Both the position numbers and the translations under genes were made by a program. Below, piece after piece: positions 1 to 42,815 of a stretch of DNA of 42,815 nucleotides. Numbering within the stretch: the first letter of the stretch is position 1; each line of letters opens with the position of its first letter. Below the pieces are notes generated by a model. The model was not told the DNA's origin, ran no database searches, and saw only the letters and a list, made by a program, of their open reading frames with translations. The stretch is from a virus. The stretch is from positions 1-42,815 of IMG/VR virus record IMGVR_UViG_3300034257_000005; one strand, 5' to 3'.

Positions 1-127
1 CTTTATGGCATTATTTCGGGGGATTAATCAATGACAAAGGATACAAAGTACTAGACCCACACATTGGTTTAATCTACGGAGATGGTATCACTGTGGAATT
101 GGCCTACAGAATATTGGATCAAATGGA
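1..127. repeat. Terminal direct repeat (circular assembly overlap)
   Basis: Bases 1-127 are identical to 42689-42815. The repeat lies inside an open reading frame that is continuous when the ends are joined, so the molecule is circular or circularly permuted. A length of exactly 127 equals a common maximum k-mer of de Bruijn assemblers, so the repeat itself is probably an assembly overlap and not a biological terminal repeat. Unique genome length is 42,688 bases. Confidence 0.95.
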
Positions 128-491
128 ACGCATGGGATTTGCATCAAGCAACATTGTTTTTGGTGTGGGTTCATACACATACCAATATGTTACCCGTGAC
201 ACATTTGGTTTTGCCATGAAGGCTACATCTGCCGTCATTGATGGAAAACGTAGAGCAATATTTAAAGACCCAGTTACGGCAAAAGGATCGAAAACGTCAG
301 CAAAAGGGTTACTTCATGTCGGCATTGACTGCGAAACTACACGATTCTGCTTGACTGAAAATGTAGATGAATTAATAGAAAATTCGGGTGAATTAAAAAC
401 TGTTTGCATTCATGGACATGTACTTTGCAACACAACATTAGGCGCAGTACGTGCAAATTTAGATCTTGAGTTGGAATTAGTTTCGGAGTAA
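1..491 (+). CDS. NAMPT/NadV-family phosphoribosyltransferase, C-terminal part (continues from 41677)
   Basis: This is the 3' part of the gene that starts at 41677. Joined across the circular overlap it gives a 500-aa protein, close to the roughly 490 aa of human NAMPT. Family signatures in this half include IYGDGI, the segment NIVFGVGS, RDTFGFAMK and the FKDP motif followed by a Lys/Ser-rich stretch, all of which line the phosphoribosyl/nucleotide pocket in NAMPT. An apparent GTG start at 93 is an internal valine codon and not a real start. See the entry at 41677 for function and context. Confidence 0.93.
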   Translation, partial: LWHYFGGLINDKGYKVLDPHIGLIYGDGITVELAYRILDQMERMGFASSNIVFGVGSYTYQYVTRDTFGFAMKATSAVIDGKRRAIFKDPVTAKGSKTSAKGLLHVGIDCETTRFCLTENVDELIENSGELKTVCIHGHVLCNTTLGAVRANLDLELELVSE

Positions 492-572
492 TTTAGCGGG
501 AAAAGAACAGGCGACCACGACACCAAATCTAATCGCCTATTTAGGACTGTATAACATTCTTAGCAAAGAACC

Positions 573-608
573 CCAAGAACACCTCAAATTATACGTGGTG
601 TGTCTTGG
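573..608 (+). other. Strong stem-loop between the NAMPT-like gene and the replication genes
   Basis: An 11-bp stem (573-583 with 597-608, one bulged G at 602) closes a 13-nt loop in the 150-nt gap after the NAMPT-like gene. A weaker 6-bp stem (509-514 with 533-538) precedes it. No U-run follows, so it is not a classical terminator. It could be an mRNA processing or stability element, or a partial attenuator that lowers expression of the downstream replication genes. Confidence 0.5.
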
Positions 609-642
609 CTGTCAATAACTAATTGTCATTTTAAGGAACACT

Positions 643-849
643 ATGTCATCTAAAGTAGCCAAATACTTTATAAAACAATTACATAAATACAGGATGTATA
701 TGAATTTTATCCAACGAATAGAACGTAATATGAAACGAGATTTCCCTGAAATAACACTCGAAGAATTAAAAGAAAGAATTAATTTAATTAAGCACATGAT
801 AGCAATTTCCCGCCAATCTAATTCCAAAAGAAAGGAATCAACAATATGA
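643..849 (+). CDS. Small basic protein upstream of the replication initiator
   Basis: This 68-aa, lysine- and arginine-rich protein has no recognised domain. An AAGGA ribosome-binding site lies five bases before the ATG. Its stop overlaps the start of the replication initiator gene (ATGA), so the two are translationally coupled. Position at the head of the replication pair suggests a replication accessory role, but nothing in the sequence proves it. The start was chosen from the binding site and the downstream coupling. Confidence 0.7.
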   Translation: MSSKVAKYFIKQLHKYRMYMNFIQRIERNMKRDFPEITLEELKERINLIKHMIAISRQSNSKRKESTI

Positions 850-1619
850 GCATTCAAAAATTCGAAGGATTAATGTCGCGTGAAGAATCAGGTTGCACCA
901 TAGTGATTAATGAAACTATGCAAGCAATTACTGATTTCACAATACTAGCAGTATATGCATATTTATTAACCAAGCCGAATTCTTGGGTAATCAATCCAAA
1001 AGAATTAATAAGGCATTTTAATTCATCTAAAGACAGAATTTACAAAGCACTTAATGGTCTAATTGATCTTAATTTACTCAGGAGAATTGAACATCGACAA
1101 AATGGTAAATTCGTGGGATGCGAATATAAACTTTACCTTAAACCCCATATAAACACTGAATCATCACCGTGTCCTTATTTACCGGACGCGGTAAAACCGG
1201 ATACGGAAAACAAGGACACATATAAAACAAAGAAAGATCTAGAAAACAAAGAAAGTAATATTACTAATAGTGATAATTATTCAAAAACAAAAAAACAAGA
1301 CGAGTTATTGGAAGAAATAAAAGAAGTTTATAACGAAGAAATGATATCGATGCCTAAATCAAAAAGGCTGAGCGATGATGTTAAAAGACATTTAAGAAAA
1401 ATGATTCTCAATTGGCCAGAGTATGAGAAAAACGGGAATAAATTCACAATAGAATCATTTAGAAATTATTTAAAATACATAAAAGAAAACCCAAATTTAA
1501 AATTCTTTACTGAAGCATACACAACGAAAGACGGGAATAAGAAAAGAAATAACTTAAAAACAATAACTAGTGACAAAGTAATAACTAAAATTATTAACGG
1601 AGAATACAGTGAAAATTAG
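846..1619 (+). CDS. Phage replication initiator-like protein (winged-helix N-terminus)
   Basis: 257 aa. Residues about 25-105 look like the winged helix-turn-helix of phage replication proteins (lambda O/DnaD type): a helical block, a recognition-type segment SSKDRIYKALNGLIDLNL and a basic wing. A Lys/Glu/Asn-rich linker (about 115-155) precedes a basic helical C-terminal domain that ends in a conserved-looking FRNYLKYIKENPNLKFF block. It overlaps the DnaB-like helicase gene by 11 bases, the usual initiator-helicase pairing. The probable role is origin binding and helicase recruitment. The middle of the gene is very AT-rich and could contain the origin, as in lambdoid phages, but I see no clear iterons. 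Confidence 0.7.
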   Translation: MSIQKFEGLMSREESGCTIVINETMQAITDFTILAVYAYLLTKPNSWVINPKELIRHFNSSKDRIYKALNGLIDLNLLRRIEHRQNGKFVGCEYKLYLKPHINTESSPCPYLPDAVKPDTENKDTYKTKKDLENKESNITNSDNYSKTKKQDELLEEIKEVYNEEMISMPKSKRLSDDVKRHLRKMILNWPEYEKNGNKFTIESFRNYLKYIKENPNLKFFTEAYTTKDGNKKRNNLKTITSDKVITKIINGEYSEN

Positions 1620-2934
1620 AAACTTTGACTTACCCTCAAGCATGGATCTCGAAATACGTACGATAGGTGCACTCCTGAGCATAGGAGATCATAAAAAGCA
1701 TTTAATACAACAATCTATGATGGAGTTATCAGAGGATTGTTTTTATAGTCATGATACTAGGGATATATATCTGATAATTAGAAAATTATTTGATAAGCAA
1801 GAACATTTCGATGTTATAAGTATATTAGCATTAATTCCCGATAATCGATTTGAGTTTTTTCAGAGGACTTTGCGCGATGAATTTTACACTGCAAATTTCT
1901 TAACGCACGATATAGAGCAACTTAACAATTACAGAACTTTACGCAAGCAGTTATTAATTTTACAAGCTACGCTAGATAGCGCGATAGACGAAAATTCCCC
2001 TTCAATAGCCTTAAATTTGATATCAGACAGCTTAAGCGCATTAACTGAAACTGTGAATGTTACAAAAAACCAGAATAAAGAAAGCGTTCAAACCATGGTT
2101 GATGAATGGTTTTCTCAGGAAGAGGATAACAATTATATTTATCTTGAGGATACTCAATTTCCACGAGTGCCTAACCAGTCATTAATCACGATAGCTGGGC
2201 GATCAGGACACGGCAAAACATTTATAGCCATGTACTTAATGGACAAGATAATTGATCAATTACCCGGCAAACAGAATATCTATTTTAATCTTGAAATGAA
2301 TAAGCACGTAATGTTACAGCGTTATGCGGGTTTATTGGGATATACTGGCGGCACTGATCGAGAAATTGTTCAAAATGCACTGCCTGAATTGCTAAAAAAG
2401 AACATGTATTTTGTTAATTTACCCATGATTACTATTGATCAAATTGAAACCATTAGCAGATTATCTGCATTAAGTCAGCCTGTCGGTGTCATGGTGGTTG
2501 ATTATTTAGGATTAATTACAACTAAAAGCAAAGCAGAAAGAAACGACTTAGATCAATCAGGCATTGCAAAACGGCTTGCTGCGCTGTCAATTGAATTAAA
2601 TTGCGTTGTCATTGCCTTGATACAAGTAAACAGGGACTTTAAGAATAGACCAGTTGGCGAACGAATTCCCAGACCTGAAGATTCATCCGAAAGCATGGGT
2701 TCAGTACATAGCGCGACATGGTGGCTAGGTATCGATCAGCCACAAAAAGACGATCCGAGTATCGAGTATAAAGATCTGTTCCAACTTGGGTGTAGAAAGG
2801 GACGAAACGGGGAAACATTTTTCTTTGACTTAGATTTTAGAGATGGCCAGTTTTTTAAGCGTGATAACAAATCTTATCAATCGAGTATCTCAAATACTGA
2901 TAGAATACATCATTTTTCTCCATTTAAGGACTAG
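1609..2934 (+). CDS. DnaB-type replicative helicase
   Basis: This 441-aa protein unwinds the phage replication fork. It has an N-terminal helical domain (about 1-110) and a RecA-like ATPase domain. Walker A GRSGHGKT is at about 197-204, followed by the NLEMNK motif typical of DnaB, Walker B GVMVVDYLGLI, and the IQVNRDFKNRP motif. The arginine-rich end of the core is followed by a short divergent tail. The start is GTG, preceded by GGAG, and overlaps the initiator gene. It is the last gene of the rightward early unit and is followed by the double hairpin at 2947-2997. Length matches the family (about 450 aa). Confidence 0.93.
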   Translation: MKIRNFDLPSSMDLEIRTIGALLSIGDHKKHLIQQSMMELSEDCFYSHDTRDIYLIIRKLFDKQEHFDVISILALIPDNRFEFFQRTLRDEFYTANFLTHDIEQLNNYRTLRKQLLILQATLDSAIDENSPSIALNLISDSLSALTETVNVTKNQNKESVQTMVDEWFSQEEDNNYIYLEDTQFPRVPNQSLITIAGRSGHGKTFIAMYLMDKIIDQLPGKQNIYFNLEMNKHVMLQRYAGLLGYTGGTDREIVQNALPELLKKNMYFVNLPMITIDQIETISRLSALSQPVGVMVVDYLGLITTKSKAERNDLDQSGIAKRLAALSIELNCVVIALIQVNRDFKNRPVGERIPRPEDSSESMGSVHSATWWLGIDQPQKDDPSIEYKDLFQLGCRKGRNGETFFFDLDFRDGQFFKRDNKSYQSSISNTDRIHHFSPFKD

Positions 2935-2946
2935 ACGTTGAATTAT

Positions 2947-2997
2947 CTACCCATTACCTATGTCAATGTAGTGGGTAGTATACGAAGTGATCGTATA
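2947..2997. terminator. Tandem hairpins between convergent operons
   Basis: Two adjacent inverted repeats: an 11-bp stem with one G-U pair (2947-2957 with 2968-2978) and an 8-bp stem (2979-2986 approximately with 2990-2997, loop of about five). They lie between the end of the helicase gene and the end of the leftward small-gene cluster, the expected position for a bidirectional terminator. No long U-run follows, so strength is uncertain. Confidence 0.6.
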
Positions 2998-3017
2998 ACG
3001 CAAATTTGGAGGTTTTA

Positions 3018-3314
3018 CTAATTAATATGATTTTCTAACATTAAGTCGATTAAGTTGTTAAATCGTTGCTTAATATCAATCAGATTTTCTGTTGCTGTTT
3101 TTGGTTCATCCGGGCTTAATATCGTTGTTTGAATCTCATGTAATAACCCACTAAGTAAACACATAACAAAACCACCGACTGCCCAATTCATTTGCATATT
3201 CTGGTGTGACACGTCCATTAATTGCTTTTTCAGTGAGTTGATAAACTGTAAACTATAATCAATTTGACCCATTATTGTTCTACGTTGTTGTGTAACTTCC
3301 TTGTTAACTATCAT
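3018..3314 (-). CDS. Hypothetical protein, last gene of the leftward small-gene array
   Basis: This 98-aa protein has no recognised family. A central non-polar segment (about residues 44-60, WAVGGFVMCLLSGLL) could be one membrane-associated helix; the rest is helical and charged. The start overlaps the stop of the upstream gene by four bases (ATGA), which fixes the frame and indicates translational coupling in the array running from 5629 down to 3018. Confidence 0.65.
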   Translation of the reverse strand: MIVNKEVTQQRRTIMGQIDYSLQFINSLKKQLMDVSHQNMQMNWAVGGFVMCLLSGLLHEIQTTILSPDEPKTATENLIDIKQRFNNLIDLMLENHIN

Positions 3315-3664
3315 TGCAATCCTGCCTCTTTTAATAATTTTTCGGTTAATTGTTCATTGTGTGATTTGTCTTTTAAATGGCCATGCCGCGATTCTATTTC
3401 ATCAAGTGAATTTGATAATTTATTAGCATGAGTTAAGAACGCGCTTGCAATAATATGTAACACATCTTTACCTCTGAACTGATCTTGTTCTTTCATTCCT
3501 ATGCCGATTTTATTTATTACCTCCGTCATTGCTGAGGCAGTCAAAATATACATTGGGACTAAGAAATACTCTGATTCATCGCTGAATTCATCCAGAACCT
3601 CGCGAATGATTTGAACGCAATCATTCATTTTTCCAATTGATAATTGTTTGCCTAACTCGTTCAT
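3311..3664 (-). CDS. Hypothetical helical protein
   Basis: 117 aa, mostly predicted helix, with a middle segment rich in Ile, Ala and Met (about 38-58). No domain recognised. The start codon overlaps the stop of the zinc-ribbon gene upstream by one base (TAATG), and its own stop overlaps the next gene by four. The packing is typical of early phage host-interaction genes, but no activity can be assigned. Confidence 0.65.
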   Translation of the reverse strand: MNELGKQLSIGKMNDCVQIIREVLDEFSDESEYFLVPMYILTASAMTEVINKIGIGMKEQDQFRGKDVLHIIASAFLTHANKLSNSLDEIESRHGHLKDKSHNEQLTEKLLKEAGLQ

Positions 3665-3849
3665 TATTCACTCACTTTATTGTTAGTTAAATTCCAGTCC
3701 AGCTTATTGACAAACTCCCCGCAGTTCTTGCACTTAATAGACTGAAACGCAAAATTGTGTAATCGTGATTCTGTGTTGCAGGACGGGCAATATACACTCC
3801 GCCCATTATATGGTGCTCTTGTTCTGTGTGTTACTTTTTTAGTTATCAT
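3664..3849 (-). CDS. Small zinc-ribbon protein
   Basis: 61 aa with two CxxC knuckles (CPSC at about residues 21-24 and CKNC at about 40-43), the signature of a one-zinc ribbon. The N-terminus is basic (MITKKVTHRTR). Such small phage zinc ribbons often bind nucleic acid or a host protein; which applies here is unknown. It is coupled by one base to the downstream gene and lies two bases from the upstream 45-aa gene. Confidence 0.7.
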   Translation of the reverse strand: MITKKVTHRTRAPYNGRSVYCPSCNTESRLHNFAFQSIKCKNCGEFVNKLDWNLTNNKVSE

Positions 3850-3851
3850 AA

Positions 3852-3989
3852 TTATTCATCTTCCAAATCTTGCTTTATTTCGTCCAGTTCATCATCTGAG
3901 ATTTGGTCTAATTTTTTATAAAACCAAAATGTTTTTGATGATTCATCCCATTTATAAACCGCATTGTATGCGTATTCTATTCGGTACAT
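3852..3989 (-). CDS. 45-aa acidic small protein
   Basis: This short frame runs from an ATG at 3989 to TAA at 3852. The N-terminus is aromatic-rich (MYRIEYAYNAVYKW), and the C-terminal half is strongly acidic with many Asp and Glu. It sits two bases from both neighbours, so it fits the array exactly. No family was recognised. The pattern (small, acidic, packed in an early operon) is compatible with a protein- or DNA-mimic role, which is only an inference. Confidence 0.6.
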   Translation of the reverse strand: MYRIEYAYNAVYKWDESSKTFWFYKKLDQISDDELDEIKQDLEDE

Positions 3990-3991
3990 TG

Positions 3992-4174
3992 CTAAAACAC
4001 CCCGCCAATGTGGGCAAATACAGCCGTTAATACAAGGCCATATAACCCAAGAATGTAATTAGTTGAACTATTAACTTGCCTGTCCAAATGTTCAAGCGTT
4101 TTAAATATTGCGCTGTTTGTATTTTTAAGTAACTCAATATCTAGTTGTTCTTGTGTGTATAGTTGTTTTTCCAT
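3992..4174 (-). CDS. Small protein with C-terminal transmembrane helix
   Basis: The start at 4174 gives 60 aa. A longer frame to 4228 would run into the upstream cysteine-rich gene that ends at 4195, so the shorter start is preferred. Residues about 1-38 form a charged amphipathic helix, and residues about 39-60 (ILGLYGLVLTAVFAHIGGVF) are a membrane helix. The topology resembles XhlA-type phage membrane proteins, but sequence similarity cannot be judged here. It might be a membrane-associated accessory or a holin-like factor. Confidence 0.6.
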   Translation of the reverse strand: MEKQLYTQEQLDIELLKNTNSAIFKTLEHLDRQVNSSTNYILGLYGLVLTAVFAHIGGVF

Positions 4175-4194
4175 GATTATTTTCTCTTGATTTA

Positions 4195-4359
4195 TTAGCA
4201 TGACCAGTCGCAAGGTTGATCCCCGCATGTTTCACATATTACAGGGGAATAGCAGCACCCGTCATATACGCTTTGCCCATCTTTGTTAATATCGCCCTCA
4301 CATTCTGAACAAGTACCCGTTATTTCTTTATCATCGACTATTGTTGGATCACAGCACAT
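4195..4359 (-). CDS. 54-aa cysteine-rich protein
   Basis: ATG at 4359, stop at 4195. Ten of 54 residues are cysteine (positions 2, 3, 17, 20, 35, 36, 42, 45, 50, 54), including two CxxC pairs (CSEC, CETC), which strongly suggests zinc binding. The start overlaps the stop of the upstream 110-aa gene by one base (TAATG). No family recognised. Confidence 0.65.
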   Translation of the reverse strand: MCCDPTIVDDKEITGTCSECEGDINKDGQSVYDGCCYSPVICETCGDQPCDWSC

Positions 4360-4691
4360 TATTGCCCCTTATAAAGCATGAAATAAAGTTGCTTGCCCAT
4401 GTTATCCCAATAGTTATCTATCAGTTTGCACTCTTCTTTTTCGGTTATCTCGCGCTTAAGCTTCAACTCAAGCCAGTTGATAATGTCATAGTTGGTAAAC
4501 GGGATATTAACTGTACTGCATAAGCCTTGAAGCCAGTTTTTGCATATAAGCCAATGGGGTTCATTATTTTTGTGAATCATTTCAGATTCGAATATATCCC
4601 GAACTTTGTTTAATAAATCTTGTTCGCTAGTGTGTTCAATTTCTTCATTAATGGATTCAATTATTAGTTGTTTATAGTCTTTTGCTTTCAT
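4359..4691 (-). CDS. Hypothetical protein
   Basis: 110 aa, charged and helical, with tryptophans at regular spacing in the second half (WLICKNWLQG, INWLELKL, DNYWDNM). No domain recognised. It is coupled to both neighbours: its start overlaps the upstream stop by four bases, and its stop shares one base with the downstream start. Function unknown. Confidence 0.65.
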   Translation of the reverse strand: MKAKDYKQLIIESINEEIEHTSEQDLLNKVRDIFESEMIHKNNEPHWLICKNWLQGLCSTVNIPFTNYDIINWLELKLKREITEKEECKLIDNYWDNMGKQLYFMLYKGQ

Positions 4692-4969
4692 TGTTTTGCT
4701 CCTAATTCAAGGCCTAAAATCATTGCGTGCATAAAGTGGTATAGTTCTTTTTTAGTTCCATAACCATGGGTACTTATGTTTCGTGAACCACCCGATTCAC
4801 ATTGTTGACAGAGTTTTATACCGCCATATGCTGAATCAAGATGATAATTGCCGGGCTGAGATACACATTTGCCGTCTATATGTTCATAGGGCTTTAATGG
4901 GTTATTAGTGAGCGTGTTAATTCTGTTTACGAGTATATCCAAGTCTTTGTTTGTAATTCTGATAGTCAT
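4688..4969 (-). CDS. Conserved phage protein (GNYHLDSAYGG family)
   Basis: 93 aa. It matches a widespread family of small phage proteins recalled from many genomes. The layout is an N-terminal helix ending in RINxLTNNPxxPY, the signature GNYHLDSAYGG at about 41-51, a cysteine pair CQQC at about 54-57, and a C-terminal helix KKELYHFMHAMILGLELG. No function is established for that family. It is coupled to the downstream gene by a four-base overlap. Confidence 0.7.
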   Translation of the reverse strand: MTIRITNKDLDILVNRINTLTNNPLKPYEHIDGKCVSQPGNYHLDSAYGGIKLCQQCESGGSRNISTHGYGTKKELYHFMHAMILGLELGAKQ

Positions 4970-4988
4970 TATTTGTGTTCCTTAGTAG

Positions 4989-5132
4989 TTATTTATTGTT
5001 TTTCCAGATTAGATAATCATCGATTGACTCAAATCCCCTATATCCGCCAGTAATTTTGACTATTACCGCAGACCACGGCATTAACTCTAATGCTTGTTTT
5101 TTACTTGATGCTTCTACGAATTCGGTTCTCAT
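4989..5132 (-). CDS. 47-aa hypothetical protein
   Basis: ATG at 5132, TAA at 4989. A good GAGGTG ribosome-binding site precedes the ATG and lies inside the end of the upstream 50-aa gene, one base away. The sequence (MRTEFVEASSKKQALELMPW, then an IVKITGGYRGFESIDDY region) looks like a small alpha/beta fold; a family of short phage proteins with a similar SKKxALxxMPW opening exists, without known function. Confidence 0.6.
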   Translation of the reverse strand: MRTEFVEASSKKQALELMPWSAVIVKITGGYRGFESIDDYLIWKNNK

Positions 5133-5133
5133 G

Positions 5134-5286
5134 TTACACCTCATATTTGCGTGATTTCGTTAAAACAATTCTGCGTTTAGGGCAGTAATAACTGTCTGTG
5201 AGGTATAACGATTTAACGGGTAATGTTGAACCAGCTAAGTAGCGTCTGAATCTGATTCTGTTTATTAGTCTGATTAATGTTGTCAT
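5134..5286 (-). CDS. 50-aa very basic protein
   Basis: ATG at 5286, TAA at 5134, about 12 Arg/Lys and only two acidic residues. The N-terminal half is arginine-rich (LINRIRFRRYLAG) and the C-terminus lysine- and arginine-rich, so it is likely to bind nucleic acid or acidic protein surfaces. It begins two bases after the stop of the first gene of the array. No family recognised. Confidence 0.55.
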   Translation of the reverse strand: MTTLIRLINRIRFRRYLAGSTLPVKSLYLTDSYYCPKRRIVLTKSRKYEV

Positions 5287-5287
5287 G

Positions 5288-5629
5288 TTAGGCCACCAAT
5301 GATTCTAAATTAGGGCGCAAATGGTATTGCATGGTGTGTATTGATTCTTCACGTCCCATATTCGGATCAGCTGGAATTACGCGATTAATTGTTATTATGT
5401 AATGGCATGAATCATGGGAAATTGTTAATTCGCTTGCTTTAGGGAAGTAAATCCAGCCTTCGATGGTTAATCCATCTTTTATTGTGTTTAGTGCAAGCTT
5501 GTTACTTAGTACCCTTGCAACACTGCGCCATGCTGACTGAAAGTTAGGTACTGATTTGTACCATGAGTTATGAGTTAATGCCCATTCATATATGTGAGCG
5601 TGTTTTTTTAAGTCTGCTAATGTTTTCAT
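5288..5629 (-). CDS. First gene of the leftward small-gene array
   Basis: 113 aa from the ATG at 5629, chosen because GGAG lies seven bases upstream; a frame extending to 5698 has no such site. It contains an aromatic N-terminal block (HIYEWALTHNSWY) and a C-terminal half with histidines and methionines. No domain recognised. It is transcribed from the operator-containing promoter at 5734-5762 and leads an eleven-gene unit. Confidence 0.65.
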   Translation of the reverse strand: MKTLADLKKHAHIYEWALTHNSWYKSVPNFQSAWRSVARVLSNKLALNTIKDGLTIEGWIYFPKASELTISHDSCHYIITINRVIPADPNMGREESIHTMQYHLRPNLESLVA

Positions 5630-5733
5630 GTTTACTTCTCCAGTGTGTGTACATATAGATACAGCCTTGTATAAAGCTGCATTTGTATGTACTCCCAATG
5701 ATCTTAATGAACGTATCGCTATTCGATGAAGGG

Positions 5734-5762
5734 ATAATAACTAAACGGGCGTTTAGGTGCAA
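5734..5762 (-). promoter_or_regulatory. Promoter with perfect operator for the leftward small-gene array
   Basis: On the minus strand: TTGCAC, 17-bp spacer, TATTAT. The spacer contains the perfect palindrome CTAAAC-GCCC-GTTTAG (5741-5756). The same operator class occurs at 7372, 10779, 12075, 35591 and 39068. A repressor bound here would block sigma-70 polymerase directly. Confidence 0.8.
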
Positions 5763-5779
5763 GTGTTATTTATAGTTAT

Positions 5780-5808
5780 TTGCAATTAATTTAGATAATT
5801 ACTATAGT
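5780..5808 (+). promoter_or_regulatory. Promoter for the zinc-finger/TerS-like pair
   Basis: TTGCAA, 17-bp spacer, TATAGT on the plus strand, back to back with the operator promoter. A start point near 5815 would leave only about five bases before the ATG at 5820, so translation may be leaderless or may use a later ATG (5841 or 5850). No CTAAAC operator overlaps it. Confidence 0.55.
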
Positions 5809-5819
5809 GTAGGTTATTA

Positions 5820-6215
5820 ATGGACTTAATTGGTATAATAATGAGCGATATGATTCGGTGTGTAGCATGTAGAGGTTCTAAGGTTGTTGCTAAGTTAGGC
5901 GGGATTCATGGCGATTGTAATACGTGTGATGGGACAGGCAAGATCAAGGCTAGTGATAAGCCAGTGCCATTTGTTATTATAGATGATCCCCTTTTAAATG
6001 ATATTATCGTAGCGACTGAACGAGTTGTTGTTAGTAGTGAGCCTGTTATTGATACTGTCAATATTGTGAGTCCTAAACCAGTTGATGCGTTTACTAAGCC
6101 TGAGTTTGTAGATACTGTAAAGGATACTATTAGCGCAGTTGGTTCAATTGTTGATAATGCAGCCAAGCCAGCAATGACAGTTACTAAGCGTAAAGTGTTC
6201 AGTAAGAAGAAATAA
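5820..6215 (+). CDS. DnaJ-type zinc-finger protein
   Basis: 131 aa. Residues about 14-40 carry CxxCxGS and CxxCxGTG, the two halves of one DnaJ-like CxxCxGxG zinc finger. The remainder is a low-complexity Val/Pro/Thr-rich segment ending in a basic tail (TKRKVFSKKK). There is no J domain, so it is not a co-chaperone. DNA or protein binding is possible. It lies two bases upstream of the TerS-like gene. The start is uncertain (see the promoter entry). Confidence 0.65.
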   Translation: MDLIGIIMSDMIRCVACRGSKVVAKLGGIHGDCNTCDGTGKIKASDKPVPFVIIDDPLLNDIIVATERVVVSSEPVIDTVNIVSPKPVDAFTKPEFVDTVKDTISAVGSIVDNAAKPAMTVTKRKVFSKKK

Positions 6216-6217
6216 TT

Positions 6218-6586
6218 ATGCATCCATCAAATGAACATATCCCTACTGATGACCTGCGACTGAGAATTGAAGATCTCGCCCGCGCTGGAATACCTCAGTT
6301 ATTGATTGCTGAGATAGTTGAGATAGATAAAGACACATTGACTAAATATTATCAACGAGAGTTAGATCTTGCAAACCCTATGGCAGTTGCACGAGTTGCC
6401 CAGACTATGTATCAGTGCGCATTGAATGGTGACATGAAAGCAGCTACACAGTACTTGAAGATGAAAGGTGCTAAATTTGGATGGGTTGAGAAACAAGTGA
6501 TTGAAGTAGGGACTACACCAGAAGAAACAAAAGAACTGGAAGAACGTGTACTTATGTTAGAACAAAAGCACACAAAAGATTATTAG
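6218..6586 (+). CDS. Probable small terminase subunit
   Basis: 122 aa. An N-terminal helix-turn-helix (residues about 11-45, LRIEDLARAGIPQLLIAEIV then DKDTLTKYYQREL) is followed by an Ala-rich helix and the GDMKAATQYLKMKGAKFGW motif seen in many phage small terminases. The C-terminus is a short Glu/Lys helix. Its role would be recognition of the packaging site on phage DNA and stimulation of the large subunit. It lies nine kilobases from the large terminase, which is unusual but not rare. A generic HTH regulator is the alternative. Confidence 0.6.
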   Translation: MHPSNEHIPTDDLRLRIEDLARAGIPQLLIAEIVEIDKDTLTKYYQRELDLANPMAVARVAQTMYQCALNGDMKAATQYLKMKGAKFGWVEKQVIEVGTTPEETKELEERVLMLEQKHTKDY

Positions 6587-6630
6587 TGTAGTAGTACGCT
6601 ATAACAAATGTATATTATAGTCTGTGTCGT

Positions 6631-7185
6631 TTAAGACAAGAGTTTGGTTACACTTGGACGCGATATCTTTAGTTCTCTAGCTATCTGACTAATGTTCATG
6701 CCCTGCTTACATAGCTCTATTGCTGGCTCTCTCAGCCTCATATCCAGCGGTTGCTTACCAAATGGCTTGCCTGACTTAGTACCCCGCTCTTTAGCTATTG
6801 CAATGCCCTCTCGTTGTCGCGACTTACTTATGCATCGCTCTAACTGCGCAACACTACCCATGATTTGCAACATAAAAGTATGGTACAAGTTATCCGAATG
6901 AGGACTGAATATTAGGTTTTCGGTGTGGAAATGTACGCAAACGCCCTTTGCTAGAGTAGTTTCTAAAATCTCAAGCACGTCACGCAATGATCTCGCTAAA
7001 CGGTCAACGCTATGCACATGCAACACATCACCAGACCTGAGCATCTTGATACAGATGTTAAGATTCGGACGCTCGCGCACGATCCCTGACACCTTATCTT
7101 CGAATACTTCATCAAGCTTTATGCCTTCAAGCTGCCTATCTGTTGATTGCTCTCTAGTTGATACCCTCTTATATCCAATGTCCAT
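6631..7185 (-). CDS. Small serine recombinase (resolvase/invertase family)
   Basis: 184 aa, normal for Hin/Tn3-resolvase type enzymes. The nucleophile is Ser9 in YKRVST. The DRLARSLRD motif (about 60-68), the central dimerisation helix with MLQIMGSVAQLER, and a C-terminal helix-turn-helix (NISQIARELKISRPSVTKLL) are all present. It is therefore predicted to be active. Possible roles are dimer resolution of a plasmid-like or replicating genome, or inversion. No integrase-length serine recombinase or attachment site is evident. GGAG precedes the ATG. Candidate binding sites lie just upstream at 7249-7347. Confidence 0.9.
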   Translation of the reverse strand: MDIGYKRVSTREQSTDRQLEGIKLDEVFEDKVSGIVRERPNLNICIKMLRSGDVLHVHSVDRLARSLRDVLEILETTLAKGVCVHFHTENLIFSPHSDNLYHTFMLQIMGSVAQLERCISKSRQREGIAIAKERGTKSGKPFGKQPLDMRLREPAIELCKQGMNISQIARELKISRPSVTKLLS

Positions 7186-7248
7186 GTTAACTCCAGTGTG
7201 TTATAGTTATAGTCATTGCTCATGCAATAGCGCATCACTATACATACC

Positions 7249-7347
7249 TATGCTTCACTTGTAAATAGAAGTATGAATACACAATAAAGCAGTGGGAATA
7301 TAAGGTGCAGCAATGCATGCATCTATAAGTATACTTATGCTTCACTC
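7249..7347. repeat. Candidate recombinase binding sites upstream of the serine recombinase
   Basis: TATGCTTCACT occurs at 7249-7259 and again at 7336-7346. The first copy faces an imperfect inverted copy at 7264-7275, making a 27-bp imperfect palindrome (7249-7275). A perfect 14-bp palindrome, ATAAGTATACTTAT, lies at 7325-7338 next to the second copy. Spaced half-sites next to a resolvase gene are typical of a res site, which would also autoregulate the gene. This is inference from position. Confidence 0.45.
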
Positions 7348-7364
7348 AATTAATTAAATAACTA

Positions 7365-7393
7365 TTGACATATCAACGGACGTTTAGTATGAT
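7365..7393 (+). promoter_or_regulatory. Strong promoter with operator facing the non-coding region
   Basis: TTGACA (consensus -35), 17-bp spacer, TATGAT. The spacer holds ATCAAC-GGAC-GTTTAG (7372-7387), which read on the other strand is CTAAAC-GTCC-GTTGAT, nearly the same site as at 39068. The start point would be near 7400. No convincing gene begins within the next 500 bases, so a regulatory RNA or a long leader is likely. Confidence 0.75.
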
Positions 7394-7399
7394 GTCATC

Positions 7400-7913
7400 A
7401 TAGTGTGAATGATGGACACTGACCACGCTACTACATAGGCTAATGCCCTCCCATGGGGTAGCCCTAGGCTCATGCTATAAGCGAACCGAGGGGGTATGCC
7501 CCGCAAGAAGACCCCGGTGCTGTTGCTAGTGCCCCTCCCCTCTATCAACCAGCCCACTTTTGGAATCTTCCCTTCCTCCTCTCTCATGTCGTTATTTTGT
7601 TACCTCCTATATATAATTCTAAAATTCTTAAAATCTCATAACTGCTATTATGGTCATATAAAAAACTTATACAATTAGCCCAATTTCTGCCATGGGAATT
7701 AATTTATATATCCCCCCAAAAAAATCCCAGAAATTTTTAACAGTCTAATGGCAAAAAACAACAATCCCCCTATTTAGCATATATATAATATTTATACATT
7801 CTGCCCATATATCCCATCAGTAGAGACAGCAGCCATTTTTTGATGAGCGTCTCTATTTATAGCCGTATAATTACCCGTGTTATCCTGTATCGCCAATAAT
7901 TACAGGAAATGCC
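7400..7913 (+). other. Long non-coding region with a GC-rich structured segment
   Basis: No gene with a good ribosome-binding site is visible between 7186 and 7913. The segment 7440-7545 is much more GC-rich than its surroundings and can form stems, including GGGG-TATG-CCCC near 7491-7502 enclosed by GCG/CGC (7481-7483 with 7502-7504), and a GAGGGG segment complementary to CCCCTC at 7532-7537. Downstream, 7535-7600 is pyrimidine-rich, and 7605-7900 is AT-rich with a 7-bp inverted repeat TAGAGAC/GTCTCTA near 7822-7855. It may be a structured RNA, packaging site or origin element; it is unresolved. Confidence 0.4.
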
Positions 7914-8120
7914 ATGATATATATTCCTATAGAATTGCAGCTACAGTGGATAAGAGAAGATTTGGAGGAAATCAAAAAACAATTACGTCCAATAGATACC
8001 ATTAAGGAGCCAGCAGACTGTCCTGATTGTGATTTCGCTATATCAACGGGATTGTCTAAAACATGTACTGCCCATGCCCCAGAATTTATGATGAGGATTC
8101 AATCATTCTTTAATTCCTAA
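7914..8120 (+). CDS. Small hypothetical protein
   Basis: 68 aa with an AGGA ribosome-binding site seven bases before the ATG. The N-terminal half is an amphipathic helix (LQWIREDLEEIKKQL). A cysteine pair CPDC sits at about residues 39-42, with a further Cys near 52. No family recognised. It is the first gene after the 730-base non-coding region. Confidence 0.6.
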   Translation: MIYIPIELQLQWIREDLEEIKKQLRPIDTIKEPADCPDCDFAISTGLSKTCTAHAPEFMMRIQSFFNS

Positions 8121-8248
8121 TAATTATAATAAATATATAGAATTAACTTATTATTACTATTACTGGCGGTGTTTGCTGTAGATAACCGTATATTCTTCAT
8201 ACACAGCATATACTTACCCAGCAATGAATCCTGTCCGTAACTCAATAA

Positions 8249-8332
8249 TTATCCTGTGATTGTTTTGTGCGCAATTATCCATTACGATACATCACACACG
8301 TTATGCACTGCCTACACAGTGAGTTATACACA
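8249..8332 (+). other. Cluster of DnaA-box-like sequences in the 8121-8349 gap
   Basis: This 229-base gap holds same-orientation matches to the DnaA box TTWTNCACA: TTATACACA at 8324-8332 (perfect), TTATGCACT at 8301-8309 (8/9), TTATCCATT at 8275-8283 (7/9) and TTATCCTGT at 8249-8257 (6/9). It could be an origin-like or DnaA-regulated region. A possible promoter TTGTTT-N17-TACGAT overlaps it. No gene is visible in the gap. Confidence 0.4.
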
Positions 8333-8349
8333 GAAATTGGGGATAAGTG

Positions 8350-8580
8350 ATGCTGCCAGATAACAGATTAAAGCAAATGACAGTAACTAATGAGTTTTAC
8401 ATAAAGCAAATGGAGCATTTCAGGGAATGTTTTATTGAGTTAGACGAGAAGCTTAATTTTATGAGTGAAGATGAAATGGCATCCAGTGCCGCTAACAGGT
8501 GCTTGGCATTAGCTAGAACCTCATTAGAGCAATGCTCCATGTATACTAATAAGGCATTGGCAATAATGGGCGAGGAATAG
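8350..8580 (+). CDS. Hypothetical helical protein
   Basis: 76 aa from the ATG at 8350, preferred over GTG at 8347 because GGGGA then lies at normal spacing. The protein is acidic and helical. The pattern EMASSAANRCLALARTSLEQ resembles Acb-type or DUF-type small phage proteins built of a helix pair, but no family can be named. It lies three bases upstream of the 93-aa gene. Confidence 0.6.
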   Translation: MLPDNRLKQMTVTNEFYIKQMEHFRECFIELDEKLNFMSEDEMASSAANRCLALARTSLEQCSMYTNKALAIMGEE

Positions 8581-8582
8581 CC

Positions 8583-8864
8583 ATGACCCCTTCAACAACA
8601 GATCTTGAGACTGATGCATTATCAGCAGAGTTATTCGAGAAATATCGGGATTCAATGGCTGAGATATTATCAAAATGTACTTCAGGAAAGCAGATGTACG
8701 AAGTCGGAGGAATATCACTTGCAAACCTAATTACGTGTTTCGTAGCATGTACCACAACCAATCCTAATAATCACCCCGAGATATTACGGCAACTTATCGA
8801 GGGTGCTGAATTATTGCTGCAAGATACTGACATTCAGGCCGAGAGACTCAAGACACTAAACTGA
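8583..8864 (+). CDS. Hypothetical acidic protein
   Basis: 93 aa with GAGGA seven bases before the ATG. The N-terminal half is acidic and helical. A central segment (GGISLANLITCFVACTTT) is non-polar, and the end is an amphipathic helix. No domain recognised. It is co-oriented with the neighbours in a run of small accessory genes. Confidence 0.6.
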   Translation: MTPSTTDLETDALSAELFEKYRDSMAEILSKCTSGKQMYEVGGISLANLITCFVACTTTNPNNHPEILRQLIEGAELLLQDTDIQAERLKTLN

Positions 8865-8871
8865 AGGGCAT

Positions 8872-9099
8872 ATGGACGCAGAACAAACCTACACATGCGG
8901 CTACTGCGGCAAAGTAATGACATGGATGGAACATTTAGATCATGACATTAATGAGGATGCTAGGCTGTACCGCGAGAAGTACCCAAAATATACTGGTGCT
9001 GTATGGCTTGCCATGATTATGGATACTATGCGTGGGATAGACCTAGCTACCAATAGCAGTAATATTATTTATACCAATCACTACCGTAATCCATTATAA
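8872..9099 (+). CDS. Small zinc-knuckle protein
   Basis: 75 aa. Residues 9-12 form CGYC, followed by HLDHDI, so a CxxC/H-x2-H zinc site is plausible. The C-terminal half is a tryptophan- and methionine-rich helix. AAGGG precedes the ATG. No family recognised. Confidence 0.55.
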   Translation: MDAEQTYTCGYCGKVMTWMEHLDHDINEDARLYREKYPKYTGAVWLAMIMDTMRGIDLATNSSNIIYTNHYRNPL

Positions 9100-9128
9100 G
9101 TAAGAGGGGAAAATATCTATATGCCGGA

Positions 9129-9611
9129 ATGAGTTCCAATGCAAAAGATATTTTGCTCCAAGCTGCTACTAACACAGCAAGCATCAAAGAAGCTCTGTGT
9201 GATGATGTTAAAGACTTGCTGCTTCAAGGTTGTAACAACACTGAAAAAGTTATGTCTCAATCAGCAAATCAATTTAAAGATTTGTTATTGCAAAACGCTG
9301 ATATAGCTAAAGATGCTGCTGTTGCTGCCGCTCTTAATGCTAAAGATGCTGAGATAAGCAGAACAATCAATGCTAAAGACGCTGCGCTTGCTGCTGCTGT
9401 TAACTATGAGCGACTTTCTGCTCAAGGCGATAAAAATACATGTGCGATTCAAGCTGCTATTGCTGAATGTTGTTGCGAGCAAAAAGAGTTGGTACGTGAA
9501 CTGGATAAAGATAGAATCCGGGATGAGTTGGCTAAGACTCGTGAAGAGCTAATTGCTTTACGCGTACGATCTACTTTGTTGCCACCATTAGTTGGTGCTG
9601 TACCTGTATGA
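9129..9611 (+). CDS. Repetitive coiled-coil phage protein with CCCE motif
   Basis: 160 aa built of imperfect repeats (NAKDILLQ, KDLLLQ and NAKDA units) that form a long helix, followed by the CCCEQKELV motif at about 117-125 and a second coiled coil (DKDRIRDELAKTREEL). Similar proteins with a cysteine triplet before a coiled coil are common in phage and phage-like genomes; their role is unknown. The start is odd: no ribosome-binding site lies at the usual distance. A three-codon frame (MPE, 9121-9132) preceded by GAGGGG overlaps the ATG, which suggests coupled re-initiation. A strong terminator follows. Confidence 0.75.
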   Translation: MSSNAKDILLQAATNTASIKEALCDDVKDLLLQGCNNTEKVMSQSANQFKDLLLQNADIAKDAAVAAALNAKDAEISRTINAKDAALAAAVNYERLSAQGDKNTCAIQAAIAECCCEQKELVRELDKDRIRDELAKTREELIALRVRSTLLPPLVGAVPV

Positions 9612-9635
9612 GATAGAAAGTTTATAGCAATAATG

Positions 9636-9670
9636 GTGCTAGGGGCGGTCAACCTAGCACTTTCTTTATT
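9636..9670 (+). terminator. Intrinsic terminator after the coiled-coil gene
   Basis: A perfect 8-bp stem (GTGCTAGG at 9636-9643 with CCTAGCAC at 9653-9660) with a 9-nt loop, followed by TTTCTTTATT. It separates the rightward genes from the leftward genes that end at 9690. Confidence 0.85.
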
Positions 9671-9689
9671 CTTATTGCTAAGACATTAA

Positions 9690-9902
9690 TCATTTTCGGA
9701 AATACGCCACTAACTTATTCCAATATCCTTTGAGCTCGTCTTCCAGCCATTGGTCTGGGTGTGGCTTTTGGATAGGTAGTTTTTGCGCTATACGCCTCTG
9801 GTTACGTGCCGAACCTTGTAATGCTTCTTCCTGTTTCCCTGTTTTCTTTCTATATACTGGTTTGGACATTATTTGCATCTCTTTTTTCGTGAACTCATTC
9901 AT
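9690..9902 (-). CDS. Small basic hypothetical protein
   Basis: 70 aa, rich in Lys, Arg and Gln, with a C-terminal Trp/Leu helix (QWLEDELKGYWNKLVAYF). The ATG at 9902 overlaps the stop of the upstream 42-aa zinc-ribbon gene (ATGA), which supports this start over an internal ATG at 9869. No family recognised. It is the last gene of a four-gene leftward unit beginning at 10769. Confidence 0.55.
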   Translation of the reverse strand: MNEFTKKEMQIMSKPVYRKKTGKQEEALQGSARNQRRIAQKLPIQKPHPDQWLEDELKGYWNKLVAYFRK

Positions 9903-10027
9903 ATTTTAGTCCAAACCATTAATTGCAGACACTTGTCACAAATAGCACCAGCAATAGGCAATCGATGGAGAATTTTTACGTAATTGCAGTCATGGCAATA
10001 GCATCTGTAAGACGGCTCTATGTACAT
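9899..10027 (-). CDS. 42-aa zinc-ribbon protein
   Basis: ATG at 10027, TGA at 9899. It carries two cysteine knuckles, CYCHDC (residues 9-14) and CDKC (30-33), spaced as in a minimal zinc ribbon. It overlaps the upstream gene by 10 bases and the downstream gene by four. No specific function can be assigned. Confidence 0.6.
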   Translation of the reverse strand: MYIEPSYRCYCHDCNYVKILHRLPIAGAICDKCLQLMVWTKI

Positions 10028-10650
10028 TTATAAAACTCCCCGCACTTGGTGCATTTATGTTTGCTAAAATCAATTTCAGTAGCAGCTCCCCACGTTCGAT
10101 CATCAGGCTCATGCTCACAAATCTTTATATGGTTAAATCCTATGATTTCGCCTTCGAATGGTGGGGATGCTGGCGATGAAAAACGAAGAGGTAAATTGAA
10201 TTTAATTTCTCCATACTCATCATCAAAACTTTTTCTTTGCGACTTCCAATACGCTATTTGGGCATCGATTAGGGCTTCATTGGATGGGTAAAGAGATTCC
10301 TCTTTTTGCCAATAAGCTCCTTCGCCATCATATTTCACGTAATATATATCTAACATTGGATCATACCGTTTAACGAACCCCTGCATAAACCCCGATTGAC
10401 CGCGCCTTTTCAGTGAGCAAGCCCTTTCATCAACTTTATACTTCGGCTCAGGATGAGTCAGCTCTTGGAGTTTGGTAATCAGGCAGTCGATGTTTTCAAA
10501 ATCTTCAAAATTTCCATTCCTCCCATAATGAAACCTAAAGTAATCTAAAGATGAAGTTGTATGATTCGCCCAATGATGCGTGACAAAACAATTATCTGGT
10601 ATTTTATCGGCCAACTCATGTGCCAGTTTTAACTTCTCATAATCAATCAT
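10018..10650 (-). CDS. Hypothetical protein with C-terminal cysteine cluster
   Basis: 210 aa from the ATG at 10650, chosen because it overlaps the stop of the upstream membrane gene (ATGA); a frame extends to 10686 but would lie inside that gene. A middle region (about 85-135) with FVKRYDPMLDIYYVKYDGEG resembles a small beta-barrel (Tudor or SH3-like) fold. The C-terminus has a CEHEPDD segment and a CxxC (CTKCGEFY) that likely bind zinc. Function unknown. Confidence 0.6.
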   Translation of the reverse strand: MIDYEKLKLAHELADKIPDNCFVTHHWANHTTSSLDYFRFHYGRNGNFEDFENIDCLITKLQELTHPEPKYKVDERACSLKRRGQSGFMQGFVKRYDPMLDIYYVKYDGEGAYWQKEESLYPSNEALIDAQIAYWKSQRKSFDDEYGEIKFNLPLRFSSPASPPFEGEIIGFNHIKICEHEPDDRTWGAATEIDFSKHKCTKCGEFYKCT

Positions 10651-10769
10651 TTGACCATCCAATCCAGTATTAAATGAATTCCGCATACTGCAAGCGATCC
10701 GATTGTAATCCCGCCCCAGAAATACAGTCTCTTATAATCTTTGAGTAATTTATGCAGGTCGTTTTTCAT
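10647..10769 (-). CDS. 40-aa single-span membrane protein
   Basis: ATG at 10769 with GAGGT seven bases upstream, stop at 10647. A basic N-terminal segment (MKNDLHKLLKDYKRL) precedes one transmembrane helix (about residues 16-35). Its stop overlaps the next start by four bases. It is the first gene of a four-gene leftward unit under the operator region at 10774-10826. A holin or membrane-anchor role is possible but untested. Confidence 0.6.
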   Translation of the reverse strand: MKNDLHKLLKDYKRLYFWGGITIGSLAVCGIHLILDWMVK

Positions 10770-10773
10770 ATCG

Positions 10774-10826
10774 TTTACCTCAACGTCAGTTTAGGGCATA
10801 TTATCCTAATACACATAAGGAGACAA
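10774..10826. promoter_or_regulatory. Divergent promoter region with operator
   Basis: Minus strand: TTGTCT (10821-10826), 17 bp, TAATAT (10798-10803). Plus strand: TTTACC (10774-10779), 17 bp, CATATT (10797-10802). The operator CTCAAC-GTCA-GTTTAG (10779-10794) overlaps the minus-strand start point and the plus-strand spacer, so one bound repressor could control both units. Confidence 0.6.
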
Positions 10827-10828
10827 TA

Positions 10829-10981
10829 ATGGGATTGCCAATAGGAACCAAATTAGTTTTAGACCAGATAGTGAAGGAAATACGTTGGCGCGAGTTGTGC
10901 GATAAGGCCGGAGTAGACCCGAAGGACACTAAGGTTTACAAGCCAGAAGAACTTCCTCGTGACGAGCCGAAAACAGTGTGA
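10829..10981 (+). CDS. 50-aa hypothetical protein
   Basis: ATG at 10829 with a perfect AAGGAGA site, TGA at 10981. The N-terminal half is a basic amphipathic helix (LDQIVKEIRWRELCDKAG), and the C-terminal part is rich in Asp, Pro and Lys. It is divergent from the 40-aa membrane gene across the operator region. No family recognised. A 98-base gap with a short GC-rich hairpin (CCCC/GGGG near 11034-11050) follows. Confidence 0.6.
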   Translation: MGLPIGTKLVLDQIVKEIRWRELCDKAGVDPKDTKVYKPEELPRDEPKTV

Positions 10982-11079
10982 TACTCTGCGAAAACTGTCC
11001 CCTACTTCACTCCATGTCGTTAGGTCGGATTAACCCCAATCTTTCGGGGGGCAGTACTAATATATAAAAAGGATGATAT

Positions 11080-11331
11080 ATGACAGCAAATCCTAAAGAT
11101 TTTTCGATAGGTAAAGAAGTATTCTGGGTGTCCTACCACAACGGAAGAATAATTATAAAATCGGGTTTAATAACTCAATTAAGTGCTAACCATGTAAATG
11201 TTAAGTGGAACAACCGTAAAAAATGGAACATATTTGCTGAAGTTGATTATGAATCTATTCCTATTGGGAACTTATATAACTCCAAAAAAGAAGTCAAAGA
11301 TGCTCTGTTGAAGTATGCTGGTGAACTATGA
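11080..11331 (+). CDS. Hypothetical protein coupled to RNA ligase
   Basis: 83 aa, basic, mostly predicted beta strand (FSIGKEVFWVSYHNGRIIIK, then a GLITQLSANHVNVKWNN region), suggestive of a small SH3/KOW-like barrel that may bind nucleic acid. AAGGA precedes the ATG, and its stop overlaps the RNA ligase start by four bases, so it may act with the ligase. No family is named with confidence. Confidence 0.6.
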   Translation: MTANPKDFSIGKEVFWVSYHNGRIIIKSGLITQLSANHVNVKWNNRKKWNIFAEVDYESIPIGNLYNSKKEVKDALLKYAGEL

Positions 11332-11849
11332 CTGAACAATCAATGGAGCCAGAATTCATCTCCTGGCCTAAAATTCCCAGATACAAAAACGAACGCATCA
11401 TAATCACTGAAAAAATAGACGGCACTATTGGCGCAATCATTGTTACTGAATGGGGCGATGTGTTTGCTCAGTCACGCCATAGGATTATCAAGCCTGATTG
11501 CAGTGATGATAACTTCGGTTTCGGAAGCTGGGTTGCTGCGCATAAGTCGGAACTATTTCATCTAGGCGTTGGTCATCACTTTGGTGAGTGGTGGGGGCAA
11601 GGAATTCAACGTAGGTACGGTATGCAAACGAAGCAGTTTAGCGTGTTCAATACATACAGGCCAGCCGAGTCATTGCCTGATATTGTTCGCCAAGTGCCGA
11701 TATTGCCTGACGATATTGACGAAGCATTAGCAATTCTACATACACAAGGCTCACAAGCCGCACCGGGATATATGCGCCCAGAAGGCATTGTCATTTACTC
11801 ATGCCTATACAAACTACGTTATAAAATAATCATTGAAGAGGATTTATAG
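11328..11849 (+). CDS. RNA ligase-like nucleotidyltransferase
   Basis: 173 aa. It matches the covalent nucleotidyltransferase (Rnl2-like RNA ligase) core: motif I EKIDG with the predicted adenylated Lys29, motif Ia/III regions including GEWWGQGIQRRYG (about 86-98), motif IV EGIVIYS (about 155-161) and motif V YKLRYK (about 162-167). Family enzymes seal 3'-OH to 5'-phosphate RNA ends after ATP-dependent adenylylation. It is shorter than T4 Rnl2 (334 aa) and lacks a C-terminal specificity domain. Upstream of tRNA genes and RtcB, it fits a tRNA-repair role. Confidence 0.75.
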   Translation: MTEQSMEPEFISWPKIPRYKNERIIITEKIDGTIGAIIVTEWGDVFAQSRHRIIKPDCSDDNFGFGSWVAAHKSELFHLGVGHHFGEWWGQGIQRRYGMQTKQFSVFNTYRPAESLPDIVRQVPILPDDIDEALAILHTQGSQAAPGYMRPEGIVIYSCLYKLRYKIIIEEDL

Positions 11850-12071
11850 ATGGAAGACGATACCCTTACGGATAAGGAACGCGAGTTTTTAGCCAGAAAG
11901 AAAAATAAGGACAAGATGACGACTGTAATGCGAGCCAAAGAGGCAGCATGGTTACGCAGGGAGAATGAGCGGTCATTGAACCGACTTCCCAATGAGTACA
12001 GGAGCTTTGCTAAGGCGGGTTATGCTACCCCAAGTAAGTACGGGAAATACGGCATACCTACAGATGATTGA
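11850..12071 (+). CDS. Small basic hypothetical protein
   Basis: 73 aa, very rich in Lys, Arg and Glu and mostly helical (DKEREFLARKKNKDKM, then a RRENERSLNRLPNEYR block), ending in a Gly/Tyr/Lys tail. The ATG directly abuts the RNA ligase stop, and GAGGA precedes it, so it belongs to that operon. RNA binding is plausible from charge only. Confidence 0.55.
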   Translation: MEDDTLTDKEREFLARKKNKDKMTTVMRAKEAAWLRRENERSLNRLPNEYRSFAKAGYATPSKYGKYGIPTDD

Positions 12072-12096
12072 CGGCTAAACTTTAGTTTAGTAATAT
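12068..12096 (+). promoter_or_regulatory. tRNA-cluster promoter with perfect operator
   Basis: TTGACG, 17-bp spacer, TAATAT. The spacer is G followed by CTAAAC-TTTA-GTTTAG (12075-12090), a perfect 12/12 operator. The start point falls near 12103, a few bases before the first tRNA (12105), so the tRNA and RtcB unit appears to be under the phage repressor. Confidence 0.8.
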
Positions 12097-12104
12097 CGCT
12101 TAAT

Positions 12105-12180
12105 GCCGAAATAGCACAATTGATGGTGCAGCTCCCTTGTAAGGAGAAGGTTCTGGGTTTGAGTCCTAGTTTCGGCACCA
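12105..12180 (+). tRNA. tRNA-Thr (TGT)
   Basis: 76 nt. Acceptor GCCGAAA/TTTCGGC, D stem GCAC/GTGC, anticodon loop CTTGTAA (TGT), T loop TTTGAGT and encoded CCA. It reads ACA codons. First gene of the cluster. Confidence 0.93.
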
Positions 12181-12185
12181 GTTAT

Positions 12186-12260
12186 TCTCGGGTAGCTCAG
12201 AGGCAGAGCAGGTGGCTGTTAACTACCGTGTCGATGGTTCGATCCCATCCCTGAGAGCCA
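12186..12260 (+). tRNA. tRNA-Asn (GTT)
   Basis: 75 nt. Acceptor TCTCGGG/CCTGAGA (one G-U), D stem GCTC/GAGC, anticodon loop CTGTTAA (GTT), T loop TTCGATC and encoded CCA. Confidence 0.94.
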
Positions 12261-12262
12261 AC

Positions 12263-12340
12263 CTCCGAATAGCGCAGTCTGGTCAGCGTAATCGGTTTGG
12301 AACCGATAGGTCGAAGGTTCGAATCCTTCTTCGGAGACCA
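12263..12340 (+). tRNA. tRNA-Pro (TGG)
   Basis: 78 nt. Acceptor CTCCGAA/TTCGGAG, anticodon stem ATCGG/CCGAT with loop TTTGGAA (TGG), T loop TTCGAAT and encoded CCA. Confidence 0.95.
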
Positions 12341-12346
12341 TATTAT

Positions 12347-12421
12347 TGGACTATAGTGAAATGGTTATCACACTAGACTTTGACTCTGGTATTTCAGGTT
12401 CGAGTCCTGATAGTCCTGCCA
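12347..12421 (+). tRNA. tRNA-Gln (TTG)
   Basis: 75 nt. Anticodon loop CTTTGAC (TTG), T loop TTCGAGT, G73 and encoded CCA. Acceptor pairs 2-7 are good, but position 1-72 is U-U where glutamine tRNAs normally have a weak U-A pair. Confidence 0.9.
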
Positions 12422-12424
12422 TAA

Positions 12425-12551
12425 CGGGGTATGCGTGAGGTAGCTGGTAAGTCACGCTGATGCGGTTAGCATAACATACAGCTCTCGGAGGGTTTGTTCC
12501 TAGGAACCGCAACCCAAGAGATTCTAGGTTCGAGTCCTAGTACCCCGACCA
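12425..12551 (+). tRNA. Oversized 127-nt tRNA-like gene (identity unclear)
   Basis: The outer frame is a textbook tRNA: perfect acceptor CGGGGTA/TACCCCG, T arm CTAGG-TTCGAGT-CCTAG and encoded A-CCA. A D-like stem GCGTG/CACGC (12433-12437 with 12453-12457) has a 15-nt loop. About 35-50 extra nucleotides lie between. In fold A, stem TGCGGTT/AACCGCA (12461-12467 with 12505-12511) would be an anticodon stem with a loop insertion of about 34 nt. In fold B, nested stems CTCT/AGAG, GGGTT/AACCC and GTTCC/GGAAC (12482-12520) form a giant variable-arm-like hairpin. The anticodon cannot be assigned. Confidence 0.65.
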
Positions 12552-12557
12552 GTTTAT

Positions 12558-12631
12558 AGCGAGATAGTTTAAAGGTAGAATAATGGGCTCATACTCCGTA
12601 GATACAAGTTCGATTCTTGTTCTCGCTACCA
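12558..12631 (+). tRNA. tRNA-Met-type (CAT)
   Basis: 74 nt. Acceptor AGCGAGA/TCTCGCT, anticodon loop CTCATAC (CAT), T loop TTCGATT and encoded CCA. A paired 1-72 position argues against an initiator. A lysidine-modified isoleucine tRNA is an alternative that sequence alone cannot exclude. Confidence 0.9.
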
Positions 12632-12636
12632 GAATA

Positions 12637-12709
12637 GTTGAATAGCTCAGTGGTAGAGCAACCTCTTGATAAGGCGTAGGTCGGTGGTTCGAATCCACCC
12701 TCTCCACCA
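12637..12709 (+). tRNA. tRNA-Ile-like (GAT) with degenerate acceptor stem
   Basis: 73 nt. D arm GCTC-AGTGGTA-GAGC, anticodon loop TTGATAA (GAT), T arm GGTGG-TTCGAAT-CCACC and encoded CCA are all good. The acceptor strands (GTTGAA and CTCTCC) pair at only about three of six positions, and one anticodon-stem pair is C-C. It may be a decaying gene, or a transcript with another role. Confidence 0.65.
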
Positions 12710-12722
12710 ACAAAGGACTGAA

Positions 12723-12893
12723 ATGAATAACATAATAGATTTGCTGACCATAATTGTTCTTGTTTTCGCAGCAACATATTTGGCTTATAAAATTCCAGAT
12801 GTGATCATAAATGGGTTCGAGCATGGCTCTGATGTTTATGTTCAATTATCATCCAGTGATTTTCAATTAACTCAAGATGAGCAACAATCATGA
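12723..12893 (+). CDS. 56-aa single-span membrane protein
   Basis: ATG at 12723 with AAGGA six bases upstream, 14 bases after the last tRNA. The N-terminal residues 4-24 (IIDLLTIIVLVFAATYLAY) form a transmembrane helix, and the rest is an acidic, Gln-rich tail. The stop overlaps the next start by four bases. No family recognised. Confidence 0.65.
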   Translation: MNNIIDLLTIIVLVFAATYLAYKIPDVIINGFEHGSDVYVQLSSSDFQLTQDEQQS

Positions 12894-13066
12894 TGTGTTT
12901 TAGAGATAAAACTTATTGCCTGTCACCAAATTGCACCAATCAATGCGGGAGACAATTAACCAACGAAGTCAAAGAAGCAGCGATACGAGCTGGTCAGCTT
13001 ATTGCATGTGCGTATTTTTGCGGTGAGCTAGAAAAAGAAGAAGCTAATGACAAAAGTAAATTATAA
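12890..13066 (+). CDS. 58-aa cysteine-containing protein upstream of rtcB
   Basis: The start at 12890 overlaps the membrane gene (ATGA), and the stop at 13066 lies 20 bases inside rtcB. Six cysteines (CFRDKTYCLSPNCTNQCG, then two later) could bind zinc; this resembles short phage proteins with a CxDxxxCxSPxCxNxCG pattern of unknown role. The C-terminus is charged. Confidence 0.6.
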   Translation: MMCFRDKTYCLSPNCTNQCGRQLTNEVKEAAIRAGQLIACAYFCGELEKEEANDKSKL

Positions 13067-14264
13067 AGTTATTAATACAGGCGGAGCGCCAATCAAACAT
13101 TGGACTAATGGCGTATTGTTCGAGGAAGAAGCTAAGAAACAGTTAATTGGTTTATCTCAACTCCCGTTTATATACAAACACTTGGCTGTAATGCCGGACG
13201 TACATGCTGGAAAAGGATCAACAATAGGCACTGTATTAGCCACTCATAAAGCAATTATTCCTGCCGCAGTTGGCGTTGATTTAGGTTGTGGCATGATGGC
13301 TTGCAAGACAAGTCTTATGGCCAGTGATTTGCCGGATAACCTGTGGGATATTCGTTGTATGATTGAGTCTATGATTCCTCATGGTTCAAACCCAAAGAAT
13401 CAACAGTTAGGCTCATGGGGGAATTTGCCAGATTTAGTCTTTACTGCATGGTCTGATTTAGAATCAGGATTTTTAAAATTATGCGATAAATACCCTCGAT
13501 TCAAGAACAGCAACAACATTAACCATCTCGGCACTTTGGGCGGCGGCAATCACTTTGTTGAAATCTGTATAGACGAAGACCAATCCGTATGGTTTATGCT
13601 TCATTCTGGTTCCAGAGGAATAGGAAATTTGATTGGAAGGACTTTTATTGAATTAGCTAAAAAAGATATGGAGCGGTATTTTATCAATTTGCCTGATAAA
13701 GATATGGCCTATTTGCCAGAAGGTAGCGAGCATTATGCCGATTACCTATCTGCTGTTCGCTGGGCGCAGCACTTTGCAATGCAGAATCGTATCGTAATGA
13801 TGTGTAATATGGTTGGATCTGTTAAAGCTACATTGAATCGAGAGTTTGAAACTCAATTGGAAGCCGTAAATTGCCATCATAATTACGTCAGTTTCGAAGA
13901 GCATTTTGGTCAAAAAGTAATAATAACTAGGAAAGGTGCTGTGTCTGCACGTAAAGACGAATTAGGAATTATCCCCGGCTCAATGGGCGCAAAATCATTG
14001 ATAGTAAGAGGTCTTGGCAATGTTGACAGTTTCCACAGTTGTAGTCATGGTGCTGGTCGAGTTATGTCTCGTACTACTGCTAAACGTCTTATATCAGAGG
14101 CCGAACACAAGGCGGCACTATCTGGGGTTGAGTGTAATAATAGTGTGTCAACTCTTGATGAAACTCCTGCTGCTTATAAGAATATTGACGATGTAATGGC
14201 GGCTCAGTCTGATTTAGTTGAGATTGTTCATACACTGAAGCAGGTTTTATGCATTAAGGGGTAG
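13047..14264 (+). CDS. rtcB: RtcB-type RNA ligase
   Basis: 405 aa, normal for bacterial RtcB. The family joins 2',3'-cyclic phosphate or 3'-phosphate RNA ends to 5'-OH ends using GTP and manganese. Visible motifs are DVHAGKGSTIGTV (51-63), metal-binding GVDLGCG (76-82, Cys81), GGGNHFVEI, MLHSGSRGIGN, and SCSHGAGRVMSR near residue 335 with the guanylylated histidine. It lies in the same unit as the tRNA cluster, so repair of tRNAs cleaved by host anticodon nucleases is a likely job. No archease gene is seen nearby. Confidence 0.95.
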   Translation: MTKVNYKVINTGGAPIKHWTNGVLFEEEAKKQLIGLSQLPFIYKHLAVMPDVHAGKGSTIGTVLATHKAIIPAAVGVDLGCGMMACKTSLMASDLPDNLWDIRCMIESMIPHGSNPKNQQLGSWGNLPDLVFTAWSDLESGFLKLCDKYPRFKNSNNINHLGTLGGGNHFVEICIDEDQSVWFMLHSGSRGIGNLIGRTFIELAKKDMERYFINLPDKDMAYLPEGSEHYADYLSAVRWAQHFAMQNRIVMMCNMVGSVKATLNREFETQLEAVNCHHNYVSFEEHFGQKVIITRKGAVSARKDELGIIPGSMGAKSLIVRGLGNVDSFHSCSHGAGRVMSRTTAKRLISEAEHKAALSGVECNNSVSTLDETPAAYKNIDDVMAAQSDLVEIVHTLKQVLCIKG

Positions 14265-14266
14265 TT

Positions 14267-14383
14267 ATGGGAATTTCCGAGTTTATAATAAGGTTTTATT
14301 TGTCAATTATTTTTGGGGTAAGTCTAACTACTGTATTATTTAGCGAAATATTTTTGCTCCATAAAATGGTTCAATTTTGGTGA
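14267..14383 (+). CDS. 38-aa membrane peptide after rtcB
   Basis: ATG at 14267 with AAGGGG six bases upstream, stop at 14383. One transmembrane helix covers most of the peptide (ISEFIIRFYLSIIFGVSLTT onward). It lies two bases after rtcB and three before the phosphoesterase gene, so it is clearly part of the operon. Function unknown. Confidence 0.6.
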   Translation: MGISEFIIRFYLSIIFGVSLTTVLFSEIFLLHKMVQFW

Positions 14384-14386
14384 TTT

Positions 14387-14911
14387 ATGTCTGAAGTCTT
14401 CTTTACATCCGATAGTCATTTTGGCCATAGGGGTATTTTATCGTTCGATTCAACGAAGCCCTATAGAGACTTCCCGACAATAGAAGACCATGATGCCGAG
14501 CTAATTACCCGCTGGAACGAGCAAGTTCAGGTTAATGATACCGTTTACCACATGGGCGACTTTTGTTTCGGCAAGCGTAATCTCCAAATTGCACAGTTGT
14601 TAAACGGAAAGAAGATCCTCATCATGGGCAATCATGACATCTATGGCGCACCAGAATATCTAAAGTACTTCCATAAGCTGTTTGGCGCACATGATTATAA
14701 GGGCATGATATTGACCCATGTCCCTGTACATCCTAATCAGTTGTCGCGCTATTTCATGAACATACATGGCCATCTGCATACAGTTCATGTAACTAAAGAA
14801 GACGGTTCTCGGGATAATAGGTATTTTAATGCGTGCGTGGAGAATCACAATCTGACTCCCGTTCCATTAGATGAGATATTCAACTTCTGGGCGGAGAATA
14901 AGCATGTATGA
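14387..14911 (+). CDS. Calcineurin-like metallophosphoesterase
   Basis: 174 aa. All metal-binding motifs are present in order: SDSHFGH (8-14), GDFCFG (about 57-62), GNHD (about 83-86), THVPVHP (about 109-115) and HGHLH (about 126-130). Enzymes of this family cleave phosphomono- or diesters with two metal ions. Short phage members are common and of unknown substrate. Next to RtcB, a role in trimming RNA ends (for example cyclic phosphates) is attractive but is inference. It overlaps the following gene by eight bases. Confidence 0.88.
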   Translation: MSEVFFTSDSHFGHRGILSFDSTKPYRDFPTIEDHDAELITRWNEQVQVNDTVYHMGDFCFGKRNLQIAQLLNGKKILIMGNHDIYGAPEYLKYFHKLFGAHDYKGMILTHVPVHPNQLSRYFMNIHGHLHTVHVTKEDGSRDNRYFNACVENHNLTPVPLDEIFNFWAENKHV

Positions 14912-15269
14912 GAATGAGATATTCGTATTTGGTAGTAACCTTCTTGGAATACATAAGCGCGGTGCAGCATTAGATGCGTTGCGATGCCATGGTGCAATTC
15001 TTGGTCAGGGCGTTGGACTACAGGGTAAGTCCTATGCGATACCTACTAAGCAGACACCTTATATTTCATTGCAATTATATGAGATAAACAAGTTTGTTGC
15101 TGACTTTATTGTGTGCGCACAGAACTGTCCTCATTTAACATTCAACGTAACTAAGATCGGCTGTGGCTTAGCTGGTTACACTCCTGAAGATATTGCCCCA
15201 ATGTTTCGCTATGCTTTAAACGCCCCACAAATCATTTTACCGACAGAGTTCCTTGATTTAATGCGTTAG
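14904..15269 (+). CDS. A1S_2505-family phage protein, macro-domain-like pattern
   Basis: 121 aa from the ATG at 14904 (GGAG eight bases upstream, overlapping the previous stop). It matches a phage non-structural family recalled as A1S_2505. Signatures are FVFGSNLLGIHKRGAA (7-22), GQGVGLQGKSYAIPTK (33-48) and IGCGLAGYTPEDIAPMF (about 89-105). The order of Gly-rich loops resembles macro domains that bind ADP-ribose; that relation is my inference. In a phage with a NAD+ module and RNA repair, an ADP-ribose-related role is worth testing. Confidence 0.75.
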   Translation: MYENEIFVFGSNLLGIHKRGAALDALRCHGAILGQGVGLQGKSYAIPTKQTPYISLQLYEINKFVADFIVCAQNCPHLTFNVTKIGCGLAGYTPEDIAPMFRYALNAPQIILPTEFLDLMR

Positions 15270-15332
15270 CATCGTAATTTAGCGACAAAGTTCGTTATTT
15301 TAGATCAATTTTCATGTTAAGTTCATGATTTT

Positions 15333-15368
15333 TATGATAGCTTGATATTTGTGGGCATTGTTCCCCAC
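15333..15368 (+). promoter_or_regulatory. Possible promoter and leader hairpin before the large terminase
   Basis: The 136-base gap contains a TATGAT -10 (15333-15338) with only a weak -35. A hairpin GTGGG/CCCAC (15351-15355 with 15364-15368) lies shortly before the terminase ribosome-binding site. Either could mark the start of the late unit. Confidence 0.35.
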
Positions 15369-15405
15369 TATTGCAGGATGCAAATTAGGCAAAGGATTGC
15401 CATCA

Positions 15406-16962
15406 ATGAGCGACACGTTTCAGAAAAAGTTGCAGGACGCAGAGCTTGCAGCGAAGCTTAAGGGGAGTCTATTACTCTTCATTCAAGCATTCTTCCCTAT
15501 ACTTACGGGCAGAGAGTTTATCATCTCGCGCCCAAAGGGTCGGGAAAGTCATTTTGTTACTATATGTCGAGCATTGACTAAGTGCACTCGACTGGAATCT
15601 CTTCGCCTATTAATTAACGTGCCTCCCGGTCATGGTAAATCAGTCATGGTTTCCTTCTGGATTGCATGGTGCATGGCTAAATGGCCTGATTGCAATTTCC
15701 TGTATATCTCTTATTCGAAAACACTGGCAGCAAAGCACACGGACACCGTAAAGCGCATTATGTCTCTGTCGCAGTATAAGGTGTTGTTTAACGTCCACTT
15801 GCGGGATGACTCTCAAGCTAAAGATGCGTTTACAACGACTGCCGGAGGTACGGTTGCGGCTTTTGGCTCTGCCGGTTCCATTACGGGTCGAGATGCAGGA
15901 TTACCGGGCTTAGAACGATTCAGTGGAGCAGTCATCCTCGATGACAGTCACAAGCCAGACGAAGTGCATTCGGACTTAATCCGAGAAGGCGTTATTACTA
16001 ACTTCAGGGAAACTGTTCAGCAACGACCGAGGGGCATTAATGTGCCTATAGTATTTATCGGGCAGCGTTTGCATGAACAGGACTTACCTGCGTACTTCAT
16101 CAACGGTGAAGACGGATACGAGTGGGATAAGGTCATATTAAAATCAATCGATGAAGCAGGTAATGCATTATACCCAGAAGCATTTCCTTTAGAGATGCTC
16201 CTTATTCGGCAGGATAAAGACCGATACGTATTTGCAGCACAACATCAACAAGACCCGCAACCTGCTGGTGGAGGTTTGTATACTCCAGAAGATTTCCCAT
16301 TGCTGGCACATGAGCCTGAGTACTTAGTTACATTCATCACAGCAGATACCGCAGAAACTACCGAGATGCGAAACGATGCGTCCGTATTTAGCTTCTGGGG
16401 CATGTACTATATAGAAACCCAAGGACGACAAACGGACATGCTGGGCTTGCATTGGATTGCTTGCAGGGAGATTCGAGTTGAACCCAAAGACCTTGAGAAT
16501 GAGTTTTTAGACTTCTGGCAGGAATGTGCGAGACACAAGTTTCCACCAATGAGAGCTTACATTGAGAAGAAGTCAACAGGTGTAACACTTATATCGATAC
16601 TGAAGGGTATGCGTGGCTTAAAAGTGATGGAAATTGAACGAACAAGGTCATCAGGTTCTAAAGCACAGAGATTCATCGACATACAGCCATTCATAGCCAA
16701 CAAGCAAGTGTCACTCCCTTCTCATGGGGTTCATACTGAAATGTGCATTAATCACATGAAAAAGATTACCAACAACGACTCCCATGCTCATGACGACATT
16801 GCAGATACCTGCTCTGATGCAGTGAGGCTGGCATTGATTGAGCGTCTATTGTATGCGTTCACAAAAGCCAACGAGTCCTATACAAACAAGTCACGCGAGG
16901 CAGTTAGTCGGTACTACGAAATGACTGCATTGAAGAAAAAAGCCTACATTAAAAGGATTTAG
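15406..16962 (+). CDS. terL: Terminase large subunit
   Basis: 518 aa. The ATPase domain has Walker A NVPPGHGKS (71-79) and Walker B VILDDSHKPDEVH (about 180). The C-terminal RNase H-like nuclease has ITADTAETTE as its first acidic motif and ends with the HDDIADTCSDAVRLAL signature. It cuts and pumps DNA into proheads with the small subunit at the portal. The ATG at 15406 follows AAAGGA; an upstream TTG frame at 15349 is unlikely because it crosses a leader hairpin. The portal gene follows two bases later. Confidence 0.93.
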   Translation: MSDTFQKKLQDAELAAKLKGSLLLFIQAFFPILTGREFIISRPKGRESHFVTICRALTKCTRLESLRLLINVPPGHGKSVMVSFWIAWCMAKWPDCNFLYISYSKTLAAKHTDTVKRIMSLSQYKVLFNVHLRDDSQAKDAFTTTAGGTVAAFGSAGSITGRDAGLPGLERFSGAVILDDSHKPDEVHSDLIREGVITNFRETVQQRPRGINVPIVFIGQRLHEQDLPAYFINGEDGYEWDKVILKSIDEAGNALYPEAFPLEMLLIRQDKDRYVFAAQHQQDPQPAGGGLYTPEDFPLLAHEPEYLVTFITADTAETTEMRNDASVFSFWGMYYIETQGRQTDMLGLHWIACREIRVEPKDLENEFLDFWQECARHKFPPMRAYIEKKSTGVTLISILKGMRGLKVMEIERTRSSGSKAQRFIDIQPFIANKQVSLPSHGVHTEMCINHMKKITNNDSHAHDDIADTCSDAVRLALIERLLYAFTKANESYTNKSREAVSRYYEMTALKKKAYIKRI

Positions 16963-16964
16963 TT

Positions 16965-19088
16965 ATGGCATTAGCTAGGCGTTATACAAGTCAATTAGAT
17001 AAAATAAAATGCAATGTAGAACAGGCTTATACATACTTCAGGCCGAACTACGATCGGTATCACCAATTCATGCGGTTCGTTTATAAGTCTACACTGACAG
17101 AAGATGACCTGGCTGTACTATCTACTTTGGGAAGACCACAAATTGAATTCAATATGGTGGAGGCTTATGTCTCCAGATTGAGGGGTGAGTTCAGCCGGAT
17201 GGAGCCGGGATTTGTGGTTCGCGCACAGGATGGGTTCCAATTAGATGATCCAAGTATTATTCCAGTACTTGAGGCGCATTTCAGGTCTATTTTAGTTGAC
17301 TCTGATAACGATGGATTTAGTTACGACGTGTACACAGACTGCCTCGTAGGTGGATTCTCTGTAGTTGAAGTCTATACCGACTATGTATCAGCCATGTCTA
17401 TGGATCAAAAAATATGCGTGGACAGAGCATTCGATCCAACTCTATGCGGCTTTGACCCATTAGCCAGAAAGTCCCATAAGGGCGATGGCAATTTCTGTTT
17501 CCAGTTCTTCCCTAAAGAAGCCGAGGAAGCTGAAAAGGAATTCGGCTCTAACGTGACCAAGGGGCTTAAGTTCGCTCGCTCCTTCAGTGGGTTCAACTGG
17601 TCATACCGAGCCAACCGAAAAGAGATCGTATTGCTCTGTGATTACTACCAAAAAGAGTTCAAGCGCGAGAAAATTACTAAGCTGTCCAATGGTCGTACCG
17701 TAGCCGTAAAACACTACGAGCAGTTCATGGAGGCTTGGAATCAGGAAGGACATATCGAGCAACCGCCAATCCCAATCGGGAAAATTCGTGAAACAATGCT
17801 GGAAGAAATAACTCGCTTCCGTATGTCAGGTGCTGAAATCATAGACGTACAGAAAACTGATTATAAGATGCTTCCACTGGTGTTCTTTGATGGAAACTCA
17901 GCAGTCCTTCGAGACAACAATGACTCCACAGCAGAGCAGATGACACGGCCTTATATTTATAATGTTAAGGACGCGCAACGTCTAAAGAACTATGCTGGAC
18001 AGTCATTAGCAAACGAACTTGAAAACACGGTCGAGCATAAGTTTATTGCAATGATCGAATCCATCCCAGAAGATTATCTTGATGCTTATATTAACGTGCA
18101 AAAACCGTCTACATTGCTCTATAACGGGTTTTTAGATGGGAATCCTGACGTTCCACTTACCGCGCCAAGAGAAATCGTTAGAACACCAATACCGCCTCAA
18201 ATAAGCGAGACATTCCAAATGTCCGATAATCTAATGCAGGGCATATTAGGCAGCTATGACGCAGCCTTGGGAATACAGAATAACGAGTTATCAGGCGTAG
18301 CGATTATGCAAGGCGCAATGCACTCTAATGCCGCTGCAATGCCTTATACAGTGGGGTTCATGAAAGGCCTTAATCGAGTATGTCAGATTATTCTGGACTT
18401 GATACCAAAGTACTATGTTACTCCACGGTCTATCCCTATTGTTCAGCCTGACGGGAAACGCTCATACCAAGTAGTTAACAAGCGCGGAAATCCATACATG
18501 AACTACGACCCGATGAGCCTTGAAGTCAAAGTAGAAGCTGGCGTTAACTTCGCCGTACAGAAACAGATATCACTAGAAACCATTATTCAGTTAATGCAAA
18601 CATCAGAAACATTTGCTGCGTTCATCAATACCAAGGGACTTGGCATATTGCTGGATAACATCGACATACGTGGTATCGAGGGATTACGTCAACAAGCTAC
18701 TGAGTTCATGCAGGAAGTTCAGCAGAAACAGGCTCAGGCAGAACAGATGGCACAACAAGCCGCAGCACAAGAAATCGATCCTAAAGCGTTGATGCAGCTA
18801 CAAGCGCAAGCCGAAATCATGAAAGTCAAACAACGACAGGAACAGGCTGAACTTGAAGCACAAGTACAACTCACTAAGATTGCAACTGATGATGCCGTGA
18901 AGAATAAACAGGCTGATATCGACTTACTTGAAGTCATGGCGGATATCTCCAATCAAGACGTTGATAATGCATTGAAGCAAGAGAAGCTGGACGCAGAAAA
19001 TGCACGAACCGCTGTTGAAGTAGCCCTTGATGTATCTAAACATCATCATGAGGTAAAGCAAGCTAAATTAGAGCCTAAAGGAGATTAA
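16965..19088 (+). CDS. Portal protein, P22 gp1-like
   Basis: 707 aa, close to P22 portal (725 aa). The N-terminal part shows FNMVEAYVSRLRGEFSRMEP, typical of P22-type portals. The core contains VQKPSTLLYNGF and the segment near 440 (SGVAIMQGAMHSNAAAMPY). The C-terminus (about 560-700) is a long Gln/Ala-rich coiled coil that would form the barrel inside the head. It is the dodecameric DNA gate and terminase docking site. AAGGA precedes the ATG. Confidence 0.92.
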   Translation: MALARRYTSQLDKIKCNVEQAYTYFRPNYDRYHQFMRFVYKSTLTEDDLAVLSTLGRPQIEFNMVEAYVSRLRGEFSRMEPGFVVRAQDGFQLDDPSIIPVLEAHFRSILVDSDNDGFSYDVYTDCLVGGFSVVEVYTDYVSAMSMDQKICVDRAFDPTLCGFDPLARKSHKGDGNFCFQFFPKEAEEAEKEFGSNVTKGLKFARSFSGFNWSYRANRKEIVLLCDYYQKEFKREKITKLSNGRTVAVKHYEQFMEAWNQEGHIEQPPIPIGKIRETMLEEITRFRMSGAEIIDVQKTDYKMLPLVFFDGNSAVLRDNNDSTAEQMTRPYIYNVKDAQRLKNYAGQSLANELENTVEHKFIAMIESIPEDYLDAYINVQKPSTLLYNGFLDGNPDVPLTAPREIVRTPIPPQISETFQMSDNLMQGILGSYDAALGIQNNELSGVAIMQGAMHSNAAAMPYTVGFMKGLNRVCQIILDLIPKYYVTPRSIPIVQPDGKRSYQVVNKRGNPYMNYDPMSLEVKVEAGVNFAVQKQISLETIIQLMQTSETFAAFINTKGLGILLDNIDIRGIEGLRQQATEFMQEVQQKQAQAEQMAQQAAAQEIDPKALMQLQAQAEIMKVKQRQEQAELEAQVQLTKIATDDAVKNKQADIDLLEVMADISNQDVDNALKQEKLDAENARTAVEVALDVSKHHHEVKQAKLEPKGD

Positions 19089-19089
19089 T

Positions 19090-19143
19090 ATGGATGATTA
19101 TGATGTAGACGATGAATGGTGGGGCGATTTGGATAATGAGTAG
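19090..19143 (+). CDS. 17-aa highly acidic microprotein
   Basis: ATG at 19090, one base after the portal stop, with a strong GGAG site six bases upstream (in the end of the portal gene). Of 17 residues, nine are Asp or Glu (MDDYDVDDEWWGDLDNE). The strong initiation signal argues for real translation. Role unknown; a DNA-mimic or assembly peptide is speculation. Confidence 0.5.
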   Translation: MDDYDVDDEWWGDLDNE

Positions 19144-19175
19144 CCGAAAAGTGAGCAGTAAATACAAATTGTGTC

Positions 19176-19201
19176 TACCTATTCCAAATGGGTAAAATTT
19201 T
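19176..19201 (+). terminator. Candidate terminator after the packaging genes
   Basis: A 6-bp stem with one G-U pair (19176-19181 with 19189-19194), a 7-nt loop and then AAATTTT. It is weak, but it sits immediately before a new promoter. Confidence 0.4.
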
Positions 19202-19209
19202 GCTATACT
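19182..19209 (+). promoter_or_regulatory. Candidate promoter for the scaffold and coat unit
   Basis: TATACT at 19204-19209 with a weak -35 (TTCCAA, 16-bp spacer). The start point near 19216 would give a leader of about 170 nt before the scaffold gene, containing the leader peptide and switching hairpins at 19240-19282. Confidence 0.45.
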
Positions 19210-19239
19210 GAGACAAAATCACTATATGTGGGATTATTC

Positions 19240-19282
19240 ATGATGATAAATCTCTCATCTAGTAAATCTGACTAGACAGATT
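19240..19282 (+). promoter_or_regulatory. Leader peptide with mutually exclusive hairpins
   Basis: An 11-codon frame (MMINLSSSKSD, 19240-19275) with GGGA upstream ends inside two overlapping stems: TCTAGT/ACTAGA (19258-19263 with 19271-19276) and AATCTG/CAGATT (19265-19270 with 19277-19282). Each stem uses the other's loop, so only one forms. Ribosome position on the serine-rich peptide could choose between them, as in attenuators. Confidence 0.4.
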
Positions 19283-19386
19283 CAAAAACACTCTAGGTAC
19301 TTCTACGCAGCTATGCGGGATAAATAGTCGGATACAACCACGGATGGTTGGTGATTACGGTCACACCGGATAACAGTGAGGTTTCG

Positions 19387-20148
19387 ATGGATAAGGATAT
19401 TCCAGAAGTAACTATGGATGAAACTAATTTGGTTGTTGCAGACGAACCGAAAGGCGAATCTACTGCACCTCCTGAAAAAATGCTTCCTGTTTCCCGTGTT
19501 AACGAGCTTGTAAAAAAAGCTAAATGGGACGGAGAACGGAAGATGCAAGAGCAATTAGATCAAGCCAAGCAACAAATCGAGCAGCTACAGGGGCAACAAG
19601 CGCAGCAACCTGTTCCGCAGCAAGGGCAACAACAAGGCCAGCAACAACAGCCTCAAATGTCGCCAGAGCAGCTACAACAGATTATGCAAATGATGCAACA
19701 AAAGCAGCAAGAGGAAGAGGCAGCCAGACATCAGGCTCAATTGCAACAGGAAGTGGATCAGGTGGCTCAACAGTACTACGGCAAGATGGCTCAAGGTAAA
19801 GACTTATATGAAGACTTTGAAGCAATAGCCGGGACTTTTGAACCAGCAGCATTCCCACAATTAGTATTTTTGGCAAACCAAACGGATAACACTGCGGCAG
19901 TTATATATGAGCTACAGAAGAATCCAAGTAAGTTGGCAGCGTTACAAGTCTTGGTTGAGAAATCACCCAGCATGGCTCGTAATGAAATAGCAAAACTCAG
20001 TCAGTCAATTAAAGCTAACTTAGATGCTAAAACCAATTTACAGGAAGCCAAAGAACCTTTAGACCGGATGAAACCTTCGCCAACAGGGACAGATAATGGC
20101 ACGAAGACTGTTAGAGATTACAAAAACTCTTCATTTTTAAGAGCGTAA
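19387..20148 (+). CDS. Scaffolding protein
   Basis: 254 aa from the ATG at 19387, chosen because GAGG lies five to six bases upstream; the frame extends further up without a good site. The N-terminus is acidic. A long Gln-rich coiled coil (about 60-130) and a helical, basic C-terminus ending KNSSFLRA follow, as in P22-type scaffolds that bind coat protein through a basic tail. It lies directly before the coat gene, the conserved position for the assembly scaffold. Confidence 0.85.
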   Translation: MDKDIPEVTMDETNLVVADEPKGESTAPPEKMLPVSRVNELVKKAKWDGERKMQEQLDQAKQQIEQLQGQQAQQPVPQQGQQQGQQQQPQMSPEQLQQIMQMMQQKQQEEEAARHQAQLQQEVDQVAQQYYGKMAQGKDLYEDFEAIAGTFEPAAFPQLVFLANQTDNTAAVIYELQKNPSKLAALQVLVEKSPSMARNEIAKLSQSIKANLDAKTNLQEAKEPLDRMKPSPTGTDNGTKTVRDYKNSSFLRA

Positions 20149-20212
20149 TCTCCATCCAACACGGCCATATCTGATCTCTGAATAATTATGGATAATTTTT
20201 GGAGAAGAGAAC

Positions 20213-21451
20213 ATGGCCGTTCCTAACAACATTCTGCAACAGGTACAAACATACCAGTTGTCAAATCTGGCTTATTTACAAAACTTAAACTGCTTCGTAT
20301 CTACTGCGAATACTCGTTTCAAAAACTTCGAGAAAATGACCGCCAATCTTGGGGACACGGTTACTTTTGACTTGCCACCACGTTTCACTACTGCCGCCAG
20401 TTTGGTTGCTACATTCCAGTCTGCTGACCAACGTGTTGAGAATCTGACTGTTGATAAAGCGATTAACGTATCTTATGCGTTCACTGCTCAACAATTCATT
20501 TTCAACGTAGAAGATTACATGGATAAATTCGGAAAATCTGCCGTTATGGAGATGTCTGCCGAGATTGAATCCGATATTGCGACTGTTTGCGTTGAAGCTC
20601 CTTACAGATTCTATGGCGATGGAAGTACACAAATTAACTCATTTGGTCAATTGGCGAGCGCATTGGCTATGTTTCGAAACTATGGGGCAGCCAAGGACAA
20701 TACGAAGTTCTACTTAAGTGACATAGCTCAATCTGCAATCGTTAACACTGGTTTGAATCAGTTCACTCCAAGCCGAAACGACAAGATGGGAATGTCTTGG
20801 GAAGTAGGTAACTTCGACAATGCTGACTTCTATATCTCTAACTTACTGCCAGTTCATACTGCCGGAACAGTAGGTGAAGATGGCGCAGTGCTGACAGTTG
20901 TTTCTGTAGTCAAAGACGCTAACGATGCTGTTATTCAGATTGTATTCTCTGGTGCTGGGACTGACCCTGATGCTGTTAAAGAATTCGATAAATTCCAATT
21001 CTCTGACGGTGTTGCAAATCAGCCTAACATGCGCTACCTGACATTCATTGGCCACAAGCCTTCCAGTAACCCTGTTCAGTTCCGTGCTACTGCTGACAGT
21101 GCTTCTTCTGCTGGTAACGTGACTGTGGATGTTTACCCTCCATTGAAAGCATCTGCGGGTAACACTCGTAACCTGAACTTTGAAATTGCGACTGGTATGC
21201 AAGTAACTGCACTGCCATCTCACAGAGCGGGAGTGATTACTTCTGGCAATCCATTGTTCATCGGTATGCCAATGCTTCCTGAAGAGGTTCCATTCCCTAC
21301 TGGTAACGAAATTGACCCTGATACTGCCGTTTCTATTAGACAGTACTATGGTTCTCTGTTCGGGCAAAACCAGAGAGGGATGGTGCACGATGCTATATGG
21401 GGCAAGAAGCTGGTGCCAGAGTATTCCATGTCTGTAGTCTTCCCGCTCTAA
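20213..21451 (+). CDS. Major capsid protein, P22 coat-like
   Basis: 412 aa (P22 coat is 430). The N-terminus MAVPNNILQQVQTYQLSNLA, the segment LGDTVTFDLPPRF and the middle FGKSAVMEMSAEIESDIA fit the P22 gp5 family, which forms HK97-fold hexamers and pentamers of the icosahedral head. GGAGAAGAG precedes the ATG. A 4-bp stem with a TTCG tetraloop (21461-21472) lies in the short gap after the gene. Confidence 0.93.
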   Translation: MAVPNNILQQVQTYQLSNLAYLQNLNCFVSTANTRFKNFEKMTANLGDTVTFDLPPRFTTAASLVATFQSADQRVENLTVDKAINVSYAFTAQQFIFNVEDYMDKFGKSAVMEMSAEIESDIATVCVEAPYRFYGDGSTQINSFGQLASALAMFRNYGAAKDNTKFYLSDIAQSAIVNTGLNQFTPSRNDKMGMSWEVGNFDNADFYISNLLPVHTAGTVGEDGAVLTVVSVVKDANDAVIQIVFSGAGTDPDAVKEFDKFQFSDGVANQPNMRYLTFIGHKPSSNPVQFRATADSASSAGNVTVDVYPPLKASAGNTRNLNFEIATGMQVTALPSHRAGVITSGNPLFIGMPMLPEEVPFPTGNEIDPDTAVSIRQYYGSLFGQNQRGMVHDAIWGKKLVPEYSMSVVFPL

Positions 21452-21493
21452 TGGATTCGAAGGGTTCGCCCTCCTTACAATAAGGATATTAAA

Positions 21494-22309
21494 ATGGCTA
21501 TTTCTACACCAATTACAAATGCCCGACAGTACTACATCAACGGGTTGAAATTAACATGGTTAACTGCTACTACAATGACCGTCAGTGCTGGCCGTTGTAC
21601 TAATGGAACTAACGTAAACGACATCTCTGTTGGCTTGCCTCTTAATGTTGCCGCAACTCAGACAGGAACCATGCCTGTTGCCGCTGGAACTGGTACTGTA
21701 ACTATCAATACTGCGGTTACTGGTGCTGGTGGGTTAGACCAAGGTGCTATGGCAAACGACACGTTTTATGCTGTCTATGCGATTGGCGACAGTTATGGAA
21801 ACGAACCCGGTTCTGCATTGATTTCTGCAAACCTGACTGCTCCATTGTTGCCACCACAGTATGACATGTCATTCCGTATCGGGTACATCAAGTCCAGTGG
21901 TGCCGCTGCAATCTTGGAATTCCGACAAGACGGTTGCGGTTTAGACCGATGGATGTGGTATGACGCACCGATTGCTACAGACATTACTGCTGGTGCATCT
22001 GCAACTTTTGCTGCTGTTGATGCCAGTGCTGGATTGCCTAATGCTGTTCCGACAATGGTTCGTTGGTATTGCGTATTCACTCCTACTGCTGCCGATGACA
22101 CATTGGTTCTAGTTCCGGGTACATCTACTGCAACTCTAGGCTATGCATCTGCATCCGGTTCTGTTGCGGCTGTAGCTGAGACTGTGCAATTGGTATGTCC
22201 TACTGATGCTCCTGTTACTGACGCTATTGATTACAAAGTAACTGGTTCTGCTGTAGCTATTTCTGTACAGGCATATATGGATCAATTAGCAGTAACAATC
22301 GCAGCATAA
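21494..22309 (+). CDS. Putative head or decoration protein
   Basis: 271 aa, poor in charge and rich in Ala, Thr, Gly and Val, consistent with an extracellular beta-sandwich virion protein. AAGGATATT precedes the ATG. Between coat and gp4-like genes, a capsid decoration or neck protein is most likely. Similar Ala/Thr-rich proteins are found at this place in other phages, but no specific family is claimed. Confidence 0.65.
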   Translation: MAISTPITNARQYYINGLKLTWLTATTMTVSAGRCTNGTNVNDISVGLPLNVAATQTGTMPVAAGTGTVTINTAVTGAGGLDQGAMANDTFYAVYAIGDSYGNEPGSALISANLTAPLLPPQYDMSFRIGYIKSSGAAAILEFRQDGCGLDRWMWYDAPIATDITAGASATFAAVDASAGLPNAVPTMVRWYCVFTPTAADDTLVLVPGTSTATLGYASASGSVAAVAETVQLVCPTDAPVTDAIDYKVTGSAVAISVQAYMDQLAVTIAA

Positions 22310-22318
22310 GGAATTGCT

Positions 22319-23023
22319 ATGGCCTACACGACTTTGCAGTTAATAAATAGTGCTTATTACGAATCAGGCATTGTTTCACGTGGCTTCGAAACCGTGGGAG
22401 GCCAGCAAGCTAATGACGGATTGCAGTTTTTAAATGACCTAATTGCGGATAAGACTGTCGAGAACAATCTTGTCCCTTATTACCAAGAATATGATTTCCC
22501 CGCTGTAATTGGCCAAGAAAGGTACTTTATTGAGAATTTAATCAATATTGATACGTTCGTGTTTTATATAGACACAGTCCGTTACAGTACGCAGCCTCAA
22601 GGACGGAGAGAATACTTCGGCTCCTCAAGGGCTGACAACATTCAATCGCTACCCGGCTCATGGCATTTAGAGCGTGAATTCGGTGGGGCGAGTATTTACA
22701 TTTATTTCAAACCGAACGCAGCCTATCCTTTAACCGTATGGGGTCAGTTTCGGTTAGCCGAAGTGGCTATTAATCAGGACTTATCCCTGACATTGGACAG
22801 GTTCTATATTAATTATCTAAAGTTCGATTTAGCAGCTCGGTTATGCGCGGAGTACAACTACAACGTGCCACCGGGAGTTCAGCGAGCATTAGACCGTTAT
22901 GAAGATTCTATCAGCAAGAAATCAGGGCCAATGGATCTGAGATTGACCAAGTTGTCTACTATGCAGAGACGTGGCGGTATAAATTATGGACAGGTAAATA
23001 TTGGGAAGGGCTGGACGACCTAG
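22319..23023 (+). CDS. Head-completion protein, P22 gp4-like position
   Basis: 234 aa. The N-terminal pattern (TTLQLINSAYYESGIVSRG, then a helical LQFLNDLIADK block) is typical of head-tail adaptors such as P22 gp4, which bind the portal after packaging and stop DNA leakage. The middle has beta strands with paired tyrosines, and the C-terminus is basic. It precedes the gp10-like gene with an HNH gene between, so neighbour order supports the call. Confidence 0.7.
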   Translation: MAYTTLQLINSAYYESGIVSRGFETVGGQQANDGLQFLNDLIADKTVENNLVPYYQEYDFPAVIGQERYFIENLINIDTFVFYIDTVRYSTQPQGRREYFGSSRADNIQSLPGSWHLEREFGGASIYIYFKPNAAYPLTVWGQFRLAEVAINQDLSLTLDRFYINYLKFDLAARLCAEYNYNVPPGVQRALDRYEDSISKKSGPMDLRLTKLSTMQRRGGINYGQVNIGKGWTT

Positions 23024-23030
23024 AATATTA

Positions 23031-23058
23031 TTGGTAAAGGATGGATTTATGTTATAAT
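23031..23058 (+). promoter_or_regulatory. Promoter for the first HNH endonuclease
   Basis: TTGGTA, 16-bp spacer, TATAAT, immediately after the gp4-like gene and 20 bases before the HNH start. It suggests that the mobile gene carries its own expression signal. Confidence 0.65.
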
Positions 23059-23078
23059 GACTTTTAAAAGGGGAAATT

Positions 23079-23612
23079 ATGACTGTAATCCATAAAAATG
23101 GTAATGAGGTTTGTAGTGTTCATGGGATATTGCCCATTGAAAACATTAAATTTAATAGCGGCAGGATAAGATGCAGACTTTGCCACAATAAAAGCGCAAA
23201 TAAAAAAAGGAATAATAATAGGGATGATTTCAATCAAAGATTGGCCGAAGATAGGGAAAAAAACCCGGAAAAATGGAGAGATATTTATAAGAAGCAATAT
23301 ATAAAAGCCAAAGAGAAACACGGAGATGAATTAAGTACTTTTAAAGTGGCCACTTCAAGGAAGATTACTTTAGAACAATACAAAAAAATGGTGGCAGAAC
23401 AAGGAAATAAATGTGCAATTTGCGGCCAAGAAGAAACATGTAAAGATCCAAAGCACAATAGGATAAGACGACTTAGTATTGATCATTGCCATAAAACAGG
23501 AAGAGCAAGAGCATTGCTTTGTCATAATTGTAATTTGACAATTGGTAGGTATAAGGACGACATATCTTTAATGGAAAAAGCCATTGAGTATGTCAAAAAA
23601 CATTATAATTAA
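23079..23612 (+). CDS. HNH endonuclease VII-type, probable homing endonuclease
   Basis: 177 aa. Two zinc knuckles at the N-terminus (CSVHG and CRLCHN) precede an endonuclease VII/HNH core: ITLEQYKKMVAEQGNKCAIC, then IDHCHKTGRARALLCHNCN (about 130-150) with the HNH histidines and cysteines. A helical tail ends the protein. AAAAGGGG precedes the ATG. It separates two P22-type neck genes that are normally adjacent, which marks it as an insertion. Free-standing phage HNH enzymes cut related phage DNA to spread themselves. Confidence 0.88.
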   Translation: MTVIHKNGNEVCSVHGILPIENIKFNSGRIRCRLCHNKSANKKRNNNRDDFNQRLAEDREKNPEKWRDIYKKQYIKAKEKHGDELSTFKVATSRKITLEQYKKMVAEQGNKCAICGQEETCKDPKHNRIRRLSIDHCHKTGRARALLCHNCNLTIGRYKDDISLMEKAIEYVKKHYN

Positions 23613-23643
23613 GGATAGTTAATATGGATGATCAAGGATGATC

Positions 23644-25230
23644 ATGACCCCAAATGGAAAACCAGTACCAGTTAAAATCGTGGGATCGAGCGCATTTGGT
23701 CGTTATCCGATAATCAGCGATGAGCGCACATATAACATGTTCATTTCTGACAATTGGTTGCTGAACTTTGCTGGTTACGAACAAACGGTTGAGATTCTCC
23801 CTGTTGGCACTCTTGGGGAAGGACGGGGGCTGTATCATTCTGTGCGCGGTCAGTTCTTGATTATCGTGATCAACAACATCGTGTACCGAATCAATGGAAA
23901 CCTTGGTTATCAGCAGTTATTCATCATGGAAACCTCTACTGGCGAAGTCTTCATGGATGAGAACTTATCATCCCAAATCTGTATTGTTGATGGACAAAAA
24001 GCATATATATACAACTACACTACTGGTTCTATTGGGGAGGTAGTGTTTAGTCCAGCGTCTCCGCCATTCATCCCGAACTATGTGACATACCAGAACACTT
24101 ATTTCATCTTTGGGAATGGTGCTACAGACACAAGTGGCTCTCGATGGTTCATTTATAACTCTGGATTCGATCCAACTACTTTGGCCAATCCATTGCAGCT
24201 TAACTACGTTACTGACTTGGCATTACAGACTAAACCGGACTTTGCTAAAGCAGCGATTCGGATTCCAAGTCACGGCAATAACTTGTTGGTATTAGGAACA
24301 ACAGTTGGCGAGATATGGACGAACGTACAGGGATTACAGATTTATCAACGTAACGCATCGATTAACATCGATTATGGCGTTGCCAGCGTGTCTACAATAG
24401 CCGCAAGCGATGACATGGTGGCTTGGCTAGGGATTAATGAGAAGTCTGCTCCTGCAATCATGGTGATGGCCGGAGGGCAAGCTAAACGAATTTCTACGGA
24501 TGGTATCGATTACTTATTGAGTCGAGTTATTCATCCAGAGATATCAACAGGCATGTTCTACCGACAAGACGGTCATGTGTTTTATATCCTGACGTTCTAT
24601 CATGAAGACGACAACTTCAGCATCATGTACGACTTCACGACTGAGATGTTCTTTGACGTAACTGACTGGGACTTTACATATCATCCAGCACGACAGATGA
24701 CTTACTTCAATAACGAAATTTACTTTGCATCTCTGAAGCAAGGTGCGTTGATGCGGTTATCAAGTGAAATAACCAGCATGTCAACCGACATACAGAACGA
24801 TTATGAAATACCAAGGATTAGGAAGTGCGATACATTCAGGCTTCCCGGTTCTGAGCGATTCATTGTCAACCAGTTTGCGTTCACCATCCAAAACGGGGTA
24901 GAGCCAAATGTCACGTTTAATTACGTATGTGATGGTCACATCCTTGGCGAGTCCAGCGGTCTGATCATGTACAGCGAAGACGATGAACCACTGCTATTAG
25001 AGGGTGGGCAATGTCAGGTCTATAGACCAAGAATTGACGTGACTATTTCCAAGAATGGCGGTGAGACATACAGCAATGTGGTTTCATACTTTATGCATGG
25101 CACTGGTCATTATGCCAACCAGCCACGGTTTAATCTGCTTGGAGAAGCAAACCAGTTTACAGTTCAGATGCGGTTCTGGGGCTTTGGTTCTGTTGCCATT
25201 AATGATGGTGTTCTGGAGGTGCGACAGTGA
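23644..25230 (+). CDS. Tail/neck hub protein, P22 gp10-like
   Basis: 528 aa from the ATG at 23644, chosen because AAGGA lies five bases upstream (an ATG six bases earlier is too close to that site). The opening (PNGKPVPVKIVGSSAFGRYP), the beta-propeller-like middle (ISNNVYRING-type repeats) and the acid-rich C-terminal sheet match P22 gp10-type packaged-DNA stabilisation proteins (472 aa), which close the portal below gp4. A short frame (MDDQG, 23624-23641) with its own AAGGA precedes it and may be a scar of the HNH insertion. Confidence 0.8.
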   Translation: MTPNGKPVPVKIVGSSAFGRYPIISDERTYNMFISDNWLLNFAGYEQTVEILPVGTLGEGRGLYHSVRGQFLIIVINNIVYRINGNLGYQQLFIMETSTGEVFMDENLSSQICIVDGQKAYIYNYTTGSIGEVVFSPASPPFIPNYVTYQNTYFIFGNGATDTSGSRWFIYNSGFDPTTLANPLQLNYVTDLALQTKPDFAKAAIRIPSHGNNLLVLGTTVGEIWTNVQGLQIYQRNASINIDYGVASVSTIAASDDMVAWLGINEKSAPAIMVMAGGQAKRISTDGIDYLLSRVIHPEISTGMFYRQDGHVFYILTFYHEDDNFSIMYDFTTEMFFDVTDWDFTYHPARQMTYFNNEIYFASLKQGALMRLSSEITSMSTDIQNDYEIPRIRKCDTFRLPGSERFIVNQFAFTIQNGVEPNVTFNYVCDGHILGESSGLIMYSEDDEPLLLEGGQCQVYRPRIDVTISKNGGETYSNVVSYFMHGTGHYANQPRFNLLGEANQFTVQMRFWGFGSVAINDGVLEVRQ

Positions 25231-25484
25231 TAATTCCTACGTTTATCAATGTACAGTATACTGAAGATGATGGGTTCCTAACGCCAGCTATGCAATTGTA
25301 TAATGATGAGTTAAACCAGACCATGCAGAATGGCTTGAGCAATAATGGATGGACAGTACCGCAATTGACTACTGCGCAGATTACACAGATTGCAACTCAG
25401 ATGCCCAATGGTACTTTGTGGTACGACACGGACACGAACCAGTTAAAAGGTAAAATCAACGGTGCAGTTACCGTTATAGTATAA
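25227..25484 (+). CDS. Small tail-associated protein
   Basis: 85 aa. GTG start overlapping the previous stop by four bases, with GGAGG upstream. The C-terminus NGTLWYDTDTNQLKGKINGA is a motif found at the end of many small phage tail and fibre proteins. Likely a neck or needle accessory. Confidence 0.65.
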   Translation: MIIPTFINVQYTEDDGFLTPAMQLYNDELNQTMQNGLSNNGWTVPQLTTAQITQIATQMPNGTLWYDTDTNQLKGKINGAVTVIV

Positions 25485-25493
25485 GGACATACT

Positions 25494-26135
25494 ATGAGCA
25501 TTTTAAGTAAATTATTTGGCGGGAAGAATCCTGCTGATGCGGCTATGCCATACCTGAACCAGATTCCTGGAGTAGGTCATGATGCGTATGATCCTTATAT
25601 TGGCGCAGGGCAGACTGCTGGACAGAATACGCAGAACCAATACGAAGGGTTGATGAACGATCCTACAGGATTTATTAACAAGCTGATGCAGGGCTATAAC
25701 ACTTCGGAAGGTTATCAGTTCTCTAAAGACCAGTTAACCAAAGAGATGGGAAATACTGCTGCGTCTGGCGGATTCGCAGGGACTAGCTATGACCAGCAAC
25801 AACAGGGCGCAGGAATTCAGGGTCTATTATCAAAGGATATGCAGCAATTCCTTAGTAATGCTTTAGGCGTTTATGGTACTGGTCTACAAGGCGAACAGGG
25901 TATTGCCGATAAAGGATATGATGCATCCGGGAAACTGGCTGACATCTTGGGTGGGTCGCTAAACCAACAAGGCGGTCTTGCGTTCCAAGGTCAATCGCAA
26001 CAGAACGCCAATAAAACATCCATGATTAACTCACTGGTTAAAGCTCTTGGTATGGCCGCTGGTGGTGCCGCTACAGGTGGCATGGGTGGTATATTCGCTG
26101 GCGGTTTAGGTTCTGGCATGTTTGGTGGAGGCTGA
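25494..26135 (+). CDS. Ejection (DNA-injection) protein, small
   Basis: 213 aa, rich in Gly, Gln and Ala with few charges. It begins MSILSKLFGGKNPADAAMPY and ends in a Gly/Met-rich hydrophobic stretch (AAGGAATGGMGGIFAGGLGS). Proteins of this kind follow the neck genes in P22-like phages (positions of gp14/gp7) and leave the virion with DNA to form a channel through the host envelope. It is followed by two larger ejection-type genes. Confidence 0.7.
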   Translation: MSILSKLFGGKNPADAAMPYLNQIPGVGHDAYDPYIGAGQTAGQNTQNQYEGLMNDPTGFINKLMQGYNTSEGYQFSKDQLTKEMGNTAASGGFAGTSYDQQQQGAGIQGLLSKDMQQFLSNALGVYGTGLQGEQGIADKGYDASGKLADILGGSLNQQGGLAFQGQSQQNANKTSMINSLVKALGMAAGGAATGGMGGIFAGGLGSGMFGGG

Positions 26136-26136
26136 T

Positions 26137-27354
26137 ATGGCTATTAATTTCACTGATTTCTCAAAGATTGCCCCACAGGACAGTCCATTAACCAACCTAT
26201 GGGAAAATGCCTTTAAGGGCTACCAGATGGGGCGTGCTCCCAAGCAAATGGATGAAGAGCAGAAACAGCGTCAATTGGCTATTGCACTCAAAGAAAAAGA
26301 TCTGGGGCATAAGGATAAAGAGTTTGAGTTATCTGACCAACAGAAGTCTTTGGCTAATTCATTGCAGTCTAAAGCATTAGAGAACTATGACGAAGTGTTT
26401 AAAACTGAGCAAGATTATAAAAAAGCTCAAATAAATAATCTAAATAAACCTCAAGGGCTTAAAGGAGCATTAGCGGCCGCATTTCAATTGAGGAATAATT
26501 TAAACCCTGATGATCCTAATTATGATAAAGATAAAAACGCAATTAATAATTACATCAATAATCTTGGCCAAAAAAGCGGAAGCGTTCCTATTACTCAGCC
26601 GGGAGAAGGAATTAAAATTAATCTTCCAGAAGGAAAAGAAGGCTATATTCCGGGGATAGGCAAATTGAAACCCGGTTGGCAATCAGTTAAAGATGCCCAA
26701 GGAAATGATATTGGTGTGAATGTTCCTATGTCTGATAAACAAATAGAACAATGGAAAGCCAAAGAGAAATTCGATATTATTTATCCATTTCTCAATGATT
26801 CTTTATCTCAATATACAGGTCAAAATAGTTGGGAAAATTTCACTCGCGATGCTCAAAATTATAATAAGGATGCCGAAGCAAAACAACGAATAGATAATTT
26901 CTTTGCAGCTAAAAAATTAATATCAATTGGTAGTACTACTGAAAATGCTCGGATAGGCGGCCATGCGACTAACGTGCAATTAGATGAATTGAGAAAGACA
27001 CTGGATTCATCGGAAGTATTTAACAAACTTGAATCAGGCGGTGGCTATATATTGCCTAGTAAATATGCCAAAAATTCTGGGAATATTTTTAAAGGTTATC
27101 TGGATAAGGTTGAGAAAGCCGCGAAAACTAATATCCCGGCATATGAATTTAGGTCATTAAACCCTAACGATAATAATCCTTCGGCTCCAGAGAAATCTTC
27201 TGATCCCGTTAAAAGTAATCCAAAAATTATTAAGACCGAGGGCGGTTTTACAACAATTCGTAATGGAGGAAAGACCTTTAGAATACCAGAGAATCTCGTT
27301 GATCAATATATGATTGAACATTCTCAATCAGAATTCGGAGGACAATATGACTGA
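26137..27354 (+). CDS. Ejection protein, second
   Basis: 405 aa from the ATG at 26137 (GGAGG six bases upstream, one base after the previous stop). The N-terminus (FSKIAPQDSPLTNLWENAFKG) and a charged helical block up to about residue 80 resemble internal virion proteins. From about 26380 on, base composition turns strongly AT-rich, so the gene looks like a mosaic joined near codon 80. The C-terminus carries a short beta motif (GGFTTIRNGGKTFRI). It overlaps the next gene by eight bases. Confidence 0.65.
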   Translation: MAINFTDFSKIAPQDSPLTNLWENAFKGYQMGRAPKQMDEEQKQRQLAIALKEKDLGHKDKEFELSDQQKSLANSLQSKALENYDEVFKTEQDYKKAQINNLNKPQGLKGALAAAFQLRNNLNPDDPNYDKDKNAINNYINNLGQKSGSVPITQPGEGIKINLPEGKEGYIPGIGKLKPGWQSVKDAQGNDIGVNVPMSDKQIEQWKAKEKFDIIYPFLNDSLSQYTGQNSWENFTRDAQNYNKDAEAKQRIDNFFAAKKLISIGSTTENARIGGHATNVQLDELRKTLDSSEVFNKLESGGGYILPSKYAKNSGNIFKGYLDKVEKAAKTNIPAYEFRSLNPNDNNPSAPEKSSDPVKSNPKIIKTEGGFTTIRNGGKTFRIPENLVDQYMIEHSQSEFGGQYD

Positions 27355-28594
27355 TAAAATTGATTGGTCTCAATTTGAAGTTAAAGAGAATGTCAGTCCT
27401 CAAATTGATTGGTCTCAATATGATCAGAATACTAATGAACAACAATCTTTTTCAGAGGATAATGAAGGACTTCCAATTCCTGAAACAACAGGATTATCTG
27501 GTATTGGTTCAGATTTATTAAGTGCCGCATTATCAGCTAAAGACTTTGCAGTAGATGTGCCGAATAAATTAGAGAAACTAGGCGGTAATATCCTAGAAAA
27601 TCCTGTTTCTGGTCGAGCTAGGCCAATAGGTCAGTTAACTGCTGAAGCAGGAAATATTGGGAAAGAAATTATTAATGCTCCTTATAATTTAAATCAATAT
27701 TTAGCAAGAAAACATTTATTGCCAGAAATATTAGGGAAAATAGGCGGCAAGATCATCCCTCATATATCTGAAGATATGGGAATAGAAAGATCTCTCGGTT
27801 TAGAGGCTGATAAGGAAAAAGGTGACGATTTAATTCGCGCATTACCTAATATTGTGGCTACAACTTTAGGCGCAAAATCATTAACAGGCCAAGTTAAAAG
27901 AGGATTAAAAAGTCCTGATTTAAAAGAATCTATCAGAGCCACTCAAAACAAAGTAAATGAAGCTACTTCAGAAACGGGGAAAATATTTGACACTGTTGAA
28001 CAAGCAGTGGAAGAAAGAGGCATATCAAAAGTTAAAATTGATAAAAATATATTAAAACAGGCGGAAACATTTTTAGCTAATACTCCAGCAAACAAAGCAT
28101 TAATTCAGAGGGCTAAAACTGGAGATTATAAAGCATTAAGAGAGCTTCAAGCCGACCTTCGAGTTAAGGGAGAAAAGGCACTTTCCTCTGCATTGGCGGC
28201 TGAAAATAAAATGGGTGAAGAAATTTTATCTACTCGTGATCAGGTTAATCAATCCATACAAAAGCATTTAGATAATACGGGTAATAAAGATTTAGCTAAA
28301 TCACTTAATAAAGCCAGAGAGAATTATAGAGATATTCAGGATGTATATTTTTCAACTCCTGCATTGGCAAAAGTATTTGGTAGAAGTCAGAAGGTTCCGA
28401 AAAATCCATTAACCTTATTGAGTGAGGAAAGTACTGAAATGAATAAATTTATGTCCGCTCATCCTGAAGTAAAGGATGCGTTATCAAAGGCATTGAAACA
28501 TAAAGGAAGGATGAAGAATTTAAGTCGTATTGGGCAGGTTACAGGAATAGGAACTTCAATGGAAATAGCACGTGAATTACTTGCAAGGAAATAA
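27347..28594 (+). CDS. Ejection protein, third
   Basis: 415 aa from the ATG at 27347 (GGAGG seven bases upstream). Near-identical repeats at the N-terminus (KIDWSQFE and QIDWSQYD) precede a long Ala/Lys-rich helical region with a QVNQSIQKHLDNTG block. It is AT-rich throughout. Position and character fit the P22 gp16/gp20 class of injected proteins. No enzymatic motif (for example lytic transglycosylase) is seen. Confidence 0.65.
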   Translation: MTDKIDWSQFEVKENVSPQIDWSQYDQNTNEQQSFSEDNEGLPIPETTGLSGIGSDLLSAALSAKDFAVDVPNKLEKLGGNILENPVSGRARPIGQLTAEAGNIGKEIINAPYNLNQYLARKHLLPEILGKIGGKIIPHISEDMGIERSLGLEADKEKGDDLIRALPNIVATTLGAKSLTGQVKRGLKSPDLKESIRATQNKVNEATSETGKIFDTVEQAVEERGISKVKIDKNILKQAETFLANTPANKALIQRAKTGDYKALRELQADLRVKGEKALSSALAAENKMGEEILSTRDQVNQSIQKHLDNTGNKDLAKSLNKARENYRDIQDVYFSTPALAKVFGRSQKVPKNPLTLLSEESTEMNKFMSAHPEVKDALSKALKHKGRMKNLSRIGQVTGIGTSMEIARELLARK

Positions 28595-28596
28595 TG

Positions 28597-28625
28597 CTTA
28601 TAAATTAACCAAAATATGTTATAAT
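28597..28625 (+). promoter_or_regulatory. Promoter within a 12-bp inverted repeat
   Basis: CTTATA, 17-bp spacer, TATAAT (28620-28625). AATTAACCAAAA (28603-28614) in the spacer pairs perfectly with TTTTGGTTAATT (28650-28661) just after the start codon of the 19-aa frame, framing the -10, start point and ribosome-binding site. Confidence 0.6.
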
Positions 28626-28646
28626 TTAATTTTTAAGGAGAATAAT

Positions 28647-28706
28647 ATGTTTTGGTTAATTATAGTTTTTAGTTTATCTATATGGTTACAAACTTTATCG
28701 GATTAA
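28647..28706 (+). CDS. 19-aa hydrophobic microprotein
   Basis: ATG at 28647 with AAGGAG at ideal spacing and its own TATAAT promoter. The peptide (MFWLIIVFSLSIWLQTLSD) is a single membrane helix. Its stop overlaps the end of the convergent HNH gene by four bases. Its size and nature resemble type I toxin or membrane-modulator peptides; this is inference. Confidence 0.5.
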   Translation: MFWLIIVFSLSIWLQTLSD

Positions 28707-29326
28707 TTATTTGCATGGTAATTAATATATTTAATGGCCGCTTGAAATATTCGAGGGGATTCTTTTAAATAACCAATTCCTCGGTTACACTGATTGCACA
28801 ATAAAGACCTAACTTTACCTGACTCATGATTATGATCAATATGCAGTATTTCAGGATTTATTTTGCAAATTGCACATTTCCCATTTTGAAATTTAACCAT
28901 TTTATTAAATTCATCTAATGAAATACCCCATCGTTTCTTGAGATAACTTTTACGAGATGCAGTCCTAGTTTTTATTTTATATGCCTCATAGGTATCTCTG
29001 TTTTTAATTTTTGATTTTTTGGTGGCTAAAGACATGCATGAACGGCAATAAGGATGCCTTAATCTCCATGCACCTTTTGTAAAATCATCTTTCAATGTTT
29101 CCTTTTTGCAGCAAGAGCATAAACGAGATGTAACCAATTCACTAACTTCAATATATCGATATTTCAAACCATTTTGTTGAAACTTAATAATATCGTTATT
29201 TTTCCGTCTTTGAGCAGACTCTTTTGAGCAAAATTTACAATCAATTCCTTTTCTTGTATTTCTAATATAAACATCATTAATAGTCAGGCAACCATGAATC
29301 CGGCATGTTTTGATTATCTTGAACAT
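28703..29326 (-). CDS. HNH endonuclease VII-type, second copy, reversed
   Basis: 207 aa on the opposite strand to all virion genes around it. N-terminal zinc knuckles (CRIHGC, CKFC), a second pair (CSCCKKET, CRSC) and the endonuclease VII core GISLDEFNKMVKFQNGKCAIC, then IDHNHESGKVRSLLCNQCN with HNH residues. Here the motif reads DHNH where the first copy has DHCH. It is AT-rich and inserted between ejection and fibre genes, as expected for a free-standing homing gene. Confidence 0.87.
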   Translation of the reverse strand: MFKIIKTCRIHGCLTINDVYIRNTRKGIDCKFCSKESAQRRKNNDIIKFQQNGLKYRYIEVSELVTSRLCSCCKKETLKDDFTKGAWRLRHPYCRSCMSLATKKSKIKNRDTYEAYKIKTRTASRKSYLKKRWGISLDEFNKMVKFQNGKCAICKINPEILHIDHNHESGKVRSLLCNQCNRGIGYLKESPRIFQAAIKYINYHANN

Positions 29327-29358
29327 AAATACCTCTTTAGTATTATCTTATAAAAGGA

Positions 29359-29407
29359 CAAAGACAGCCAGTAAGATTCTGGAGTTCGGGAGCTACCCTA
29401 GTCTTTG
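29359..29407. other. Three-way-junction-like structure before the fibre gene
   Basis: CAAAGAC (29359-29365) pairs with GTCTTTG (29401-29407), enclosing CCAG/CTGG (29368-29371 with 29379-29382) and GGG/CCC (29388-29390 with 29396-29398). It lies between the reversed HNH gene and the fibre gene. A poor promoter (TATAAA at 29440-29445) follows. It may terminate or process transcripts. Confidence 0.4.
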
Positions 29408-29469
29408 CTTGTATGTATTTTACACTAAAATAGGTATACTATAAACATTTCTCATTGCAAAGGATTGTA

Positions 29470-31665
29470 ATGTCAATTGATCCAAGGTATATACCCGCCT
29501 ATGCCATAGAAACGGTTATATTAAACAAAGATACAGGAGCACCATTATCAGGTGGATTAGTGTATTTTTGGCGTGATAGCCAAAGAACCGATCCGAAGCC
29601 TGTTTACCAGATAACTGGAACATCCCCCAATTATACATTCATTCAATTGCCGAACCCGATGACATTGAGTTCCATTGGAACATTCGTTGATGCATTGGAC
29701 AATCCGGTTATCCCGTACTTCCTGCCGTGGATAGGAACATCAGACGTGCCTGATTATTACTTCGTTGAAGTATTTAGCTCGGGAATGGTATCTCAGTTTA
29801 CACGAGAATCAGTGCCGTATATCTCAACCGGGGCTGATCCATCGGATAGTGCAAATAACTTCGATAATGAGTTAACGAACCCTCAGTTTGCCGAAATACT
29901 GTTTGCGAATCCGATTACATTGAATTTTCTAGGTGCAGCATTACAGGAAACGCCTATTGCTCCGGGATGGGATCTCATTGTTACTGGAACTGGTACAGTT
30001 ACCCTTGCTCAAGTTACTCCAGTTGGATCGCTAAACAGACCATCGAATCCGGGGACTCTGTTGCAGATCAGCTCTACTGGGATCACGTTACTGCGTTTAA
30101 GACAGCGACTACAAGGAATCCCGGCCTTATTTGCAGGAACTAATTTGTCAGGGACATTCTTGGCTCAGACTTCCGGTTCTGCTGTAACTGTAAGCATGTA
30201 TTATCTTGCGTCGGGTGGAATGTTAGATCCGGGAATCCAGATTGTTTCAAAATTAGTTGATACAACTTATGCAATGAAGTACGGCACTGCGGCTATTCCA
30301 GCATCCGTCAGCGTTCAATCATTCCCTGATGCTTATGTTGATATTTACTTAGAATTACCAGTTTCGGTACAGCTTGAGATAAGCAGCGTACAGATAGTCT
30401 GCACTAATGGAACGGCTGTTGCTGAAGTCCCTTATGACCAAGAAAGTTTAGAGAAACAAACGAATGGGATGTATTGGTATGACAAACCATTATTAGAATT
30501 CAAACCAATACCGAGCATGTTGACTGGTTGGGATTTTGGGCTAAATCCAGCGCAGTTAGGCACATCATTTACGATGAACACAACTGCGGCTTATACATGG
30601 GATCAAACAATTGCAGTATCCGCTAATGCTGGAAACCCAGTAACTAGGAATTCATTAGGCGGAGGCTATCAAGTTGAAACTGGTTCAGGAAGCGATGCGT
30701 TCTATATCATGCAGTATCTATCAGGACAGGACGCAAAAGAAATAATTGGAACTCGATTAAGCGTTAACCTATGTGCGTTTAAGGGAACGGCTGGCGGCAA
30801 TGTTAATGCAAGGGTATATCTGTTTCGTGGAAGTGCAGCGGCAGTAATCCCCGCTTTACCATTAGCATTAGGCACAGTGGACTCAGCGGGAACATTTATT
30901 AAAAACGGCCTTGCTGGTCAAGGTCTGAATTGGACTGAGATTCCAAGGGGTAATTTAGGAGCAGCAACGGCTGTATTACCCGCAATCACCGTATCTTCAG
31001 GAATCAATGGTGAAATAGATCGCGGATTCAATGGATGGGAAATTACGGATGATACTGAAATATCGGACACTAATAAATTCGCGATAATAGTGACATTCGG
31101 TTATCCCGATGCAGCCACATTTATTAATATCGAATCGATATCATTAGTTCCGGGAGATATCCCTACTCGTCCCGCACCTCAATCGGTAAGCGAGGTTTTA
31201 AGGGATTGCCAGTATTATTACGAAAAATCATATGCGCTTGCGACTGTAGTCCCATCCGTAGGTGCTACTGATTCCGTATTAATACCGCAGCAATTTTCCG
31301 GGGCTGGCGCGGCCAATATCCAAGAGCATGGGAAGACATTCTATTTTGACTATAAACAAGAGAAGCGAATCGCTCCAAGTCTGACGTTATATCCAGTTCA
31401 GGGTGTTTTAACAGTAAATTTCGTTACTTATACAATGCTTCGAGATGCAGCAGTTGTTGCGGTTTCGGTAGGAAGTAATCCATTGAATTTCCCAGTAGCA
31501 TCGAACTGGGCAGGGGCGATAGGAACATTCCGAGCTACTTATACTGCTGCTAATACAAGTGTAAACATGCAGACGTTAACAAAAGCTGCTGGAACATGGG
31601 CGGCTACTGACGAGGCAATAATTCAGTTTCATTATACAGCCGATTCCAGATTAGGGATTGTTTAA
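29470..31665 (+). CDS. Tail fibre or tailspike protein
   Basis: 731 aa from the ATG at 29470 (AAGGA six bases upstream). The N-terminal domain (IPAYAIETVILNKDTGAPLS, then a GGLVYFWRDSQRTDPKPVYQ strand region) is a virion-attachment module shared by many phage fibres. The rest is beta-rich, with Gly, Ala, Thr and Val predominating and few charges, as in receptor-binding stalks. No lyase or hydrolase motif is visible. It is the largest protein of the fibre block and a good candidate for host recognition. Confidence 0.78.
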   Translation: MSIDPRYIPAYAIETVILNKDTGAPLSGGLVYFWRDSQRTDPKPVYQITGTSPNYTFIQLPNPMTLSSIGTFVDALDNPVIPYFLPWIGTSDVPDYYFVEVFSSGMVSQFTRESVPYISTGADPSDSANNFDNELTNPQFAEILFANPITLNFLGAALQETPIAPGWDLIVTGTGTVTLAQVTPVGSLNRPSNPGTLLQISSTGITLLRLRQRLQGIPALFAGTNLSGTFLAQTSGSAVTVSMYYLASGGMLDPGIQIVSKLVDTTYAMKYGTAAIPASVSVQSFPDAYVDIYLELPVSVQLEISSVQIVCTNGTAVAEVPYDQESLEKQTNGMYWYDKPLLEFKPIPSMLTGWDFGLNPAQLGTSFTMNTTAAYTWDQTIAVSANAGNPVTRNSLGGGYQVETGSGSDAFYIMQYLSGQDAKEIIGTRLSVNLCAFKGTAGGNVNARVYLFRGSAAAVIPALPLALGTVDSAGTFIKNGLAGQGLNWTEIPRGNLGAATAVLPAITVSSGINGEIDRGFNGWEITDDTEISDTNKFAIIVTFGYPDAATFINIESISLVPGDIPTRPAPQSVSEVLRDCQYYYEKSYALATVVPSVGATDSVLIPQQFSGAGAANIQEHGKTFYFDYKQEKRIAPSLTLYPVQGVLTVNFVTYTMLRDAAVVAVSVGSNPLNFPVASNWAGAIGTFRATYTAANTSVNMQTLTKAAGTWAATDEAIIQFHYTADSRLGIV

Positions 31666-31686
31666 GCTTCAACATAAGGATATGTA

Positions 31687-32076
31687 ATGGCTACTTTATA
31701 CAAGTTACAAAAGGACATCGCAGGATACAATGGCTTTGGTTTGCCATTCAGCGATTTAAAATACACAGCAAGTTTGGCAGCTACTACAGATACCACTCTT
31801 ACTATTCCAACAGTTTCAGTTATCGGTGCACCGTTGAATCAAAAGCAACGATTTTTGGCTATCGTTAGTGTTGAGTCATCTGGTTCTGTTTGGTGCGCAT
31901 TAAATGCTACTGCTGCTGTTCCAGTGGGTGCGACCTTTGCTGCGTCCACATCAGAGTTAATTGTGGGCGGTCAGTATTATGCACGTGAAGTTCAGGGTGA
32001 GGATGTGATGCATTTCTTTACAGCAACAGCAGCCACCGATATTAGTGTGACGTTGTATTCTCTGCCAGCCAGCTAA
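31687..32076 (+). CDS. Small virion protein of the fibre block
   Basis: 129 aa, beta-rich, with few charges (LAATTDTTLTIPTVSVIG). The end resembles a jelly-roll or Ig-like virion domain (ISVTLYSLPAS). AAGGATATG precedes the ATG. Likely a fibre connector or decoration; the exact family is not recognised. Confidence 0.6.
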   Translation: MATLYKLQKDIAGYNGFGLPFSDLKYTASLAATTDTTLTIPTVSVIGAPLNQKQRFLAIVSVESSGSVWCALNATAAVPVGATFAASTSELIVGGQYYAREVQGEDVMHFFTATAATDISVTLYSLPAS

Positions 32077-32091
32077 CACAAGGAGTGTGTC

Positions 32092-33174
32092 ATGGCTTTA
32101 GTACCAGATCAAAAATTTAGTACATTTCAGGACGGTGGGAATATTGCTGTCAACGACATTGTAGTTGGATTACGCAATGGCCTGAATACTCGATTCGTCT
32201 ATACTGGAGAACTTCCATCGGGCGTTATCATTCCAATTATTCAGGGCGGAACTGGCGCAAATAATGCATCTGATGCCAGAACAAACCTTGGTTTAGGTAC
32301 AATGGCCGTACAAAACGCTAGTTCGGTCGCTATAACGGGCGGAACAGCCGTATTGGCATCGGGAACTGTTGCTTCCGTCCCTGCTGCGGGAATAGATATA
32401 GTTAACAAAACCTATGCAGATACTCTATTTGGTTCAGGCGTAATATCTGGCCAAGGAACTGCAAACCAAGTATTAGTTAATGGAACTTTTGGTTCTGCCG
32501 AAACTGGAGCATTAACATTTACACTGCCTCAGTCAATCGCAACAACAAGTGCCGTTCAGTTTGCAACAGTCAGATTAGGTGCTGGCGGATTATTAGATGC
32601 CAATGGCGTAACAATGCTGGCATTTAATGCAGTGGGTTCAGCTACGGCATGGTTAACTATTGGCAATGCTATTGCTCCGGGTGCGCCAGTATTGACTGCA
32701 ACGGGAGCGGCGGCAAATATTCCGATTGTATTTGATTCCAAGGGAAACTCTGGCGTGGCATCTCGCGGAATTACAAGCGGAAATCCTATAAGTACTGGAT
32801 ACATTGGTGAGCAAATAATTGTTGCCGTTGGATTTGGATCTGCTACTAATATTAACAGCGCAGTACCTACGAATCTTTTAAGCACGGTCGTTCCTGCGGG
32901 TAACTGGAGTGCCCATGGAAATATTAGTTTTACCGGATCTGCGGCAGTCATTAACCAAGCTACATCATGGATCAGCACGATAAGCGCGACAACCCCGGAT
33001 ATATCGGAAAGAGCAGGGTTTACAAGTTCTCTCATTGGAGTCGCACAAATACCTGCAAAAACCCAGATATTTAATTTCTCTGTAGCAACAACAGTGTATT
33101 TAACTGGGTTAATTGGTTTGTCTGCTGGTACATGTACTCAGTGTGGAACAATGCAATTAGTGAGGATATGTTGA
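32092..33174 (+). CDS. Tail fibre protein
   Basis: 360 aa. It contains the fibre repeat GGTGANNASDARTNLGLGTMA (20 or so residues near 58), found in many phage tail fibres, followed by beta-rich Gly/Ala/Thr sequence and a C-terminal domain with two cysteines (CTQCG) near the end. AAGGAG precedes the ATG. It lies just upstream of a gene with tail fibre chaperone character. Confidence 0.75.
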   Translation: MALVPDQKFSTFQDGGNIAVNDIVVGLRNGLNTRFVYTGELPSGVIIPIIQGGTGANNASDARTNLGLGTMAVQNASSVAITGGTAVLASGTVASVPAAGIDIVNKTYADTLFGSGVISGQGTANQVLVNGTFGSAETGALTFTLPQSIATTSAVQFATVRLGAGGLLDANGVTMLAFNAVGSATAWLTIGNAIAPGAPVLTATGAAANIPIVFDSKGNSGVASRGITSGNPISTGYIGEQIIVAVGFGSATNINSAVPTNLLSTVVPAGNWSAHGNISFTGSAAVINQATSWISTISATTPDISERAGFTSSLIGVAQIPAKTQIFNFSVATTVYLTGLIGLSAGTCTQCGTMQLVRIC

Positions 33175-33175
33175 A

Positions 33176-33631
33176 ATGACCTTAATTGATATATGCGAGT
33201 TAAAATACCCGGGGCAGATTGCAATGGGTAATATAGGATTTAGACAGGAATGGCATTACTCTCCAATAGAAATCATTAAATGGACTGTTCCGGGAATTGA
33301 AAAGCCTTTAGAAGCCAATTTACTGGCTGAAATATCGGATTATCAATTGCAATATGACCGTAAAACAGCATTTATAGAATATGTTTCCTATATAGAAAAT
33401 ATGCTTGATGAAGAAGCGAAAACTAAAAACTATGGCAGTTCCTTGTCCATAACGACTTATATTGCTAGCACAAATCCTCAATGGGTAGCTGAAGCGGAAA
33501 CATTTATTGCATGGCGCGATGCGGTTTATGTTTATGCACTCGGAGTTCAGGAGCAAGTGGAGACAGGAGTTATCCCTATCCCAGACCTAAGTTCATTCAT
33601 TGAGGGAATCCCGGCCATTGTTTGGCCATAA
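33176..33631 (+). CDS. Putative tail fibre assembly protein
   Basis: 151 aa. The C-terminal half has NPQWVAEAETFIAWRDAVYV, a pattern I recall from phage fibre-associated proteins in which a Trp/Ala helix precedes WRD. It overlaps nothing and starts one base after the fibre gene. It probably assists folding of the fibres on either side; it might be a small structural subunit instead. Confidence 0.6.
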   Translation: MTLIDICELKYPGQIAMGNIGFRQEWHYSPIEIIKWTVPGIEKPLEANLLAEISDYQLQYDRKTAFIEYVSYIENMLDEEAKTKNYGSSLSITTYIASTNPQWVAEAETFIAWRDAVYVYALGVQEQVETGVIPIPDLSSFIEGIPAIVWP

Positions 33632-33654
33632 TCACCATTATATAAGGACATAAA

Positions 33655-34341
33655 ATGGCAATTTTAAATGCAACATCTTATCCACCGGGTTTAGTTGATG
33701 TAATCCCATCAGTTGTTTATCTTGAAACAAATGATACTGTAGCCACTGTAACGACCACGGGGTATTTAAATAAAAGAGTTCAACAGGGCTTTATATTCCA
33801 AGAATCAATGATGGCTCTTGTTAGTACCAAGACTGCTCCGAACGCTGCTGTAGTTTCCGTTGGCTGGTATGACGTTAGTAAATCAGGTGAAAACTGGTCA
33901 TTAATTCCTTCAAGCGGTCAAATGTCTTTGGCTGACGGATTGATATTAGTTGGTAATGCTGGCGGAATTGCTGCACCTGTAGCGATGTCGGGTGATGCAA
34001 CTATAGTGAATACCGGGGCATTAACAATCGCAGCAAATGCGATTACTACAGCCAAGATTCTTAATGCGAACGTAACACTTGCCAAACTTGCTGCTGGAAT
34101 TACTCCAAGTCATATTATTAAATTTGCGGGTAAAGACGTGAGTGCTGGCGGTTCTGCCACAGTAGTTATTACTGCCGCTGGAGTTGCCGCTACTGATATA
34201 GTGTTTGCTCAAATTCAGGCCAGTGCCAATGCTGTAAACGTGCAGAAAGTAACGCCAACAACTAACACTATTACAGTATTATGTTCCGCAGATCCCGGAG
34301 CAGTAACAATATCATATCAAGCATTAAGAGCAGCTACTTGA
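33655..34341 (+). CDS. Second fibre-type protein
   Basis: 228 aa, beta-rich. A segment AAPVAMSGDATIVNTGALTI followed by AANAITTAKILNANVTLAKL is a repeat signature of phage fibres. AAGGACATAAA precedes the ATG. Its stop overlaps the -35 of the promoter that starts the small RNA-like unit at 34338. Confidence 0.7.
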   Translation: MAILNATSYPPGLVDVIPSVVYLETNDTVATVTTTGYLNKRVQQGFIFQESMMALVSTKTAPNAAVVSVGWYDVSKSGENWSLIPSSGQMSLADGLILVGNAGGIAAPVAMSGDATIVNTGALTIAANAITTAKILNANVTLAKLAAGITPSHIIKFAGKDVSAGGSATVVITAAGVAATDIVFAQIQASANAVNVQKVTPTTNTITVLCSADPGAVTISYQALRAAT

Positions 34342-34543
34342 TATCTGTTTATTGATACAGGTATAATGCTTGTTCTGGCTTATTGTCCAAAGACTTCATC
34401 CATATTCCAGTGTGTGATTTTTACCGGGCAATAAGTTGGCTCCTATGGGCTGGTTCTCGGTAACGGGTACTGGCTCACCATCCTTTCATTCCAATAAAAC
34501 AATGTTATACTGACTCTAACTCTACAGGGAGTTGGTTTTATTT
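34338..34543 (+). ncRNA. Candidate stand-alone small RNA unit (promoter to terminator)
   Basis: TTGATA (34338-34343), 18-bp spacer, TATAAT (34362-34367) predict a start near 34374. A 10-bp stem with one G-U (34379-34388 with 34426-34435) follows. The unit ends in an intrinsic terminator: a 7-bp stem (34516-34522 with 34529-34535) then TTTTATTT (34536-34543). The product would be about 170 nt with no convincing coding frame. A second TATACT (34506-34511) may serve the lysis genes downstream. Confidence 0.6.
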
Positions 34544-34587
34544 CATCCTTCTTTTTCCAATTTCCTTTAGAGTCCAAAGGGACAGGA

Positions 34588-35046
34588 ATGAGAACGATAA
34601 GGATATTGTTTTCGGCATCACTTGCGTTATTTATATTATCAGCTTGTGTTGTGCTGAACAGGAAGACACATGACGTAGTCTTTCTAACAGAAGCATGTAT
34701 TAAGCCATTTAAACGGTACGAGTATCGTACTTGCGATGAGCTTCGTGTGACTATTGACGGGAATCTGTATGTCGTACCGAAGAATTTTAAGACGAATCTT
34801 GCGAGTATTCCGCGACCTTTGTGGCCGTTTATCGCACCTCAATATAGTGCATTTATTGCTCCAGCAATCCTGCATGACTTCTTATATAACTGCCCTCATG
34901 ATTTGGATCGCAAGTGCGCTGATGAAGCTCTCTATTCTGCATTACTGACACAGGGCGTAAGCCAATTCACAGCGAACAAATTTTACATTGCCGTTAGGGT
35001 ATTTGGATCAAGACATTACGACTCAGGGATTGAGTGTAAGGAGTAA
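34588..35046 (+). CDS. DUF1353-family lipoprotein
   Basis: 152 aa. A signal peptide ends in the lipobox LSAC with the lipidated Cys20. The DUF1353 core follows: NFKTNLASIPRPLWPF (about 70-85), then APAILHDFLYNCP with the HDxLY motif and KCADEAL. Phage DUF1353 proteins are frequent near lysis genes; their biochemical role is not established. As a lipoprotein it could be an envelope or spanin-like factor. It lies two bases upstream of the endolysin. Confidence 0.8.
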   Translation: MRTIRILFSASLALFILSACVVLNRKTHDVVFLTEACIKPFKRYEYRTCDELRVTIDGNLYVVPKNFKTNLASIPRPLWPFIAPQYSAFIAPAILHDFLYNCPHDLDRKCADEALYSALLTQGVSQFTANKFYIAVRVFGSRHYDSGIECKE

Positions 35047-35048
35047 TC

Positions 35049-35465
35049 ATGGACGATAAATTAGTAGGGCTGTTAATTAAGCATGAGGGGCTAAGGTTAT
35101 TTCCTTATAAGTGCACTTCAGGAAAGTTGACTATTGGGATTGGGCGTAACATTCAAGACCGCGGGATAACGCGCGATGAAGCAATGTATCTACTTAACAA
35201 TGATATTGAGTTATCGATTAGGGAGCTGTCCCAATACGAATGGTTCACTAAGCTTGACGATGTAAGGCAGGGGGTTTTAATAGAGCTTCACTTCAATATC
35301 GGACTGGGCAAGTTACTTAAGTTTAAAAACATGCTGTCGTTTATTGAGTCTGGCTATTTCGCCAATGCCTCAGCGCAATTGCTCAAGTCTCTGTGGGCAT
35401 CTCAAGTTGGTGAGAATCGCTCTAAGGATATGGCCTATAGGCTTAAGAATGGCAAATACCAATGA
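35049..35465 (+). CDS. Endolysin, T4-type lysozyme (GH24)
   Basis: 138 aa. Catalytic triad positions Glu13, Cys22 and Thr28 fall at exactly the spacing of T4 lysozyme Glu11, Asp20 and Thr26, in EGLRLFPYKCTSGKLTIGIG. The Asp-to-Cys change is found in many phage relatives, and a D20C variant of T4 lysozyme is known to be active. It has no signal peptide, so it needs a holin, but none is adjacent. It overlaps the VRR-NUC gene by four bases. Confidence 0.9.
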   Translation: MDDKLVGLLIKHEGLRLFPYKCTSGKLTIGIGRNIQDRGITRDEAMYLLNNDIELSIRELSQYEWFTKLDDVRQGVLIELHFNIGLGKLLKFKNMLSFIESGYFANASAQLLKSLWASQVGENRSKDMAYRLKNGKYQ

Positions 35466-35818
35466 GCCATCCAACAGAGTCACAGGAGCAGATCGCAGTC
35501 ATTGATTTTATTAAATTCCAATACCCAGAATTATTACCATTTACTATTCATATTAAAAATGAGCGCAAAACATCATTTTATATGGGCGCACTAAACAAGC
35601 GTTTAGGCGTTCTAAAAGGTACGCCAGACTTGTTCATTGCATGGCCGACAGATAGGCATCATGGATTGTTTATTGAAATGAAATCAGTAAAAGGAAGGCC
35701 AACGGTAGAGCAAAAAGAATTCATCGATAGAGCTAATGAGAAGGGATATTATGCTACAATAGCGTATGGTGCAGACGAAGCAATCAACACCATACGGAAG
35801 TACTTAATCGTGGAATGA
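35462..35818 (+). CDS. VRR-NUC domain nuclease
   Basis: 118 aa. A PD-(D/E)xK nuclease core is visible: an N-terminal helix with QEQIAVIDFIKFQYPE, GTPDLFIAWP with the catalytic Asp, and FIEMKSVKGRPTVEQKEF with Glu-x-Lys and the VRR-type helix. Stand-alone phage VRR-NUC proteins resolve branched DNA. The gene end overlaps the convergent IS66-like orf2 by 15 bases, and it contains a perfect operator palindrome at 35591-35606. Confidence 0.87.
   Translation: MSHPTESQEQIAVIDFIKFQYPELLPFTIHIKNERKTSFYMGALNKRLGVLKGTPDLFIAWPTDRHHGLFIEMKSVKGRPTVEQKEFIDRANEKGYYATIAYGADEAINTIRKYLIVE
35591..35606. promoter_or_regulatory. Intragenic perfect operator palindrome
   Basis: CTAAAC-AAGC-GTTTAG lies inside the VRR-NUC gene. 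It matches the operator consensus at all 12 defined positions, but no -35/-10 pair flanks it. It might act as a roadblock or loop partner for the other operators, or be a chance product of the codons used. Confidence 0.4.
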
Positions 35819-36187
35819 ATCGCTAATCTTGTAATCACCGATTAATTTAGGCTGTTTCTTTTTTACAATGACAGTTGGTTGTTTCAGTGCATTGCCCGCA
35901 ATGATAGTCATCAAGTCAGCAAAAGAGATAGTCCTAAAGTCTTTGATTGAGTTAATCTTAAACTTAGTACCTTCCATGCGTTTATACCATAATACAAACC
36001 CCGTACCATCCCAATGTAGAATCTTCATTTTGTTAAAATAACGGTTTACAAAAACATAATAAGAGCCATCATATAGGTTTGAGTCTGAATTTTGTTTTAC
36101 AAGCTCAGATAAACCGTCAATGGACATTCTGAAATCAACAGGTTTTTCAGCGATATGTATTTGTTGCGCTGATTGATTAATTAACAT
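35804..36187 (-). CDS. IS66 Orf2 (TnpB)-like protein
   Basis: 127 aa. The order IHIAEKPVDFRMSIDGLSEL, YYVFVNRYFNKMKILHWDG, then GFVLWYKRMEGTKFK is the fingerprint of the IS66 accessory protein TnpB (Orf2, typically about 115 aa), whose function in transposition is unknown. No DDE transposase (TnpC) is present and no IS inverted repeats are visible. It is last in the exonuclease-RecT-SSB unit, one base after the orf1-like gene. Confidence 0.8.
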   Translation of the reverse strand: MLINQSAQQIHIAEKPVDFRMSIDGLSELVKQNSDSNLYDGSYYVFVNRYFNKMKILHWDGTGFVLWYKRMEGTKFKINSIKDFRTISFADLMTIIAGNALKQPTVIVKKKQPKLIGDYKISDSFHD

Positions 36188-36188
36188 T

Positions 36189-36782
36189 CTATAAGTCCTT
36201 TAGTAGTTCAATAATTTTAATAATTTTAGTAGGGCATAATTCTGGTGATACGATAACTTTTACTCCTTTTGTTATTGTTAATTCGATAGGGTTTCTTTCT
36301 TCTATAATCTCGGCTTCTGGAGCATGGTGTACTGGAAGATGTGTAGGTTCTGGAGCGCGTGTTATAAATTTCATAGGTTCTTGCTCCGGTATGTCCATGT
36401 ATTCTTCGACTGGAACTTCAATATTAATTTTTTCAACAAGGAATGACTCAGGGATAACTTCACCATAAATTTCATGCAGCTTTTCCATGTAGCCCAAATG
36501 AGACATTACTATTGATAGGCGATGAATCAATAGCCCATTTTTACTGCAAAAGTAGCTTCTTGGAGGGTTTGTTGCTAAATAAAGGCGAGTTAATTCAAGT
36601 TCCCTCTCTTTATCTGTCTTATATTTACTATGCCAAGGATTAAATCGTTGCTTCCAATTGGTTAATAATTTAGAATGTAACTTGTGCTTAATCGCATAAT
36701 TAACAACGCCTAAACTAGAATCTTGTTGATTTATACAATGCTCGTACCAGAATTGTATCTCTTCATTATGTGCCACTATCAT
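36189..36782 (-). CDS. IS66 Orf1 (TnpA)-like protein
   Basis: 197 aa. The N-terminus (residues 5-45) has the helix-turn-helix-like pattern of IS66 TnpA, with a Trp, a tyrosine/alanine pair and a final W near residue 43 (LLTNWKQRF). The C-terminus has IELTITKGVKVIVSPELCPT followed by a Leu-rich end, which corresponds to the TnpA terminal motif. A Pro/Glu-rich linker (about 120-165) makes it longer than usual. Pairing with an Orf2-like gene one base downstream strongly supports this call. Confidence 0.65.
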   Translation of the reverse strand: MIVAHNEEIQFWYEHCINQQDSSLGVVNYAIKHKLHSKLLTNWKQRFNPWHSKYKTDKERELELTRLYLATNPPRSYFCSKNGLLIHRLSIVMSHLGYMEKLHEIYGEVIPESFLVEKINIEVPVEEYMDIPEQEPMKFITRAPEPTHLPVHHAPEAEIIEERNPIELTITKGVKVIVSPELCPTKIIKIIELLKDL

Positions 36783-36817
36783 AACTATACTGCTCCTTAT
36801 TAATAAAATACTTCCCT

Positions 36818-37204
36818 CTAAAAGGGCAAATCATCATCAACGAAAGCGGGATCTGGCTCGCTCTTAGTCGATTTATTTTGTGTTTTCGGACTTGATATAA
36901 TCTGAACTTTATGGCCTATTATGATGAATTTTGTACATTCCTCCCCATCTTTTCCTTGGAATTTTTGCGTGTCCATTTCGCCCTGTACAAAGACCAAATC
37001 ACCCTGATTGACGTATTGTTTCGCAATGTCAGATAATTTAGAAAATAGAGAGACATTATGCCAAGTTGTTTTTTCTTTGCGCTCCCCATCTTTCATGTAC
37101 TTATGAGAAGTGGCAATAGTGAGATTAGTCACTTCTGATCCATTGGAAAATGTATGAGTTTTCTTGCTGCCAACACGCCCTACAATAGTTGCCTGATTAA
37201 TCAT
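36818..37204 (-). CDS. ssb: Single-stranded DNA-binding protein
   Basis: 128 aa. An OB fold with the SSB pattern INQATIVGRVGSKKTHTFSN, TTWHNVSLFSKLSDIAKQYV and GDLVFVQGEMDT is followed by a short linker and the acidic tip DDDLPF, which in SSB recruits partner proteins. It coats single-stranded DNA made by the exonuclease and helps RecT annealing. It lies 12 bases downstream of recT in the same unit. Confidence 0.93.
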   Translation of the reverse strand: MINQATIVGRVGSKKTHTFSNGSEVTNLTIATSHKYMKDGERKEKTTWHNVSLFSKLSDIAKQYVNQGDLVFVQGEMDTQKFQGKDGEECTKFIIIGHKVQIISSPKTQNKSTKSEPDPAFVDDDLPF

Positions 37205-37216
37205 ATTAATAATTCC

Positions 37217-38197
37217 TTATGCTTTATTAAGCTGGCTAATGAAATGGTCTGCCAAATCGTATGGCAATTCCTCAATTGAATCTGCTTCATAATAATTTAA
37301 TGCCTTCGTTAGTCGATCTTCAGAAAACTGTTTTTCCTTGATTAACTTCTTAATAGTTCTTAACTGCCTACTGTCTAGCGCAGATATAGATTCAATGCCC
37401 TTGTGTGCTTCAGTTTCTTGTTCTCTAGGTGCAACCACTCCCCCAGACTCTTTGTTCTCTGCTGCTTCTTGCGCAACATTGAAATCCGAATTGAATGAAT
37501 CAGTATTAACGGGCTGAGTAACAACTTCCGCATTATTAGCTCCTTTATTAGTTATGTCCTTCTTTAAAATCTCAGTTCTCGATTTTGGCGAGTCTTCAAT
37601 CTTATATTCTGCAACAATATAGTCTTCAATCTCTTCACGTGATTTAATTCCCTTAAGCGCATCTGGGAACGCATCACGCAAACTGAACCCTCTGGCACGT
37701 AACTTTAACATACGATCTGGATATTGATTCCATACCCCACCTTTGGCCAGCAATCCAGCCTTTTTAGCCATATCTAAAGTAAAGACGTTCACCTTATCGG
37801 CTCTGTTCCTGCGCTTAACCGTACATGTATAGCCAATAATCGCATTATCTTTTAGCATAGGTTCTTCGATAATATCTACAAAGTCCTTATGCGCCATACA
37901 GAGTGCGAGCATTTCATCTCCCCACATACAGGGCTTGCCATTGATAACCGCAATACACTGCATTGCTTGCTCAGGGGACATACCGACCTGATAACCCCAT
38001 GACCAGCAAATAAACAAATCTTGCGGCTTACCTCTAAACACCTTTGGAACTAGCTCACTATTACATAACTGCCCAGCCAACTTCATGTAATGAGGTGCTA
38101 AATCCTTCGAAAATAAGCTGTCATCCAAACGACTCATTTTCATGTGATTACCTTCCGGCAAATCATCTTTAACCGTTGCTAATGCTGTATCGCTCAT
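37217..38197 (-). CDS. recT: RecT-family single-strand annealing protein
   Basis: 326 aa from the ATG at 38197 (GAGGG five bases upstream). The RecT core is clear: LICWSWGYQVGMSPEQAMQC (about 68-87), GKPCMWGDEMLALC, and YPDRMLKLRARGFSLRDAFP (about 165-184). A low-complexity linker and a charged C-terminal helix follow. RecT anneals strands produced by the neighbouring exonuclease, allowing phage recombination. The exonuclease gene ends nine bases upstream. Confidence 0.92.
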   Translation of the reverse strand: MSDTALATVKDDLPEGNHMKMSRLDDSLFSKDLAPHYMKLAGQLCNSELVPKVFRGKPQDLFICWSWGYQVGMSPEQAMQCIAVINGKPCMWGDEMLALCMAHKDFVDIIEEPMLKDNAIIGYTCTVKRRNRADKVNVFTLDMAKKAGLLAKGGVWNQYPDRMLKLRARGFSLRDAFPDALKGIKSREEIEDYIVAEYKIEDSPKSRTEILKKDITNKGANNAEVVTQPVNTDSFNSDFNVAQEAAENKESGGVVAPREQETEAHKGIESISALDSRQLRTIKKLIKEKQFSEDRLTKALNYYEADSIEELPYDLADHFISQLNKA

Positions 38198-38205
38198 GTG
38201 ATCCC

Positions 38206-39036
38206 TCACTTAATATTAAAAACTCTCGTCCCTTTTTTATTGGCCTTCCATGTAACCAATATCTCGCCATCCACTCCTGCCAAATACTCAGCATTTCCCA
38301 TATGCTGCATTATAAACATCTTGTACTGCTCTTCTCGCTCTGCCAGTGCTTTGGCATTAGCCTTTACTGTCATAAGTTCTGCGTATTGCTGCGCCACTCT
38401 ATGCGTTGCTGGCACTGTTTTCTCTGCTATAACTTCTTTGTACTTCAACCTGCAATCACTAGTGTTAATTGGATCTGGTTCTGTTCGAGTAACAACACAA
38501 TTCCAGAACCGTTTGTCAGATTCTATAATCATGTTTTCAAGTTCTCGGTCGCGCTCATACACAAATTGCATGTACTCGTTACCACCAATCAACACTGCAC
38601 AATAACCTTTAGTCGCATTAGCTACAGCAACCTGTTTAGCGATCTGGATTAAATACGTTAATGGTATTCCGTCCTGATAAGCACTATCCCATTCCTTGCG
38701 CATGAATGAGTTAGCATTTTTAGCCTCAACTACTGCATTCTCTGATGCTATGTATCCATCCAAATTTGCGAAAATAAAATCATATTCAGGATGATAAATA
38801 GTGTCAGGGAAAGTTACCTCAAGATTGTTCTTTTCAGAGAATCTCTTGATAATCAGAGGCTCAATTTCATTCCCCCAATATTGCAGTTCAGACGGCTCAT
38901 CGTCATCACTCACTAAACCAGTCTTTTCTAAGTACAACTGGTACGGTGTTTTATAACTGCTGTAGCCCATGATAATACCGGAGTCGCTTGCCCCAATACC
39001 TAATCTTCTCTGTTCCTTCTGCTCTTCCGTTAGCAT
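38206..39036 (-). CDS. YqaJ/RecE-type exonuclease
   Basis: 276 aa. It matches the YqaJ viral recombinase fold: RRLGIGASDSGIIMG (about 10-24), YWGNEIEPLIIKRF (about 53-66), then FANLDGYIASENAVVEAKNA with the D...ExK nuclease motif (about 89-108), and a Gln-containing helix. It degrades one strand of duplex ends for RecT. AAGGAGG precedes the ATG. It is the first gene of the leftward unit from the divergent control region. Confidence 0.9.
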   Translation of the reverse strand: MLTEEQKEQRRLGIGASDSGIIMGYSSYKTPYQLYLEKTGLVSDDDEPSELQYWGNEIEPLIIKRFSEKNNLEVTFPDTIYHPEYDFIFANLDGYIASENAVVEAKNANSFMRKEWDSAYQDGIPLTYLIQIAKQVAVANATKGYCAVLIGGNEYMQFVYERDRELENMIIESDKRFWNCVVTRTEPDPINTSDCRLKYKEVIAEKTVPATHRVAQQYAELMTVKANAKALAEREEQYKMFIMQHMGNAEYLAGVDGEILVTWKANKKGTRVFNIK

Positions 39037-39059
39037 GAACCCTCCTTGGTTGCAGATGC

Positions 39060-39107
39060 ATTATATCCTAAACGCCTGTTGATATCAACCAATTATTAGG
39101 TTACACT
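39060..39107. promoter_or_regulatory. Divergent early promoters with shared operator
   Basis: Minus strand: TTGATA, 17 bp, TATAAT (-35 at 39083-39088, -10 at 39060-39065), driving exonuclease-recT-ssb. Plus strand: TTGATA (39079-39084), 17 bp, TACACT (39102-39107), driving the Cro-like gene onward. The palindrome TTGATATCAA supplies both -35 boxes. The operator CTAAAC-GCCT-GTTGAT (39068-39083) covers the leftward spacer and the rightward -35, like a compact PL/PR switch. Confidence 0.8.
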
Positions 39108-39129
39108 CTTTTCCTTTTGCGAGATTGAC

Positions 39130-39342
39130 ATGAATTTAGAAGAAACCGAGAAGTATTTCGGCAGTTTACATGCTGCAACCGTGAAGCTAGGGATAGCAGC
39201 ACAAAACATGACCAGATGGAGAAAACAGGGCTATATCCCTTTATTGCAACAGTATAGAATTGCGGAGCTAACTGAGGGTGAACTTATGCCCGATGATATA
39301 GATCCGAAAAGCCAAAGTTATCGACTAGGGAAGAGAAAATGA
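39130..39342 (+). CDS. Cro-like DNA-binding regulator
   Basis: 70 aa. The pattern YFGSLHAATVKLGIAAQNMT, then RWRKQGYIPLLQQYRIAELT with G-x-L after it, is that of Cro/YdaS-type helix-turn-helix regulators of lambdoid phages. It lies directly downstream of the divergent operator and is first in the rightward early unit, so it most simply represses its own and other operator promoters. There is no separate CI-like gene. It overlaps the next gene by four bases. Confidence 0.85.
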   Translation: MNLEETEKYFGSLHAATVKLGIAAQNMTRWRKQGYIPLLQQYRIAELTEGELMPDDIDPKSQSYRLGKRK

Positions 39343-40178
39343 CAATAAGAATAAAAAAGATATTAGCAATTAGTGGTTTGGCTTTAGCGTTAACAGCATG
39401 TGAGCGAGTTCCACCGGGATATCGCGGTGTATTAGTTAGTATGATGGGTGACTCAAAAGGTGTTTCAGAGGAAACAGTAGGTACGGGATGGCAGTATACT
39501 GGATTCTCTAAGCAATTATATCTGTTCCCGGTGTTCTTGCAGAATCATTCTTGGAATGGCGATCAGGCTATTACTGTTCAGACCTCCGAAGGACTAACCA
39601 TAACTACGGACGTTGGAATTACTTATCAAATTAAAGAAGAAAATGTTGTTAAGGTTTTCACTAAGTATCGTTTAGGTGTGCGTGAAATTACCGATACTTT
39701 TTTGCACAATATGGCTCGTGATGCGATGAACGAAGTTGCTAGTACTATGACTGTTGACCAGATTTACGGACTTAAAAAAGAAGAGTTTATCCAGCGCGTT
39801 AACGTATTAGTGAAAACAAGTGCTGCGGTCAATGGCATTGAAGTTGATAAAATATATCTCATGGGTTCATTCCATCTGCCAGACTCGGTTAGAAGTTCCA
39901 TTGATGCCAAAATTCAAGCGTCTCAGAATGCAATAAAAGTAGAGAACGAGGTGGCAACGTCCAGAGCCGAAGCCATGAAGCGGATTGTAGAAGCCGAAGC
40001 GAATGCAAAACAGATTATCATTAATGCTGAGTCACAGGCCAAAGCGAATAAGATTCTTGCAGAGAGTCTAACCAGTGAATTCGTGCAATATCAGGCTATT
40101 TTGCGCTGGAACGGGCAGTTGCCGACAACGAATGCCGGAGGCGCATTACCGTTCATTAACATTGGGAAGCAGCCATGA
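39339..40178 (+). CDS. SPFH (prohibitin/HflC-like) lipoprotein
   Basis: 279 aa. A lipoprotein signal ends in LTAC with Cys21, then PPGYRGVLVSMMG opens the SPFH domain (about 25-190). A long Ala/Glu/Lys coiled coil (about 195-250) follows, as in prohibitins and HflC. In bacteria HflK/HflC cap the FtsH protease; related phage proteins have no proven role. An outer or inner membrane location depends on residue 22, here Glu, which does not match the classical Asp retention signal. It is coupled to both neighbours. Confidence 0.85.
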   Translation: MTIRIKKILAISGLALALTACERVPPGYRGVLVSMMGDSKGVSEETVGTGWQYTGFSKQLYLFPVFLQNHSWNGDQAITVQTSEGLTITTDVGITYQIKEENVVKVFTKYRLGVREITDTFLHNMARDAMNEVASTMTVDQIYGLKKEEFIQRVNVLVKTSAAVNGIEVDKIYLMGSFHLPDSVRSSIDAKIQASQNAIKVENEVATSRAEAMKRIVEAEANAKQIIINAESQAKANKILAESLTSEFVQYQAILRWNGQLPTTNAGGALPFINIGKQP

Positions 40179-40396
40179 GATCGATAATGTATAAGATATT
40201 GCTTTTTTTCATTGGCATAATCGGAATACAAGGTCTAATTTTACCCTGGGTTATTTCCAACACTATATTGCCTATTTGGGCAGATCTCGGCATATTAGCC
40301 GGGCTTGTGTTCTTATGGGTATTTATAATTGATAAGTTAGTTTCTAATACAATACGGAGATTAAATAATGATTCCAATAAGGACACGGGCAATTAA
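40175..40396 (+). CDS. Small membrane protein with two helices
   Basis: 73 aa. Two transmembrane helices (about 6-28 and 36-56) are followed by a basic, polar C-terminal tail. It overlaps the SPFH lipoprotein gene by four bases and the next gene by 29. It may partner the SPFH protein in the membrane. A holin is another possibility, but its place in the early operon argues against that. Confidence 0.65.
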   Translation: MRSIMYKILLFFIGIIGIQGLILPWVISNTILPIWADLGILAGLVFLWVFIIDKLVSNTIRRLNNDSNKDTGN

Positions 40397-40844
40397 CATG
40401 CCCATGAGTGAGGCTAAAGCTTTTATTTGGAATAAAATTAAAGCAAATCATGAGCAACTTATGGATGATAGAACAAGTTCAGTATCGCGCATTCATTTAG
40501 AAAAAGAACAACTAAAACTAATTAGAAAGTTTAACTCAGTCGATGAACGGCCAACTATTGGTTTCCCCGTCCCATCTAACGATATTTGTTCACACATAAT
40601 TAAGGACAATCACATGTTTATTGAGTTTGAGAAAGAATCTATTAACCCAATTTTTGGGGATGTTGCTGATGGCCAATTATTTATTGATAGAGAAGGGTGT
40701 TTATGTCAGAAATCTTCTGATGAATATAACGAAGCATGGTGTATAGCTGATGAGAATGGCAAGCCTAAAGCAGAAATGTTTAATTATGAAAATTTTACAA
40801 GTGTAACAAAAATATTACCCTTAATTAAAAAAATATCATTCTAA
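40368..40844 (+). CDS. Hypothetical protein upstream of the NAD+ module
   Basis: 158 aa with GGAG before the ATG at 40368. The N-terminal half is helical and charged; the C-terminal half is strand-rich with FIEFEKESINPIFGDVADGQ and cysteine/tryptophan positions (CLCQKSSDEYNEAWCIADEN). No family recognised. Its place directly before the two NAD+-related enzymes makes it a candidate accessory factor. Confidence 0.6.
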   Translation: MIPIRTRAINMPMSEAKAFIWNKIKANHEQLMDDRTSSVSRIHLEKEQLKLIRKFNSVDERPTIGFPVPSNDICSHIIKDNHMFIEFEKESINPIFGDVADGQLFIDREGCLCQKSSDEYNEAWCIADENGKPKAEMFNYENFTSVTKILPLIKKISF

Positions 40845-40853
40845 GGACGATCA

Positions 40854-41684
40854 ATGCTATTACTCAATAACGCACCAGTCCGCTGGTTCAACTTCCCGGG
40901 TGGTGAGATACAAGTAAAATTACCTGAAGAAATACCGGAAGAATCATGTGTTTTGACATGGATGCCTAAAGACCCATCATCAATAGTGCTATTGCAGTTA
41001 ACGATTAATGCGATGAAACATGCGGGAATCCATGACATAATTTTGGATTGTTTGTATTTGCCATACGGCCGTCAGGATAGAGTTTGCTCACCCGGTGAAG
41101 CATTTAGTTTGGAAGTGATTTGCAATATGTTAAATGCACTTACTCCACTAACGATGATTCGATTTTGGGATACTCACAATTGGGATAAAACCGTTGATTT
41201 AATGGGCAATCATTATTTGTTTGAAATGGAAGAGGTGGATATTTTTGCTAAATATAAAATATTAGACCATTTTGATCTATACAAAACACGTTTATGCGCT
41301 CCAGATCATGGCGCAATCAATCGCGTGGAACAAATCGTGAAACATTTTGAATTGATGACTCCAACCGTCTATGAAAAAAACCGTAATCCTGAATCTGGAC
41401 TAATCGAAGGCATTAAGCTGAATAAATATTTTTGTGATCCCAATGGAGATAGCATTTTAGTTGTTGATGACATTTGCGATGGTGGCAGCACATTTATTCA
41501 TCTTGCGGAAGCACTAAAAAAAGACGGGGCAGAAAATTTATATCTGTATGTCACGCATGGGATTTTCAGTAAAGGTGTATCTGAGTTACTTAAGCATTAT
41601 AAGCACATTTATTGTCACCATGTGTTTCATCCATTACTTAACGATCATGATGGACTAACAGTATTAAGGAAATTTGATGTCTAA
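40854..41684 (+). CDS. PRPP-synthase-like enzyme, candidate ADP-ribose pyrophosphate synthetase (Adps)
   Basis: 276 aa, shorter than bacterial Prs (about 315). It has two Prs-type alpha/beta domains with YLPYGRQDRV (69-78), a WDTHN motif where classical Prs has DLHA, and the ribose-5-phosphate/PRPP loop VVDDICDGGSTF (193-204). Classical enzymes make PRPP from ribose-5-phosphate and ATP. In NARP1-type phages a Prs homologue instead makes ADP-ribose pyrophosphate. It is coupled (eight-base overlap) to the NAMPT-like gene. The substrate cannot be fixed from sequence. Confidence 0.9.
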   Translation: MLLLNNAPVRWFNFPGGEIQVKLPEEIPEESCVLTWMPKDPSSIVLLQLTINAMKHAGIHDIILDCLYLPYGRQDRVCSPGEAFSLEVICNMLNALTPLTMIRFWDTHNWDKTVDLMGNHYLFEMEEVDIFAKYKILDHFDLYKTRLCAPDHGAINRVEQIVKHFELMTPTVYEKNRNPESGLIEGIKLNKYFCDPNGDSILVVDDICDGGSTFIHLAEALKKDGAENLYLYVTHGIFSKGVSELLKHYKHIYCHHVFHPLLNDHDGLTVLRKFDV

Positions 41685-42815
41685 TAACCCATTGTTGAAC
41701 ATAGATTTTTATAAGGTCGATCATCGGAGGCAATACCCTGACACCACAACGGAGATATATAGCAATTTCACTCCGCGCTATGTAAAACATAACCATAACA
41801 TGCTTCGAGATTTCGATAATCAGGTAGTCGTGTTTGGTATTCAGGGTTTTATCAGATCGTTTATGTGGGACTGGGAGATTAATTTTTTTTGTTGCCCGAA
41901 GGAGGATGTTATTAGGGAATACAAGGAAATTATATGTAAGTCTCTAAACCTAGAAGATTTTGATTGCAGCCATCTTGAGTCATTGCATGACCTTGGATAT
42001 ATGCCTATCGAGATTAAGGCTATAGAAGAAGGCTGTCGTGTTCCTATAGGCGTTCCAGTCCTTACTATACGAAATACATTGTCTGAGTTCTTCTGGTTGA
42101 CCAATTATCTGGAAACCGCAATATCTGCGTCATTATGGAAGCCGATTACATCCGCAACTACTGCGTTCGAGTTCAAGAGATTGTTACGTAAATACGCAAA
42201 AATAACTGGCGTTCATGAGGATGTAGTGCAATACCAAGCGCATGATTTCAGTTTTCGTGGAATGTCTGGGATTGAAGATGCGACTATCTCCAGTGCTGCG
42301 CATTTAACCTCTTTCTATGGTACAGATTGCGTTCCGGCTATAGCTTATCTCAGTGAATATTACAGCGCAGATCGTGAACCCGTTATAGGTTGTTCTGTTC
42401 CTGCGACTGAGCATAGCGTCATGTGTGCTAAGGGCGGTCAATATGGTGAGTTCATGACAATCCATAGACTGATTGAGGAAACGTACCCATCTGGAATAGT
42501 TTCTTTAGTTGCAGATAGTTATAACTTCTGGGCAACCTTACGGTTTATCGGTACTGAAATGAAAGATATTATCATGAAGCGTGATGGTAAAATTGTCATT
42601 CGTCCTGATTCTGGCGATCCGTTTAAGATTATATGTGGCGATCCAAATCATCAAGACTATACATTGGAAGGACAAGGAGCATTACAAGCTTTATGGCATT
42701 ATTTCGGGGGATTAATCAATGACAAAGGATACAAAGTACTAGACCCACACATTGGTTTAATCTACGGAGATGGTATCACTGTGGAATTGGCCTACAGAAT
42801 ATTGGATCAAATGGA
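41677..42815 (+). CDS. NAMPT-like enzyme, candidate Namat/NadV (continues at base 1)
   Basis: The ATG at 41677 overlaps the Prs-like stop by eight bases. The protein continues at base 1 to 491 across the circular join, 500 aa in all. It carries HDFSFRG (189-195), YGTDCVP with Asp217, VPATEHS with the catalytic His246, VADSYNF (278-284), RPDSGD (309-314) and YGDGI (363-367), all matching NAMPT active-site motifs. NAMPT joins nicotinamide to PRPP; its NARP1 relative joins nicotinamide to ADP-ribose pyrophosphate to give NAD+ directly. No NMN adenylyltransferase gene is seen, which favours the latter. Confidence 0.93.
   Translation, partial: MSNNPLLNIDFYKVDHRRQYPDTTTEIYSNFTPRYVKHNHNMLRDFDNQVVVFGIQGFIRSFMWDWEINFFCCPKEDVIREYKEIICKSLNLEDFDCSHLESLHDLGYMPIEIKAIEEGCRVPIGVPVLTIRNTLSEFFWLTNYLETAISASLWKPITSATTAFEFKRLLRKYAKITGVHEDVVQYQAHDFSFRGMSGIEDATISSAAHLTSFYGTDCVPAIAYLSEYYSADREPVIGCSVPATEHSVMCAKGGQYGEFMTIHRLIEETYPSGIVSLVADSYNFWATLRFIGTEMKDIIMKRDGKIVIRPDSGDPFKIICGDPNHQDYTLEGQGALQALWHYFGGLINDKGYKVLDPHIGLIYGDGITVELAYRILDQM
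42689..42815. repeat. Terminal direct repeat, second copy
   Basis: Identical to bases 1-127; see that entry. Joining the two copies restores an uninterrupted reading frame through the NAMPT-like gene. Confidence 0.95.

Follow-up and report, generated by a model that had tools for sequence, protein, structure and literature searches.

A probable NARP1-type NAD+ reconstitution gene pair in the early replication operon of a phage genome of about 42.7 kb

The stretch of DNA analyzed here (the window, 42,815 nucleotides) comprises positions 1-42,815 of the IMG/VR virus record IMGVR_UViG_3300034257_000005. An exact direct repeat of 127 bp is found at both of its ends, bases 1-127 duplicating 42689-42815, so that the assembly is circular and 42,688 bp long. 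Two adjacent genes, one encoding a protein of the Prs fold and one a protein of the NAMPT fold, are located at this circular join within the following set of features:

39130-39342, plus strand: P22 Cro-like regulator heading the operon (29.9 bits, narrowly missing the Pfam cut-off of 30.2)
39339-40178, plus strand: SPFH/Band_7 protein of the early operon (profile match)
40175-40396, plus strand: small protein of 73 aa, left flank of the cassette, also kept in relatives that lack NARP1
40368-40844, plus strand: protein of 158 aa immediately upstream of Adps, no family match, homologue of similar length in phages L008 and L009
40854-41684, plus strand: Adps-like gene (putative ADP-ribose pyrophosphate synthetase, Prs fold), 276 aa (profiles, tree, signature residues, AF2 model)
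41677-42815, plus strand: Namat-like gene, part 1, codons 1-379 and part of codon 380 (PDB matches, motif, profiles)
41779-41790, plus strand: predicted selectivity-clamp loop YVKH, Namat residues 35-38, with Lys as its third residue, a feature also of the ICP1 and Felixounavirus relatives
128-491, plus strand: Namat-like gene, part 2 with stop codon (placed by the 127-bp end repeat)
168-200, plus strand: predicted selectivity-clamp helix motif GSYTYQYVTRD, Namat residues 394-404, with adenine-stacking Y396 and Y400 (rule from PMC12774641)
643-849, plus strand: protein of 68 aa, right flank of the cassette, adjoining the 73-aa gene in phage L205, which lacks NARP1
846-1619, plus strand: replication initiation or helicase-loader-like protein
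1609-2934, plus strand: DnaB-like replicative helicase

A first-pass annotation of the sequence had described overlapping Prs-like and NAMPT-like genes, and both open reading frames are indeed present, with an overlap of 8 bp (41677-41684). It was also right in letting the second gene run over the circular join; however, its continuation at 1-491 counted the 127 bp of the repeat twice. The correct segment is 128-491, and 41677-42815 joined to 128-491 encodes 500 aa. Profile searches confirmed the position of the pair between a Cro-like gene and the helicase as well, the order being Cro-like regulator, further genes, Adps, Namat, replication protein and DnaB helicase, with YqaJ exonuclease, RecT and SSB encoded nearby on the opposite strand. 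Given this position in a Cro-to-helicase operon, early expression of the pair is likely. Promoter and terminator scans of the forward strand stayed at or below chance level and lend no support to a specific early promoter. Just downstream of Namat, at 588-615, the minus strand carries a perfect match to the sigma-70 promoter consensus, which opposes the direction of the operon. Elsewhere the phage genome comprises an RNA-repair-like set at 11328-14911 (RNA ligase, five tRNA genes at 12105-12631, RtcB ligase and phosphoesterase), a serine recombinase of the DNA-invertase type at 6631-7185, and an IS66 TnpB-like protein together with a TnpA-like protein of weak, sub-threshold score at 35804-36782. 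PADLOC gave no match for ten proteins of unknown or accessory function, and the relatives of the terminase and coat proteins were too distant to name a host.

Judged from its sequence, the second, Namat-like protein is the strongest evidence for a NARP1 module. It matches the NAPRTase and NAMPT_N profiles and phrog_448 (1.5e-141), and among solved structures it comes closest to 9W5X and 9W5W (533 bits), both of which are SPbetaL1 Namat (PMC12774641), while human NAMPT entries score at most 241 bits. The Nampt-like catalytic core is kept (D10, Y12, F191, R194, D217, A243, H246, R309, D311). Namat enzymes are defined by a clamp helix of the form GSX-Phi-X-Phi-X-Phi-TRD whose third and seventh residues are aromatic, as well as by a clamp loop with Arg, Lys or Tyr for adenine stacking, the next residue stacking if this is Lys or Tyr (PMC12774641). 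The window protein agrees with the helix consensus, and its loop follows the rule with Lys in position 3 and a His, predicted to stack, behind it. The residue is identical to that of SPbetaL1 Namat at 17 of 20 NAD+-contact positions, and two of the three differing contacts (R40 to K37, A362 to G366 and F392 to Y396, SPbetaL1 to window) match other Namats. In contrast, of eight Nampt controls from phages and bacteria, seven carry a G(G/A)(G/A)LLQ-type sequence (GGGLLQ or GGALLQ) at the clamp site, the eighth, from Salmonella phage Munch, is likewise unlike Namat there, and an adjacent Adps gene was found next to none of the eight. The Namat profile, built with the window group left out, scored 694 bits against 329 for Nampt. 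Similarly, the tree separates Nampt from the window protein and the Namats with 99% SH-aLRT support, while AU tests forcing the window group together with Nampt gave p values of 0.203 and 0.11 and thus no rejection at 0.05.

Two further observations concern Namats in general. The window protein reaches 523 bits with the NCBIfam equivalog model NF006629 'nicotinate phosphoribosyltransferase' (cut-off 405), and automated pipelines will consequently mislabel NARP1 Namats. Besides, two other phage Namats (L212, 9892-12348; L069, 5989-8397) contain intein-like insertions within the active-site motif RPD/SGDP.

The first protein of the pair matches Pribosyltran_N, Pribosyltran and phrog_619 (7.9e-65). 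With TIGR01251 it scores 105-105.9 bits, under the curated cut-off of 113; however, since some bacterial Adps-like proteins exceed this value, the cut-off alone proves little. Profiles of the two families separate more clearly, the Adps profile giving 245 bits and that of canonical Prs 63, so that the profile comparison proposed in the first-pass annotation came out on the Adps/Namat side for both proteins. Seven family residues distinguish the window protein from Prs (P70/G, G81/R, A154/G, G182/N, G210/T, F214/L and L231/A, window/Prs). A few common Adps residues are missing, the window protein having S43, N109 and K112 instead, and beyond its own group it is only 22-38% identical to most of the family. 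The AF2 model (pLDDT 91.8) finds its best fold matches among PRPP synthetases at about 20% identity, and a fold shared with these enzymes leaves the predicted substrate undecided. In the tree, thirteen Prs proteins split from the window protein and the Adps group, which includes SPbetaL1 Adps and ICP1 NrsA, with 99% SH-aLRT support. Placement with true PRPP synthases, named beforehand as the result that would speak for ordinary salvage, was thus not obtained by tree or profile, though it is statistically possible: AU tests forcing the window group to the Prs side gave p values of 0.0585, 0.424 and 0.245, again without rejection at 0.05. As the AU tests are non-significant for both proteins, phylogeny alone is supportive of the Adps/Namat placement but not decisive. 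The WDTHN motif, previously taken as a pointer to this pathway, is present in the protein; as a diagnostic feature of Adps we discarded it, because D106 and H108 are common to canonical Prs (DLHA) and many family members differ at this site.

Taken together, published clamp residues in one protein and the grouping of its partner with experimentally linked Adps/NrsA proteins support the NARP1-type reading given in the first-pass annotation. We consider it very probable (about 0.92) that the two genes form a NARP1 module that would refill the host NAD+ pool. The Adps/Namat identity is derived from sequence, tree, profiles and gene context, while both reactions and a role in counter-defence would follow by analogy with the characterized homologues, namely NARP1 of SPbetaL1, DyoEdafos and P. 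foliorum, and ICP1 NrsAB. According to the scheme established for homologues (PMC12774641), Adps would transfer pyrophosphate from ATP onto ADP-ribose to give ADPR-PP, and Namat would combine ADPR-PP with nicotinamide directly to NAD+. Defence NADases of the TIR, SIR2 and SEFIR types release ADP-ribose and nicotinamide, the substrates of this pathway, so that the phage could refill the host NAD+ pool and finish its cycle. Protection against Kongming is known for homologues of the pair (PMC12774641), and for ICP1 NrsAB a rise of NAD+ was seen in infected cells that carry Nezha (PMC11559045).

Alternatively, the pair could be an ordinary salvage pathway that converts ribose-5-phosphate to PRPP and further to NMN (Nampt/NadV), with an adenylyltransferase of the host completing NAD+. 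Such a function is what the database names, ribose-phosphate pyrophosphokinase and nicotinate/nicotinamide phosphoribosyltransferase, imply, and the AU tests provide no formal exclusion of a Prs- or Nampt-side placement. In addition, Namat enzymes keep the ability to form NMN from PRPP in vitro (PMC12774641), and some salvage activity is therefore possible. However, the Namat clamp motif and the adenine-stacking aromatics are present in the window protein and absent in all Nampt controls and in NadV of plasmid pNAD1, and the Prs-like protein stays below the Prs family cut-off with a far better Adps than Prs score. Consequently, salvage as the actual function appears highly improbable to us. 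The missing adenylyltransferase, brought forward earlier in favor of NARP1, contributes little: a PF01467 (CTP_transf_like) search for an NMNAT-type domain found none in the 42.8-kb genome, while 14 of 14 control genomes were positive. Yet hosts supply NMNAT, and its absence from the phage is thus consistent with NARP1 but not diagnostic.

The pair is conserved beyond the window. With the NAMPT-like protein as query, 71 related viral loci were found, and 68 of them have a Prs-like gene as well; of the other three, two carry the Nampt motif and one is cut by a contig end. Scans of viral contigs with Adps, DnaB or the 158-aa protein as single query found no relatives. Both genes are under purifying selection, as the dN/dS ratio between L008 and L009 is about 0.10 for each. 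In bacteria, the Prs-like gene lies within the fetched flanks in 77 of 80 loci, and chromosomal Adps-Namat pairs may serve a housekeeping role. In an Acinetobacter record (L004, 3090-6307), for example, the pair is followed by a gene annotated as NMN adenylyltransferase/ADP-ribose pyrophosphatase. These loci suggest housekeeping uses, and one might accordingly envision that the phage pair makes NAD+ from ADP-ribose for general recycling during infection rather than for escape from defence. The distribution among related phages argues against this idea. The order Cro-SPFH-73aa-Adps-Namat occurs in L008, L009, L207 and L212. In contrast, the related phage L205 shows the order Cro-SPFH-73aa-68aa-Rep-DnaB, its 73-aa and 68-aa genes abutting, and lacks both Adps and Namat; the pair is likewise missing from L214. 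Thus, in the same Cro-to-helicase operon, Adps-Namat is optional cargo. Since, moreover, characterized phage homologues counter Kongming and Nezha, we regard general recycling as unlikely. The accessory status of the NARP1 module is compatible with a role in counter-defence but no proof of it. As a side observation, a 119-aa open reading frame behind SPFH in L242 (8706-9065) resembles only the N-terminal part of Adps; it is either a cassette remnant or a stand-alone protein.

The SPFH/Band_7 gene upstream of the pair deserves a separate consideration. Its product might work together with the NAD+-rebuilding enzymes, for instance as a membrane scaffold near NADase effectors, and SPFH genes do recur close to NAD-rebuilding genes: L030 has one (4480-5334) between Adps and Namat, Myxococcus phage Mx1 has one flanked by Nampt and NMNAT, and in L262, L279 and L283 one lies near NARP genes. 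The records with such a neighbouring SPFH/Band_7 gene include L161 (4802-5677), and the recurrence spans unrelated phages. Among 16 NAD-gene phages that possess Band_7, it is located within about 5 kb in six, compared to about two expected, the latter being a crude hand estimate from record lengths in a biased sample. However, L010 carries NARP1 without SPFH nearby, L205 and L214 carry SPFH without NARP1, and 69 of 80 SPFH loci have no NAD genes in their vicinity, while clustering of early genes could account for the proximity that is seen. A functional partnership is thus very unlikely in our view, and the more specific notion of a third component that organizes the rebuilding of NAD+ or gives resistance to membrane-linked NADase effectors is very improbable. 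The association is suggestive and should be treated as a weak lead only.

NARP1 has been known since 2024, and the pair represents a new member of it, not a new kind of system. Its value lies in its setting: NARP1 is added in a phage of about 42.7 kb with P22/lambda-like early genes, and a relative with the same operon minus the pair makes it possible to follow gain or loss of the pathway where the background is otherwise similar. Furthermore, the database names 'nicotinate phosphoribosyltransferase' and 'ribose-phosphate pyrophosphokinase' currently hide NARP1, while in practice the clamp motif tells Namat from Nampt.

Among the known systems, NARP1 of the Bacillus phage SPbetaL1 (Adps WIT26982.1, Namat WIT26983.1) shares the two-gene order Adps-Namat, and its Namat is 51% identical to that of the window, with nearly all NAD+ contacts kept. 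Its clamp helix reads GSFTYQYNTRD. It differs by an Arg in the clamp loop where the window protein has Lys, by phage type and gene context, and by a distant Adps. NrsAB of the Vibrio phage ICP1, which is reportedly of help against Nezha (PMC11559045), likewise consists of a Prs-like gene next to a NAMPT-like one, with Adps/Namat residues and a clamp-loop Lys; however, ICP1 is a large virulent phage and its sequences are distant from the window pair. The NARP2-like Nampt proteins of Vibrio phage phi-ST2 and Myxococcus phage Mx1 share the NAMPT fold and the nicotinamide pocket, but have GGGLLQ or GGALLQ in place of the Namat motif and lack an adjacent Adps. Mx1 encodes an NMNAT nearby, whereas this trait of NARP2 and salvage systems, an NMN adenylyltransferase encoded with Nampt, did not appear in the PF01467 search of the window genome. 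NadV of plasmid pNAD1 from [Haemophilus] ducreyi (L160, 3828-5315) groups with the Namats in the tree, yet both adenine-stacking aromatics are replaced (GAQTYQRNTRD) and Adps is absent; it looks like a Namat that has gone back to the use of PRPP. Finally, E. coli Prs (b1207) has the fold, the catalytic D and H and the PRPP-type loop in common with the window Adps, but differs in the family-specific residues, and the window protein scores far lower on the Prs profile.
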